From contig JAOACY010000038.1 of NCBI GenBank assembly GCA_026417615.1, forward strand, positions 1 to 35,881: DNA of 35,881 nucleotides, read 5' to 3'. Below are positions 1 to 35,881 of this stretch, one piece after another. This DNA comes from Clostridia bacterium (GTDB lineage Bacteria > Bacillota > Clostridia > Acetivibrionales > JAFADI01). A program made the translations under genes and the position numbers. The notes beneath the pieces were generated by a model. The model was not told the origin of the DNA, made no database searches, and saw nothing but the letters and a program-made list of their open reading frames with translations. Within the stretch, counting starts at the first letter, position 1. Each line of letters begins with the position of its first letter.

Positions 1-29
1 TATAAGTCAGAGATGGCCAAAATCAAATT

Positions 30-59
30 TTGATTAAACTTCATATAATGTGGTATAAA
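30..59 (+). promoter_or_regulatory. Sigma-A promoter of hsp20
   Basis: A -35-like TTGATT (30-35) is followed after 18 bp by TATAAA (54-59), which carries an extended -10 TG at 51-52. Predicted transcription would start at about 66, just before the CtsR-type operator at 70-86. Seen in sequence; not tested. Confidence 0.6.
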
Positions 60-69
60 TATATTACAA

Positions 70-86
70 GGTCAAAGAAAGTCAAA
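70..86 (+). promoter_or_regulatory. CtsR-type heat-shock operator
   Basis: GGTCAAA (70-76), a GAA spacer, and AGTCAAA (80-86) match the known CtsR heptad direct repeat (RGTCAAA-NAN-RGTCAAA) at every defined position. The box lies between the predicted start of transcription and the hsp20 ribosome site, where bound CtsR would block transcription. No ctsR gene is in the window. Confidence 0.8.
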
Positions 87-106
87 GACTAATGGAGGTG
101 TTGTAT

Positions 107-562
107 ATGTTTGGATTGACTCCGTTCAATAGCAGAAAACAGAACGGCTTGGTGAGGAAGAACGATATTTTTGATTTGAGAAGCGTATTTGATGAATTTT
201 TCAATGACTCATTTTTTCCCGGCTTTTTTCCTTCTGAAGCTTCAATGCGTGCCGATATACGCGAGACAGAGAAGGAGTACATCGTAGAAGTTGAGATACC
301 CGGGGCAAAAAAGGAGGAAGTAAAGCTTGAATTAAGGGACGATGTCCTCACAGTAGCAGTTGAGCGCAATGAAGAAATCAGCGATGAAAGGGAAAACTAT
401 ATCAGGAAAGAAAGAAGGTTCGGTTCATACAGCAGAAGCTTCTATGTTGAGAATGTCAAGAACGAGGCTGTGACTGCAAGGTATGAGAACGGCGTCCTTT
501 CAGTCATCCTGCCAAAGCAGGAAGGCGCCAAGAGAAAAGAGCACAGGATAGAGATTCAATAG
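107..562 (+). CDS. hsp20: Hsp20-family small heat-shock protein
   Basis: A 151-residue ATP-independent chaperone that holds unfolding cytoplasmic proteins until Hsp70-type machines refold them. The N-terminal arm (1-47) starts MFGLTPF and is rich in Phe, like clostridial Hsp18. The alpha-crystallin domain covers about 48-140. It includes the dimer-forming beta strands and the conserved A-x-x-x-x-GVL region (GVL at 129-131), and ends in a charged tail. I chose the ATG at 107 because GGAGGTG lies 6 nt upstream; an in-frame ATG at 92 overlaps that ribosome site and is unlikely. It is a single-gene unit between a CtsR-type operator and a strong terminator, so heat-shock derepression is expected. 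The family is certain; in vivo clients are unknown. Confidence 0.95.
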   Translation: MFGLTPFNSRKQNGLVRKNDIFDLRSVFDEFFNDSFFPGFFPSEASMRADIRETEKEYIVEVEIPGAKKEEVKLELRDDVLTVAVERNEEISDERENYIRKERRFGSYSRSFYVENVKNEAVTARYENGVLSVILPKQEGAKRKEHRIEIQ

Positions 563-564
563 AT

Positions 565-612
565 AACTTAAGGGATGCTTCTGAAAAACAAGAAGCATCC
601 CTTAAGTTTTTT
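565..612 (+). terminator. Rho-independent terminator of hsp20
   Basis: A perfect 18-bp stem (565-582 with 591-608) and 8-nt loop are followed by a T run to 612. It begins 2 nt after the hsp20 stop codon, which makes hsp20 monocistronic. Confidence 0.93.
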
Positions 613-678
613 CGGGCAATAAAGGAACGAACCCATATCTGGCGAATGTGTAATAAAATGTAAATCGAGGTGTGGGTC

Positions 679-780
679 ATGTGGATTGAGATATGGGTCG
701 AGGTTGTTGTGATTATTGCAATTGTTGCGGTGGCAGGCTTTGTGGTGGCTGAGGCGGGGAACAGAAAGCAGAAGTATTAG
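679..780 (+). CDS. Putative 33-residue single-pass membrane protein
   Basis: A small open frame, ATG at 679 to TAG at 780, with GAGGTG 6 nt upstream. The product begins MWIEIWVEVVV, continues as one hydrophobic helix of about 20 residues (Val, Ile, Ala, Gly), and ends in a basic tail NRKQKY. This fits a positive-inside single transmembrane peptide. It lies just past the hsp20 terminator and converges with the MocR-like gene. I recognise no family. Its ribosome site and amphipathic start favour a real gene, but at this length chance cannot be excluded. Confidence 0.4.
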   Translation: MWIEIWVEVVVIIAIVAVAGFVVAEAGNRKQKY

Positions 781-796
781 CCGGAATATTTCCTGA

Positions 797-2290
797 CTAA
801 AGGATTCTGATATTCACATAGCTATCCCGTATGGAGTTAAGGCTTTTGATAATCTCACAAAGCTTTGAAATGCCGGGCTCAATTTGTTCCCTGAAGACGG
901 CAGCAAAGCTCAGGCGTATATTGTTGATGCTCTGGGGACTGTTTCCGCTGTAAAATACGCGGCCGGGAGCGAAAACAATATCATTTGCAGCGGCTTTCTT
1001 CAAAAGGCTGTTCACTGGAAAGCCATAGGGCATTTCAATCCAGATATTAAGGCCTCCGCCCGGCTTTGTATATTTTACGCAATTTGGCAGATGCTTATCA
1101 AGGGAATTTGTAAGCTCAAGGTAGCGTTCCTTGTAAATGCTGTACATGAATTCAAGATGGGTGTTCCAGAAGCCTTTCCTGATGTAAAGGTCAAAAGCCC
1201 TCTGTATAAGGCCTGAGGTTGATATGTCAGTGGTATGCTTGGCTTCCAGTGTCTTGTGCTTAAGCTCAGAGGATATGACCATAAAGCCAAGCCTTAAGCC
1301 GGGCATGAATATTTTTGAGAAGCTTTTGATATATATGACTCTTCCGCCGGTATCAAGAGATTTGAGCGGAAGATAGCCTTTTTTGTCAAAGTCAAAATCG
1401 CTTACGTAGTCGTCCTCAATTATAATAGCATTGTATTTTTCTGCCAGCTTAAGGAGCTCCGCTCTCTTCCTGTTTGAGTAGGAATAGCCTGTAGGGTTCT
1501 GAAAGGAAGGTATTGTATATATTAGCTTGGGCTTACAGGTTTTCAGCTTGTACTCAAGGACTGCCAGATCAGGACCGTCTTCCCCGATTTGAATATCTGC
1601 AAGCTGAGCGCCTCTGGATTTGAATACGGCGATAGCTCCCGTATATGTAGGGCTTTCTGTAAGGACATAGTCGCCATGGCTTAAGAAGGCTTTGGAGATT
1701 ACATCTATTCCCTGCTGGGCTCCGGATATTATTTGCACATCAGCGGCTTCGCAGGCGATTATATCCTTGAGCAGCACATTGGAGATAGATTCCATAAGGG
1801 GATAATACCCATGACTGTCCTGATAGTTAAAAGCATTCCCTTTATCACGTTCAAGCACTTCATTAAGAACTACCTTGAAGTTCTCTACCGGAAAAAGATC
1901 GGATGCAGGTGTGGCACTGGCAAAGTTGATTGTATTCTCATGTATTCTTATCTGATCGTTGCTTATTACGGACAGCTCTTCACTCTGGTAATACTCGTCC
2001 AGAATTGCAACGTTTGCAGCAGGCTCTGCAGTCTTTAAGCTGTTTGTCACATATGTCCCGCTGCCCGGTCTGGAGTAAGCATAGCCTTCCTTTTCGAGCT
2101 GCTTGTATGCGGATACCGCTGTAACCTGGTTTATATCAAGCTGTTCCGCCATACGGCGTATTGACGGAAGACGTGAATCTGTAGGAAGAAGACCTTCGGA
2201 TATCATCTTCTTCAGAGCGTCACACAGTTGAATATATAATGGCGTACATGAATCCTTATTCAAAGAAATTGACTTAAACAGCTCCAGCAT
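797..2290 (-). CDS. MocR/PdxR-type transcriptional regulator with aminotransferase domain
   Basis: A 497-residue fusion of a GntR-type winged helix (about 12-84; PSIRRMAE helix at 42-49) to a fold-type I aminotransferase domain (about 115-480). The aminotransferase part keeps the PLP pocket: NPTG (265-268), DDY (293-295), the Schiff-base Lys 326 in SFSK, and Arg 333. Family members bind PLP or a PLP adduct and control vitamin B6, GABA, taurine or cell-wall amine genes. Which ligand applies here cannot be told, and no pdxST or gab genes adjoin it. Translation from the ATG at 2290 has only a weak G-rich ribosome site. It is divergent from the MurJ-family gene, with repeat copy A1 between the two promoters. 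Length is typical for the family. Confidence 0.9.
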   Translation of the reverse strand: MLELFKSISLNKDSCTPLYIQLCDALKKMISEGLLPTDSRLPSIRRMAEQLDINQVTAVSAYKQLEKEGYAYSRPGSGTYVTNSLKTAEPAANVAILDEYYQSEELSVISNDQIRIHENTINFASATPASDLFPVENFKVVLNEVLERDKGNAFNYQDSHGYYPLMESISNVLLKDIIACEAADVQIISGAQQGIDVISKAFLSHGDYVLTESPTYTGAIAVFKSRGAQLADIQIGEDGPDLAVLEYKLKTCKPKLIYTIPSFQNPTGYSYSNRKRAELLKLAEKYNAIIIEDDYVSDFDFDKKGYLPLKSLDTGGRVIYIKSFSKIFMPGLRLGFMVISSELKHKTLEAKHTTDISTSGLIQRAFDLYIRKGFWNTHLEFMYSIYKERYLELTNSLDKHLPNCVKYTKPGGGLNIWIEMPYGFPVNSLLKKAAANDIVFAPGRVFYSGNSPQSINNIRLSFAAVFREQIEPGISKLCEIIKSLNSIRDSYVNIRIL

Positions 2291-2315
2291 GGCAAGACCA
2301 CCCGCACACTTATTT

Positions 2316-2358
2316 ATTGTTTCGATACAATTTTAACAGAAGAAGCGGTGTGTGTAAA
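2316..2358 (-). promoter_or_regulatory. Promoter and inverted repeat of the MocR-like gene
   Basis: On the minus strand, TTTACA (2358-2353), a 17-bp spacer and TAAAAT (2335-2330) form a good sigma-A promoter. Just downstream, ATTGT (2316-2320) and ACAAT (2327-2331) form an inverted repeat across the expected start of transcription, a possible site for autorepression. Inference from position. Confidence 0.45.
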
Positions 2359-2372
2359 CAAACGATTGAAAG

Positions 2373-2481
2373 TTGATTCCACTGCAACAACCCATTTTCT
2401 GAAACTTCGATGAAATCACTAACAACGTCGAGTGATTTATCCATCTTGTTCCAAGAAAAGCTGTTTTTGCACCAGAATCAA
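2373..2481 (+). repeat. Family A palindromic repeat, copy A1 (internally deleted)
   Basis: A 109-bp copy with outer ends TTGATTC...GCAA and TTGC...GAATCAA. The outer arms are intact. The centre is reduced so that AATCACT and AGTGATT face each other across a short loop. It lies between the divergent MocR-like and murJ-like genes. Confidence 0.85.
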
Positions 2482-2492
2482 ACTTAATGGTG

Positions 2493-2521
2493 TGGAACTG
2501 GAGCAATATTAGTGATATAAT
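2493..2521 (+). promoter_or_regulatory. Promoter of the murJ-like gene
   Basis: TATAAT at 2516-2521 with an upstream TG (2513-2514, extended -10), and a weak -35 TGGAAC at 2493-2498 (17-bp spacer). It lies just beyond repeat A1 and about 22 bp before the start codon, giving a very short leader. Confidence 0.5.
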
Positions 2522-2542
2522 ATGGCAGGGGCATGACCCAAA

Positions 2543-4093
2543 ATGGTAAAGGAGAAGACAGCAAAAATGAAAGGAGCAGCAAAAGCCGTAGGACTGGTAA
2601 TGCTGATAATGGTATTTTCAAGGCTGCTGGCTTTTGTCAGTAGTGTAGTATCCATGACCTTTTTTGGTGTAAGCACTGAAATGGATATATATTACTATGC
2701 CATTCAGTTTCCCAATATTATTTTCAATAGCTTTGGCACAGCCCTTGCTACTGTTGTAATACCAATATTTGCAGGATATATAGGTACAGGTGAAAAGAAC
2801 CGGGCTTTTAAGTTTGCCGATAACGTGCTCTGCATCTCGGTTGCTTTTGCAGCCTTGCTATCTATAGCGGGGATACTTGCAGCGCCGATATTTCCTCTGT
2901 TTACAAGATTTAGAGCAGAGGGGTATGAGTTTGCTGTTCTGGCTCTTCGGACAATGTTTCCCGTAATGATTTTCTATGCTTTGAATTATGTGCTTCAGGG
3001 GGTTCTTCAATCCCTGGGACGATTTAACATGCCGGCTTTTGTGAGTGTTCCCAGCAGCCTTGCGGTTATTCTATATGTTGTGCTTATGGGAAACAGCTTT
3101 GGTGTGCCGGGACTGCTTGCAGCCACCTTTGTAGGGCTTGCTCTTCAAGGGTTGATACTTGTGCCGCCGGTTCTTGGGACCGAATACAGGTTCCGCCCGT
3201 CTCTTGATTTTAAAAACGAAGATATTAAAAGAGCTTTAAGGCTTATTCCACCGGTTCTTATAGGAACTTGTGCATATCAGGTGAATATGCTTGTCAATAT
3301 CACTATTAGTGCAAACTTCAAGGATACGGTTGCACTTATGACTTTTGTGCAGAATATCATATTATATTCGGTGCTGGCTTTTGTATACTCTATTACAGCC
3401 GTAGTATTTCCCAAGCTTACAATGCTGGCGGCAAAGGGAGAAACAGATGAGTTCAAGGACAGCCTAAGAAGGGTGCTGGGTACTGTAATATACCTTATCA
3501 TTCCGGCAGCGGTGGGCTTTATAGTCATAAGGCATGAAATGATGGACTTTCTTGTGGGCTGGGGAAGGATGACTCCGGAAAATGTCGATGTTGCCAGCGG
3601 TTTTATGGCGCTTTATGCCATAGGGATAATCAGCGTGGCAATAAAAGAGGTGGTTGACAGGGCGTTCTATTCTCTTAAGGATACCAGGATGCCTGCGATA
3701 AACAGCGTTATTGTGGTAGGGGTAAATATCGCATTCAGCCTTACGCTTATTATGTTAATAGGACCGTGGGGAATTCCTCTGGCATACTCGATTTCCTCCA
3801 TTACTGGAACCTTTGTGCTTTTGTATATGATGAAAAGGAAAATCGGCGCCTTTGGCATGGACAAGCTAGGAGGCTCTGCGTTGAAAATTCTGGCCGCAAG
3901 CGGAGCGATGGCAACGGTTGTTATTGCAATATCCAGTATTCTTAGAGGGTATACTTTTGGAGGACTTGCAATTGACAAGGGCATAAAGCTTTTTATTCCA
4001 GCTGCGGCAGGCGCGGCGGTTTATTTTATTGCCACAATGCTGTTAGGGGTTGAAGAAACGGAGGCCATAAGGCAAAAATTGAAATTTAAATGA
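2543..4093 (+). CDS. murJ: MurJ/MviN-family lipid II or oligosaccharide flippase
   Basis: A 516-residue polytopic membrane protein of the MOP/MVF exporter superfamily, with about 14 predicted helices spread over the whole length. The family flips lipid-linked disaccharide or glycan precursors across the cytoplasmic membrane. The N-terminal FSRLLAFVSS and the basic, amphipathic stretch near 300-315 fit MurJ-like proteins. The start is uncertain: the ATG at 2543 has AGGGG upstream, while an in-frame ATG at 2567 follows AAAGGAGAA at 12 nt. It heads a block of surface-glycan genes (acetyltransferase, GT4, ligase-like). It may therefore be the flippase of that pathway rather than the housekeeping lipid II flippase. 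The family is secure; the substrate is inferred. Confidence 0.88.
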   Translation: MVKEKTAKMKGAAKAVGLVMLIMVFSRLLAFVSSVVSMTFFGVSTEMDIYYYAIQFPNIIFNSFGTALATVVIPIFAGYIGTGEKNRAFKFADNVLCISVAFAALLSIAGILAAPIFPLFTRFRAEGYEFAVLALRTMFPVMIFYALNYVLQGVLQSLGRFNMPAFVSVPSSLAVILYVVLMGNSFGVPGLLAATFVGLALQGLILVPPVLGTEYRFRPSLDFKNEDIKRALRLIPPVLIGTCAYQVNMLVNITISANFKDTVALMTFVQNIILYSVLAFVYSITAVVFPKLTMLAAKGETDEFKDSLRRVLGTVIYLIIPAAVGFIVIRHEMMDFLVGWGRMTPENVDVASGFMALYAIGIISVAIKEVVDRAFYSLKDTRMPAINSVIVVGVNIAFSLTLIMLIGPWGIPLAYSISSITGTFVLLYMMKRKIGAFGMDKLGGSALKILAASGAMATVVIAISSILRGYTFGGLAIDKGIKLFIPAAAGAAVYFIATMLLGVEETEAIRQKLKFK

Positions 4094-4100
4094 ATAAGGT

Positions 4101-4170
4101 TTGATTCTGCCGCAAAAACAGCTTTTCTTGGAACAAGATGCATAAATCACTCGACGATGTTGCAGCAATT
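4101..4170 (-). repeat. Family A repeat, half copy A2
   Basis: TTGATTC at 4101 opens one outer arm in reverse orientation relative to A1. It runs through the AATCACTCGACG segment to the GCAGCAATT centre and then stops. The second half is replaced by family B sequence (see 4176-4236). Confidence 0.8.
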
Positions 4171-4175
4171 TGGAA

Positions 4176-4236
4176 AAAAAGTGATTGTTCAAAGGCATTT
4201 CAATTCCATTTAATATATTTATTGCAATTAATATAG
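4176..4236 (+). repeat. Family B repeat fragment B4 (internally deleted)
   Basis: Begins with the family B segment GTGATTGTTCAAAGGCATTT. It then jumps to the family B right end (TTCCAT...TTTAT...TAATATAG). About 145 bp of the middle is missing. It is fused directly to the broken centre of A2. Confidence 0.75.
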
Positions 4237-4268
4237 CATGTTAGAGAAAAAGGAGGATATTCAATTAC

Positions 4269-4805
4269 ATGAAAATAATGAAATATATTTGCTTGCTGAT
4301 ATATTACTTTTTTGCCAGACACCTGCCCGCATCACATGCACCCTACAGCTTGGGTTCAAAAAATATAAGGGGTGCGCTATGCAGTGTAATTTTCAAAAAG
4401 GCGGGAAGGAATATAGATATTGAGCATGGGGCTTTTTTTGCATCAGGTTTTGATATTGAGGTGGGGGATAACTCCGGACTGGGGCTGAACTGCAGGGTTA
4501 CGGGGCCTTTAAGGATAGGCAGGGATGTAATGATGGGGCCTGATGTCATGATATTTACCCAGAACCATGAGACCAGCAGGCTTGATATACCCATGAGGCT
4601 TCAGACGGCCCCAAAGAAGCCGGTTATCATTGAAGATGACGTATGGATAGCCGCCAGAGTTATAATACTTCCCGGTGTTACTATTCACAAGGGAGCGATA
4701 GTGGGGGCAGGCGCCGTTGTCACAAGGGATGTGCCTGAGTATGCCGTGGTTGCAGGAAATCCTGCCAGGGTTATCAAGTACAGGAATGCAGAAAGCAATA
4801 GATAG
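4269..4805 (+). CDS. Left-handed beta-helix (hexapeptide) O-acetyltransferase
   Basis: A 178-residue acyl-CoA-dependent acetyltransferase of the maltose O-acetyltransferase/WbbJ group, which O-acetylates sugars. Hexapeptide turns run from about 48 to 165 ([50 protein letters not shown]). His 100 in TQNHE is the expected catalytic base, and the C-terminal [10 protein letters not shown] is the usual closing motif. It also has an N-terminal hydrophobic stretch (5-17) that may lie on the membrane. AGGAGG at 4251-4256 serves the ATG at 4269, 12 nt away; an ATG at 4278 is the alternative. It lies 41 nt before the GT4 gene, and the two probably act on the same surface polymer. Confidence 0.88.
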
Positions 4806-4846
4806 CTTATAATTGAAAGAGGATAATTTAAAAGGGAAGGGATGGT

Positions 4847-5956
4847 TTGTTGATAAAGGTATTGTATTTACTCAATCATGCCGGTAAAGCGGGAACTGAA
4901 AGATATGTACACTCCATAATTGAGAAGCTTGACAATAAAAAAATAAAAGCATATTTTGCGTACAATGAAGAGGGGCTTCTTGTCGAAAGGCTTCAGGATT
5001 TGGGGGTTGAGACCCACAGGATAACAATGAGAAATCCTCTGGATATTGCAGCGGCCTGGAAGCTGAGCAGGTTATGCAGAAGCCTGGGTATAGACCTGAT
5101 TCATACACAGTTTTTAAGGGAGAACTATATAGCGCTTATATCCCGCATTTTCAATCCCCGTGTAAAGGTTATGTACACTAATCACTTCATTATGAAAAAT
5201 GGGCCTGTGTTAAGGCTTTTCAACAGAATTCTTACTCCGTTGGAATCAAATATTATTGCTGTTTGCAATAAGGGAAAGGAAATGATGATATCCAATGGTG
5301 TAAACGCAAAGAAGATCAGCGTTATCTTTAACGGGGTTGATCCTGAATTCTGGGGAAGTCCTGTAGAATCCACCATGAGGAGTGAATTTGGAATTGAAAG
5401 GGATGCTTTTGTCATATTCTGCGCATCCAGATTTGCTCATGACAAGGGGCACAGATTCCTGATAAACTCTCTGGCAGAACTGAAAAAGATGACTGCAAGG
5501 AAATTCAAATGCGTGCTTTCTAATGACGGACCGCTTCTTGAGGAATGCAAGCAGCAAGCGGCAAGCCTTGGCCTTGAGAATGACATAATTTTTACAGGCT
5601 TCAGGAAGGACGTAAAGAACCTAATTGCGGGAAGCGACCTTTATATAAATTCTTCCGAGCATGAGGCGCTGAGCTTTGCAATCATTGAAATGCTTGCAGC
5701 GGGTCTCCCCGTTATAGCTACGGATATGGGGGGGAATGAGGACATAATAAATCCTGAGACAAACTGCGGAATCCTTGTAAAATACGGTGATGAAAGGGGT
5801 CTGGCGGAAGCAATCATTAAGGTGATGGAAGACGAGGGGCTGCAGAAGACATTGAAAATGAATGCTTATAAAACTATAGGGGAAAAATTCAATCTTGATA
5901 ATATGGTAATGAATACATATAATTTATATGTTGAAAGTTTAAATAAAGGCAGATAA
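4847..5956 (+). CDS. GT4-family glycosyltransferase
   Basis: A 369-residue retaining GT-B fold enzyme that transfers a sugar from a nucleotide-sugar donor. The N-terminal domain (1-165) begins with the acceptor-side glycine-rich loop (NHAGKAGTERY). The C-terminal donor domain contains the E-x7-E motif (Glu 273 and Glu 281) followed by GLPVIATDMGG. The start is a TTG at 4847 with an AAGGGA-like ribosome site about 6 nt upstream; the TTG at 4850 is equally possible. It has no signal or membrane helix, so it should act on the inner face of the membrane. It lies between the acetyltransferase and the DUF4330 gene in the glycan block. Donor and acceptor cannot be read from sequence. Confidence 0.9.
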   Translation: MLIKVLYLLNHAGKAGTERYVHSIIEKLDNKKIKAYFAYNEEGLLVERLQDLGVETHRITMRNPLDIAAAWKLSRLCRSLGIDLIHTQFLRENYIALISRIFNPRVKVMYTNHFIMKNGPVLRLFNRILTPLESNIIAVCNKGKEMMISNGVNAKKISVIFNGVDPEFWGSPVESTMRSEFGIERDAFVIFCASRFAHDKGHRFLINSLAELKKMTARKFKCVLSNDGPLLEECKQQAASLGLENDIIFTGFRKDVKNLIAGSDLYINSSEHEALSFAIIEMLAAGLPVIATDMGGNEDIINPETNCGILVKYGDERGLAEAIIKVMEDEGLQKTLKMNAYKTIGEKFNLDNMVMNTYNLYVESLNKGR

Positions 5957-5993
5957 AAAAGAAGAAAGCAAATAAAGAAAGGACTGTATAGAG

Positions 5994-6500
5994 ATGATTA
6001 TTGACAATAAGGGAAGGCTATTTGGCAAGGTAAGCGTTATTGATATTCTGATAGTGGTTGTTATTCTGGGTGCTATTGCAGGTACGGCTTACAAGTTTTC
6101 AAAATCGGGCGCTACAGGCCCTCTGGCTAAGCCGGACAAAATACTGATTACGGTTTTTTGTCCCGAAACACCAGACTTTTCAGTTACTGAGGAAAATATT
6201 GCCGTCGGAAGCCTCTTGAGAGATCCCACTCAGGGGATTACACTTGGAACAATAAAAGAGGTAAAGGTTGAGGATTCAGTTGGTTATGCAGCTACATCCG
6301 ATGGAAAGTTCAATCTGTCCTCAAAAGATAGGATAAAATCCGTTTATGTTACTGCGGAGGGTTACGGAAGATACAGCTCCAACGGAGTTATAATCAACAA
6401 TGTAGAATATTCCGTAGGACAGATACTTGACAGGGTAAAGGCCGGCAAGAGCGAATTCCGATATAATAGCAGGGTTGCAGATTTAAAGAAAGTAGAATAG
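5994..6500 (+). CDS. DUF4330-family membrane-anchored protein
   Basis: A 168-residue protein that starts MIIDNKGRLFGKVS and has one transmembrane helix at about 16-35. The remainder should lie outside the membrane and is rich in beta-strand-forming residues (about 45-165). It matches what I remember of the DUF4330 family, which is common in Clostridia beside glycan assembly genes and has no known biochemical role. It lies 37 nt after the GT4 gene and 13 nt before the O-antigen ligase-like gene, so it is probably translated from the same message. A role as a chain-length or assembly partner of the polymerase is a guess. Confidence 0.75.
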   Translation: MIIDNKGRLFGKVSVIDILIVVVILGAIAGTAYKFSKSGATGPLAKPDKILITVFCPETPDFSVTEENIAVGSLLRDPTQGITLGTIKEVKVEDSVGYAATSDGKFNLSSKDRIKSVYVTAEGYGRYSSNGVIINNVEYSVGQILDRVKAGKSEFRYNSRVADLKKVE

Positions 6501-6513
6501 GGGAAAACCCGCC

Positions 6514-8058
6514 ATGAACAATAGTTATATAATAAGTTATATCAATAAAATAGTATATTGGCTGCTCGAAGCATACAGGGAAAGCATGGGTCATAAAGTC
6601 ATGGAAAGGTTTTCCGTCAGACTGAAGGAGCACTTCGCAGGAAGCAGGATATGGAATTTTATTAAGTCCTACGAGTCTACGTCACGGTACTTCGAGCAAA
6701 GCATTGTTTTCATGACTGTCCAGGGGGGGATTGACTGGCTGCTGGGGCTCCTGAGAAAGGGCGCAGCAGCTGCGGAAATACCTTTTAAGAGCTGTATTGC
6801 CGCCAGGCTTTTGCAGTTCAGTTTTTTTGGAAAGCTGATGAAATTTATATGGGAAAACATTGTCATCATATTATGCTTTTTCATTTTTGTACATACAGTG
6901 GTACCGTACCACAACTGGCATAACCAATATGGTGCAGCCCTTATAACACTGATAGCGCTTATATATCTGGCAAAGGCGTCCTTTGATGTCAGATACAGAC
7001 CTGATATTAAAAAGTTGGATTTTGCTCTTATCCTATTTGTGTTTTCAATTATTTTAGCGGCATTAACCTCCATTACACCCTCCAGCAGCATCAAAACCCT
7101 TGTCTTTAACGGGATGTCTTTTTTGCTTGTTCTGGTTATGGTTAATGTTATCAAGTGCAGAGAAGATATAGGAGCCATAATTCATTCAATAATGCTATCA
7201 ATACTGGTAGCCTGCTTTATTGGGTTCTGGCAGTACATCAAGGGAGTGGAGGTGGATCCCGTACTGGTTGACTTGACCTTTGGCGCTGTAGGAAGGGTTT
7301 TCTCAACCATGGGCAATCCCAATAATTATGCTGAGTATCTTATATTGACAATCCCCTTTTTTGTGGCAGCTTTCTTAAATGCAAGGAACCTATATTTGAA
7401 ACTTGCTGTTGCTGGAGCTGCTGTACTGGCGGTAATAAATCTTGTGCTTACATCATCAAGAAGCAGCTGGATTGGCTTCGCTGTGGCTGTCCTTGTATTC
7501 ATATTTTTTAAAAACAGAAAGCTTATACCCCTTGTTTTACTCCTCGGTATACTAGCCATACCTCTTTTGCCGGTTTCCATAACATCAAGACTGGCTACTA
7601 TAGGTAAAGACAGCTCAAGTCTTTACAGGCTAAGCATATGGGAAGGAGCGCTGCGAATGCTAGGGGACTACTGGCCCACAGGCGCAGGGCTTGGGCCTGA
7701 ACCCTTCATGAAGCTTTTTAACAGGTATTCGGCAGAAAAGCGTCCGGCTCATTCTCATCTTCTGCCATTACAGGTTTGGCTTGAATTGGGCATTGTAGGA
7801 ATTGCTTCTCTTGTATGGCTTATAGTGAGGCTTATAAAAAAAGGGGCCTGGTGTATTGCGGTGGGCAGGGATGCATACCTGAATAATGTAATAATTGCGT
7901 GTATTTCATCTATTGCAGGTATATTTGTCATTGGACTTTTTGAATATGTCTGGTTCTATCCAAGAATTCTTACGATGTTCTGGATTGACATAGCAATTTT
8001 CATGGCAGCTCTGAACCTGCAGCATATTAAGACAGCACTGCCTGTATCAAGAGGTTAG
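6514..8058 (+). CDS. O-antigen ligase/polymerase-like membrane protein (Wzy/WaaL family)
   Basis: A 514-residue protein with a cytoplasmic N-terminal part (1-105) followed by about 10-12 helices. The Wzy_C-type region has the large outside loop near 365-415 (GAGLGPEPFMKLF, then AHSHLLPLQ) and the conserved H-S-H-L pattern of the O-antigen ligase/polymerase group. Such enzymes join lipid-linked glycans or transfer them to an acceptor on the outer face of the membrane. In a Gram-positive cell the product would be a surface polysaccharide or protein-linked glycan. The soluble N-terminal extension of about 100 residues is longer than usual. The ATG at 6514 follows AGGGGAAA. It is the natural end of the flippase-acetylase-GT-ligase block. 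Confidence 0.82.
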   Translation: MNNSYIISYINKIVYWLLEAYRESMGHKVMERFSVRLKEHFAGSRIWNFIKSYESTSRYFEQSIVFMTVQGGIDWLLGLLRKGAAAAEIPFKSCIAARLLQFSFFGKLMKFIWENIVIILCFFIFVHTVVPYHNWHNQYGAALITLIALIYLAKASFDVRYRPDIKKLDFALILFVFSIILAALTSITPSSSIKTLVFNGMSFLLVLVMVNVIKCREDIGAIIHSIMLSILVACFIGFWQYIKGVEVDPVLVDLTFGAVGRVFSTMGNPNNYAEYLILTIPFFVAAFLNARNLYLKLAVAGAAVLAVINLVLTSSRSSWIGFAVAVLVFIFFKNRKLIPLVLLLGILAIPLLPVSITSRLATIGKDSSSLYRLSIWEGALRMLGDYWPTGAGLGPEPFMKLFNRYSAEKRPAHSHLLPLQVWLELGIVGIASLVWLIVRLIKKGAWCIAVGRDAYLNNVIIACISSIAGIFVIGLFEYVWFYPRILTMFWIDIAIFMAALNLQHIKTALPVSRG

Positions 8059-8082
8059 GCAGAAAAGCAAGGGGTGTTTTGA

Positions 8083-8694
8083 TTGGGTGAGGGAACAATT
8101 AAATACTGCGGGAATCCAAGGCTGGAGGCTGGAAGGATAATTTTAAGAAAGCTTGAAATTTCAGATGCGCAGGATATTTTTGAATATGCCAGGCACCCGG
8201 ACGTGGCAAGATTCGTTACATGGGATCCTCATACATCTGTAGCGGATGCGGAAAGCTTTATAAGCTGGACGCTAGAACGATATGAAAAGGATGAGGCGGG
8301 AGAATGGGGGATAGAGCTTAAGGAAACTGGCAAAATAATCGGAACAATAGGTTTTGTTGAATATGATGCCAGGAATTTCAGCGGCACCATTGGCTATGCC
8401 TTGTCAAAGGAATATTGGGGCAAGGGAATCATGACGGAGGCTGTAAAGAGAGTTATCAAATTTGCTTTTGAAGATATGAAGCTGAACAGGGTGGAAGCAG
8501 TACATGTTCCCGAGAATGAAGGCTCCGGGAGGGTGATGCAGAAAGCCGGAATGGTTTATGAGGGCTTTTTGAGACAAAGAATGTTTGCAAAGGGCAGGTT
8601 CTGGGACTTGAAGCAATACTCAATTGTAAAGGATGACATCCTGTCATTTGATGCTCAAAATGCGAGCAACTGCGAATGTGCCATGGAACATTAA
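8083..8694 (+). CDS. GNAT acetyltransferase, RimJ/RimL type
   Basis: A 203-residue acetyl-CoA-dependent N-acetyltransferase. The fold is readable from LRKLEISDAQDIFEY through the conserved SKEYWGKGIMTEA loop (about 107-119), which includes the CoA-binding Q/W-G-x-G-like turn, to NEGSGRVMQKAGM, which is typical of RimJ/RimL-like enzymes. Targets in this group include ribosomal protein N-termini and small amines. The start is a TTG at 8083 with AGGGGTG 6 nt upstream. It lies 24 nt after the ligase-like gene and overlaps no real gene. A glycan-related role, such as acetylating an amino sugar, is possible from context only. Confidence 0.85.
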   Translation: MGEGTIKYCGNPRLEAGRIILRKLEISDAQDIFEYARHPDVARFVTWDPHTSVADAESFISWTLERYEKDEAGEWGIELKETGKIIGTIGFVEYDARNFSGTIGYALSKEYWGKGIMTEAVKRVIKFAFEDMKLNRVEAVHVPENEGSGRVMQKAGMVYEGFLRQRMFAKGRFWDLKQYSIVKDDILSFDAQNASNCECAMEH

Positions 8695-8719
8695 ATTTGA
8701 TATTGGAGATATAAACAGC

Positions 8720-9082
8720 ATGAAAAGAACTAAAGGACAGGTTGAGGCCCAAATAAGCGATGCCGTAAGCAAATTTGAAAAGGATTATATGGGCCGCGGA
8801 CCTAAGGATATAAGGACCAAGATAATTCAGAACCACATATTTATAGTTATTGATGGGTTTCTTAGCCAGTCTGAGCAAAAGCTGGCTGATAATCCTAATG
8901 GGATAAAGCTGATTAAGGATTTAAGGACAGCCTTGTTTGAAAACACAAGGGAGCATCTGGTCCTGCTGATAAAAAGCATAGTCAATGTGGACATTATCAG
9001 CACACATTCGGATGTAAGCACCAAGACAGGGGAAAAGATCATTGTTTTTACAGTTGACTGTGACCTTGAGTCGAGGTTTTGA
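8720..9082 (+). CDS. DUF2294-family protein
   Basis: A 120-residue soluble protein beginning MKRTKGQVEAQISDAVSKFEK, followed by a GRGPKDIRTKI segment and a C-terminal half with THSDVST. This is the pattern I associate with the DUF2294 (Na-translocating decarboxylase-associated) family of Firmicutes. The open frame extends upstream to 8633, but that part overlaps the GNAT gene. The ATG at 8720 has GGAG 11 nt upstream and gives the family length, so I chose it. It lies 25 nt after the GNAT stop and is probably cotranscribed. Function unknown. Confidence 0.75.
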   Translation: MKRTKGQVEAQISDAVSKFEKDYMGRGPKDIRTKIIQNHIFIVIDGFLSQSEQKLADNPNGIKLIKDLRTALFENTREHLVLLIKSIVNVDIISTHSDVSTKTGEKIIVFTVDCDLESRF

Positions 9083-9181
9083 CCAATCCTAAATTTTGCA
9101 TTTGTGCTCTGCGAGGCAGATATGTTAATATTGCACTAATGGATAAAAAATTTTTTATATCTTGTATCTAGGGGTGTAAAA

Positions 9182-10339
9182 ATGTATAGGTCAAGCATGT
9201 TGAGGTCCGTTACTAGTGTTTTCACTCTGGTTTTTCTTGTGTTTTGTTTTATTATGCCGGTTTTTGCTCAATTTGAGTCAAGCGCAGGTTCGGCTATCCT
9301 TATGGAGGCTTCAACGGGAAAAGTCCTGTATGAAAAAAATGCAGACATTTCTGTGCCTCCAGCAAGCATAACCAAGGTTATGACTTTACTCGTTGCCTTT
9401 GAAGCAATAGAGAGCGGCAAGGTCACATGGGAGGATCTTGTTCCTGTCTCTGAAGCAGCCTGGAAAATGGGCGGCTCCAAAATGTTCCTCGAAGTGGGGC
9501 GCAAGGTCAAGCTGGGGGATATCATAACCGGAATATCGGTTGTTTCGGCAAACGATGGATGCATTGCCATCGCAGAGTATCTTTACGGCAGCGAGAATGC
9601 ATTTGTTCAAGTAATGAACACACGCGCAAAAGAGCTTGGCCTGACAAAAACGAACTTCAGAAATTGCACGGGTCTTCCTGCGGAGGGACATGCTATGAGT
9701 GCAAAGGATATTGCTGTCCTTGCTCGCTATCTGATAGAAAGGTTTCCGCGGATACTGGAGATTGAGTCAATTAGGGAGTTTACCTTCAACGGAATAATTC
9801 AATACAACCGAAACCCTCTTCTGGGAACTTTCCAGGGGGCGGACGGCCTTAAAACAGGCTGGACCGAGGAGGCGGGCTACTGCCTTGTGGGGACAGCCAG
9901 ACAGAATGATATGAGGCTTATATCTGTGGTTCTCAATACTCCAAATGAAAAAGAGCGCTTAATAGCTTCTCAGGAGCTTTTAACCTATGGCTTCAAGAAT
10001 TTTCAGCTTGTCAAGGTGAAGAAAGCAGGTGAAGTTGTAGGCAATGTTGAAGTAAAAAACGCAAGCAAGCAATTAGTTCCTGTAAAGATAAACACGGATG
10101 TGGTATTAATTGTACCTGTTGTGAATAAAGACAGTCTCAAGGATGTTAAGCTTGAAATTGTCAATGGGCCGCAGATGCTCAAAGCCCCAATGGCTGCGGG
10201 AACAGCTGCGGGAAAGGTTGAAGGCAAGCTGAATGGGGAGACTCTTTTTTCAGCGGATGTTTTTACTGCAGAGGATGTTTCAAAGGCAAACTTCCTCCAG
10301 AAGCTGTGGCGGTTCATTTTAGGGATATTCAGGCGCTAA
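9182..10339 (+). CDS. dacF: Serine-type D-Ala-D-Ala carboxypeptidase (PBP5/DacF family)
   Basis: A 385-residue exported peptidase S11 enzyme that removes the terminal D-alanine of peptidoglycan stem peptides outside the membrane. A signal peptide (about 1-29, ending PVFA) is followed by the penicillin-binding domain. The three active-site motifs are present: S62-I-T-K65, S122-A-N, and K224-T-G. A C-terminal beta domain (PBP5_C, about 275-370) and an amphipathic tail (KLWRFILGIF) that could rest on the membrane complete it. AGGGGTG lies 5 nt before the ATG. The choice of the dacF symbol over dacA or dacB follows length and tail, and is only approximate. It stands alone between the DUF2294 gene and repeat A3. 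Confidence 0.92.
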   Translation: MYRSSMLRSVTSVFTLVFLVFCFIMPVFAQFESSAGSAILMEASTGKVLYEKNADISVPPASITKVMTLLVAFEAIESGKVTWEDLVPVSEAAWKMGGSKMFLEVGRKVKLGDIITGISVVSANDGCIAIAEYLYGSENAFVQVMNTRAKELGLTKTNFRNCTGLPAEGHAMSAKDIAVLARYLIERFPRILEIESIREFTFNGIIQYNRNPLLGTFQGADGLKTGWTEEAGYCLVGTARQNDMRLISVVLNTPNEKERLIASQELLTYGFKNFQLVKVKKAGEVVGNVEVKNASKQLVPVKINTDVVLIVPVVNKDSLKDVKLEIVNGPQMLKAPMAAGTAAGKVEGKLNGETLFSADVFTAEDVSKANFLQKLWRFILGIFRR

Positions 10340-10354
10340 TGCCATAAAAACCCC

Positions 10355-10463
10355 TGATTCTGCTGCAAAAAACTCATGACGAATAAATCACTTAATGAAA
10401 TCGCAAGATAAGGTATTAATCATTTCATCGAAGTTTCAGAAAATAGTTCTTTAGTAGAATCAA
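10355..10463 (-). repeat. Family A repeat, copy A3 (internally rearranged)
   Basis: 109 bp, from TGATTCTGCTGCAAA at 10355 to TAGAATCAA at 10463. The outer arms match the family (CATCGAAGTTTCAGAAAAT in reverse orientation). The centre is shorter and diverged. It lies directly after dacF. Confidence 0.75.
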
Positions 10464-10481
10464 CTATATATTAAGGGATGC

Positions 10482-10516
10482 AAAAAAAGCAATGTGAACT
10501 ATGTCACATTGCTTTT
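10482..10516 (-). terminator. Terminator of the small Cys protein gene
   Basis: A 13-bp stem (10485-10497 with 10504-10516) and 6-nt loop. Read on the minus strand it is followed by a T run (complement of 10482-10488). It lies 15 nt past the stop of the small minus-strand gene at 10531. Confidence 0.8.
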
Positions 10517-10530
10517 ATGGGGAAAAATAT

Positions 10531-10722
10531 TCATTCTCCATGCGTACTGTAGGGCGTTTCTTTTTCTTCCTCTCTTAGCGGACACCATAACGGTTGGTCG
10601 CTTGTCTGCTCCAAATTGAACATGGTGCCTGTCTTTGTACATTCTGCGGTGTATCCCATCATTTGAGACAGCAATGATAATATTTCTTTCTTTGCGACGT
10701 ACTTGCAATCTTTACACTGCAT
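10531..10722 (-). CDS. Small four-cysteine protein, possible zinc knuckle
   Basis: A 63-residue protein, MQCKDCKYVAKKE at the start, with Cys 3 and Cys 6 as a C-x2-C pair and two more Cys near 28 and 47. That layout could bind one zinc or an iron-sulfur centre. AGGGAGTG lies 8 nt before the ATG. A minus-strand promoter (TGTTATAAT, 10803-10795) lies upstream and a hairpin terminator downstream, so it looks like a real single-gene unit. I do not recognise the family. The acidic C-terminal end (REEEKE) is the only other feature. A regulator or adaptor role is possible but not shown. Confidence 0.6.
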   Translation of the reverse strand: MQCKDCKYVAKKEILSLLSQMMGYTAECTKTGTMFNLEQTSDQPLWCPLREEEKETPYSTHGE

Positions 10723-10794
10723 TTAATATCACTCCCTGTTTTTATAGAGTGGAGGCTTATAAAGCGGCGCTGCAACAGTCCCGTTCATATATGT

Positions 10795-10803
10795 ATTATA
10801 ACA
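10795..10803 (-). promoter_or_regulatory. Extended -10 promoter of the small Cys protein gene
   Basis: On the minus strand TG-T-TATAAT reads across 10803-10795, about 73 bp before the start codon at 10722. No convincing -35 is seen, which is usual for extended -10 promoters. Confidence 0.45.
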
Positions 10804-10895
10804 TACCCTTGCTGGAAATAAAATAAAAATTCTGTGTTTTTACATATGTAGCAAAAATTATTGCATCAGCCCAATAACTTTTCCATGTAAGATAT

Positions 10896-12536
10896 TTATT
10901 TCTTTTTATTTTTATTTAGAATTCTTTTTTTGTTTGATTTCTCGACATTTATCCTTCTGCCCTTCAGCTTATAGTCCTTCATGGCTTCGAGAACTTCATG
11001 TGCATACTCTCTGGGCACTTCCACGAAAGTGTATCTGTTGTATATGTCAATTGCGCCTATAAGCTTTCCTGGTATGCCCGAGGCAGAAGCGATGCTCTCA
11101 ACTATGTGCTTGGGTTGAACCTTGTCATCTCTGCCGACGTTCATAAAAAGTCTGACCATATCGGTATCATATTCTTCTCTTGCTTCATCAATATCCGGTA
11201 CGGATTCAACCTGACCTCCGCATTTTTCCGAATACATCTTTAAAAGCGCAGCTGCAGCATCAAGAGATGTGACAAAGTCCTCCTCGGAATTTTGGGAGTT
11301 TATGTCCTCAAGCGCCTTTTCGATGTAACCGGAGTATTTGGAAAATTGGCCTTCTGAAATTGTTTTTTTCAGCTCCTCCAGCATTTTTCCGACCTTTATT
11401 TCTTCGACATCCGCAATAGTCGGAGGCTTAATAAGTGTGATAGGGGATTTGGTATATCTCTGTATTTCTTTAAGCTTCAATATCTCCCTGCCCACAACGA
11501 AGGAAAAAGCCTTTCCTTTTCTCCCGGCTCTGCCAGTGCGACCGATCCTGTGTACATAGTATTCTTCGTCATTAGGCAAATCATAGTTGAAAACAGCTTC
11601 CACGTCATCGACATCTATTCCCCGAGCAGCAACATCCGTGGCGATAAGAACCTCAAAGCTGCCCTTCCGGAACTGGGACATTACCTTGTCTCTTTGCTCC
11701 TGGCGCATATCTCCATGAAGGGCTTCAGCCAGGTAGCCCCTTGACTGAAGGCTTGAGGCCAGCTCGTCGACACGCTTTTTGGTATTGCAGAAAACAAGGG
11801 AAAGGGTGATATTATTTGTATCAAGCAACCTGGCCAATATTTCCGTCTTTGATGTTTCCCTCACTTCAAGGTAGAATTGCTCAATATTTGGAACCGTAAG
11901 CTCTTTGTGCACTACCTTGATATGTATGGGGGCTTTCTGGTATTTTGAGGTAAGCTCCAGTATTTCCCGGGGCATAGTTGCCGAAAAGAGTATAGTTTGT
12001 CTTTCCTCCGGGATTTTTTCAAGTATAGTGTCTATATCCTCTCTGAAGCCCATATTAAGCATTTCATCCGCTTCATCCAGAACGAGCATCTTAAGGCTTG
12101 AGAGCTTCAATGTGCGTCTCCTCATATGATCCAGGATACGTCCTGGGGTTCCGATGATTATCTGAGGGCGTTTTTTAAGGGCGGAGATCTGACGGTCTAT
12201 GGGCTGTCCGCCGTAAACAGGCAGTATTCTTACACCCTCCTTGTACTTTGATACGCTTTTCAGCTCTTCTGCTGACTGGATAGCAAGCTCTCTTGTGGGG
12301 CAAAGGACTAAAACCTGGATACCATCTATGTCCGGCTCAAGCATTTCAATTGCCGGTATGCCGAAGGCACAGGTTTTTCCGGTGCCTGTCTGAGCCTGCC
12401 CGATTATATCCTTTCCGCTGAAAATTGGGCCAAAGGATTGGGACTGAATGGGAGTGGCTTCTTCAAAGCCCATATCGGCTATGGCGCGTTTTACCTCTTC
12501 CGAGAGGTTCATTTCTTTAAATATAACGTTTTGCAT
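10896..12536 (-). CDS. deaD: DEAD-box ATP-dependent RNA helicase with DbpA-type RNA-binding domain
   Basis: A 546-residue helicase that unwinds short RNA duplexes in ribosome assembly and mRNA decay, mainly important in the cold. Motifs in order: Q motif (FEEATPIQ, about 24-31), Walker A AQTGTGKT (48-55), PTRELA (80-85), TPGR (130-133), DEAD (154-157), SAT (185-187), then ARGID and HRIGRTGR in the second RecA domain. A C-terminal DbpA-type RNA-binding domain (about 465-535) and a Lys/Asn-rich tail follow. The open frame runs on to 12770 but that part is antisense-frame noise inside deoD. The ATG at 12536 has AAAGGAG 6 nt upstream. It is 32 nt downstream of deoD and shares its promoter. Confidence 0.95.
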   Translation of the reverse strand: MQNVIFKEMNLSEEVKRAIADMGFEEATPIQSQSFGPIFSGKDIIGQAQTGTGKTCAFGIPAIEMLEPDIDGIQVLVLCPTRELAIQSAEELKSVSKYKEGVRILPVYGGQPIDRQISALKKRPQIIIGTPGRILDHMRRRTLKLSSLKMLVLDEADEMLNMGFREDIDTILEKIPEERQTILFSATMPREILELTSKYQKAPIHIKVVHKELTVPNIEQFYLEVRETSKTEILARLLDTNNITLSLVFCNTKKRVDELASSLQSRGYLAEALHGDMRQEQRDKVMSQFRKGSFEVLIATDVAARGIDVDDVEAVFNYDLPNDEEYYVHRIGRTGRAGRKGKAFSFVVGREILKLKEIQRYTKSPITLIKPPTIADVEEIKVGKMLEELKKTISEGQFSKYSGYIEKALEDINSQNSEEDFVTSLDAAAALLKMYSEKCGGQVESVPDIDEAREEYDTDMVRLFMNVGRDDKVQPKHIVESIASASGIPGKLIGAIDIYNRYTFVEVPREYAHEVLEAMKDYKLKGRRINVEKSNKKRILNKNKKK

Positions 12537-12568
12537 TATTACTCCTTTTGTTTTATTTTTGCTTATTG

Positions 12569-13276
12569 TTAAGCGATTTCCAGTGCTATTTCCATCATCT
12601 GAGTGAAGGTGTTCTGACGTTCTTGCGCTGTTGTAGCCTCTTGGGTAACCAGAGAATCCGATACTGTAAGTATGCACAAAGCATTGGCGCCTGCCCGGGC
12701 TGCATTCATGTACAGGGCTGCAGCCTCCATCTCTACTGCAAGCACACCCATTTTGGCCCATCTCTTCCACGCCTCATGGTCATCATCATAGAAAACATCA
12801 GATGATAAGATGTTTCCTACCTTCAATTCAATACCCTTTTTCTCTGCAGCATCAACGGCCCTTTTCAAAAGCTCCCAGGATGCTGACGGTGCATATGTAC
12901 CCGGGAGATTGTATTGGTTTGCGTAATTGGAATTTGTCGATGCGGACATACCGACTACTATGTCCCTCACATTTACACTTTCCTGCAGAGAACCACAGGA
13001 ACCGACACGTATCAGGTTTTTAACACCATAAAAGTGGATTAGCTCATATGAGTAAATACCCATGGAAGGCATTCCCATGCCTGTGCCCATTACCGAAACT
13101 TTTTTGCCCTTGTAGGTTCCTGTGTACCCGAGCATGTTTCTTGTTGCATTGAATTGGGCAGCAGATTCAAGATAGTGCTCCGCTATGTATTTTGCACGCA
13201 ATGGGTCGCCGGGCAGTAAAATGGTTTCCGCGATTATCCCCTTTTCGCTTGCGTTGATATGCGGGGTTGGTATCAT
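12569..13276 (-). CDS. deoD: Purine nucleoside phosphorylase, DeoD type
   Basis: A 235-residue hexameric PNP that splits purine (deoxy)nucleosides with phosphate into the base and (deoxy)ribose 1-phosphate for salvage. It aligns well by eye with E. coli DeoD. The start TPHINA carries the catalytic-site His 6, the phosphate loop is [11 protein letters not shown] (23-33), and RVGSCGS (90-96) follows. VEMEA (181-185) binds the ribose, and SDS (206-208) carries the proton-donating Asp 207. The frame extends to 13324, but GGAGAGTG precedes the ATG at 13276, which gives the family's usual length. A strong promoter lies at 13341-13369, and deaD follows in the same operon. Confidence 0.96.
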
Positions 13277-13340
13277 AATTATCACTCTCCAAAAAATAAC
13301 TGCAGCAGGATTAAAAGCTTTCATATCCTGATGCAGTTAG

Positions 13341-13369
13341 ATTATATAGGACATAAAGATTTTATTCAA
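13341..13369 (-). promoter_or_regulatory. Sigma-A promoter of deoD-deaD
   Basis: On the minus strand TTGAAT (13369-13364), an exact 17-bp spacer, and TATAAT (13346-13341). It lies 65 bp before the deoD start codon. Confidence 0.8.
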
Positions 13370-13474
13370 CAATTTTAAGTTATTTTTCTCGAAGTGATAC
13401 TTTTTCTGCAATCATAAGAAAGCATTATTAATTACCAAATCCTTTTTAGTATACATAAATTGGATTATTGTCCT

Positions 13475-13502
13475 TTGCCGCGTTTTTTGATAAATTTATA
13501 GT
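13475..13502 (+). promoter_or_regulatory. Possible promoter reading into repeat A4
   Basis: TTGCCG (13475-13480), a 16-bp spacer, and TATAGT (13497-13502). Transcription would start at about 13508, 4 bp inside repeat A4, so the whole repeat would form the leader of the glycosidase-like lipoprotein gene. The match is moderate and the region is AT-rich. Confidence 0.4.
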
Positions 13503-13503
13503 A

Positions 13504-13709
13504 TGATTGTACTGCAAAAACCCATTTTCGGAAACTTTGATGGAATCACTAGCACCTTGTCTTGCAATTCCTCGCCCGCATCAATGTGACCTCCTGTCAC
13601 ATGATGCTCCAAATGTCGTCCTTTACATTTTGGCATCGGAATTGCTGCAACTTTGGTGAGTGATTTTTGCATCTCGTTTCAAGAAAAGCTGTCTTTGCAG
13701 AAGAATCAA
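13504..13709 (+). repeat. Family A repeat, full copy A4
   Basis: 206 bp. Outer ends TGATTGTACTGCAA and TTTGCAGAAGAATCAA are inverted. Inside are a hairpin GCATCA-A-TGTGAC / GTCACA-TGATGC (13578-13607) and a second one CCAAATGT / ACATTTTGG (13609-13633). The right end lies 29 bp before the start codon of the next gene. Confidence 0.9.
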
Positions 13710-13738
13710 CTATCAAATGGTATCCGGGGGTTAAACAA

Positions 13739-14962
13739 ATGATGAAAAAAATTGCCAGAGGCATTGCGCTGGCAGCCATATTCAGTCTGGCAGCCGCATC
13801 CTTTGCTGCCTGCAGCTCGAAAGCACTTCTTTCATTCAGTGAGCAGATAAAGCCAGTTGCCACACAAGCACCTGAGACAACCAAGCCTCAGGAATCAACG
13901 GTTAAAGAGCCGGAAGCTCATGAAAGCAAACCTGTGTCAAGCACAGGCACACCGTTTAAGAATAGTGACAAAAAGAGGGTAAAGGCCAAGGGGTTATACC
14001 TGACTGCTACATCAGCAGGTACAAGACTTAAGCATTATATTGATATTGCCAATACAACCGAAATAAACAGCTACGTCATAGACGTGAAGAACGATTACGG
14101 TACCGTGGCTTATAATTCAAGCGTTCCCTTGGCGAAGGAAATAGGTGCAGTTGAGGCAAGATATGATATAGACAAGGTGATAAAAGAGCTGCACGACAAC
14201 AATATCTATGCAATAGCAAGAATCGTTTGCTTTAAGGACCCAATACTTGCAAAGAACAAGCCGGAACTGGCCATAAAGAATAAAGACGGAGGGCTGTATG
14301 TCCATAATAAAATGAACTGGGTCAACGCTTATAACAAGGCTGCATGGCAGTATAACATTGACCTTGCCAAGGAGGCTCTAGCGAAGGGCTTTGACGAGGT
14401 GCAGCTTGACTATATAAGGTTCCCTGACGGCAGAAAGAGCGATATGATATTCGGTGATACGGGCGGAATGCAAAGGCATGAAGCAATTAACAGCTTTCTT
14501 GCTTATGCAAGGGAGCAGCTGCCGGATGCGATAATATCAGGGGATGTTTTTGCAATTATTTGCGAAAGCCCCGGCGATACGGAAGGTATAGGGCAGATAT
14601 GGGAAGAGGTGGGCAAGAGCCTTGATTATGTATGCCCCATGGCTTACCCGTCGCATTACGCATTGGGCCAGATCATAAACGGCGTGAGATTCCCCAAGCC
14701 TGACCTGGACCCATACGGGGTTGTAAAAAATACCTTTATTAAAGCAAAGAACAGGCTTGAAAAGGTTGAGGGGCACAAGCCGATAGTTCGTGCCTATCTT
14801 CAGGACTTCACCGCTACATGGATAGGTGCTGGAAACTGGCAGTATTACGAAGACGAGCAGGTAAGGCAGCAGATACAGGCTGTTTATGATGCGGGATACG
14901 AGGAGTGGCTCCTTTGGGATCCCATGAACAGCTACAGAGTGGGTGCTTTTAAGAAGGAGTAA
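13739..14962 (+). CDS. Lipoprotein with DUF4015-type glycosidase-like domain
   Basis: A 407-residue exported lipoprotein. A signal peptide ends in a lipobox with Cys 25 (SFAAC), so the protein is anchored to the outer face of the membrane. A Pro/Glu/Thr-rich linker (about 35-80) precedes a TIM-barrel domain (about 82-400) of the DUF4015 putative glycosyl hydrolase family. LDYIRFPD (223-230) holds the likely catalytic Asp 224, and conserved strands KGLYLTATSAG and YVIDVKNDYG lie before it. No substrate is known for the family; a cell-wall or surface glycan is likely. The longer open frame starts inside repeat A4 and is rejected in favour of the ATG at 13739. A downstream terminator makes it monocistronic. 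Confidence 0.85.
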   Translation: MMKKIARGIALAAIFSLAAASFAACSSKALLSFSEQIKPVATQAPETTKPQESTVKEPEAHESKPVSSTGTPFKNSDKKRVKAKGLYLTATSAGTRLKHYIDIANTTEINSYVIDVKNDYGTVAYNSSVPLAKEIGAVEARYDIDKVIKELHDNNIYAIARIVCFKDPILAKNKPELAIKNKDGGLYVHNKMNWVNAYNKAAWQYNIDLAKEALAKGFDEVQLDYIRFPDGRKSDMIFGDTGGMQRHEAINSFLAYAREQLPDAIISGDVFAIICESPGDTEGIGQIWEEVGKSLDYVCPMAYPSHYALGQIINGVRFPKPDLDPYGVVKNTFIKAKNRLEKVEGHKPIVRAYLQDFTATWIGAGNWQYYEDEQVRQQIQAVYDAGYEEWLLWDPMNSYRVGAFKKE

Positions 14963-14979
14963 GTTAAAGGCGGGCAAGG

Positions 14980-15028
14980 AGCAAGAGTAACCAGGGGCTA
15001 TACAACCAGTCTCCTGGTTTGCTTTTTA
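14980..15028 (+). terminator. Terminator after the glycosidase-like lipoprotein gene
   Basis: AGCAA...AACCAGG pairs with CCTGGTT-TGCT around a 17-nt loop, with a small bulge, followed by a short T run (15023-15027). It starts 17 nt past the stop codon. Confidence 0.6.
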
Positions 15029-15048
15029 TTGCACGTTTTGCATTCATT

Positions 15049-15257
15049 CTATATATGTTACGATAAATGGCTTACATTGAGGAGAAAAGTGATTATTCAA
15101 AGGCATTTCAATAGCATCGAAAAGATGAATTCGAGGGAAATGTCTTTTGGGTTCGAGCATGAATTCACTTTTCTTAAGATGTATTCCTTACGGGTCGGTG
15201 AAATGGTCTTTGCCCAATAACCTTTTTCATGTAATCTATTTATGGTATTTAATATAG
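15049..15257 (+). repeat. Family B palindromic repeat, full copy B1
   Basis: 209 bp with imperfect terminal inverted repeats (CTATAT...TTACGATAAATGGCTTACAT at the left, the reverse of ATGTAATCTATTTATGG...TAATATAG at the right). The left part folds as a nested hairpin: 15084-15092 with 15165-15173, 15099-15109 with 15137-15147, and 15115-15118 with 15124-15127. It is about 90% like B2 at 28293. It fills most of the 418-bp stretch without a gene between 14963 and 15380. Confidence 0.88.
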
Positions 15258-15294
15258 ACAAAACACACTATATCGTAATATTTGAATATTAGGA

Positions 15295-15323
15295 TTGATT
15301 ATTGCCGCACTCTTTTGTATAAT
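15295..15323 (+). promoter_or_regulatory. Sigma-A promoter of the Fe-S protein/copA operon
   Basis: TTGATT (15295-15300), an exact 17-bp spacer, and TATAAT (15318-15323). The start of transcription would fall at about 15330, inside the inverted repeat at 15328-15349. Confidence 0.8.
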
Positions 15324-15327
15324 ATCA

Positions 15328-15349
15328 ATATACCCCATTGCGGGCATAT
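15328..15349 (+). promoter_or_regulatory. Candidate copper-sensor (CsoR-like) operator
   Basis: ATATACCC (15328-15335) and GGGCATAT (15342-15349) form an inverted repeat with one mismatch per arm. A GC-rich core inside AT-rich flanks (TACCC...GGG) is the known look of CsoR operators. It overlaps the start of transcription of a copper ATPase operon, where CsoR usually represses. No csoR gene is in the window. Confidence 0.5.
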
Positions 15350-15380
15350 TAAATTTAATCAAGGGAGAGATGAATAACTT

Positions 15381-15962
15381 ATGAGAAAAGGCTGGAAGAA
15401 TTATTTATATGTTTTGACAACAGTGTTTTTTGCCATGGGCTTTATAAATATTGCCTTTGCGTGGCTGGGCTTTGTGTGTATGATAACGCCTTTTGTGCTT
15501 TTGGCAAGGGATAAGAGAAAAACCTGGTGCCAGGGCTATTGCCCGAGAGCGAGCTTGTTCGGGGTGCTGTTGCGCAGCAGGTCGCTGACAGGGAAGCCTG
15601 CCCCTGCTTGGCTGTCAAAGGGGAAGGGAAAATGGTTTATGTTGGGATACTTCATTTTCAATTTATTTGTTATAATAATTTCTACAATTATGGTATCCTC
15701 CGGAATAAGGCCTCCCAGTGATAGAGTAGGTTTCGCCAATGCCATACAGCTGCCGTGGGAGATACCCCAGCTGCTGAACTTAGGTCCGTTGCCTGATTGG
15801 GCTTCGCATCTGTCCTTTATGATGTATTCCATGATGTTTACAACGACAGTTCTGGGGCTAATTTTCGGATGGCTTTTCAAGCCCAGGACATGGTGTACTG
15901 TTTGCCCTGTAAATACAATGTCAGATTTATTGCTGCGAAATAAAAAGGAGTGTTCTTTTTAG
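15381..15962 (+). CDS. CcoG/NapH-like membrane Fe-S protein
   Basis: A 193-residue membrane protein with about four helices (about 8-28, 27-43, 86-106, 147-166). It has two cysteine motifs on the cytoplasmic side: WC-x3-CPR (Cys 50, Cys 54) and WC-x2-CP (Cys 172, Cys 175). These are the marks of the 4Fe-4S binding polyferredoxin-like group (NapH, CcoG/FixG, NosR). The protein is shorter than CcoG (about 450 residues) and lacks its ferredoxin domain. It is 18 nt upstream of a Cu+ ATPase, as ccoG is near ccoI in cytochrome oxidase clusters, and CcoG has been reported to reduce Cu(II). A role in keeping copper as Cu(I) for export is therefore attractive but inferred. The ATG at 15381 has AAGGGAGAG about 12 nt upstream. 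Confidence 0.8.
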   Translation: MRKGWKNYLYVLTTVFFAMGFINIAFAWLGFVCMITPFVLLARDKRKTWCQGYCPRASLFGVLLRSRSLTGKPAPAWLSKGKGKWFMLGYFIFNLFVIIISTIMVSSGIRPPSDRVGFANAIQLPWEIPQLLNLGPLPDWASHLSFMMYSMMFTTTVLGLIFGWLFKPRTWCTVCPVNTMSDLLLRNKKECSF

Positions 15963-15980
15963 AAAGGTTGTTGAGATTTC

Positions 15981-18185
15981 GTGACAAGAAAACAATGGCT
16001 GAAGATATCAGGCATGTCCTGTGCGGCTTGTTCGGCAAAGATAGAAAGGAAACTTAACAAGCTTGAAGGCGTGATAGCGGCATCGGTAAATTTAGCTTCG
16101 GAGAAGGCTTTTATCGAATACGACAGCTCAAAAATCAAGGTTTCGGATTTGATAAGGGCTATAGAGGCATTGGGCTATAGCGCAGAAAAAGCAGAGGAAG
16201 TGACCGCAGACAAGGAAAAGGAACAAAGGGAGCAGGAGATTAAAAGGCTCAAAAGGGAGTTTGTTATTTCTGCATTACTTAGCTCTCCTCTGATTATGGC
16301 CATGGTCCTAACGCTAATTAATCTTGATTTGCCATTTTTGCATAACGAATACTTTCAGATGATTGCTGCCACGCCTGTGCAATTTATAACAGGCTTTAGG
16401 TTTTACAGGAATGCTTACTATGCATTGAAGGCAAAAAACGCCAGCATGGATGTGCTCATTGCCATGGGGACTACTGCGGCTTATTTTCTCAGCATATACA
16501 ATACGTTTTCCGAGCCTGTGAAAGAAGGCACGATGATGAAGGAGCTGTACTTCGAGGCTTCTGCTGTTATCATCACGCTGATTATTCTTGGCAAATACCT
16601 GGAGGCTGCAGCCAAGGGCAAGACTTCTGAGGCAATAAAGAAGCTCATGGGTCTTCAGGCTAAGACTGCAAGGATTATAAGAGATGGAAGTGAAATTGAT
16701 ATACCCATAGAAGAGGTGGAAGCAGGGGACATAGTTGTTGTAAGGCCCGGTGAAAAAGTACCTGTTGACGGCATTATAACGGAAGGGGCATCCTCTGTTG
16801 ATGAATCGATGCTTACAGGGGAAAGCCTTCCTGTTGATAAGAAAGGCGGTGACACGGTCACAGGTGCGACGATAAACAAATTTGGCACCTTTAAGTTCCG
16901 TGCGACAAAGGTGGGCAAGGAGACAGCTCTTTCCCGTATTATCGGTATGGTGGAGGAAGCCCAGGGGTCCAAGGCTCCCATACAAAAAATTGCAGACCAG
17001 GTTTCAGGGGTCTTTGTACCTGTGGTTGTTGTTATTGCCATTGCCACCTTCCTCATATGGCATCTGGCGGCCGGAAACTTCAGCATGGGCATAATAAGCG
17101 CGGTTGCTGTACTGGTGATAGCATGTCCCTGTGCTTTGGGCCTTGCAACTCCAACAGCCATTATGGTAGGTACAGGCAAGGGCGCTGAAAACGGCATACT
17201 CATAAAGGGCGGCGAGCACCTTGAGACAGCTTACAAGCTCAATGTTGTAGTATTGGATAAGACGGGGACAATTACAAAGGGCAAACCGGAGGTGACGGAT
17301 ATAATTTCCCTTGGCTCCTTGGGTGAGGATGAGCTGCTGAGGCTTGCGGCAATTACGGAAAAGCCCTCGGAGCATCCCTTGGGGGCTGCCATCTATGAGC
17401 ATGGCAAAGATAAATTTGGAAATCTGCCAGACCCCTCTGCTTTTGAGGCTATACCTGGCAGGGGAGTCAAGGCTGAAGTGGAGGGCAGGACTATATATAT
17501 CGGTACCCGCAAGCTGATGGCAGATTCGGGAATCGGACTTGGAGATGCTGATGAAACTATAGCAAGGCTTGAGGAAGAAGGCAAGACTGTCATGCTTATG
17601 GCTTCTGACAGCTTACTTAGTGCAGTTATAGCTGTTGCCGATACCTTGAAGGAGAATTCCAAAGAGGCTATTGAAGACCTGAAAAAAATGGGAATAGAAG
17701 TATATATGATCACCGGCGACAACAAGAGGACTGCCAATGCCATTGCCGCAAAAGTTGGTATATCCAATGTTTTGGCTGAGGTGCTTCCTGAAAACAAGGC
17801 AGAAGAGGTAGAGAAGCTTAAGAAGCTCGGAAAGGTTGTTGGTATGGTAGGCGATGGTATTAATGACGCACCTGCGCTTGCAACAGCAGATATCGGAATC
17901 GCTATTGGCACCGGAACAGATGTGGCTATAGAGGCTGCCGATATTACACTGATTCGGGGCGACCTCAGGACCATACCTATGGCAATAAGGCTGTCGCGGA
18001 AAACCATGAACAAAATAAAGCAAAATGTGTTCTGGGCATTTATATATAATATCCTTGGCATACCCTTTGCGGCATTCGGTATGTTGAACCCCATAATAGC
18101 CGGCGGCGCCATGGCCTTCAGCTCTGTATCCGTTGTCGCAAATTCCCTGAGCCTTAAAGCCTTCAGGCCGGACAGGAGCAAGTAA
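15981..18185 (+). CDS. copA: Cu+-exporting P1B-type ATPase
   Basis: A 734-residue pump that exports Cu(I) across the membrane at the cost of ATP. One N-terminal heavy-metal domain carries GMSCAAC (Cys 14, Cys 17). Then come eight expected helices, the actuator motif TGES (279-282), the ion-site CPC (382-384), the phosphorylated Asp in DKTGT (426-430), SEHPLG (463-468) in the nucleotide domain, and GDGINDAP (624-631). The last helices contain the Y-N and M-x2-S-S residues that mark Cu(I) specificity. The start is a GTG at 15981 with a modest AAAGG site. Only one metal-binding domain is present, which is common in Clostridia. No copZ or csoR is beside it. Confidence 0.95.
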
Positions 18186-18193
18186 GCTGAGGA

Positions 18194-18604
18194 TTAACAG
18201 CCTTTGTTTTCGCCTTTTCCCCATGAACCTATTTCTATTAAGTTCCCATCTGGATCGGCAATATAGCTAGACCTCATGCCCCATGGCTCATCCTTAGGGG
18301 AATATATAGGTTTTGCACCTAACTTCACAAGCCTTTCAAATTCTTTATCTACATCAGAAAAATACGGTAAATCAATTGCAAGCTCAAATGTACCATTAGT
18401 TCCGGAGGGATACGTTAAATCATGTCCTGTAAGCTTTTCAAAATCTTTACGTCCATACATCATAAATCGTAAACCTTCATGCTTAAATTCAGCATATGGA
18501 CCACCGTCCCACTCGATCTCTAGCCCAATTACATCCCGATAAAATTTAACCATTTCATTTATATCCCTGACAAATAATCCAATTGCATCGAATTTAAAAC
18601 CCAT
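18194..18604 (-). CDS. VOC-family (glyoxalase/bleomycin-resistance-like) protein
   Basis: A 136-residue protein with the paired beta-alpha-beta-beta-beta modules of the vicinal oxygen chelate superfamily: AIGLFVRDINEMVKFYRDVIGL at the start and SSYIADPDGNLIEIG at the end. The second carries the usual metal-binding Glu. Members include glyoxalase I, dioxygenases and antibiotic-binding proteins, and no subtype can be assigned here. The frame reaches 18646, but GGGGGC lies 7 nt before the ATG at 18604. It converges with copA (9 nt apart) with no terminator visible between them. The pseudogene at 18636 lies just upstream. Confidence 0.85.
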   Translation of the reverse strand: MGFKFDAIGLFVRDINEMVKFYRDVIGLEIEWDGGPYAEFKHEGLRFMMYGRKDFEKLTGHDLTYPSGTNGTFELAIDLPYFSDVDKEFERLVKLGAKPIYSPKDEPWGMRSSYIADPDGNLIEIGSWGKGENKGC

Positions 18605-18635
18605 CCAATTTGCCCCCAATGTTTTAAATGTCTTT

Positions 18636-18896
18636 CTATTCAACACGACTCATAATGATTTCTTCCTGCTTTGTAACTTCTTTTTCAATTATATCTATTT
18701 TTTCGGTATTCTGCTTGTACCCATCAAAAAGAGCTTATAATTTATTACCATGGTCCTGCTCTATACGTGTTACCATGTTTTCAATTCTGCCTAACCGTTC
18801 ATCAATTTCTTGTTCTGCAACCTTTAGTTCCCCGAAATCCTGGGTCAGTTTTCCTACCTGGGCAGCGATATATTCTAATAATTCTCTGTCAGTCAT
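18636..18896 (-). pseudogene. Small coiled-coil protein gene broken by a stop codon
   Basis: On the minus strand an ATG at 18896 opens a frame of 53 residues (MTDRELLEYIAAQVGKLTQDF...) made of heptad-like Leu/Ile/Glu/Lys, ending at TAA (18737-18735). The same frame then continues for another 32 codons, ALFDGYKQNTEKIDIIEKEV..., to TAG at 18636. I recall clostridial coiled-coil proteins in which a K-x-E-ALFDGYKQ segment is continuous. A GAA to TAA change would restore it. The upstream product might still be made. The reading depends on my memory of the family, and a sequencing error is not excluded. Confidence 0.6.
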
Positions 18897-19090
18897 TGAT
18901 TAACACGTGCTCTCTTGGTTATTTTATCATACTCTTTATAAAAATAATATACGGTAAAAAATTATTACTCGCAGTTAATATTGTACTTTGTATAGCTATA
19001 GATTTACATAACCATACAATAATTTTGAACAAGGTTCTGTTACACACACTCTTTTATTGAAAGTTTCACTCAGCTTTACGAAGACTTTCA

Positions 19091-21301
19091 CTAAGAAAAT
19101 TCCTTTTTTCGAAGAAAGCTCAATGCATCCTTGGACAAAGGGTCAATTATATTTTCCAGCACTCTATTGAGTATTACAGCAAGTTCAGCTCTGGTAGCAA
19201 GGCTTTTGGGGTTGATTTTCCCCCCGGAGCCCTGTATGAGGCCTGCCTTGCTAAGACTGGCAGCAGCCTCTCTTGCATAGCTGCTTATGGATTTTTCGTC
19301 CGAATATGCTTTAAGCGCTTCATCTCCTGCTGTTTCCAGCTTTTTACCGGAGGCTTCAAGAGCTCGCGCAAGTATGACCATCATATCCTGCCTTGTTATA
19401 TTGCCGTTTGGATTGAAGGAGTCCCCGCTGCCTTTTGCAACGCCCAGAGCTCTGGCAATTCCAATGGCGTCATAATAGTAGGAGCCAGGTGAGACATCTT
19501 TGAAATTTTCTTTAAAATCAGCAGAAAGATTCAAGGCTCTCACTACCATCAGAATGAAGTCACCCCTCTTGGTATTGGCTGATGGGTTGAATCTGCCCTT
19601 GTCGTCACCTTTGACAATTCCTTTGGAATAAAGGCTGTCAATAGCCTTAACAGCCCAGAAATGAGGCTCTCCCACATCGGAGAAATAATCCGACTGGTTT
19701 ATGGATACTGTAAGCCCGCCGCTTTCATTATGAAGCCTGTCCAAAGCAGTTACGACATATAATGCTGTACTTATGTTAGAAGCTCCGTTATCTACGAACT
19801 GCTGCCTGCCGTTTGCGGTTTTCCTTACCGTAGCGATGAGCCTTGAGGCGCTTGAATTTGAATTTATATCCAGAGCTTCGCCTCTATTGAAGCGGTAAAT
19901 GGCAAAATAGGCTGTAGTCGGGTCACTGTCGGCCCAGGATAGCCGGAGTCCGTCTGAAGCTGCTTCAAGCTTGGGCTGCTGGGGAACAGCAGGGGCTTTT
20001 CCGCCTTTCCAGGGCATAACAGGAACAAGTGCAATTGTTGGCCACAGCTTGTTCTTCATAGCAGCTACAACTTCCTGCTTATTTGTGTCGGTGAAGCTCT
20101 TCATTCTGAACATAATCGTACCTGCTATTTCCGGCTTGCTGATGTTGTACTCCAACTGCCTGCTGAATTCCGGCAGGGCGTTTGCCCCCAGGAAGGATGA
20201 ATCCGAGTCATCGTTTATTTTGTACAGGGCCTGTCCGATATAGAGTTGAACCTTTTTGCCCTTGCAAAGGTTGGACCACCAGTTGGCAAGCTCGCCGTAG
20301 GGAGCGCGGGCATTGGCAAAGGAAAAATAAATTTGGGGAGCGATATAATCAAGCAGCTCTTCCTTAACCCATTTCTTCGTATCCGCAAAACACCTTTCAT
20401 AATTTGTATAGGTAGTATTGGTGTTTGAGCCGTCAGGATGATCCTTTTTATTGCCCCATACGCCTGAAGGGCTTATTCCGAACTTTACCCACTGCTTTGC
20501 TGCCCTTATTTTTGCAGAAAGCTCCTTTACGAGCAGGTAAGTATTGTTCCTTCTCCAGTCGCCCAGGTTTGAGAACTGGCCTTTGTTATATTTATTGAAG
20601 GTCTCCTGGTCTTGGAGCTCACCTTGGGTCTGTTCATAGTAGAAGTAATCGTCAAAGTGAATTCCGTCAATGTCGTAGTTGTTTACTACCTCCATGACGC
20701 GGTTAATAACCCACTGTCTAGCTTCGGGAATTCCGGGATCCACCACAAACCTGTTCATGGAGGTTTTTACCCAGGCGGGATTGTCTTTATAGACGCTTTT
20801 TTCAATGCTTAGGGAAGCTTTGGTTGCGTCGGAGGTATTCATTGACACCCTGTAAGGGTTAAACCATGCATGAATTTCAAGGTTTCGCTTACGAGCCTCC
20901 TCGATGGCGAAAGCCAGAGGATCGAATCCCGGATCCTTGCCAAAGGTACCTGTAAGATAGCGCGACCAGGGAACAATGTTTGACTTGTAAAATGCATCCG
21001 CCTCCGGACTGACCTGGAAGAAAACGGCATTAAGCTTCATTTCGACAGCTCTGTCAAGTATGACAATCAATTCTTCCCTGCTTTTTTGAATTCGCTCTGC
21101 ATCATTAACCAGCTTGCTGGTTTGAGCTGTTGGCCAGTCCATGTTGATAACGGTACAAATCCATGCTCCTCTCAAGTGCCTTTTTGCAGAATATGCCTCA
21201 CTTAAGACGCCTTGGGCGGATACTGCTCCGGGGATGATGGCTGAAATCATAATCGCAGCAAGTAATACGCAGACAGACCTCATTGTCCTCTTTTTCATCA
21301 A
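19091..21301 (-). CDS. GHL10-family glycosidase-like surface protein with three SLH repeats
   Basis: A 736-residue exported protein. Signal peptide about 1-29 (ending VSA). GHL10/DUF187 TIM-barrel domain at about 38-400, starting HLRGAWICTVINMDWP, with the paired acids Asp 217-Asp 218 in DGIHFDDYF. A fibronectin-III-like segment is at about 440-530 (LRLSWADSDPTTAYFAIYR). Three S-layer homology repeats follow (about 541-600, 605-662, 668-725), with RGDF, RQDM and RAEL standing where the usual ITRAE motif occurs. SLH repeats bind pyruvylated wall polymers, so the enzyme should sit on the cell surface and act on wall or external glycan. GGGGGTCG precedes the ATG at 21301. Repeat A5 is 26 bp upstream. 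Confidence 0.92.
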   Translation of the reverse strand: MMKKRTMRSVCVLLAAIMISAIIPGAVSAQGVLSEAYSAKRHLRGAWICTVINMDWPTAQTSKLVNDAERIQKSREELIVILDRAVEMKLNAVFFQVSPEADAFYKSNIVPWSRYLTGTFGKDPGFDPLAFAIEEARKRNLEIHAWFNPYRVSMNTSDATKASLSIEKSVYKDNPAWVKTSMNRFVVDPGIPEARQWVINRVMEVVNNYDIDGIHFDDYFYYEQTQGELQDQETFNKYNKGQFSNLGDWRRNNTYLLVKELSAKIRAAKQWVKFGISPSGVWGNKKDHPDGSNTNTTYTNYERCFADTKKWVKEELLDYIAPQIYFSFANARAPYGELANWWSNLCKGKKVQLYIGQALYKINDDSDSSFLGANALPEFSRQLEYNISKPEIAGTIMFRMKSFTDTNKQEVVAAMKNKLWPTIALVPVMPWKGGKAPAVPQQPKLEAASDGLRLSWADSDPTTAYFAIYRFNRGEALDINSNSSASRLIATVRKTANGRQQFVDNGASNISTALYVVTALDRLHNESGGLTVSINQSDYFSDVGEPHFWAVKAIDSLYSKGIVKGDDKGRFNPSANTKRGDFILMVVRALNLSADFKENFKDVSPGSYYYDAIGIARALGVAKGSGDSFNPNGNITRQDMMVILARALEASGKKLETAGDEALKAYSDEKSISSYAREAAASLSKAGLIQGSGGKINPKSLATRAELAVILNRVLENIIDPLSKDALSFLRKKEFS

Positions 21302-21326
21302 TGTTCGACCCCCATGGTTTTTATGT

Positions 21327-21410
21327 ATTCAAATGCAAAAAACCATTTTCGGAAACTTTGATGGAATCATCAGATCCTTGTTTCTAGAAAAGCTGTTTTT
21401 GCAGTTGAAT
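21327..21410 (+). repeat. Family A repeat, short copy A5
   Basis: 84 bp. The ends ATTCAAATGCAAAA and TTTTGCAGTTGAAT are inverted with one mismatch. The centre is deleted, leaving CCATTTTCGGAAACTTTGATGGAATCA from the left arm and AGAAAAGCTGTTTTTGC from the right. Confidence 0.8.
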
Positions 21411-21417
21411 TATTATT

Positions 21418-21446
21418 ATGTTAATTTATCTGCTGACCTAAGTCAA
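21418..21446 (-). promoter_or_regulatory. Possible promoter of the GHL10-SLH gene, reading into repeat A5
   Basis: On the minus strand TTGACT (21446-21441), a 17-bp spacer, and TAACAT (21423-21418). Transcription would start at about 21411, exactly at the edge of repeat A5, which would then form nearly all of the leader. The -10 is only 4 of 6. Confidence 0.45.
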
Positions 21447-21484
21447 CATAGTACAGCACTGCATATTTTCCCATTTATCTGTTA

Positions 21485-21514
21485 TTGAGATATGAAAAAA
21501 GGGTATTGTATAAT
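21485..21514 (+). promoter_or_regulatory. Promoter of the rhodanese lipoprotein gene
   Basis: TTGAGA (21485-21490), an 18-bp spacer, and TATAAT (21509-21514), 34 bp before the start codon. Confidence 0.65.
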
Positions 21515-21548
21515 TAATAGACGTAAAAAAGCTAATGAGGTGCCATAA

Positions 21549-21977
21549 ATGAGATTTTTCTTTATTATTTTTATTCTTGCTGTACTTGCAATAATGGCAG
21601 CTTGCAGCACAATTCTGAAAAATGCGAAGCTCAAGGAGGCAGAAGTGACTGAAGCAAAGGCGAGCTACACTGATATTTCACCCCAGGAGGCCAAAAAAAG
21701 GCTTGAAAGCGATAAAACCATAATTCTTCTGGATGTGAGGACTGTTGAGGAGAATCTGGAAAAACGAATTCCAAACAGTGTGCTAATCCCGGTTGATGTT
21801 ATTGATAAGGAGGCTGAGAAAAGGCTGCCTGACAAGGATGCGGAAATTTTTGTGTACTGCAGGAGCGGCAGGCGAAGCGTTATAGCAGCGAAGTCTCTGG
21901 TGAGAATGGGATATACCCGGGTTTACAATCTCGGCGGCATAAACGACTGGCCATATGAGACGGAAAGCGGAAAATAA
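21549..21977 (+). CDS. Rhodanese-like lipoprotein
   Basis: A 142-residue lipoprotein. The signal peptide ends in a lipobox with Cys 19 (MAACS), which places it outside the membrane. A single rhodanese domain (about 38-138) follows, with DVRT (62-65), the active-site loop YCRSGRRS (Cys 104), and GGINDWPYE at the end. Rhodaneses carry a persulfide on this Cys and move sulfane sulfur to acceptors such as cyanide or thiols. The CRSGRR loop is the usual single-domain type. It stands alone, with its own promoter, upstream of the aspA-hyd operon. A link to that operon's sulfur chemistry is unlikely, since the protein is exported. Confidence 0.88.
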   Translation: MRFFFIIFILAVLAIMAACSTILKNAKLKEAEVTEAKASYTDISPQEAKKRLESDKTIILLDVRTVEENLEKRIPNSVLIPVDVIDKEAEKRLPDKDAEIFVYCRSGRRSVIAAKSLVRMGYTRVYNLGGINDWPYETESGK

Positions 21978-22003
21978 ATTGGAGCTTGACTGGCATCTGA
22001 CTC

Positions 22004-22032
22004 TTTAAATCAACACAAAGCTTTGTTATAAT
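22004..22032 (+). promoter_or_regulatory. Probable promoter of aspA-hydFGE
   Basis: A perfect TATAAT (22027-22032) with a weak -35 TTTAAA (22004-22009, 17-bp spacer). Transcription would begin at about 22039, giving a 5' leader of about 175 nt. Confidence 0.55.
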
Positions 22033-22051
22033 AATAACAATTTAAAAATAT

Positions 22052-22161
22052 TCATTCTAACCTTGAGGGAAACATTGTCCTGAGAGAGAGGATTGGGGAA
22101 GCATATATGTAGATGTACAGAATGATTTTGCCCTTTCCTTGTCTTTAAGGAAGGGTTTTTT
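22052..22161 (+). ncRNA. Structured aspA leader with terminator (candidate attenuator or riboswitch)
   Basis: TCATTCT (22052-22058) pairs with AGAATGA (22119-22125) and closes a domain of about 60 nt holding a TCC...GGA hairpin with a GAGAGAGA loop. A terminator follows: CCCTTTCCTT (22131-22140) with AAGGAAGGG (22147-22155) and six T. AGGGAAA (22066-22072), inside the closed domain, could instead pair with TTTCCTT (22134-22140), which would break the terminator. This is the layout of a transcription-attenuating riboswitch. I do not recognise it as a known class; the GTCC-GAGAG-AGGA part faintly recalls PyrR sites. Confidence 0.55.
22131..22161 (+). terminator. Leader terminator upstream of aspA
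   Basis: A 9-bp stem (one bulged T) with a 6-nt loop and T run 22156-22161, ending 53 nt before the aspA start. It is inside the leader, so some read-through or control is needed for expression. Confidence 0.75.
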
Positions 22162-22214
22162 AATTGCTTGAAAAACATGCTTGAGATTTAACAGATGGAG
22201 GGGTGTGAATAATA

Positions 22215-23624
22215 ATGAAGCCCGAGAGGCAGTACAGGATAGAAAGGGACTTACTGGGGGAGAAGGCAATTCCTGCTGATGCGTATTATGGAATTCATAC
22301 GGCAAGAGCTGCTGAAAACTTTCAAATAAGCGGAAGAAGAACAAATATCAATATGATAATGGCTGTGGTTCTTGTTAAAAAGGCGGCTGCCATGGCGCAC
22401 AGAAAGCTGAAGCATGCAGAGCCGAAGGTTGTAGAGGCTGTTATTGCCGCATGTGAGGACATTCTTGAAGGAAAATTCAACGACCAGTTTATTGTCGATG
22501 CCTTTCAGGGAGGAGCTGGCACCTCCACCAATATGAATGCAAATGAAGTGATTGCAAACCGGGCCATTGAGCTTTTGGGAGGGGTAAAAGGAGACTATTC
22601 CGTTGTGCATCCGCTTAATCACGTGAATTGCTGCCAGTCTACAAATGATGTTTATCCCACCGCCATGAGGATTGCAGCAATAAAGCTGCTGCGACCCCTG
22701 AGCGAGGCTTTTGCACAGCTGCAAACGGCACTGCAGGAGAAGGAAAACGAGCTGGCGGATGTTATCAGGCTGGGAAGGACGCAGCTTATGGATGCTTTGC
22801 CCATGATGGCGGGACAGGGCTTTGGAGCTTATGCAAGAGCTGTTGCCCGTGACAGGTGGAGATTATACAAGGTTGAGGAACGGCTGCGGGAGATCAATAT
22901 TGGCGGTACGGCAATCGGCACAGGCATGAATGCTTCAGTGAAATATGTTTTCATGGTGACAGACATACTTCAGGATATAACCGGACTTGGACTTGCCAGG
23001 AGCGAGTATCCCATGGACAACACCCAGAACATGGATGTATTTGTAGAGGTGTCGGGCTTGCTGAAGGCCGCGGCCGTTAATCTTATGAAGATTTCAAACG
23101 ATTTGAGACTGCTGGCCTCAGGCCCGGCAGGCGGGCTTGGAGAGATGAAGCTTCCAGCTGTTCAGGCGGGATCATCAATTATGCCCGGCAAGGTAAACCC
23201 TGTAATACCAGAAATGGTAGGGCAGCTTGCCTTGAAAATAATTTCCAACGATGCCGCCATAACCGGTGCGGCAATGAATGGGCAGCTGGAGCTTAATGCT
23301 TTTTCCCCTCTCATCGCTGAAGCCCTTCTTGAATCTCTTGAGCTGATGACAAAAGCTGTGGCGCTGTTTGAAAGAAAATGCATAAGGGGCATTGAAGCAA
23401 ATAAGAAAAGGTGTCTTGAAAATGTTGAAAAATCCTCGGCACTGGCAACCGCTCTGGTGCATCACCTTGGCTACGACATGGCTTCGGACATTGCAAAGAA
23501 GGCATGGCAGCAAGGCAGGACGGTAAGACAGGTGGCGGAGGATGAGGGGCTTCTGCCGCCGGAGCTGCTGGACAGAATTCTGAATCCGCTGCAGGTGACA
23601 AAGCCGGGGATTCCCGGACGGTAA
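22215..23624 (+). CDS. aspA: Aspartate ammonia-lyase, first gene of the hydrogenase maturation operon
   Basis: A 469-residue enzyme of the fumarase/aspartase superfamily that converts aspartate to fumarate and ammonia. Conserved parts are GGAGTSTNMNANEV (99-112), the TND-containing segment NCCQSTNDVYPTA (138-150), GRTQLMDA (187-194), and the flexible active-site loop with the catalytic Ser, GSSIMPGKVNP (319-329). The length and the start DLLGEKAIP fit AspA rather than fumarase. GGAGGGGTG lies upstream of the ATG. hydF follows 14 nt after the stop. aspA adjoins hydE/F/G in several anaerobes. It may supply ammonia for the azadithiolate bridge of the H-cluster, which is an inference. Confidence 0.92.
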   Translation: MKPERQYRIERDLLGEKAIPADAYYGIHTARAAENFQISGRRTNINMIMAVVLVKKAAAMAHRKLKHAEPKVVEAVIAACEDILEGKFNDQFIVDAFQGGAGTSTNMNANEVIANRAIELLGGVKGDYSVVHPLNHVNCCQSTNDVYPTAMRIAAIKLLRPLSEAFAQLQTALQEKENELADVIRLGRTQLMDALPMMAGQGFGAYARAVARDRWRLYKVEERLREINIGGTAIGTGMNASVKYVFMVTDILQDITGLGLARSEYPMDNTQNMDVFVEVSGLLKAAAVNLMKISNDLRLLASGPAGGLGEMKLPAVQAGSSIMPGKVNPVIPEMVGQLALKIISNDAAITGAAMNGQLELNAFSPLIAEALLESLELMTKAVALFERKCIRGIEANKKRCLENVEKSSALATALVHHLGYDMASDIAKKAWQQGRTVRQVAEDEGLLPPELLDRILNPLQVTKPGIPGR

Positions 23625-23638
23625 AGGAGGAATAATTG

Positions 23639-24880
23639 ATGGGAATGAATGAAACACCCTTGTCCGAGAGGGTTCACATAGCATTTTTCGGCAGGAGGAA
23701 TGCGGGAAAATCAAGCCTGATAAACGCACTTACAGGACAGGATATTGCGCTGGTATCTCCTGTGAAGGGCACTACCACAGATCCAGTTTATAAGGCTATG
23801 GAGCTGCTGCCGGTTGGGCCTGTTGTATTCATTGATACCGCAGGGCTTGATGATGAAGGCGAGCTGGGAGAGCTTAGGAAAAAGAAGTCCATTGAGGTAT
23901 TGGAAAAAACAGATATGGCAATTGTGGTAATTGACAGACTTGATGATTTTTCGACGGTAGAGCTTGACATTATTGAGAAAATAAAGGAGAAAAAGATCCC
24001 AATTGTCGGAGCTGTTAATAAAATAGATATTTGCCCTGTGGATGAAGGGCTTTTAAAGGAGTATGAGAAAAAACTTGGAATAAGGCTCTGCCCAGTGTCT
24101 GCAGAAAAAGGCATCGGGATTGGAGAACTGAAGGAGGCCATTATAGATGCCCTCCCTGTTGATGAAAGCAAATTTTCAATTGTGGGAGACCTGCTTTCAC
24201 CGGGGGATTTGGTAGTGCTTGTTGTTCCCATTGACAAGGCGGCTCCCAAAGGAAGGCTGATTCTTCCGCAGCAGCAGGTAATAAGAGATGTTCTCGAGAG
24301 TGATGCAATAGCAGTGGTAACAAAGGAGCATGAATTGAAGGATACGCTGGAGAATCTTGGTAAGAAGCCTCGACTTGTTATAACTGACTCTCAGGTTTTT
24401 CTTAAGGTGGCTGCGGACACTCCAAAGAATATTCCCATGACATCCTTTTCAATCCTTTTTGCGCGGCACAAAGGAAATCTGGCGGAGCTGGTCAAAGGAG
24501 CAAGAGCTGTTGAAACTCTACAGGACGGAGACAGGGTGTTGATTGCGGAGGCTTGCACTCATCACAGGCAGGCGGATGACATCGGAACGGTTAAGATTCC
24601 AAGATGGCTTCGGCAGAGAACCGGCAAGCAGCTTGATTTTCACTTTTCAAGAGGAATGAGCTTCCCGGACAATCTCAAGGACTTCAAGCTCATTGTTCAT
24701 TGCGGGGGATGCATGCTTAACAAAAGGGCAATGGGATATAGAATAGAGCAGGCTATGAGGGCAGGCACTCCGATTGTAAATTATGGAGTGCTCATAGCAT
24801 ACATCCAAGGGATTCTGGAGAGGGCAATAAGCCCCTTCCGCCTTGAAGAAATAGTTCTGGAAGAAGAATTGTCGGATTGA
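23639..24880 (+). CDS. hydF: [FeFe]-hydrogenase maturation GTPase/scaffold HydF
   Basis: A 413-residue scaffold that receives the diiron precursor made by HydG and HydE and passes the [2Fe] subcluster to apo-hydrogenase. The GTPase domain (about 10-170) has GRRNAGKSS (18-26), DTAGLDD (66-72) and NKID (127-130). A dimerisation domain follows, and the C-terminal domain binds a [4Fe-4S] cluster through C306-x-H308 and H354-C355-x2-C358, exactly the HydF signature. An upstream TTG at 23636 is in frame, but the ATG at 23639 has AAAGGAGG at 8 nt. It is placed between aspA and hydG, 14 and 22 nt away. No hydrogenase structural gene is in the window. Confidence 0.96.
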   Translation: MGMNETPLSERVHIAFFGRRNAGKSSLINALTGQDIALVSPVKGTTTDPVYKAMELLPVGPVVFIDTAGLDDEGELGELRKKKSIEVLEKTDMAIVVIDRLDDFSTVELDIIEKIKEKKIPIVGAVNKIDICPVDEGLLKEYEKKLGIRLCPVSAEKGIGIGELKEAIIDALPVDESKFSIVGDLLSPGDLVVLVVPIDKAAPKGRLILPQQQVIRDVLESDAIAVVTKEHELKDTLENLGKKPRLVITDSQVFLKVAADTPKNIPMTSFSILFARHKGNLAELVKGARAVETLQDGDRVLIAEACTHHRQADDIGTVKIPRWLRQRTGKQLDFHFSRGMSFPDNLKDFKLIVHCGGCMLNKRAMGYRIEQAMRAGTPIVNYGVLIAYIQGILERAISPFRLEEIVLEEELSD

Positions 24881-24902
24881 CACATTGACGGAGGGTGAAG
24901 GT

Positions 24903-26297
24903 ATGGTTGATTTTATTAAGGATGAATTGATTTATTCTCTGCTGGCAGCTGGTAAGGGAAAAAGCCAGACGGAGCTGGAGGCAATAATTGAAAAAGGAAG
25001 GCAGGCAAAAGGGCTTGATTTGGAAGAGGTTGCGGCGCTGCTTCAGAACGATTCGGAGAGAATTGAGGAAAAGCTGTTTGAGGCGGCAAGGCATGTGAAG
25101 GATGCTATCTACGGGACAAGAATAGTAATGTTTGCACCTCTTTATGTATCCAACTATTGCAGCAACAGCTGCCGTTACTGCGGCTATAAATGCTCCAATA
25201 AAATAACAAGAAAAAGACTTTCAGATGATGAAATCCGGAAGGAAATTGAGATAATAGAAGACCTTGGACATAAGAGAATTGCTCTTGAGGCAGGGGAGGA
25301 CGAAAAGAACTGCCCTATAGACTACATACTCCACGCAATGGAGGTTATCTACAAAACAAAGAGCAAGAAAGGCAGCATCAGACGGATAAATGTAAATATT
25401 GCTGCTACATCTGTGGAAAATTACAAAAAGCTTAAGGATGCAGGGATCGGAACCTATATACTATTCCAGGAGACGTACCACAGGGACACCTACAGGGAAA
25501 TGCATCCCACAGGGCCAAAGAGCGATTATGACTACCATACAACTGCAATGGACAGGGCAATGGAGGGCGGCATCGATGATGTGGGTGTTGGGGTCCTCTT
25601 TGGGCTTTATGATTACAAGTACGAAATTATGGGGCTTTTGCTGCACGCCATGCATCTGGAGGAGAAATTCGGAGTAGGGCCCCATACCGTTTCAGTTCCT
25701 CGCATGCGTCCCGCAGAGGATGTCTCGCTGGACAATTATCCATATCTGGTGTCTGATGAGGAATTTAAAAGGATTGTGGCAATTCTGAGGCTTGCTGTTC
25801 CGTATACCGGAATCATATTATCCACCAGGGAGGAACCCGGCTTCAGGGAAGAGGTAATACGGCTGGGCGTATCTCAAATAAGCGCAGGCTCTTGTACGGG
25901 AGTTGGAGGCTACAGCGAAAGCAGCGGCGGGTCCAAGGTCAGCTGTGGAACAGCCCAGTTTGAACCTGCAGACCACAGAACACCTCTGGAAATCATAAAA
26001 AGCCTTTGCAGACAGGGGTATATACCAAGCTATTGCACCGCATGCTACAGGGCCGGCAGGACAGGCGACAGGTTCATGCAGTTTGCTAAAAGCGGTAAAA
26101 TACACAATCTGTGTTATCCAAATGCCTTGATGACCTTCATGGAGTACCTTGAGGACTATGCAGACGAGGAATTGAAGGAAATTGGAAATAAAATGATAGA
26201 GGAGAACCTGAATAACATACCCAGCGAGAAGATGCGCCAAAATACCCGCGAAAGGCTTGAGAGAATAAAAAAAGGCGAGAGGGATCTTTTCTTCTGA
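24903..26297 (+). CDS. hydG: [FeFe]-hydrogenase maturase HydG (radical SAM tyrosine lyase)
   Basis: A 464-residue radical SAM enzyme that cleaves tyrosine to p-cresol and dehydroglycine, and turns the latter into the CO and CN ligands of a Fe(CO)2(CN) synthon. The radical SAM motif is C86-x3-C90-x2-C93. The C-terminal auxiliary cluster site is C378-x2-C381-x22-C404 with the diagnostic YRAGRTGDRFM after it. Both sites match known HydG spacing. The frame begins at a TTG at 24885, but GGAGGG lies 7 nt before the ATG at 24903. The gap to hydF is 22 nt and to hydE 17 nt. ThiH is the nearest relative; the C-terminal CxxC site excludes it. Confidence 0.97.
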   Translation: MVDFIKDELIYSLLAAGKGKSQTELEAIIEKGRQAKGLDLEEVAALLQNDSERIEEKLFEAARHVKDAIYGTRIVMFAPLYVSNYCSNSCRYCGYKCSNKITRKRLSDDEIRKEIEIIEDLGHKRIALEAGEDEKNCPIDYILHAMEVIYKTKSKKGSIRRINVNIAATSVENYKKLKDAGIGTYILFQETYHRDTYREMHPTGPKSDYDYHTTAMDRAMEGGIDDVGVGVLFGLYDYKYEIMGLLLHAMHLEEKFGVGPHTVSVPRMRPAEDVSLDNYPYLVSDEEFKRIVAILRLAVPYTGIILSTREEPGFREEVIRLGVSQISAGSCTGVGGYSESSGGSKVSCGTAQFEPADHRTPLEIIKSLCRQGYIPSYCTACYRAGRTGDRFMQFAKSGKIHNLCYPNALMTFMEYLEDYADEELKEIGNKMIEENLNNIPSEKMRQNTRERLERIKKGERDLFF

Positions 26298-26314
26298 AGG
26301 AGGTTGGCAAAGGA

Positions 26315-27373
26315 ATGTATTCAATTGACACATTGCTGGAAAAATTATATATTGAAAATAACCTGCAAAAGGATGAGCTGGCATGGCTTATAGGCAATAT
26401 AAGCGATGAGGAGAAGGAAAGCCTCTTTGATTATGCTTTGAAAACCCGAAGAAGGTATTATGGAAATAAGGTTTATATGAGAGGCCTTATAGAGTTTTCC
26501 AATATTTGCAGGCAGAATTGCCTCTATTGCGGACTGAGGGCTTCAAACAGCAAGGTGGAAAGATACCGGCTTACAAGGGAGGAAATACTTGATTGCTGCA
26601 GGGAAGGCTATGGATTGGGATACAGGACCTTTGTGCTGCAAAGCGGTGAAGATCCCTGGTATACTGCGGAAAGGCTGGGGGACATCATAAGAGGGATTAA
26701 GAGTTTATTTCCGGACACAGCCGTAACCTTGTCAATCGGCGAGCGCAGCTATGAGGAATACAAGGAATTGCTGGGAGCAGGTGCGGACAGATATCTTCTA
26801 AGGCATGAAGCAGCGTCAAGGGAGCTTTATGAGAAGCTGCACCCGGACATGGATTTCGATAACCGCATTAACTGCCTCAAGAATCTTAAAAGCTTGGGAT
26901 ATCAAGTGGGAGCAGGCTTCATGGTAGGGCTGCCCGGACAGACACCACAGCATCTGGCAGAGGATTTATGCTTTCTAAAAAAGCTGGAGCCCCACATGAT
27001 TGGCATAGGCCCCTTCATACCCCACAGTGAAACTCCTCTTGCAGGGGAAAAAGGCGGTACGGTGGAGGATACACTGGTTATGCTGGCAATAGCAAGGCTG
27101 CTGGTGCCTGACAGCCTTATGCCTGCGACTACTGCCATGGGCTCTTTGCATAAAAAAGGCAGGGAGCTGGCCCTCAAGGCTGGAGCCAATGTAGTAATGC
27201 CAAATTTGTCGCCTGTTTCTGTCAGGGCGAAGTATGAAATCTATGAAGGCAAAATATGTACAGGTGATGAAGCGGCCCACTGCAGGCACTGCATTGAAGG
27301 AAGGATAAGGTCGGCAGGCTTTGAGGCGGACATGGGCAGGGGGGACAGCGTAAGGCTGAACACCTCTTTATAA
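26315..27373 (+). CDS. hydE: [FeFe]-hydrogenase maturase HydE (radical SAM)
   Basis: A 352-residue radical SAM enzyme that acts on the HydG product (Fe-cysteine-CO/CN complex) to form the diiron precursor loaded on HydF. The SAM cluster motif is C65-x3-C69-x2-C72 followed by GLRASN. A second Fe-S site C315-x7-C323-x2-C326 is present; it is conserved in some HydE proteins, including that of Thermotoga, and is lost in others. GAAGGAGGT lies upstream of the ATG at 26315. This is the last gene of the operon; family B fragment B3 begins 6 nt after its stop. BioB and PylB are relatives, excluded by context and motif spacing. Confidence 0.95.
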   Translation: MYSIDTLLEKLYIENNLQKDELAWLIGNISDEEKESLFDYALKTRRRYYGNKVYMRGLIEFSNICRQNCLYCGLRASNSKVERYRLTREEILDCCREGYGLGYRTFVLQSGEDPWYTAERLGDIIRGIKSLFPDTAVTLSIGERSYEEYKELLGAGADRYLLRHEAASRELYEKLHPDMDFDNRINCLKNLKSLGYQVGAGFMVGLPGQTPQHLAEDLCFLKKLEPHMIGIGPFIPHSETPLAGEKGGTVEDTLVMLAIARLLVPDSLMPATTAMGSLHKKGRELALKAGANVVMPNLSPVSVRAKYEIYEGKICTGDEAAHCRHCIEGRIRSAGFEADMGRGDSVRLNTSL

Positions 27374-27378
27374 TATCA

Positions 27379-27452
27379 GGTATTCCTTAAAGGTCGGCGA
27401 AATGCCTGCCCGATAACTATTTCCATTCAATTATTGCATACATATATTTATA
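27379..27452 (+). repeat. Family B repeat fragment B3 (right end only)
   Basis: GGTATTCCTTAAAGGTCGGC through CCCGATAACTATTTCCAT matches the last third of B1 and B2 (TATTCCTTACGGGTCGGTG... CCCGATAACTTTTTCCAT) with decay towards its end. It separates hydE from the ThiF-like gene. Confidence 0.75.
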
Positions 27453-27467
27453 TCCCGGAGGTAATTA

Positions 27468-28286
27468 ATGAATTCAGAGGGATTGGATTCCGACAAAATA
27501 CTTAGATACTCAAGACAGTTAATTTTAAAAGAGATTGGACCCGAAGGACAGGAGAAGCTTTTGAATGCAAAAGTGCTGGTTGCAGGGGCGGGAGGACTTG
27601 GCTCTCCTGTGCTTTTCTACCTTGCCGCAGCAGGAGTGGGAACAATAGGAATTGCTGATTTTGACACGGTCACTTTATCCAATCTGAACAGGCAGATCCT
27701 GCATTTTACAGGTGATCTCGGCAGAAGGAAGGTTGATTCGGCAGCGGAAAAGATAAAGCTTCTGAATCCCGAAGTGAAGGTGGTAAAGCATCCTGTCAGG
27801 TTAAGCACAGATAATGTTGAGGATGTTGTGCAGGATTATGATGTAGTCATAGATGCACTGGATAATTTCCCTGCCAGATATCTTCTCAGCGATTGCTGCT
27901 TTTTCATGAAAAAGCCTTTGGTGGAAGGCGCTGCGGTTGGCTTTGACGGCATACTTATGACAATATTGCCCGGGAATTCTCCCTGCTACAGGTGCCTTTA
28001 CCCTGAACCTCCCAAGGATGGTGTGGTTCCAGCCTGCGGCGATACTGGGATATTGGGGGCGGTAACAGGAACCATAGGGTCGCTCCAAGCACTGGAGGCT
28101 ATCAAGGTTATACTTGGAATAGGGAAAACACTGACGGGAAGAATTCTAACCTTTGATGCTCTAGAGCTTAATATCAGGGAAGTACAGTGGAAGCGGAGAG
28201 AGAACTGCCCATTGTGCGGGAAAAATCCTACAATCAGGGAGCTTGAGCAGTACGAGCTTAAGTGCAAGCTGAAAACTGTAGAATAA
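27468..28286 (+). CDS. ThiF/MoeB/HesA-family E1-like adenylyltransferase
   Basis: A 272-residue ATP-dependent activator that adenylates the C-terminal glycine of a ubiquitin-like sulfur carrier (ThiS, MoaD or similar). The N-terminal RYSRQLIL is the family opening. The nucleotide loop is GAGGLGS (40-46), DFDTVTLSNLNRQ (64-76) carries the ATP-contacting Asp and Arg, and Asp 129 follows. Two C-x2-C pairs (C173/C176, C247/C250) bind structural zinc. Cys 190 (VPACGDTG) sits where ThiF has its acyl-disulfide Cys. CGGAGG precedes the ATG. No ThiS- or MoaD-like gene is visible, so the pathway is open. HesA/MoeB-like genes often lie near metal-cofactor genes. Confidence 0.9.
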   Translation: MNSEGLDSDKILRYSRQLILKEIGPEGQEKLLNAKVLVAGAGGLGSPVLFYLAAAGVGTIGIADFDTVTLSNLNRQILHFTGDLGRRKVDSAAEKIKLLNPEVKVVKHPVRLSTDNVEDVVQDYDVVIDALDNFPARYLLSDCCFFMKKPLVEGAAVGFDGILMTILPGNSPCYRCLYPEPPKDGVVPACGDTGILGAVTGTIGSLQALEAIKVILGIGKTLTGRILTFDALELNIREVQWKRRENCPLCGKNPTIRELEQYELKCKLKTVE

Positions 28287-28292
28287 ATTATA

Positions 28293-28500
28293 CTATATAG
28301 GTTACTATAAATAGCTTACATTGAGGAGAAAAGTGATTGTTCAAAGGCATTTCAATAGCATCGAAAAGATGAATTCGAGGGAAATGTCTTTAGAGTTCGA
28401 GCATGAATTCACTTTCCTCGGATGTATTCCTTACGGGTCGGTGAAATGGCCTTTGCCCGATAACTTTTTCCATATAAGCTATTTATCGTATTTAATATAG
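28293..28500 (+). repeat. Family B palindromic repeat, full copy B2
   Basis: 208 bp from CTATATAGGTTACTATAAATAG to TTTATCGTATTTAATATAG, inverted at the ends. The same nested hairpin as B1 is kept, including AAAGGCATTTC with GAAATGTCTTT. It begins 7 nt past the ThiF-like stop and fills most of the 363-bp stretch before the MtaB-like gene. Confidence 0.9.
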
Positions 28501-28511
28501 AATCCATATTA

Positions 28512-28555
28512 ATTTTTATACTTACAATTCCTATAGGAATTGTAAGTATAAAAAT
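28512..28555. repeat. Perfect 44-bp palindrome
   Basis: Two 22-bp arms meet with no spacer at 28533/28534 (centre CCTATAGG). Every base pairs. It lies 11 bp after repeat B2 and 95 bp before the MtaB-like start codon. No T run follows it, so it is not a standard terminator. It could be an operator, a cruciform site or an RNA hairpin. Confidence 0.95.
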
Positions 28556-28649
28556 ACAATTTAAACAAAGATTCTGCAAGAACCATGTCCTGCCTTTGTA
28601 GTAATATTAAAGCAGATAAAACAAGATAAATTAAGGGGGCGTGGTTAAA

Positions 28650-30032
28650 ATGTTAAAGAAATTTGAAGGTCTTGCATATGCAAGCACAAATGATTTTATT
28701 TACGGTGTTTCAAAGAAACCTGTAACATGCAAAAACGGATTAGTTATAGGCGGAGGCAAAATAATTCCCGAATTGAACTTCACCCTGCCTCCAATGAATG
28801 TGTCCGACAACACAATGCCCGAGGTTATTGCCCAGTACAAGGGGATCATGGAGGATGCATTAAAGAGGGCTGTTGAGCTCTGCCAGGATAAGCTGGTGGT
28901 TGAAGTGGAGCTTCTCCCTCCGGCAACCTACAATCCGGCATGGGGGATAGAAATCTGTAAGGTAGTGCGCAACAAAATGTGGGAGTATGAATCAAAGCAC
29001 GGCCTAAAGAGTGCATTGCGCATCACTCCTGTGGATATCAGGGAAGACAGGAGATCACCTCATATGTGGAGAGGCGAAATGTGGGATAAGATAATGGAAA
29101 CCTTCGAAGGCTGTGCAAAAGAAGGAGCAGATTTTCTTGCAATAGAGTCAATAGGCGGCAAGGATATACATGATGACGCAGTAATGTTCTGCGAAATTGA
29201 CAAATCCCTTTTTGCGCTGGCGGTGCTTGGAGTTAAGGACATGCACAGGTTATGGAGCCACATTAGCTCAATAGCAGCCTCCACAGATTCAATTCCCGCG
29301 GGCGATGCAGCGTGCGGATTTGGCAATACGGCAATGGTTCTGGCAGAGCGCGGATTTGTTCCAAAGCTTTTCTCGGCAGTAGTTAGGGTAATATCAGCCG
29401 TAAGAACACTTGCGGCATTTGAGGCAGGCGCTGTAGGGCCAAACAAGGATTGCAGCTATGAGGGAGTGTTTATTAAGGCTATCACCGGATCGCCAATTTC
29501 CATGGAAGGCAAATCAAGCGCTTGCGCTCATTTAAGTCCTTTGGGCAATATTGCAGGCTGCGTTGCAGACCTCTGGTCCAATGAATCAGTGCAGAACATC
29601 AAGCTTTTGGGAGGAATGGCTCCTACAGTTTCACTCGAGCAGCTGGTATATGACTGCAGGCTGATGAATAAGGCTTCCGAAAAAGGGCAGGAAGGAGCTC
29701 TATGGATGAGGGATCTGATGGCCGAATCCGACAGCAAATTCGATCCGCAGGCATACATTTTAAGACCTGACGTGGTTATGGATATTGCCGGTGAGATAGT
29801 GAAGGAAGGGGATTATATAGATAAGGCTCAGAGGGCTGCACTATATACTATCGGAAGATTCAGAAGCGCAATAGAAAAGGGAGAGCTTTCTGTAGACGAG
29901 CGGGAGGAAATGTGGCTTGATACAATGCAGGGCCAGCTTGAGGCGATACCTGCAGATCATGACAGGTTTATCGCAGAGATGGTTCAAGCCAATGAGAGTG
30001 AAAAATTTGTAGCTGCCAAATATGATCTGTAA
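28650..30032 (+). CDS. mtaB: MtaB-type methanol:corrinoid methyltransferase
   Basis: A 460-residue zinc enzyme of the family that moves the methyl group of methanol to the cobalt of a corrinoid protein (MtaC). Compared from memory with Methanosarcina barkeri MtaB, the length and whole layout agree. All three zinc ligands appear in the right places: Glu 166 (AIESIGGKD), Cys 222 (AACGFGNTAM) and Cys 268 (GPNKDCSYE). ITGSPISMEGKSSACAH is another shared block. An in-frame GTG at 28641 overlaps the AAGGGGG site, which serves the ATG at 28650 at 10 nt. The usual partner mtaC and the methylase mtaA are absent from the window. It may use another methoxy or methanol-like donor. Confidence 0.88.
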   Translation: MLKKFEGLAYASTNDFIYGVSKKPVTCKNGLVIGGGKIIPELNFTLPPMNVSDNTMPEVIAQYKGIMEDALKRAVELCQDKLVVEVELLPPATYNPAWGIEICKVVRNKMWEYESKHGLKSALRITPVDIREDRRSPHMWRGEMWDKIMETFEGCAKEGADFLAIESIGGKDIHDDAVMFCEIDKSLFALAVLGVKDMHRLWSHISSIAASTDSIPAGDAACGFGNTAMVLAERGFVPKLFSAVVRVISAVRTLAAFEAGAVGPNKDCSYEGVFIKAITGSPISMEGKSSACAHLSPLGNIAGCVADLWSNESVQNIKLLGGMAPTVSLEQLVYDCRLMNKASEKGQEGALWMRDLMAESDSKFDPQAYILRPDVVMDIAGEIVKEGDYIDKAQRAALYTIGRFRSAIEKGELSVDEREEMWLDTMQGQLEAIPADHDRFIAEMVQANESEKFVAAKYDL

Positions 30033-30046
30033 AGCAGGTGATTAAT

Positions 30047-30994
30047 ATGGCTAAAATCAAGGCGGATGTCATATCAGGTTTTTTAGGAGCAGGGAAGACC
30101 ACCCTGCTCTCCAAATATGCGGCTTATAGAATAAAGCAGGGTGAAAGAATAGCAATCATTGAAAATGAATTCGGTGAGACAGGCATTGACGGGGCTTTCC
30201 TGAAAAATGAGGGCCTGTCGGTTTATGAAATAGTAAACGGCTGTATATGCTGCTCACTGAAAGGGGATATCATCTCAACCTTAAAGGCACTTGCGGCAGA
30301 AAAAGACCTGGCAAGGGTGATAATTGAACCTACAGGAATATTTATGCTCAATGAGATATACGAAATCATAGGTGTTCCGGAGCTGGCGGGGCATTATGAA
30401 ATCAATGCAGTTGTGACAGTAGTTGATGGCCGAAATTATCTGAAACAGCAAAAGCGATACGGCTGGTTTTTTGAAAACCAGATAAAATGGGCTCACCGCC
30501 TGATTCTCAGCAAGACAGGACTTATTGACAAGGACGCCATACTTAGGACAATTGCTTCCTTGCAGGAGATTTGCACAACCCTTGAGATTGAAGCAAAGCT
30601 ATGGGACAAATTCACGGATGCGGACTGGGAGAGGCTTTTTGGAGCCGGATGCCCTTCTTTAGCCGCAGAGGACGGAGAGTGCAGCTGTGGCTGCCGTTAC
30701 AGCCATGGCGGGCATTTAGTCCATGAAGGCTTTAGTGGCGTGTCAATACCATGCAGCAGGTCTTTTGACAGGCTTTCCCTTGAGGCTACTGTTAAAATGC
30801 TTTCGTCAGGCATTTTTGGGGATATACCAAGAGCAAAAGGGATTGTGGCGGATGAATCCAAGGGCAGCATTGAATTTAATTATGTAAATGGAGATATTGA
30901 AATACGTCCAAGGGATAAGGCAGCTGAAAAGGAGTATATCAGCTTCATAGGTTCAGGAATAAACAAAAGCGCTTTGTTAAAGCTTTTTGTGTGA
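30047..30994 (+). CDS. CobW/COG0523-family metallochaperone GTPase
   Basis: A 315-residue G3E GTPase. Walker A is GFLGAGKT (11-18), ENEFGETGIDG (39-49) is the switch, CICC (66-69) is the family's metal site, and EPTG (94-97) follows. A Cys/His cluster (C202, C212, C214, C216, H220, H223, H226) lies in the linker and should bind zinc or cobalt. The C-terminal CobW_C domain (about 235-310) is shorter than usual. Known relatives deliver zinc to target enzymes or act in cobalamin synthesis. It starts 14 nt after the MtaB-like gene, a zinc enzyme, so delivery of zinc to MtaB is the obvious idea, not proven. GCAGGTG lies 6 nt before the ATG at 30047. Confidence 0.9.
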   Translation: MAKIKADVISGFLGAGKTTLLSKYAAYRIKQGERIAIIENEFGETGIDGAFLKNEGLSVYEIVNGCICCSLKGDIISTLKALAAEKDLARVIIEPTGIFMLNEIYEIIGVPELAGHYEINAVVTVVDGRNYLKQQKRYGWFFENQIKWAHRLILSKTGLIDKDAILRTIASLQEICTTLEIEAKLWDKFTDADWERLFGAGCPSLAAEDGECSCGCRYSHGGHLVHEGFSGVSIPCSRSFDRLSLEATVKMLSSGIFGDIPRAKGIVADESKGSIEFNYVNGDIEIRPRDKAAEKEYISFIGSGINKSALLKLFV

Positions 30995-31026
30995 ACGTCT
31001 GGGACAACCGTCCCAGATGTTAATTT
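30994..31026 (+). terminator. Terminator of the mtaB-cobW pair
   Basis: AACGTCTGGGAC (30994-31005) pairs with GTCCCAGATGTT (31010-31021) over 12 bp with one G-T pair and a 4-nt loop, followed by AATTTT. It overlaps the last base of the CobW-like stop codon and ends the transcript before the convergent methyltransferase gene. Confidence 0.75.
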
Positions 31027-31038
31027 TACTGATATTAA

Positions 31039-31863
31039 TCATTTTCTGAATATAAATAAATACTCATGTGCGATTAACAAAAAATTGTATTTTATGCTTT
31101 GGTTTCTCCAGTATCCTGTTGAACTGCAATTATGTTGTTCCTTTATTACAATTTCCTTTAACTTAAAGCCTGTCATTAAGAATGTCTCCATTACATTGAA
31201 ACCGATAGGAATAATGTGACCCTTCCTTCGAGTATCTCCAATTAGAATAGCACAGAACTGATCTTTTTTCAGAACCCTGTAGCATTCTCTGGCAACCTTC
31301 CCCATTTCCTTTATAAAATTATCGACGTCACAGTGTGAAAGGTCTCCCTGTATATCTTCACTATACTTGATAATATTACTGTAAGGTGGATGGGTACATA
31401 TAAGATCTATGCTTTCATCGTTTATAAATTCAAGATGCCTGGCATCTCCAACATGTACTTCTGCTTCTTCACAATCTTCTCTTTCAAAGTTTAAGTTATG
31501 CAGAGTGAGGCTTACCGCTTCCGGATTTATATCAACGCCAATACCTTTTCTTTTTAAAAGCTTTGTTTCAACAAGCGTTGTACCGCTTCCTGAAAATTGG
31601 TCGAGTACAGTATCGCCTTCTTTGGAATAACGCAGAATGACATTCCTTGGTATATAAGGAGACCAATTTCCTCTGTATTTTCCGCTGTGGGTTGCCCAGT
31701 TTCCCCTTTCAGGAAAGCCCCATACAAATGAACGCTCCGATTTGTCTACAGATACATCATACCCCAGAAATGTCTTAATCTTTTGTGGCGTTGCCTGTGT
31801 CAGATACCGGTAACTATTCATGGAACAAATTTTTTTAATAAACAGCTCGGTTATCATTTCCAT
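31039..31863 (-). CDS. Site-specific DNA methyltransferase (N4-C or N6-A)
   Basis: A 274-residue SAM-dependent amino-methyltransferase. The SAM site VLDQFSGSGTT (motif I, 90-96 for FSGSGTT) is followed by GVDINPE. The catalytic motif IV is HPPY (158-161) in ICTHPPYS, with His in place of the usual Asp, Ser or Asn. The order I then IV differs from the common N6_N4_Mtase (beta) order. An N-terminal WSPYIPRNVILRYSKEGD block corresponds to the segment found before motif I in such enzymes. It starts 33 nt after the Dam-type gene and shares its transcript. No endonuclease gene follows. The target base and site cannot be predicted. Confidence 0.85.
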   Translation of the reverse strand: MEMITELFIKKICSMNSYRYLTQATPQKIKTFLGYDVSVDKSERSFVWGFPERGNWATHSGKYRGNWSPYIPRNVILRYSKEGDTVLDQFSGSGTTLVETKLLKRKGIGVDINPEAVSLTLHNLNFEREDCEEAEVHVGDARHLEFINDESIDLICTHPPYSNIIKYSEDIQGDLSHCDVDNFIKEMGKVARECYRVLKKDQFCAILIGDTRRKGHIIPIGFNVMETFLMTGFKLKEIVIKEQHNCSSTGYWRNQSIKYNFLLIAHEYLFIFRK

Positions 31864-31896
31864 AGCCGTACCGCTCCGGTTCTTCCTTTTATCCTC

Positions 31897-32829
31897 CTAT
31901 TTTTTTACACTATAGTTTGTAACAAGAATCTCACTTACTGGTCCCCTTCGTCCGCCGTTTGAATTAATTGAACGCTTAGCCTTTATCCTGTGTATATAGA
32001 AATTCCCATACAATTCATCAAAAAAATTATCGTCAGGGTTTTCATTCTTGGGATCAGAATTACTTAGCATAATCAAAGCGCCTGCATCATTCATTTCTGC
32101 AAATAAATGCGCAAGCTGCGCCTGATTCTCATCTGTAAAGTCAAACTTGCTATAGGATGTAAAGTTAGATGTAATATTAAGTGGCCGGTACGGAGGGTCA
32201 AAATAAACGAAGCTATGCCTGTCGGCATATTTAATACTCTCCCTGAAGTCACCGGCAAATATATTCACCCTCTGAAGCAAAGCACTTGCTGCATACAAAT
32301 TTTTCTCATCGCAGATAGTCGGATTTTTATAATCTCCACATGGTACATTGAAAAGCCCCGAAAGATTAACACGGTAAAGTCCGTTAAAACAGGTGCGATT
32401 TAGAAAAATAAACTGTGCTGCCCTTTCGATGTCTGGCAGAATGCTTTTGGGCCCACGTGAATTATATGCTTCTCTTACTTCATAATACATAGCTTTGCGG
32501 ACATCTTTACTCAATCTCAAATATTTAAGCTCCATGCCAGAAAGATACTCCACTACAGCATTTACATTATTTTTGATTGCAAGGTAGGAGTTGATTAAGT
32601 CTTCATTGATATCAATAATAAATGCCTCTTCAATTCTATAATTCTGCAATATTTCAAACAATACTGCCCCCCCACCCACAAAAGGCTCTATGTATCGTTT
32701 GACACTGCCTTCAATGAGCAACAAAGGGTAATAATCTTCAAAAGTGTCCAGAAGTTGTCCTTTTCCTCCAGCCCACTTAACAAAAGGTTTTGCACATTCA
32801 GTCAATTTATTGTTAATTGCTGGTTCCAA
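31897..32829 (-). CDS. dam: Dam/DpnM-family (D12 class) adenine-N6 DNA methyltransferase
   Basis: A 310-residue alpha-class N6-adenine methyltransferase. The SAM-binding WAGGKG (19-24), EPFVGGGAVLFE (48-59) with DIN (73-75), and catalytic DPPY (211-214) are in the usual order, with the target-recognition region between about 85 and 195. GATC is the common site of this class, but other sites occur. The start is a TTG at 32829 with GGAGG 10 nt upstream. It leads a two-methyltransferase unit. In type II systems such pairs serve asymmetric sites or both strands, with an endonuclease next to them. None is visible here. Confidence 0.9.
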   Translation of the reverse strand: MEPAINNKLTECAKPFVKWAGGKGQLLDTFEDYYPLLLIEGSVKRYIEPFVGGGAVLFEILQNYRIEEAFIIDINEDLINSYLAIKNNVNAVVEYLSGMELKYLRLSKDVRKAMYYEVREAYNSRGPKSILPDIERAAQFIFLNRTCFNGLYRVNLSGLFNVPCGDYKNPTICDEKNLYAASALLQRVNIFAGDFRESIKYADRHSFVYFDPPYRPLNITSNFTSYSKFDFTDENQAQLAHLFAEMNDAGALIMLSNSDPKNENPDDNFFDELYGNFYIHRIKAKRSINSNGGRRGPVSEILVTNYSVKK

Positions 32830-32917
32830 CTAGTTATATCCTCCAGTACTTGCTTTTTCATAATTAAAATGCATCTTTTTGTTTTTCAGCATATGCCGGT
32901 TTAGTTGAATTCTGTTC

Positions 32918-33122
32918 TGATACTAATGCATGAACCCATTTTCTGAAACTTCGATGAAATCACTAGCGACTTGTCTTGCTATTCCTCGCACGCATCAATA
33001 TGACATCCTGTCATGTGATGCTCAAAATGCCGTCCTTGGCATTTTGGCTTTGGAATTGCTGCAGCATCGTCGAGTGATTTATGCATCTTGTTCCAAGAAA
33101 AGCTGTTCTTGCATTAGTATCA
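32918..33122 (+). repeat. Family A repeat, full copy A6
   Basis: 205 bp. The terminal inverted repeats TGATACTAATGCA (32918-32930) and TGCATTAGTATCA (33110-33122) are perfect over 13 bp, but differ from other copies. Internal hairpins: GCATCA...ATGACA / TGTCAT...TGATGC around 32993-33020, and CAAAATGCC / GGCATTTTG. It fills most of the 364-bp stretch between 32830 and 33193. Confidence 0.92.
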
Positions 33123-33136
33123 ATTCTATTTTAGAT

Positions 33137-33145
33137 AATATAACA
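33137..33145 (-). promoter_or_regulatory. Possible extended -10 promoter reading into repeat A6
   Basis: On the minus strand TG-T-TATATT (33145-33137). Transcription would start at about 33130, 8 bp before repeat A6, which would form most of the dam leader. The -35 is poor and the region is AT-rich, so this is weak. Confidence 0.3.
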
Positions 33146-33193
33146 CAATAGTACTTTATTCTAAAAACAGTATAAAATCAATACGTAAGCTGG

Positions 33194-34201
33194 TTAAAAA
33201 TATTTGCCGTATCTTTCAAATATACAGTCAAAATATTTAAACTCAAGGCGTAAGGAACAATCAAGGCCGGTGGAAAAGGAACGGTTCCCTATAACCGAAA
33301 CGGCAGCTTCAATTGATGACGCATGCTCTAGGAAGGAGAAGGCAGCCTGCCACAGCCGGGCTGTTTCGATAGCGCAGCCGTCAAACATTTCTGTAAAGGA
33401 TGAATTCTTTGCCGATGTATTGTCCCAGGGAAGTGTCCATTCAGAGTGGGACAGGTTTAAAAGGTCAAGCCTGTCATCGGCTTCATGTGGATAAATAGTG
33501 CTTGTAAAGGCACCCTTGTCATTTATTATTCTTTCGATAAGTGAAAAGAACGGCTTTTTCAATCCGTATTTGTCCCAAAGGGTCCTGTATATTCCCTGCA
33601 TATCTTTTATTGCGGTTACTACCTGGCGGGTGGAAATATTTGCGCCGTAGACACTGCCGAGTATATGGCTGTACATTTTACCAATGGCCTCATATTGAAG
33701 CTTTGAAAGCGCAATCATAGAATGAGGCTTGAAGTGATACGGGCCCAGATTTTTTTCTCTTTTGAGCATTAAAATATCCACCAGTGTTTCAAATAGCCTG
33801 TGGTAATATGTGTACTTATTGGACGCATTTTCACCGGAACGCTGAAAACCGCAAAAATAGTATACAAAGGGGTGGGCTGTGCTGTCTAGGGAGTAGTGGC
33901 ATAAATAACCCATAAGGTAGGTTGTCAATATAAGCTTTTCATCAGGAGAAATGCTGTCTGTATACTCAAGAGCACATCGGAAAAAATCAGAAATCTTTTC
34001 GCTGTGGAGGGCTTCTCCAAACTTGTCAACATCCATGCTGTCCGTCCACGGCCATATCCTGTAATAAAACAGAATATCCGGACCTTGAGCTCCAAGCGTG
34101 AATACATTTCTGTGACTTAGAATTACTTGCCTGAGCTTCTCGTCCTCCAGCAGTTCAAGCGTCTTTTCTCCGCACAGGCAATGAGTGAAAAAATTTGGCA
34201 T
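33194..34201 (-). CDS. Zinc-dependent phospholipase C-like protein
   Basis: A 335-residue protein of the zinc-dependent phospholipase C/S1-P1 nuclease-like group common in Clostridia. MPNFFTH (His 7), GAQGPDILFY (37-46, Asp 42), and the metal-binding helix with His 102, Asp 106 and His 110 (HYSLDSTAHPFVYY) are its marks. Unlike the exported alpha-toxin type, no signal peptide is seen, so it should be cytoplasmic or released otherwise. The substrate is unknown for this subgroup, and toxin activity should not be assumed. GGGAGGG lies before the ATG at 34201. It is divergent from the MFS transporter. Confidence 0.85.
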   Translation of the reverse strand: MPNFFTHCLCGEKTLELLEDEKLRQVILSHRNVFTLGAQGPDILFYYRIWPWTDSMDVDKFGEALHSEKISDFFRCALEYTDSISPDEKLILTTYLMGYLCHYSLDSTAHPFVYYFCGFQRSGENASNKYTYYHRLFETLVDILMLKREKNLGPYHFKPHSMIALSKLQYEAIGKMYSHILGSVYGANISTRQVVTAIKDMQGIYRTLWDKYGLKKPFFSLIERIINDKGAFTSTIYPHEADDRLDLLNLSHSEWTLPWDNTSAKNSSFTEMFDGCAIETARLWQAAFSFLEHASSIEAAVSVIGNRSFSTGLDCSLRLEFKYFDCIFERYGKYF

Positions 34202-34344
34202 GATGATTCCCTCCCAAAGGCTTATTAAATAAATTATACTTTATATTTTAAAAAGCAGGAAACAGATAACACAATTTTAACAAAAAAAAGGCTGTAATTT
34301 ACTGCAAAGACAATATAAAATATATGGAAAAGGAGGTTTGGATT

Positions 34345-35580
34345 ATGTTCAAAGGCTTTTCGCTTCAGGAAAAAAGCTGGATTATGTATGATTGGGCCAA
34401 TTCTGCCTATTCTGCCATCATTACTGCCGCAGTCCTTCCTATATTTTTCAAATCGGTTGCAAAATCGGCAGGAATACTTACCAATACTGCAGATTCATGG
34501 TGGGGATATGCTACTTCTCTGGCAACTCTTATTGTAGCTGTTTTGGCGCCGGTGCTTGGAACCATCGGAGATTACCGAAACAAGAAGATGCAGCTTTTCA
34601 GGGTATTTCTGGCTATCGGGGTTGCCTCAACCGCGACGTTGGCTTTCACAGCTGACTGGATGCTTCTTCTGGCTTTGTATGTAATAACCATAATTGGCTT
34701 TTCAGGAGCAAACCTGTTCTACGATGCATTTCTGGTGGATATTACAACGGAGGACAGGATGGACAAGGTTTCAACCTATGGGTTTGCGCTTGGATATATA
34801 GGCGGAAGCACTATACCTTTTATTATAGCCATAGGGCTTATTATGTTCGGGGGAAAAATAGGCATCCCAAAAATGCTGGCAACACAGCTTTCGTTCATTA
34901 TTACAGCTGTCTGGTGGGCTTTGTTCAGCATACCAATGCTAATTAACGTCAAGCAGAAATATTATCTTGAAGCTGAGCCCGGGACGCTGGTAAAAAGCTT
35001 TAAGAGGCTGGTCAATACTTTTGCAAACATAAGAAAATACAAGAAAATATTTATTTTTCTTCTGGCATATTTCTTTTACATAGACGGCGTAAACACAATA
35101 ATACATATGGCATCGGTATACGGAGACAGTGTCGGAGTTGACAGCACGACCATGCTCCTTGCCCTTCTTGTAACTCAGATAATTGCATTTCCTTTTGCAA
35201 TTCTGTTCGGCAAGCTGGCAGAAAGGTTTGGAAGTCACAAAATGATACTTGCAGGAATTTGCATGTATATTTTGATATGCATTCTGGGCTACAGGATGTC
35301 AAATGCAACAGACTTCTGGATTCTTGCAATTCTTGTGGCCACTTCGCAGGGAGGGATTCAGGCGCTTTCCAGATCCTACTTCGGGAAAATGGTGCCAAAG
35401 GAGAACGCAAATGAATTCTTCGGCTTCTATGAGATTTTCGGAAAATTTGCAGCCATTATGGGGCCGGCACTATTCGGCATTTCAACTCAATTGACGGGAC
35501 AATCCAGATTTGGCGTATTAAGCGTGACGTTGCTATTTGTTATCGGAGGCGGAATATTTATCGGGATTCGAAACAGGTAG
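34345..35580 (+). CDS. UMF1/Atg22-like MFS transporter
   Basis: A 411-residue membrane protein with about 12 helices. It belongs to the UMF1 group of the major facilitator superfamily, related to yeast vacuolar Atg22. The N-terminal SWIMYDWANSAYS is characteristic of the group, and LSRSYFGKMVPKENANEFFGFYEIFGKFAAIMGP is its second mark (near 340-375). Bacterial members are of unknown substrate; amino acid efflux is the role of yeast Atg22. An upstream ATG at 34324 is in frame, but it lies before the AAGGAGG site (34330-34336), which serves the ATG at 34345. It is a single gene followed by repeat A7. Confidence 0.9.
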   Translation: MFKGFSLQEKSWIMYDWANSAYSAIITAAVLPIFFKSVAKSAGILTNTADSWWGYATSLATLIVAVLAPVLGTIGDYRNKKMQLFRVFLAIGVASTATLAFTADWMLLLALYVITIIGFSGANLFYDAFLVDITTEDRMDKVSTYGFALGYIGGSTIPFIIAIGLIMFGGKIGIPKMLATQLSFIITAVWWALFSIPMLINVKQKYYLEAEPGTLVKSFKRLVNTFANIRKYKKIFIFLLAYFFYIDGVNTIIHMASVYGDSVGVDSTTMLLALLVTQIIAFPFAILFGKLAERFGSHKMILAGICMYILICILGYRMSNATDFWILAILVATSQGGIQALSRSYFGKMVPKENANEFFGFYEIFGKFAAIMGPALFGISTQLTGQSRFGVLSVTLLFVIGGGIFIGIRNR

Positions 35581-35683
35581 AGGGAAAAGGAATTGTCCAA
35601 AGGATATTTCCCACGAATTTGCAAGATTTTCAGAGCAAAACATTTTGTTGAAGACATTCGGCTTTTCTATTAGAATATAAGTG

Positions 35684-35881
35684 TGATTCTCCCGCAAAAA
35701 CAGCTTTTCTTGGAACAAGATGAATTAATCACTCGACGATGTTGCAGCAATTCTGAAGCCAAAATGCCAAGGAGGGCATTTTGAGTATCATGTGACACGA
35801 CGTCACATTGATGCGTGCGAGGAATTGCAAGACAAGTCGTTAGTGATTTCATCGAAGTTTAAGAAAATGGGTTCTTGCGGC
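35684..35881 (-). repeat. Family A repeat, copy A7 (reaches the window end)
   Basis: 198 bp of a full-length copy in reverse orientation: TGATTCTCCCGCAAA, the AATCACTCGACG segment, the hairpins (GCCAAAATGCC / GGGCATTTTG and GTGAC / GTCAC), then CATCGAAGTTT and AAAATGGG. The outer end lies just past the window. Confidence 0.9.

Follow-up and report, generated by a model that had tools for sequence, protein, structure and literature searches.

The pyrR gene is often the first gene of pyr operons, and the PyrR-controlled attenuator (RF00515) combines an anti-antiterminator, an antiterminator and a terminator within one leader, as does the leader described here. Riboswitches with intrinsic-terminator platforms share another trait with it: the switching strand overlaps the 3' strand of a conserved structured domain. 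For the [FeFe]-hydrogenase maturation genes, the same aspA-hyd neighborhood is on record as a hyd operon with an ammonia-lyase gene, and ammonium for the dithiomethylamine ligand can come from AspA (PMC11736057); the main text of that paper concerns biochemistry and gene linkage, and neither "regulat" nor "TM1266" occurs in it. In the literature covered, with subscription journals largely outside its scope, we found no RNA element for hydrogenase maturation, nor did term look-ups show one in PMC8632094, PMC11109978, PMC2864571, PMC6429828 and PMC3543383.

We analyzed a window of 35,881 nucleotides (contig C67) from a draft genome of 2.46 Mb that is 84% complete, in which an aspA-hydF-hydG-hydE operon follows a structured leader (Table 1). 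Judged from sequence comparison and predicted folds, this leader is likely to be a transcription attenuator with a conserved hairpin of 37 nt at its core, and the family of this leader would mark [FeFe]-hydrogenase maturation genes. In simple terms, a small RNA structure common to many anaerobic bacteria lies ahead of the genes for the metal center of the iron-only hydrogenase, and it probably decides whether these maturation genes get transcribed.

Table 1 Features of the aspA-hydF-hydG-hydE locus (window positions).
Feature	Position	Strand	Basis or detail
Promoter-like site	22004-22032	+	consensus scan: TTTAAA, 17-nt spacer, TATAAT, TG before second hexamer
Conserved hairpin, 37 nt	22056-22092	+	three 3-bp helices, variable apex; models R1-R3, pair counts
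Helix P1	22056-22058/22090-22092	+	
Internal loop P1/P2, 3 by 3	22059-22061/22087-22089	+	
Helix P2	22062-22064/22084-22086	+	
Internal loop P2/P3, 2 by 2	22065-22066/22082-22083	+	
Helix P3	22067-22069/22079-22081	+	
Antiterminator strand (3' side of P1 and flank)	22089-22101	+	12 pairs with 22133-22145
Intrinsic terminator	22132-22161	+	5' arm and loop (22133-22145) = second antiterminator strand
aspA-family aspartate ammonia-lyase, first gene of operon	22215-23624	+	NF008909, 664.5 bits (cut-off 510)
hydF	23636-24880	+	TIGR03918, 589.1 bits
hydG	24885-26297	+	TIGR03955, 662.9 bits
hydE	26315-27373	+	TIGR03956, 506.6 bits

The promoter-like site is of the extended -10 type, its TATAAT hexamer ending at 22032, from which we infer a transcription start near 22039; a rhodanese-like gene upstream on the same strand ends at 21977. 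An earlier note, made from the letters of this DNA, had proposed a terminated leader before aspA-hydFGE, and this stands: the terminator at 22132-22161 has 10 bp followed by TTTTTT, none of 200 shuffles folded equally well, and a structured region lies between it and the promoter-like site. The same note had taken 22052-22125 as the core domain; that segment alone proved no more stable than shuffled sequence (z 0.20, 106 of 200 as good), and the core is 22056-22092. Its proposed closing stem, CATTCT/AGAATG, does form 7 Watson-Crick pairs in the window, but stems of 6 or more pairs at this place were found in only 3 of 37 leaders, where 0.82 would be expected. BLAST of the leader against its own genome returned the leader itself and seven short matches at chance level. 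Downstream of hydE (27468-30994), we noted genes for a MoeB/ThiF-like adenylyltransferase, an MtaB-like protein (its 399 bits fall short of the 720 that the family requires) and a CobW-like GTPase.

The conserved block was spotted by comparing 59 aspA loci of named genomes, in many of which hydF adjoins aspA. It consists of CUAACCUCAAGGG, a variable loop and CCUGAGAGAGAGGA, followed by a terminator with a pyrimidine-rich 5' arm, and is present upstream in L011 (Candidatus Formimonas warabiya), L012, L013 and L044, with a diverged version in L019 (Natronincola peptidivorans) and L022 (Anaerovirgula multivorans). The latter two also carry an extra long hairpin upstream of the motif, with similar flanks (UUCUG ... 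AAGGA; L019:2735-2790 and L022:2755-2805). The window has GAGGG where our first strict pattern demanded AAGGG; because that pattern was too strict and missed the window itself, the phylum and viral scans made with it are no evidence of absence.

The pairs of the three helices covary strongly, including at sites from other classes. In alignment A6 (41 distinct rows), which was fitted to the model structure, standard pairs occupy 98.9% of 368 cells, and two-sided changes occur in 59 cells as against 20.6 in shuffles, with none of 500 shuffles as high. Versions of the structure slid along A6 gave at most 16 such changes. The exchanges are seen at the outer P1 pair (UA 28, CG 9, UG 4), the first P2 pair (CG 26, UA 10, UG 3, GC 2), the middle P2 pair (UA 20, GC 12, AU 8) and the last P3 pair (GC 20, AU 17). 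Two of five pair measures, the count of pairs and that of pair types, did not rise above shuffles on A6 (105 and 125 of 500). The 16 sites from the phylum scan, which entered no model, are 99.3% paired and show 30 two-sided changes versus 11.3 in shuffles (0 of 500 as high); two of the five measures likewise did not exceed shuffles there. Our first register for P3 was rejected, since a shift by one base on the 5' side raised the two-sided changes from 32 to 46. Purines are conserved in both internal loops, the helix between these loops covaries freely, and the apex is variable, with a GNRA-like tetraloop recognizable by eye at several sites.

Terminators accompany the hairpin: one was found within 180 nt downstream in 29 of 32 leaders, versus 18 of 160 shuffled stretches, and at 13 of the 16 phylum-scan sites. 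The 3' strand of the hairpin and its flank can pair with the terminator's 5' arm and loop, over 15 bp in L177, 13 in L174 and 12 in the window, with weak antiterminators of 5 bp in L179, L207 and L228. Cognate partners fit each other better than permuted terminators do among 24 representatives (sum -309 versus -263.5, sd 12.6, p 0.0003), and in 36 of 37 leaders the antiterminator uses bases of the P1 or P2 3' strand. The earlier note had assigned the switching role to another pairing, AGGGAAA (22066-22072) with TTTCCTT (22134-22140); the positions are right and the pairing is possible, but it is not conserved, and pairing by the AGGG strand is not cognate-specific (p 0.40, or 0.17 with column-based cuts). 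The broader claims of attenuation logic and of RNA control over the hydrogenase maturases nevertheless gain support from the conserved, covarying hairpin together with the conserved antiterminator/terminator pair.

Eight leaders (L172, L176, L193, L208, L210, L249, L252 and L254) have no clear terminator and may have a different mode of action. In L252, which has no terminator, the 3' strand of P1 overlaps the apparent ribosome-binding site of an ECF gene, from which the same sign of control would follow.

Complementarity predicts an antiterminator that cannot coexist with the terminator and that the upstream hairpin would in turn prevent; hairpin, antiterminator and terminator would thus be mutually exclusive, which amounts to an anti-antiterminator design. 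As the leader is transcribed, the hairpin's 3' strand would have two alternative partners. If the hairpin were held folded, this strand would be occupied, the terminator could form and transcription would stop; if not, the strand would pair with the terminator's 5' arm and loop, and the resulting antiterminator would let aspA-hydF-hydG-hydE be read. When the window was folded to 22146, with the 5' arm of the terminator just out, the antiterminator reached -20.5 kcal/mol versus -16.4 kcal/mol for the P1-closed form, and P1 was also open in the unconstrained minimum (-23.5 kcal/mol). Since free leader folds favor the antiterminator at this point, read-through would be the default and termination the outcome of a stabilized hairpin. 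The hairpin is therefore probably an anti-antiterminator with the logic of the pyr attenuator, acting as an OFF switch.

Covariance models made here, supplemented by a structure descriptor, led us to a total of 67 sites in 62 genomes, within and beyond the class of the window (42 in A6, 9 from its own order and 16 from the phylum scan). As near-identical sites of one family are included (e.g. L168-L172 and L182), 67 is a number of sites and not of independent events. Of these, 65 precede [FeFe]-hydrogenase maturation genes or TM1266, one an ECF transporter gene and one a formate-dehydrogenase-like operon. The first gene is TM1266 at 31 sites, hydF at 15, aspA-hydF at 8, hydE-hydG at 5 and hydG at 5; the ECF gene, the formate-dehydrogenase-like operon and a 282-residue open frame before hydF (L137) make up the rest.

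Model R1, built from five sequences, gave 19 matches in 18 of 391 genomes of the class, 16 of them before aspA-hydF, hydF, hydE-hydG, a TM1266-family gene (recognized by TIGR03959 and PF21699) or, once, the formate-dehydrogenase-like operon (L157, the same site as L173). L160 (also L181), L161 and L164 were dropped for their unrelated context, and none recurred with R3. R2 found matches in 10 of 30, 5 of 151 and 9 of 225 genomes of three orders, after which L194 and L195 were discarded as false by gene context (L194 was again false with R3); it had no match in 53 further aspA loci, which include Paenibacillus and several Clostridium with aspA-hydF. R3 returned 30 matches in 26 of the 391 genomes. 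At E values up to 0.0041, 25 of 26 precede hyd, aspA-hydF or TM1266 genes, the remaining one being L157, whereas none of the four weaker matches does; L232, L233 and L234 were dropped as false, as was L204 (17.3 bits). Five of the 26 (L226, L227, L228, L230 and L231) are absent from all models, and all five precede TM1266-hydE or TM1266-hydG. On the minus strand of L173 (3548-6049), a strong motif copy followed by a terminator stands before an operon for NuoE, NuoF and a GltD/formate-dehydrogenase-alpha fusion that lacks hydrogenase genes.

The phylum scan, our most stringent check, covered 259 genomes, nearly all from other classes, and besides the window yielded 17 matches in 16 genomes, 15 of which precede hydF, hydG or TM1266 genes. 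L253 was dropped for unrelated context; the other match, L245 (= L252), directly precedes the substrate component of an ECF transporter (PF12822). Because a PF12822 gene adjoins TM1266 in 11 genomes, that of the window included, this match fits the theme; loci with such a neighbor include G000:C71 (L201), L204, L206, L244, L184 and L255-L258. In the order of the window, R2, R3 and a structure descriptor added L137, L129, L119, L125 and L140 on the hydF side, and further sites lie before TM1266-hydG (L122, L123, L124, L126, L127 and L131). The descriptor alone matched 14 of 116 upstream regions, with 0.1 expected from shuffles. Where stretches around hydF and some TM1266 genes were covered, the motif is present in 14 of the 58 genomes that represent the order; the weak rows L104, L116, L130 and L138 and the descriptor matches L113 and L143 were left out of all counts. 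The TM1266 gene of the window's own genome (G000:C71) has no motif in the upstream stretch examined.

A second conserved element was observed between hairpin and terminator in the TM1266-hydG leaders of two families (L123, on the reverse complement at about 1630-1690, L122, L124, L126, L127, L131, L179 and L191). It reads GAGGG, 5-6 nt, CCCAAGUG, 2-3 nt and AAGGC, preceded by GUUCUGA, and gave neither an Rfam match at gathering score nor a tRNA call.

What might hold the hairpin folded? A protein that binds the conserved internal loops, with TM1266 as the first candidate, has in our estimate close to an even chance. The TM1266 family (TIGR03959, PF21699), known as putative iron-only hydrogenase system regulator by annotation only, is tied to the same regulon: of 31 motif-bearing genomes checked, 30 have it, and the one without it is 61% complete. 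Its presence is compatible with such a role and non-discriminating, given that 52 of 58 genomes of the order have TM1266 above cut-off and 14 have the motif. By sequence, PDB 2nzc was its sole match. We tentatively propose, as a fuller model to which we give somewhat less weight, an undescribed RNA class controlling [FeFe]-hydrogenase assembly in several bacterial classes, with TM1266 as its RNA-binding regulator in a PyrR-like autoregulation and with a signal that comes either from H-cluster assembly, as a product, or from the linked ECF transporter, as its substrate. The hairpin could instead be a riboswitch that, without any protein, binds a small molecule or an ion connected with H-cluster assembly, e.g. 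a HydG/HydE product or precursor, an iron species or the compound for which the linked ECF transporter is specific, the geometry being the same and the sensor different. The conserved purines of the two internal loops, with a freely covarying helix between them, speak for this, as does the ECF component, which immediately follows the motif in L252 and neighbors TM1266 in 11 genomes; TM1266 as first gene at 31 of 67 sites speaks against it, as does the simplicity of the architecture, since one hairpin whose apex varies freely and whose two internal loops are small would make a plain metabolite pocket. We consider a riboswitch a serious possibility that falls somewhat short of even odds. A signal concerned with aspartate or ammonia only is less likely because aspA is found at just 8 of the 67 sites, most of which precede TM1266, hydF, hydG or hydE, and this also weakens the aspartate, ammonia or fumarate ligands that the earlier note had suggested.

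Whatever the effector, its sign could be reversed, such that it disrupts the hairpin or favors the antiterminator and the bound state is ON. The conserved strand belongs to both folds, and an effector might prefer either; yet at 22146 the predicted folds favor the antiterminator even for the leader by itself, and the conservation of the internal loops concerns the hairpin and not the antiterminator, so this reversal appears improbable. Hardly credible is a mere terminator of an upstream transcript, the remainder being chance. The end of the rhodanese-like gene on the same strand and the unexceptional stability of 22052-22125 would agree with it, but a promoter-like site lies in between, and hydrogenase-related genes are preceded by the covarying hairpin at 67 sites; this conservation refutes it.

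Maturases are costly, and we found no earlier report, in the literature searched, of H-cluster maturases tuned to demand via RNA. Since the element is common to 62 genomes, it defines a testable regulon, and as a shared element it offers a way to approach what TM1266 and the ECF transporter do. It could also be of use for tuning hydrogen metabolism in anaerobes.

Compared with known systems, the earlier note's view that no known class is present agrees with our searches: Rfam 15 gave no match at gathering score in the window or in ten other motif-bearing loci. Lax matches to Arrc14, PyrR, SNORA72, LhrC and the L10 leader were rejected as far under their gathering scores. A survey that reportedly lists 224 candidate RNAs is part of this comparison only so far as its families are in Rfam. 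The PyrR motif, CCNGNGAGG, has a weak sequence likeness to CCUGAGAG here. Membership in RF00515, with a cut-off of 54 bits, was rejected on score (21.1 bits in the window, 30.1 in L019, 29.3 in L022 and 21.1 in L179) and on gene context, as the first gene is hyd, aspA, TM1266, ECF or formate-dehydrogenase-like at 66 of 67 sites and an open frame before hydF at the other (L137). A regulator gene is often first in both systems (pyrR there, TM1266 here at 31 of 67 sites), whereas the hairpin architecture differs and hydrogenase genes replace pyrimidine genes; the PyrR RNA is thus the nearest known system in logic and fails on score and gene context. Unlike riboswitches, the present candidate has no assigned ligand and no matching Rfam 15 family at cut-off; it does have a conserved structured domain of the riboswitch type, a property that protein-binding leaders would have as well. 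The hairpin leader, apparently uncatalogued, is classed here as a new RNA family of a known kind, the transcription attenuators.

Follow-up and report, generated by a model that had tools for sequence, protein, structure and literature searches.

At positions 32918–33122 of the window, by which we mean the whole 35,881-nt stretch of DNA analyzed, lies a 205-bp element designated A6, a full-length copy of a dispersed repeat called family A; its coordinates are exact, and its match to the Rfam family TwoAYGGAY (RF01731) places the Rfam strand on the minus strand. Two neighboring open reading frames, at 31039–32829, adjoin A6 and were read by eye as DNA methyltransferases. A6 forms a single imperfect hairpin from end to end, closed by a fork with two apical hairpins. 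Outer arms of 18 bases on each side (TGATACTAATGCATGAAC at 32918–32935, pairing in the fold with GTTCTTGCATTAGTATCA at 33105–33122) are followed by internal loops, by an inner stem (GATGAAATCACT at 32953–32964, pairing in the fold with AGTGATTTATGCATC at 33073–33087, a core common to a related genus) and by the fork. Apical hairpin 1 (32992–33021, minus strand) pairs GCATCA with TGATGC around ATGACATCCTGTCAT, and its minus-strand loop reads AGGAT, or CGA in one subfamily; apical hairpin 2 (33023–33046, minus strand) is built of CAAAATGCC and GGCATTTTG and shows the minus-strand loop AAGGAC, that is, A-N-GGA-N. The two internal hairpins described in an earlier, sequence-only reading of this DNA are thus present, as the apical fork of the single 205-nt hairpin, and the perfect match that it saw between the outer ends of A6 (TGATACTAATGCA/TGCATTAGTATCA) extends over 13 bp. 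The predicted RNA fold of A6 has an energy of −80.5 kcal/mol (z −9.6), with 0 of 200 shuffles as stable, and folding with DNA parameters gives z −8.8; the energy lies far under that of the shuffles for the RNA of either strand as well as for DNA.

Eight traces of the family occur in the window, of which three are full or near-full, four are internally deleted or truncated and one is a core fragment. Sequence comparison places a further full-length copy (A4 of the sequence-only reading) at 13504–13708, with the Rfam strand on minus, and a near-full copy, A7, at 35684–35881 (Rfam strand plus), where it runs off the contig end. The shortened forms are a 107-bp fork-less copy at 2374–2480 (Rfam strand minus) consisting of element positions 1–53 and 151–205, an internally deleted copy of 108 bp at 10355–10462 (plus), another of 88 bp at 21325–21412 (minus) with a 4-bp flanking repeat, and a one-arm fragment at 4102–4170 (plus) holding element positions 137–205. 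The core fragment, 31 bp from the region of apical hairpin 1 (8633–8663, minus strand), sits in the 3′ end of an acetyltransferase-like open reading frame, where element sequence at 8633–8694 forms the end of the frame and gives an altered C-terminus. Note also that a different dispersed repeat family occupies 15046–15258, 28290–28503 and, partly, 4168–4223, with 89–94% identity over ~210 bp.

The draft genome from which the window comes (2.46 Mb in 127 contigs, 84% complete) yielded 40 scored full-length matches out of 153 candidates, while the pattern of the element ends matched 212 times (108 forward, 104 reverse), against three matches of the reversed control (1 and 2). The high genome count that had been predicted from the window is thus borne out, and the copy number is roughly 100 or more. 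Of 24 copies with long flanks, not one is located within a long open reading frame, and the orientation of the copies relative to neighboring genes is random. Many contigs (C18, C28, C41, C42, C46, C48, C78, C94 and others) start or end ~140 bases inside the element, which is therefore probably a main cause of the assembly breaks.

The sequence-only reading was unaware that the repeat is an Rfam family. An Rfam search at the gathering threshold over the window gave no match; in a permissive search of the element alone (241 nt), the minus strand of A6 from 33097 to 32943 matched RF01731 with 38 bits and an E-value of 7e-5, below the curated cut-off of 43 bits. Other copies of the same genome score above this cut-off (47.1, 46.8, 46.2 and 44.1 bits), and copies from the related genus reach 47–63 bits (best 63.2), most of them at or above the cut-off. 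TwoAYGGAY is, moreover, multi-copy in many Bacillota genomes, and its copies in other Bacillota are self-complementary. Family A thus belongs to the TwoAYGGAY RNA family. A pattern scan of the contigs of other genomes, the present one left out, returned two chance matches. When TwoAYGGAY was described in 2010, from the human gut, gammaproteobacteria and Clostridiales, it was listed as probably RNA and not cis-regulatory (PMC2864571). A literature search for TwoAYGGAY together with transposition or repeats returned only a 2014 proposal, made from the loop motifs, that this RNA binds CsrA (PMC4333381), and no description of high-copy mobility.

Mobility was assessed on the 54 copies of the genome that retain both ends and both flanks. 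Exact 4-bp flanking repeats accompany 15 of them where 1.8 are expected (0/5000 shuffles), and exact duplications of 4 or 5 bp accompany 21 where 2.9 are expected. The earlier suggestion of a copying mechanism needing matched ends was right insofar as the element is mobile and makes target duplications of 4–5 bp. Internally deleted forms of 40–110 bp exist, several of which retain the flanking duplication; exact duplications are also found on forms of 40, 69, 72, 88 and 89 bp that lack the fork or inner stem. Terminal inverted repeats, small size, lack of an open reading frame, many copies and target site duplication are all found, and the flanking duplications, deleted forms, intergenic sites and random orientation together mean that the anatomy of family A in this genome is that of a miniature inverted-repeat transposable element (MITE). 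A plain multicopy sRNA gene was also considered and is rejected on account of the target duplications and the deletion derivatives. No helper transposase bordered by the element ends (TGATTCTRCYGCAARAAC) was found at the single DDE_Tnp_1 locus or at any of the six rve loci of the 84% complete genome. Across other genomes, where the element ends are uncertain, a general test for flanking duplication fell short of significance (5.48 against 5.07 for the mean longest shared word), mainly on account of those ends, and mobility is therefore claimed for the present genome only.

Several loci of other genomes deserve mention in their own right. In G178 (L203–L207), hairpins resembling intrinsic terminators stand on both sides of TwoAYGGAY copies, alike within a locus and unlike between loci, for example CTCTCCCAAAGGGAGAGGCT (20 bp) at L207; these flanks look as if a whole terminator had been duplicated on insertion, and at L205 the loop of the flanking hairpin looks inverted. 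In G004 (L191/L169), one copy is bordered immediately on either side by the 11-bp direct repeat ATAAGATAATT. Two inverted copies ~1.8 kb apart in G011 (L231, C262:14300–17500) enclose two open reading frames, one read by eye as an acetyltransferase and the other as a VOC-type protein, and in G013 (L045, 1909–2824) a CRISPR array (CRISPR-DR7) begins ~200 bp from a TwoAYGGAY copy.

The central claim of the sequence-only reading was that pairing, rather than sequence, is conserved. It had noted stem changes occurring in pairs, and both are seen: ATGAC/GTCAT in A6 replaces GTGAC/GTCAC of other copies, and AAATGT/ACATTT of the copy at 13504 is AAATGCC/GGCATTT in A6. A joint alignment of 22 copies of this genome and 12 of the related genus, covering 85 pairs, was compared with 500 shuffles, a control that leaves shared ancestry in. 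Changes on both sides affect 43 of the 85 pairs against 27.0 ± 2.0 after shuffling, both-side cells number 231 against 83.1, paired cells amount to 77.5% against 68.7%, and the covariation score is 0.238 against 0.111 (0/500 shuffles in each case); every slid register of the alignment is much lower. Stem changes are thus paired far more often than expected by chance, the opposite of the outcome that had been named as refuting the claim. Whereas the core is 77–80% identical between the two genera, the outer arms cannot be aligned, yet both sets pair end to end and carry the same fork. Still different outer arms are found in other genomes of the Bacillota, in some cases even among the copies of a single genome, and at the loci examined these arms are near-complementary.

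Closely related copies behave differently. A6 and its closest sister, L002, differ at 15 positions that include three compensated pairs; among six mutual-nearest pairs of copies, these three, all from A6/L002, compare with 0.33 expected if the differences are placed at random (a count of three is reached in 74 of 20,000 trials). The differences between other very close copies in the genome are mostly uncompensated. Selection on structure, as had been proposed, is thus supported for this high-copy element by covariation across genera, but it does not extend to every inserted copy: because close copies decay mostly uncompensated and the G-U/A-C asymmetry discussed below is weak, selection acts on source lineages and not on each copy.

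Whether RNA or DNA is the selected form is a separate question. Selection on the RNA of one strand only should leave that strand with many more G-U pairs than A-C mismatches. Counted on the Rfam strand, G-U and A-C number 246 to 189 (p 0.007) for family members of other genomes, a set that an RNA model had selected, 94 to 75 (p 0.17) for the present genome, and 35 to 9 for the related genus, whose copies are closely related and not independent; a calibration set of eight tRNAs was too small, at 4 to 0. The wobble test is weak, and for the part of the earlier proposal that placed selection on RNA it fails to give the large surplus of G-U that strong constraint on an RNA would produce. These counts, near parity within the genome, are among the observations compatible with a fold that transposition requires of the DNA, as a cruciform or as a single-stranded substrate, the RNA being incidental, as are the equally good folding of both strands and with DNA parameters, the random orientation to genes and the mobility of the elements. 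We nevertheless regard such a DNA-level role as unlikely, since copies that lack the fork or the inner stem carry exact flanking duplications (deletion after insertion being possible) and the conservation of unpaired loop bases is confined to one strand. The loops give a clearer answer than the wobble pairs. In loop 2, the three bases TCC (GGA in the minus-strand reading) are retained in 34/35, 35/35 and 35/35 copies of the genome and at all three positions in 16/16 copies of the related genus, while the neighboring base on each side is free to vary. Of 77 family members, 70 have two or more occurrences of the GGA-loop motif on the Rfam strand, and 68 have none on the opposite strand. As to the AYGGAY signature in both terminal loops, loop 2 reads ANGGAN in nearly all copies and loop 1 reads AGGAT, or CGA in 12 of 35 copies of the genome. 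Such a one-stranded conserved loop is left unexplained by pairing or by template switching alone.

Matched arms could in principle arise by mutation only, if template switching at quasi-palindromes homogenized them without selection and so mimicked covariation. RNA hairpins provide documented cases of this mechanism (PMC8794818), and its signature is carried by copy L098 (181 bp), a near-perfect palindrome in which one apical hairpin is gone and a perfect arm, copied from the opposite side, has been added; the outer-arm changes between A6 and L002 are, in addition, clustered. Template switching thus probably contributes to the matched arms. By itself, however, it should wipe out internal loops and leave apical loops inverted, and neither is seen: internal-loop positions are retained in both genera, GGA keeps to one strand in most of the family members counted above, and most close copies show uncompensated changes, so that we hold mutation as the sole cause to be quite improbable. 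More doubtful still is an ordinary MITE whose arms match only because both ends suit one transposase, inner pairing being inherited history, which would account for the target duplications, deletion derivatives and intergenic location, but not for the 31 both-side-changed pairs of the two-genus alignment in inner stems 2, 3 and 6, far beyond any end-binding site, nor for unrelated end sequences around the same core in each genome.

Loop 2 of the minus strand is the CsrA motif A-N-GGA-N, and the two loops of the element look like CsrA docking sites. In a phylum-wide sample, CsrA is encoded in 49 of 51 genomes with TwoAYGGAY and in 236 of 347 without it (Fisher p = 4e-6, uncorrected for phylogeny), which supports the 2014 proposal and is no proof of it; within the order, the counts are 25/29 with and 25/29 without, no difference, and the association may reflect phylogeny. 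The present genome encodes one CsrA. CsrA binding by TwoAYGGAY is plausible.

We rather favor, with its presumed steps included, the explanation that family A is a non-autonomous MITE-type element with a TwoAYGGAY structured RNA body. A transposase acting in trans on the element ends would spread it; pairing would be kept in lineages still transposing, since the folded minus-strand transcript would matter there, most likely through showing two GGA loops to CsrA; inserted copies would then decay, and occasional hairpin-templated strand switching in replication would help the arms to stay matched. Against this explanation stand the small G-U excess, the CGA of loop 1 in about a third of the genome's copies, the random gene orientation, the nil association with CsrA within the order, and the failure to find a transposase with the element ends at the DDE_Tnp_1 and rve loci. 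As a more tentative but possible extension, TwoAYGGAY would be a regulatory RNA that transposes: in the form of a MITE it would carry CsrA-type hairpin pairs through genomes, and each move would rewire or titrate a global regulator acting after transcription.

The element is thus mobile and bears an already known orphan RNA family, with its RNA role and its mover inferred, and TwoAYGGAY gains a genomic behavior, high-copy mobility. A general question also becomes open to test: is it selection or template switching that maintains perfect long stems? Jumping elements may scatter regulatory sites around genomes; if CsrA binding holds, a global RNA-binding regulator would have its sites dispersed by transposition in Clostridia, which lie outside the Gammaproteobacteria in which CsrA-sequestering sRNAs have been identified.

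Compared with known systems, family A resembles prokaryotic MITEs (PMC10969869) in being short and non-coding, with terminal inverted repeats, direct-repeat flanks and AT-rich intergenic sites, and, by analogy, probably in giving stable stem-loop transcripts; unlike them, it covaries across genera over its whole body and not at its ends alone, and carries a conserved RNA motif, and no parent insertion sequence was found at the DDE_Tnp_1 and rve loci. With the CsrA-sequestering RNAs of the CsrB/RsmZ type it shares hairpins with A-N-GGA loops, a likeness already proposed for TwoAYGGAY (PMC4333381), but it has only one or two putative sites per copy, in dispersed mobile copies, and any promoter, terminator or binding would be putative. 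With TwoAYGGAY itself (RF01731; Weinberg 2010, PMC2864571) it has in common the forked fold, the two GGA-loop hairpins on a long stem and the occurrence in Clostridia; in contrast to the family as given in Rfam, it is here a high-copy mobile repeat with 4–5 bp target duplications, and its matched outer arms extend past the Rfam model.
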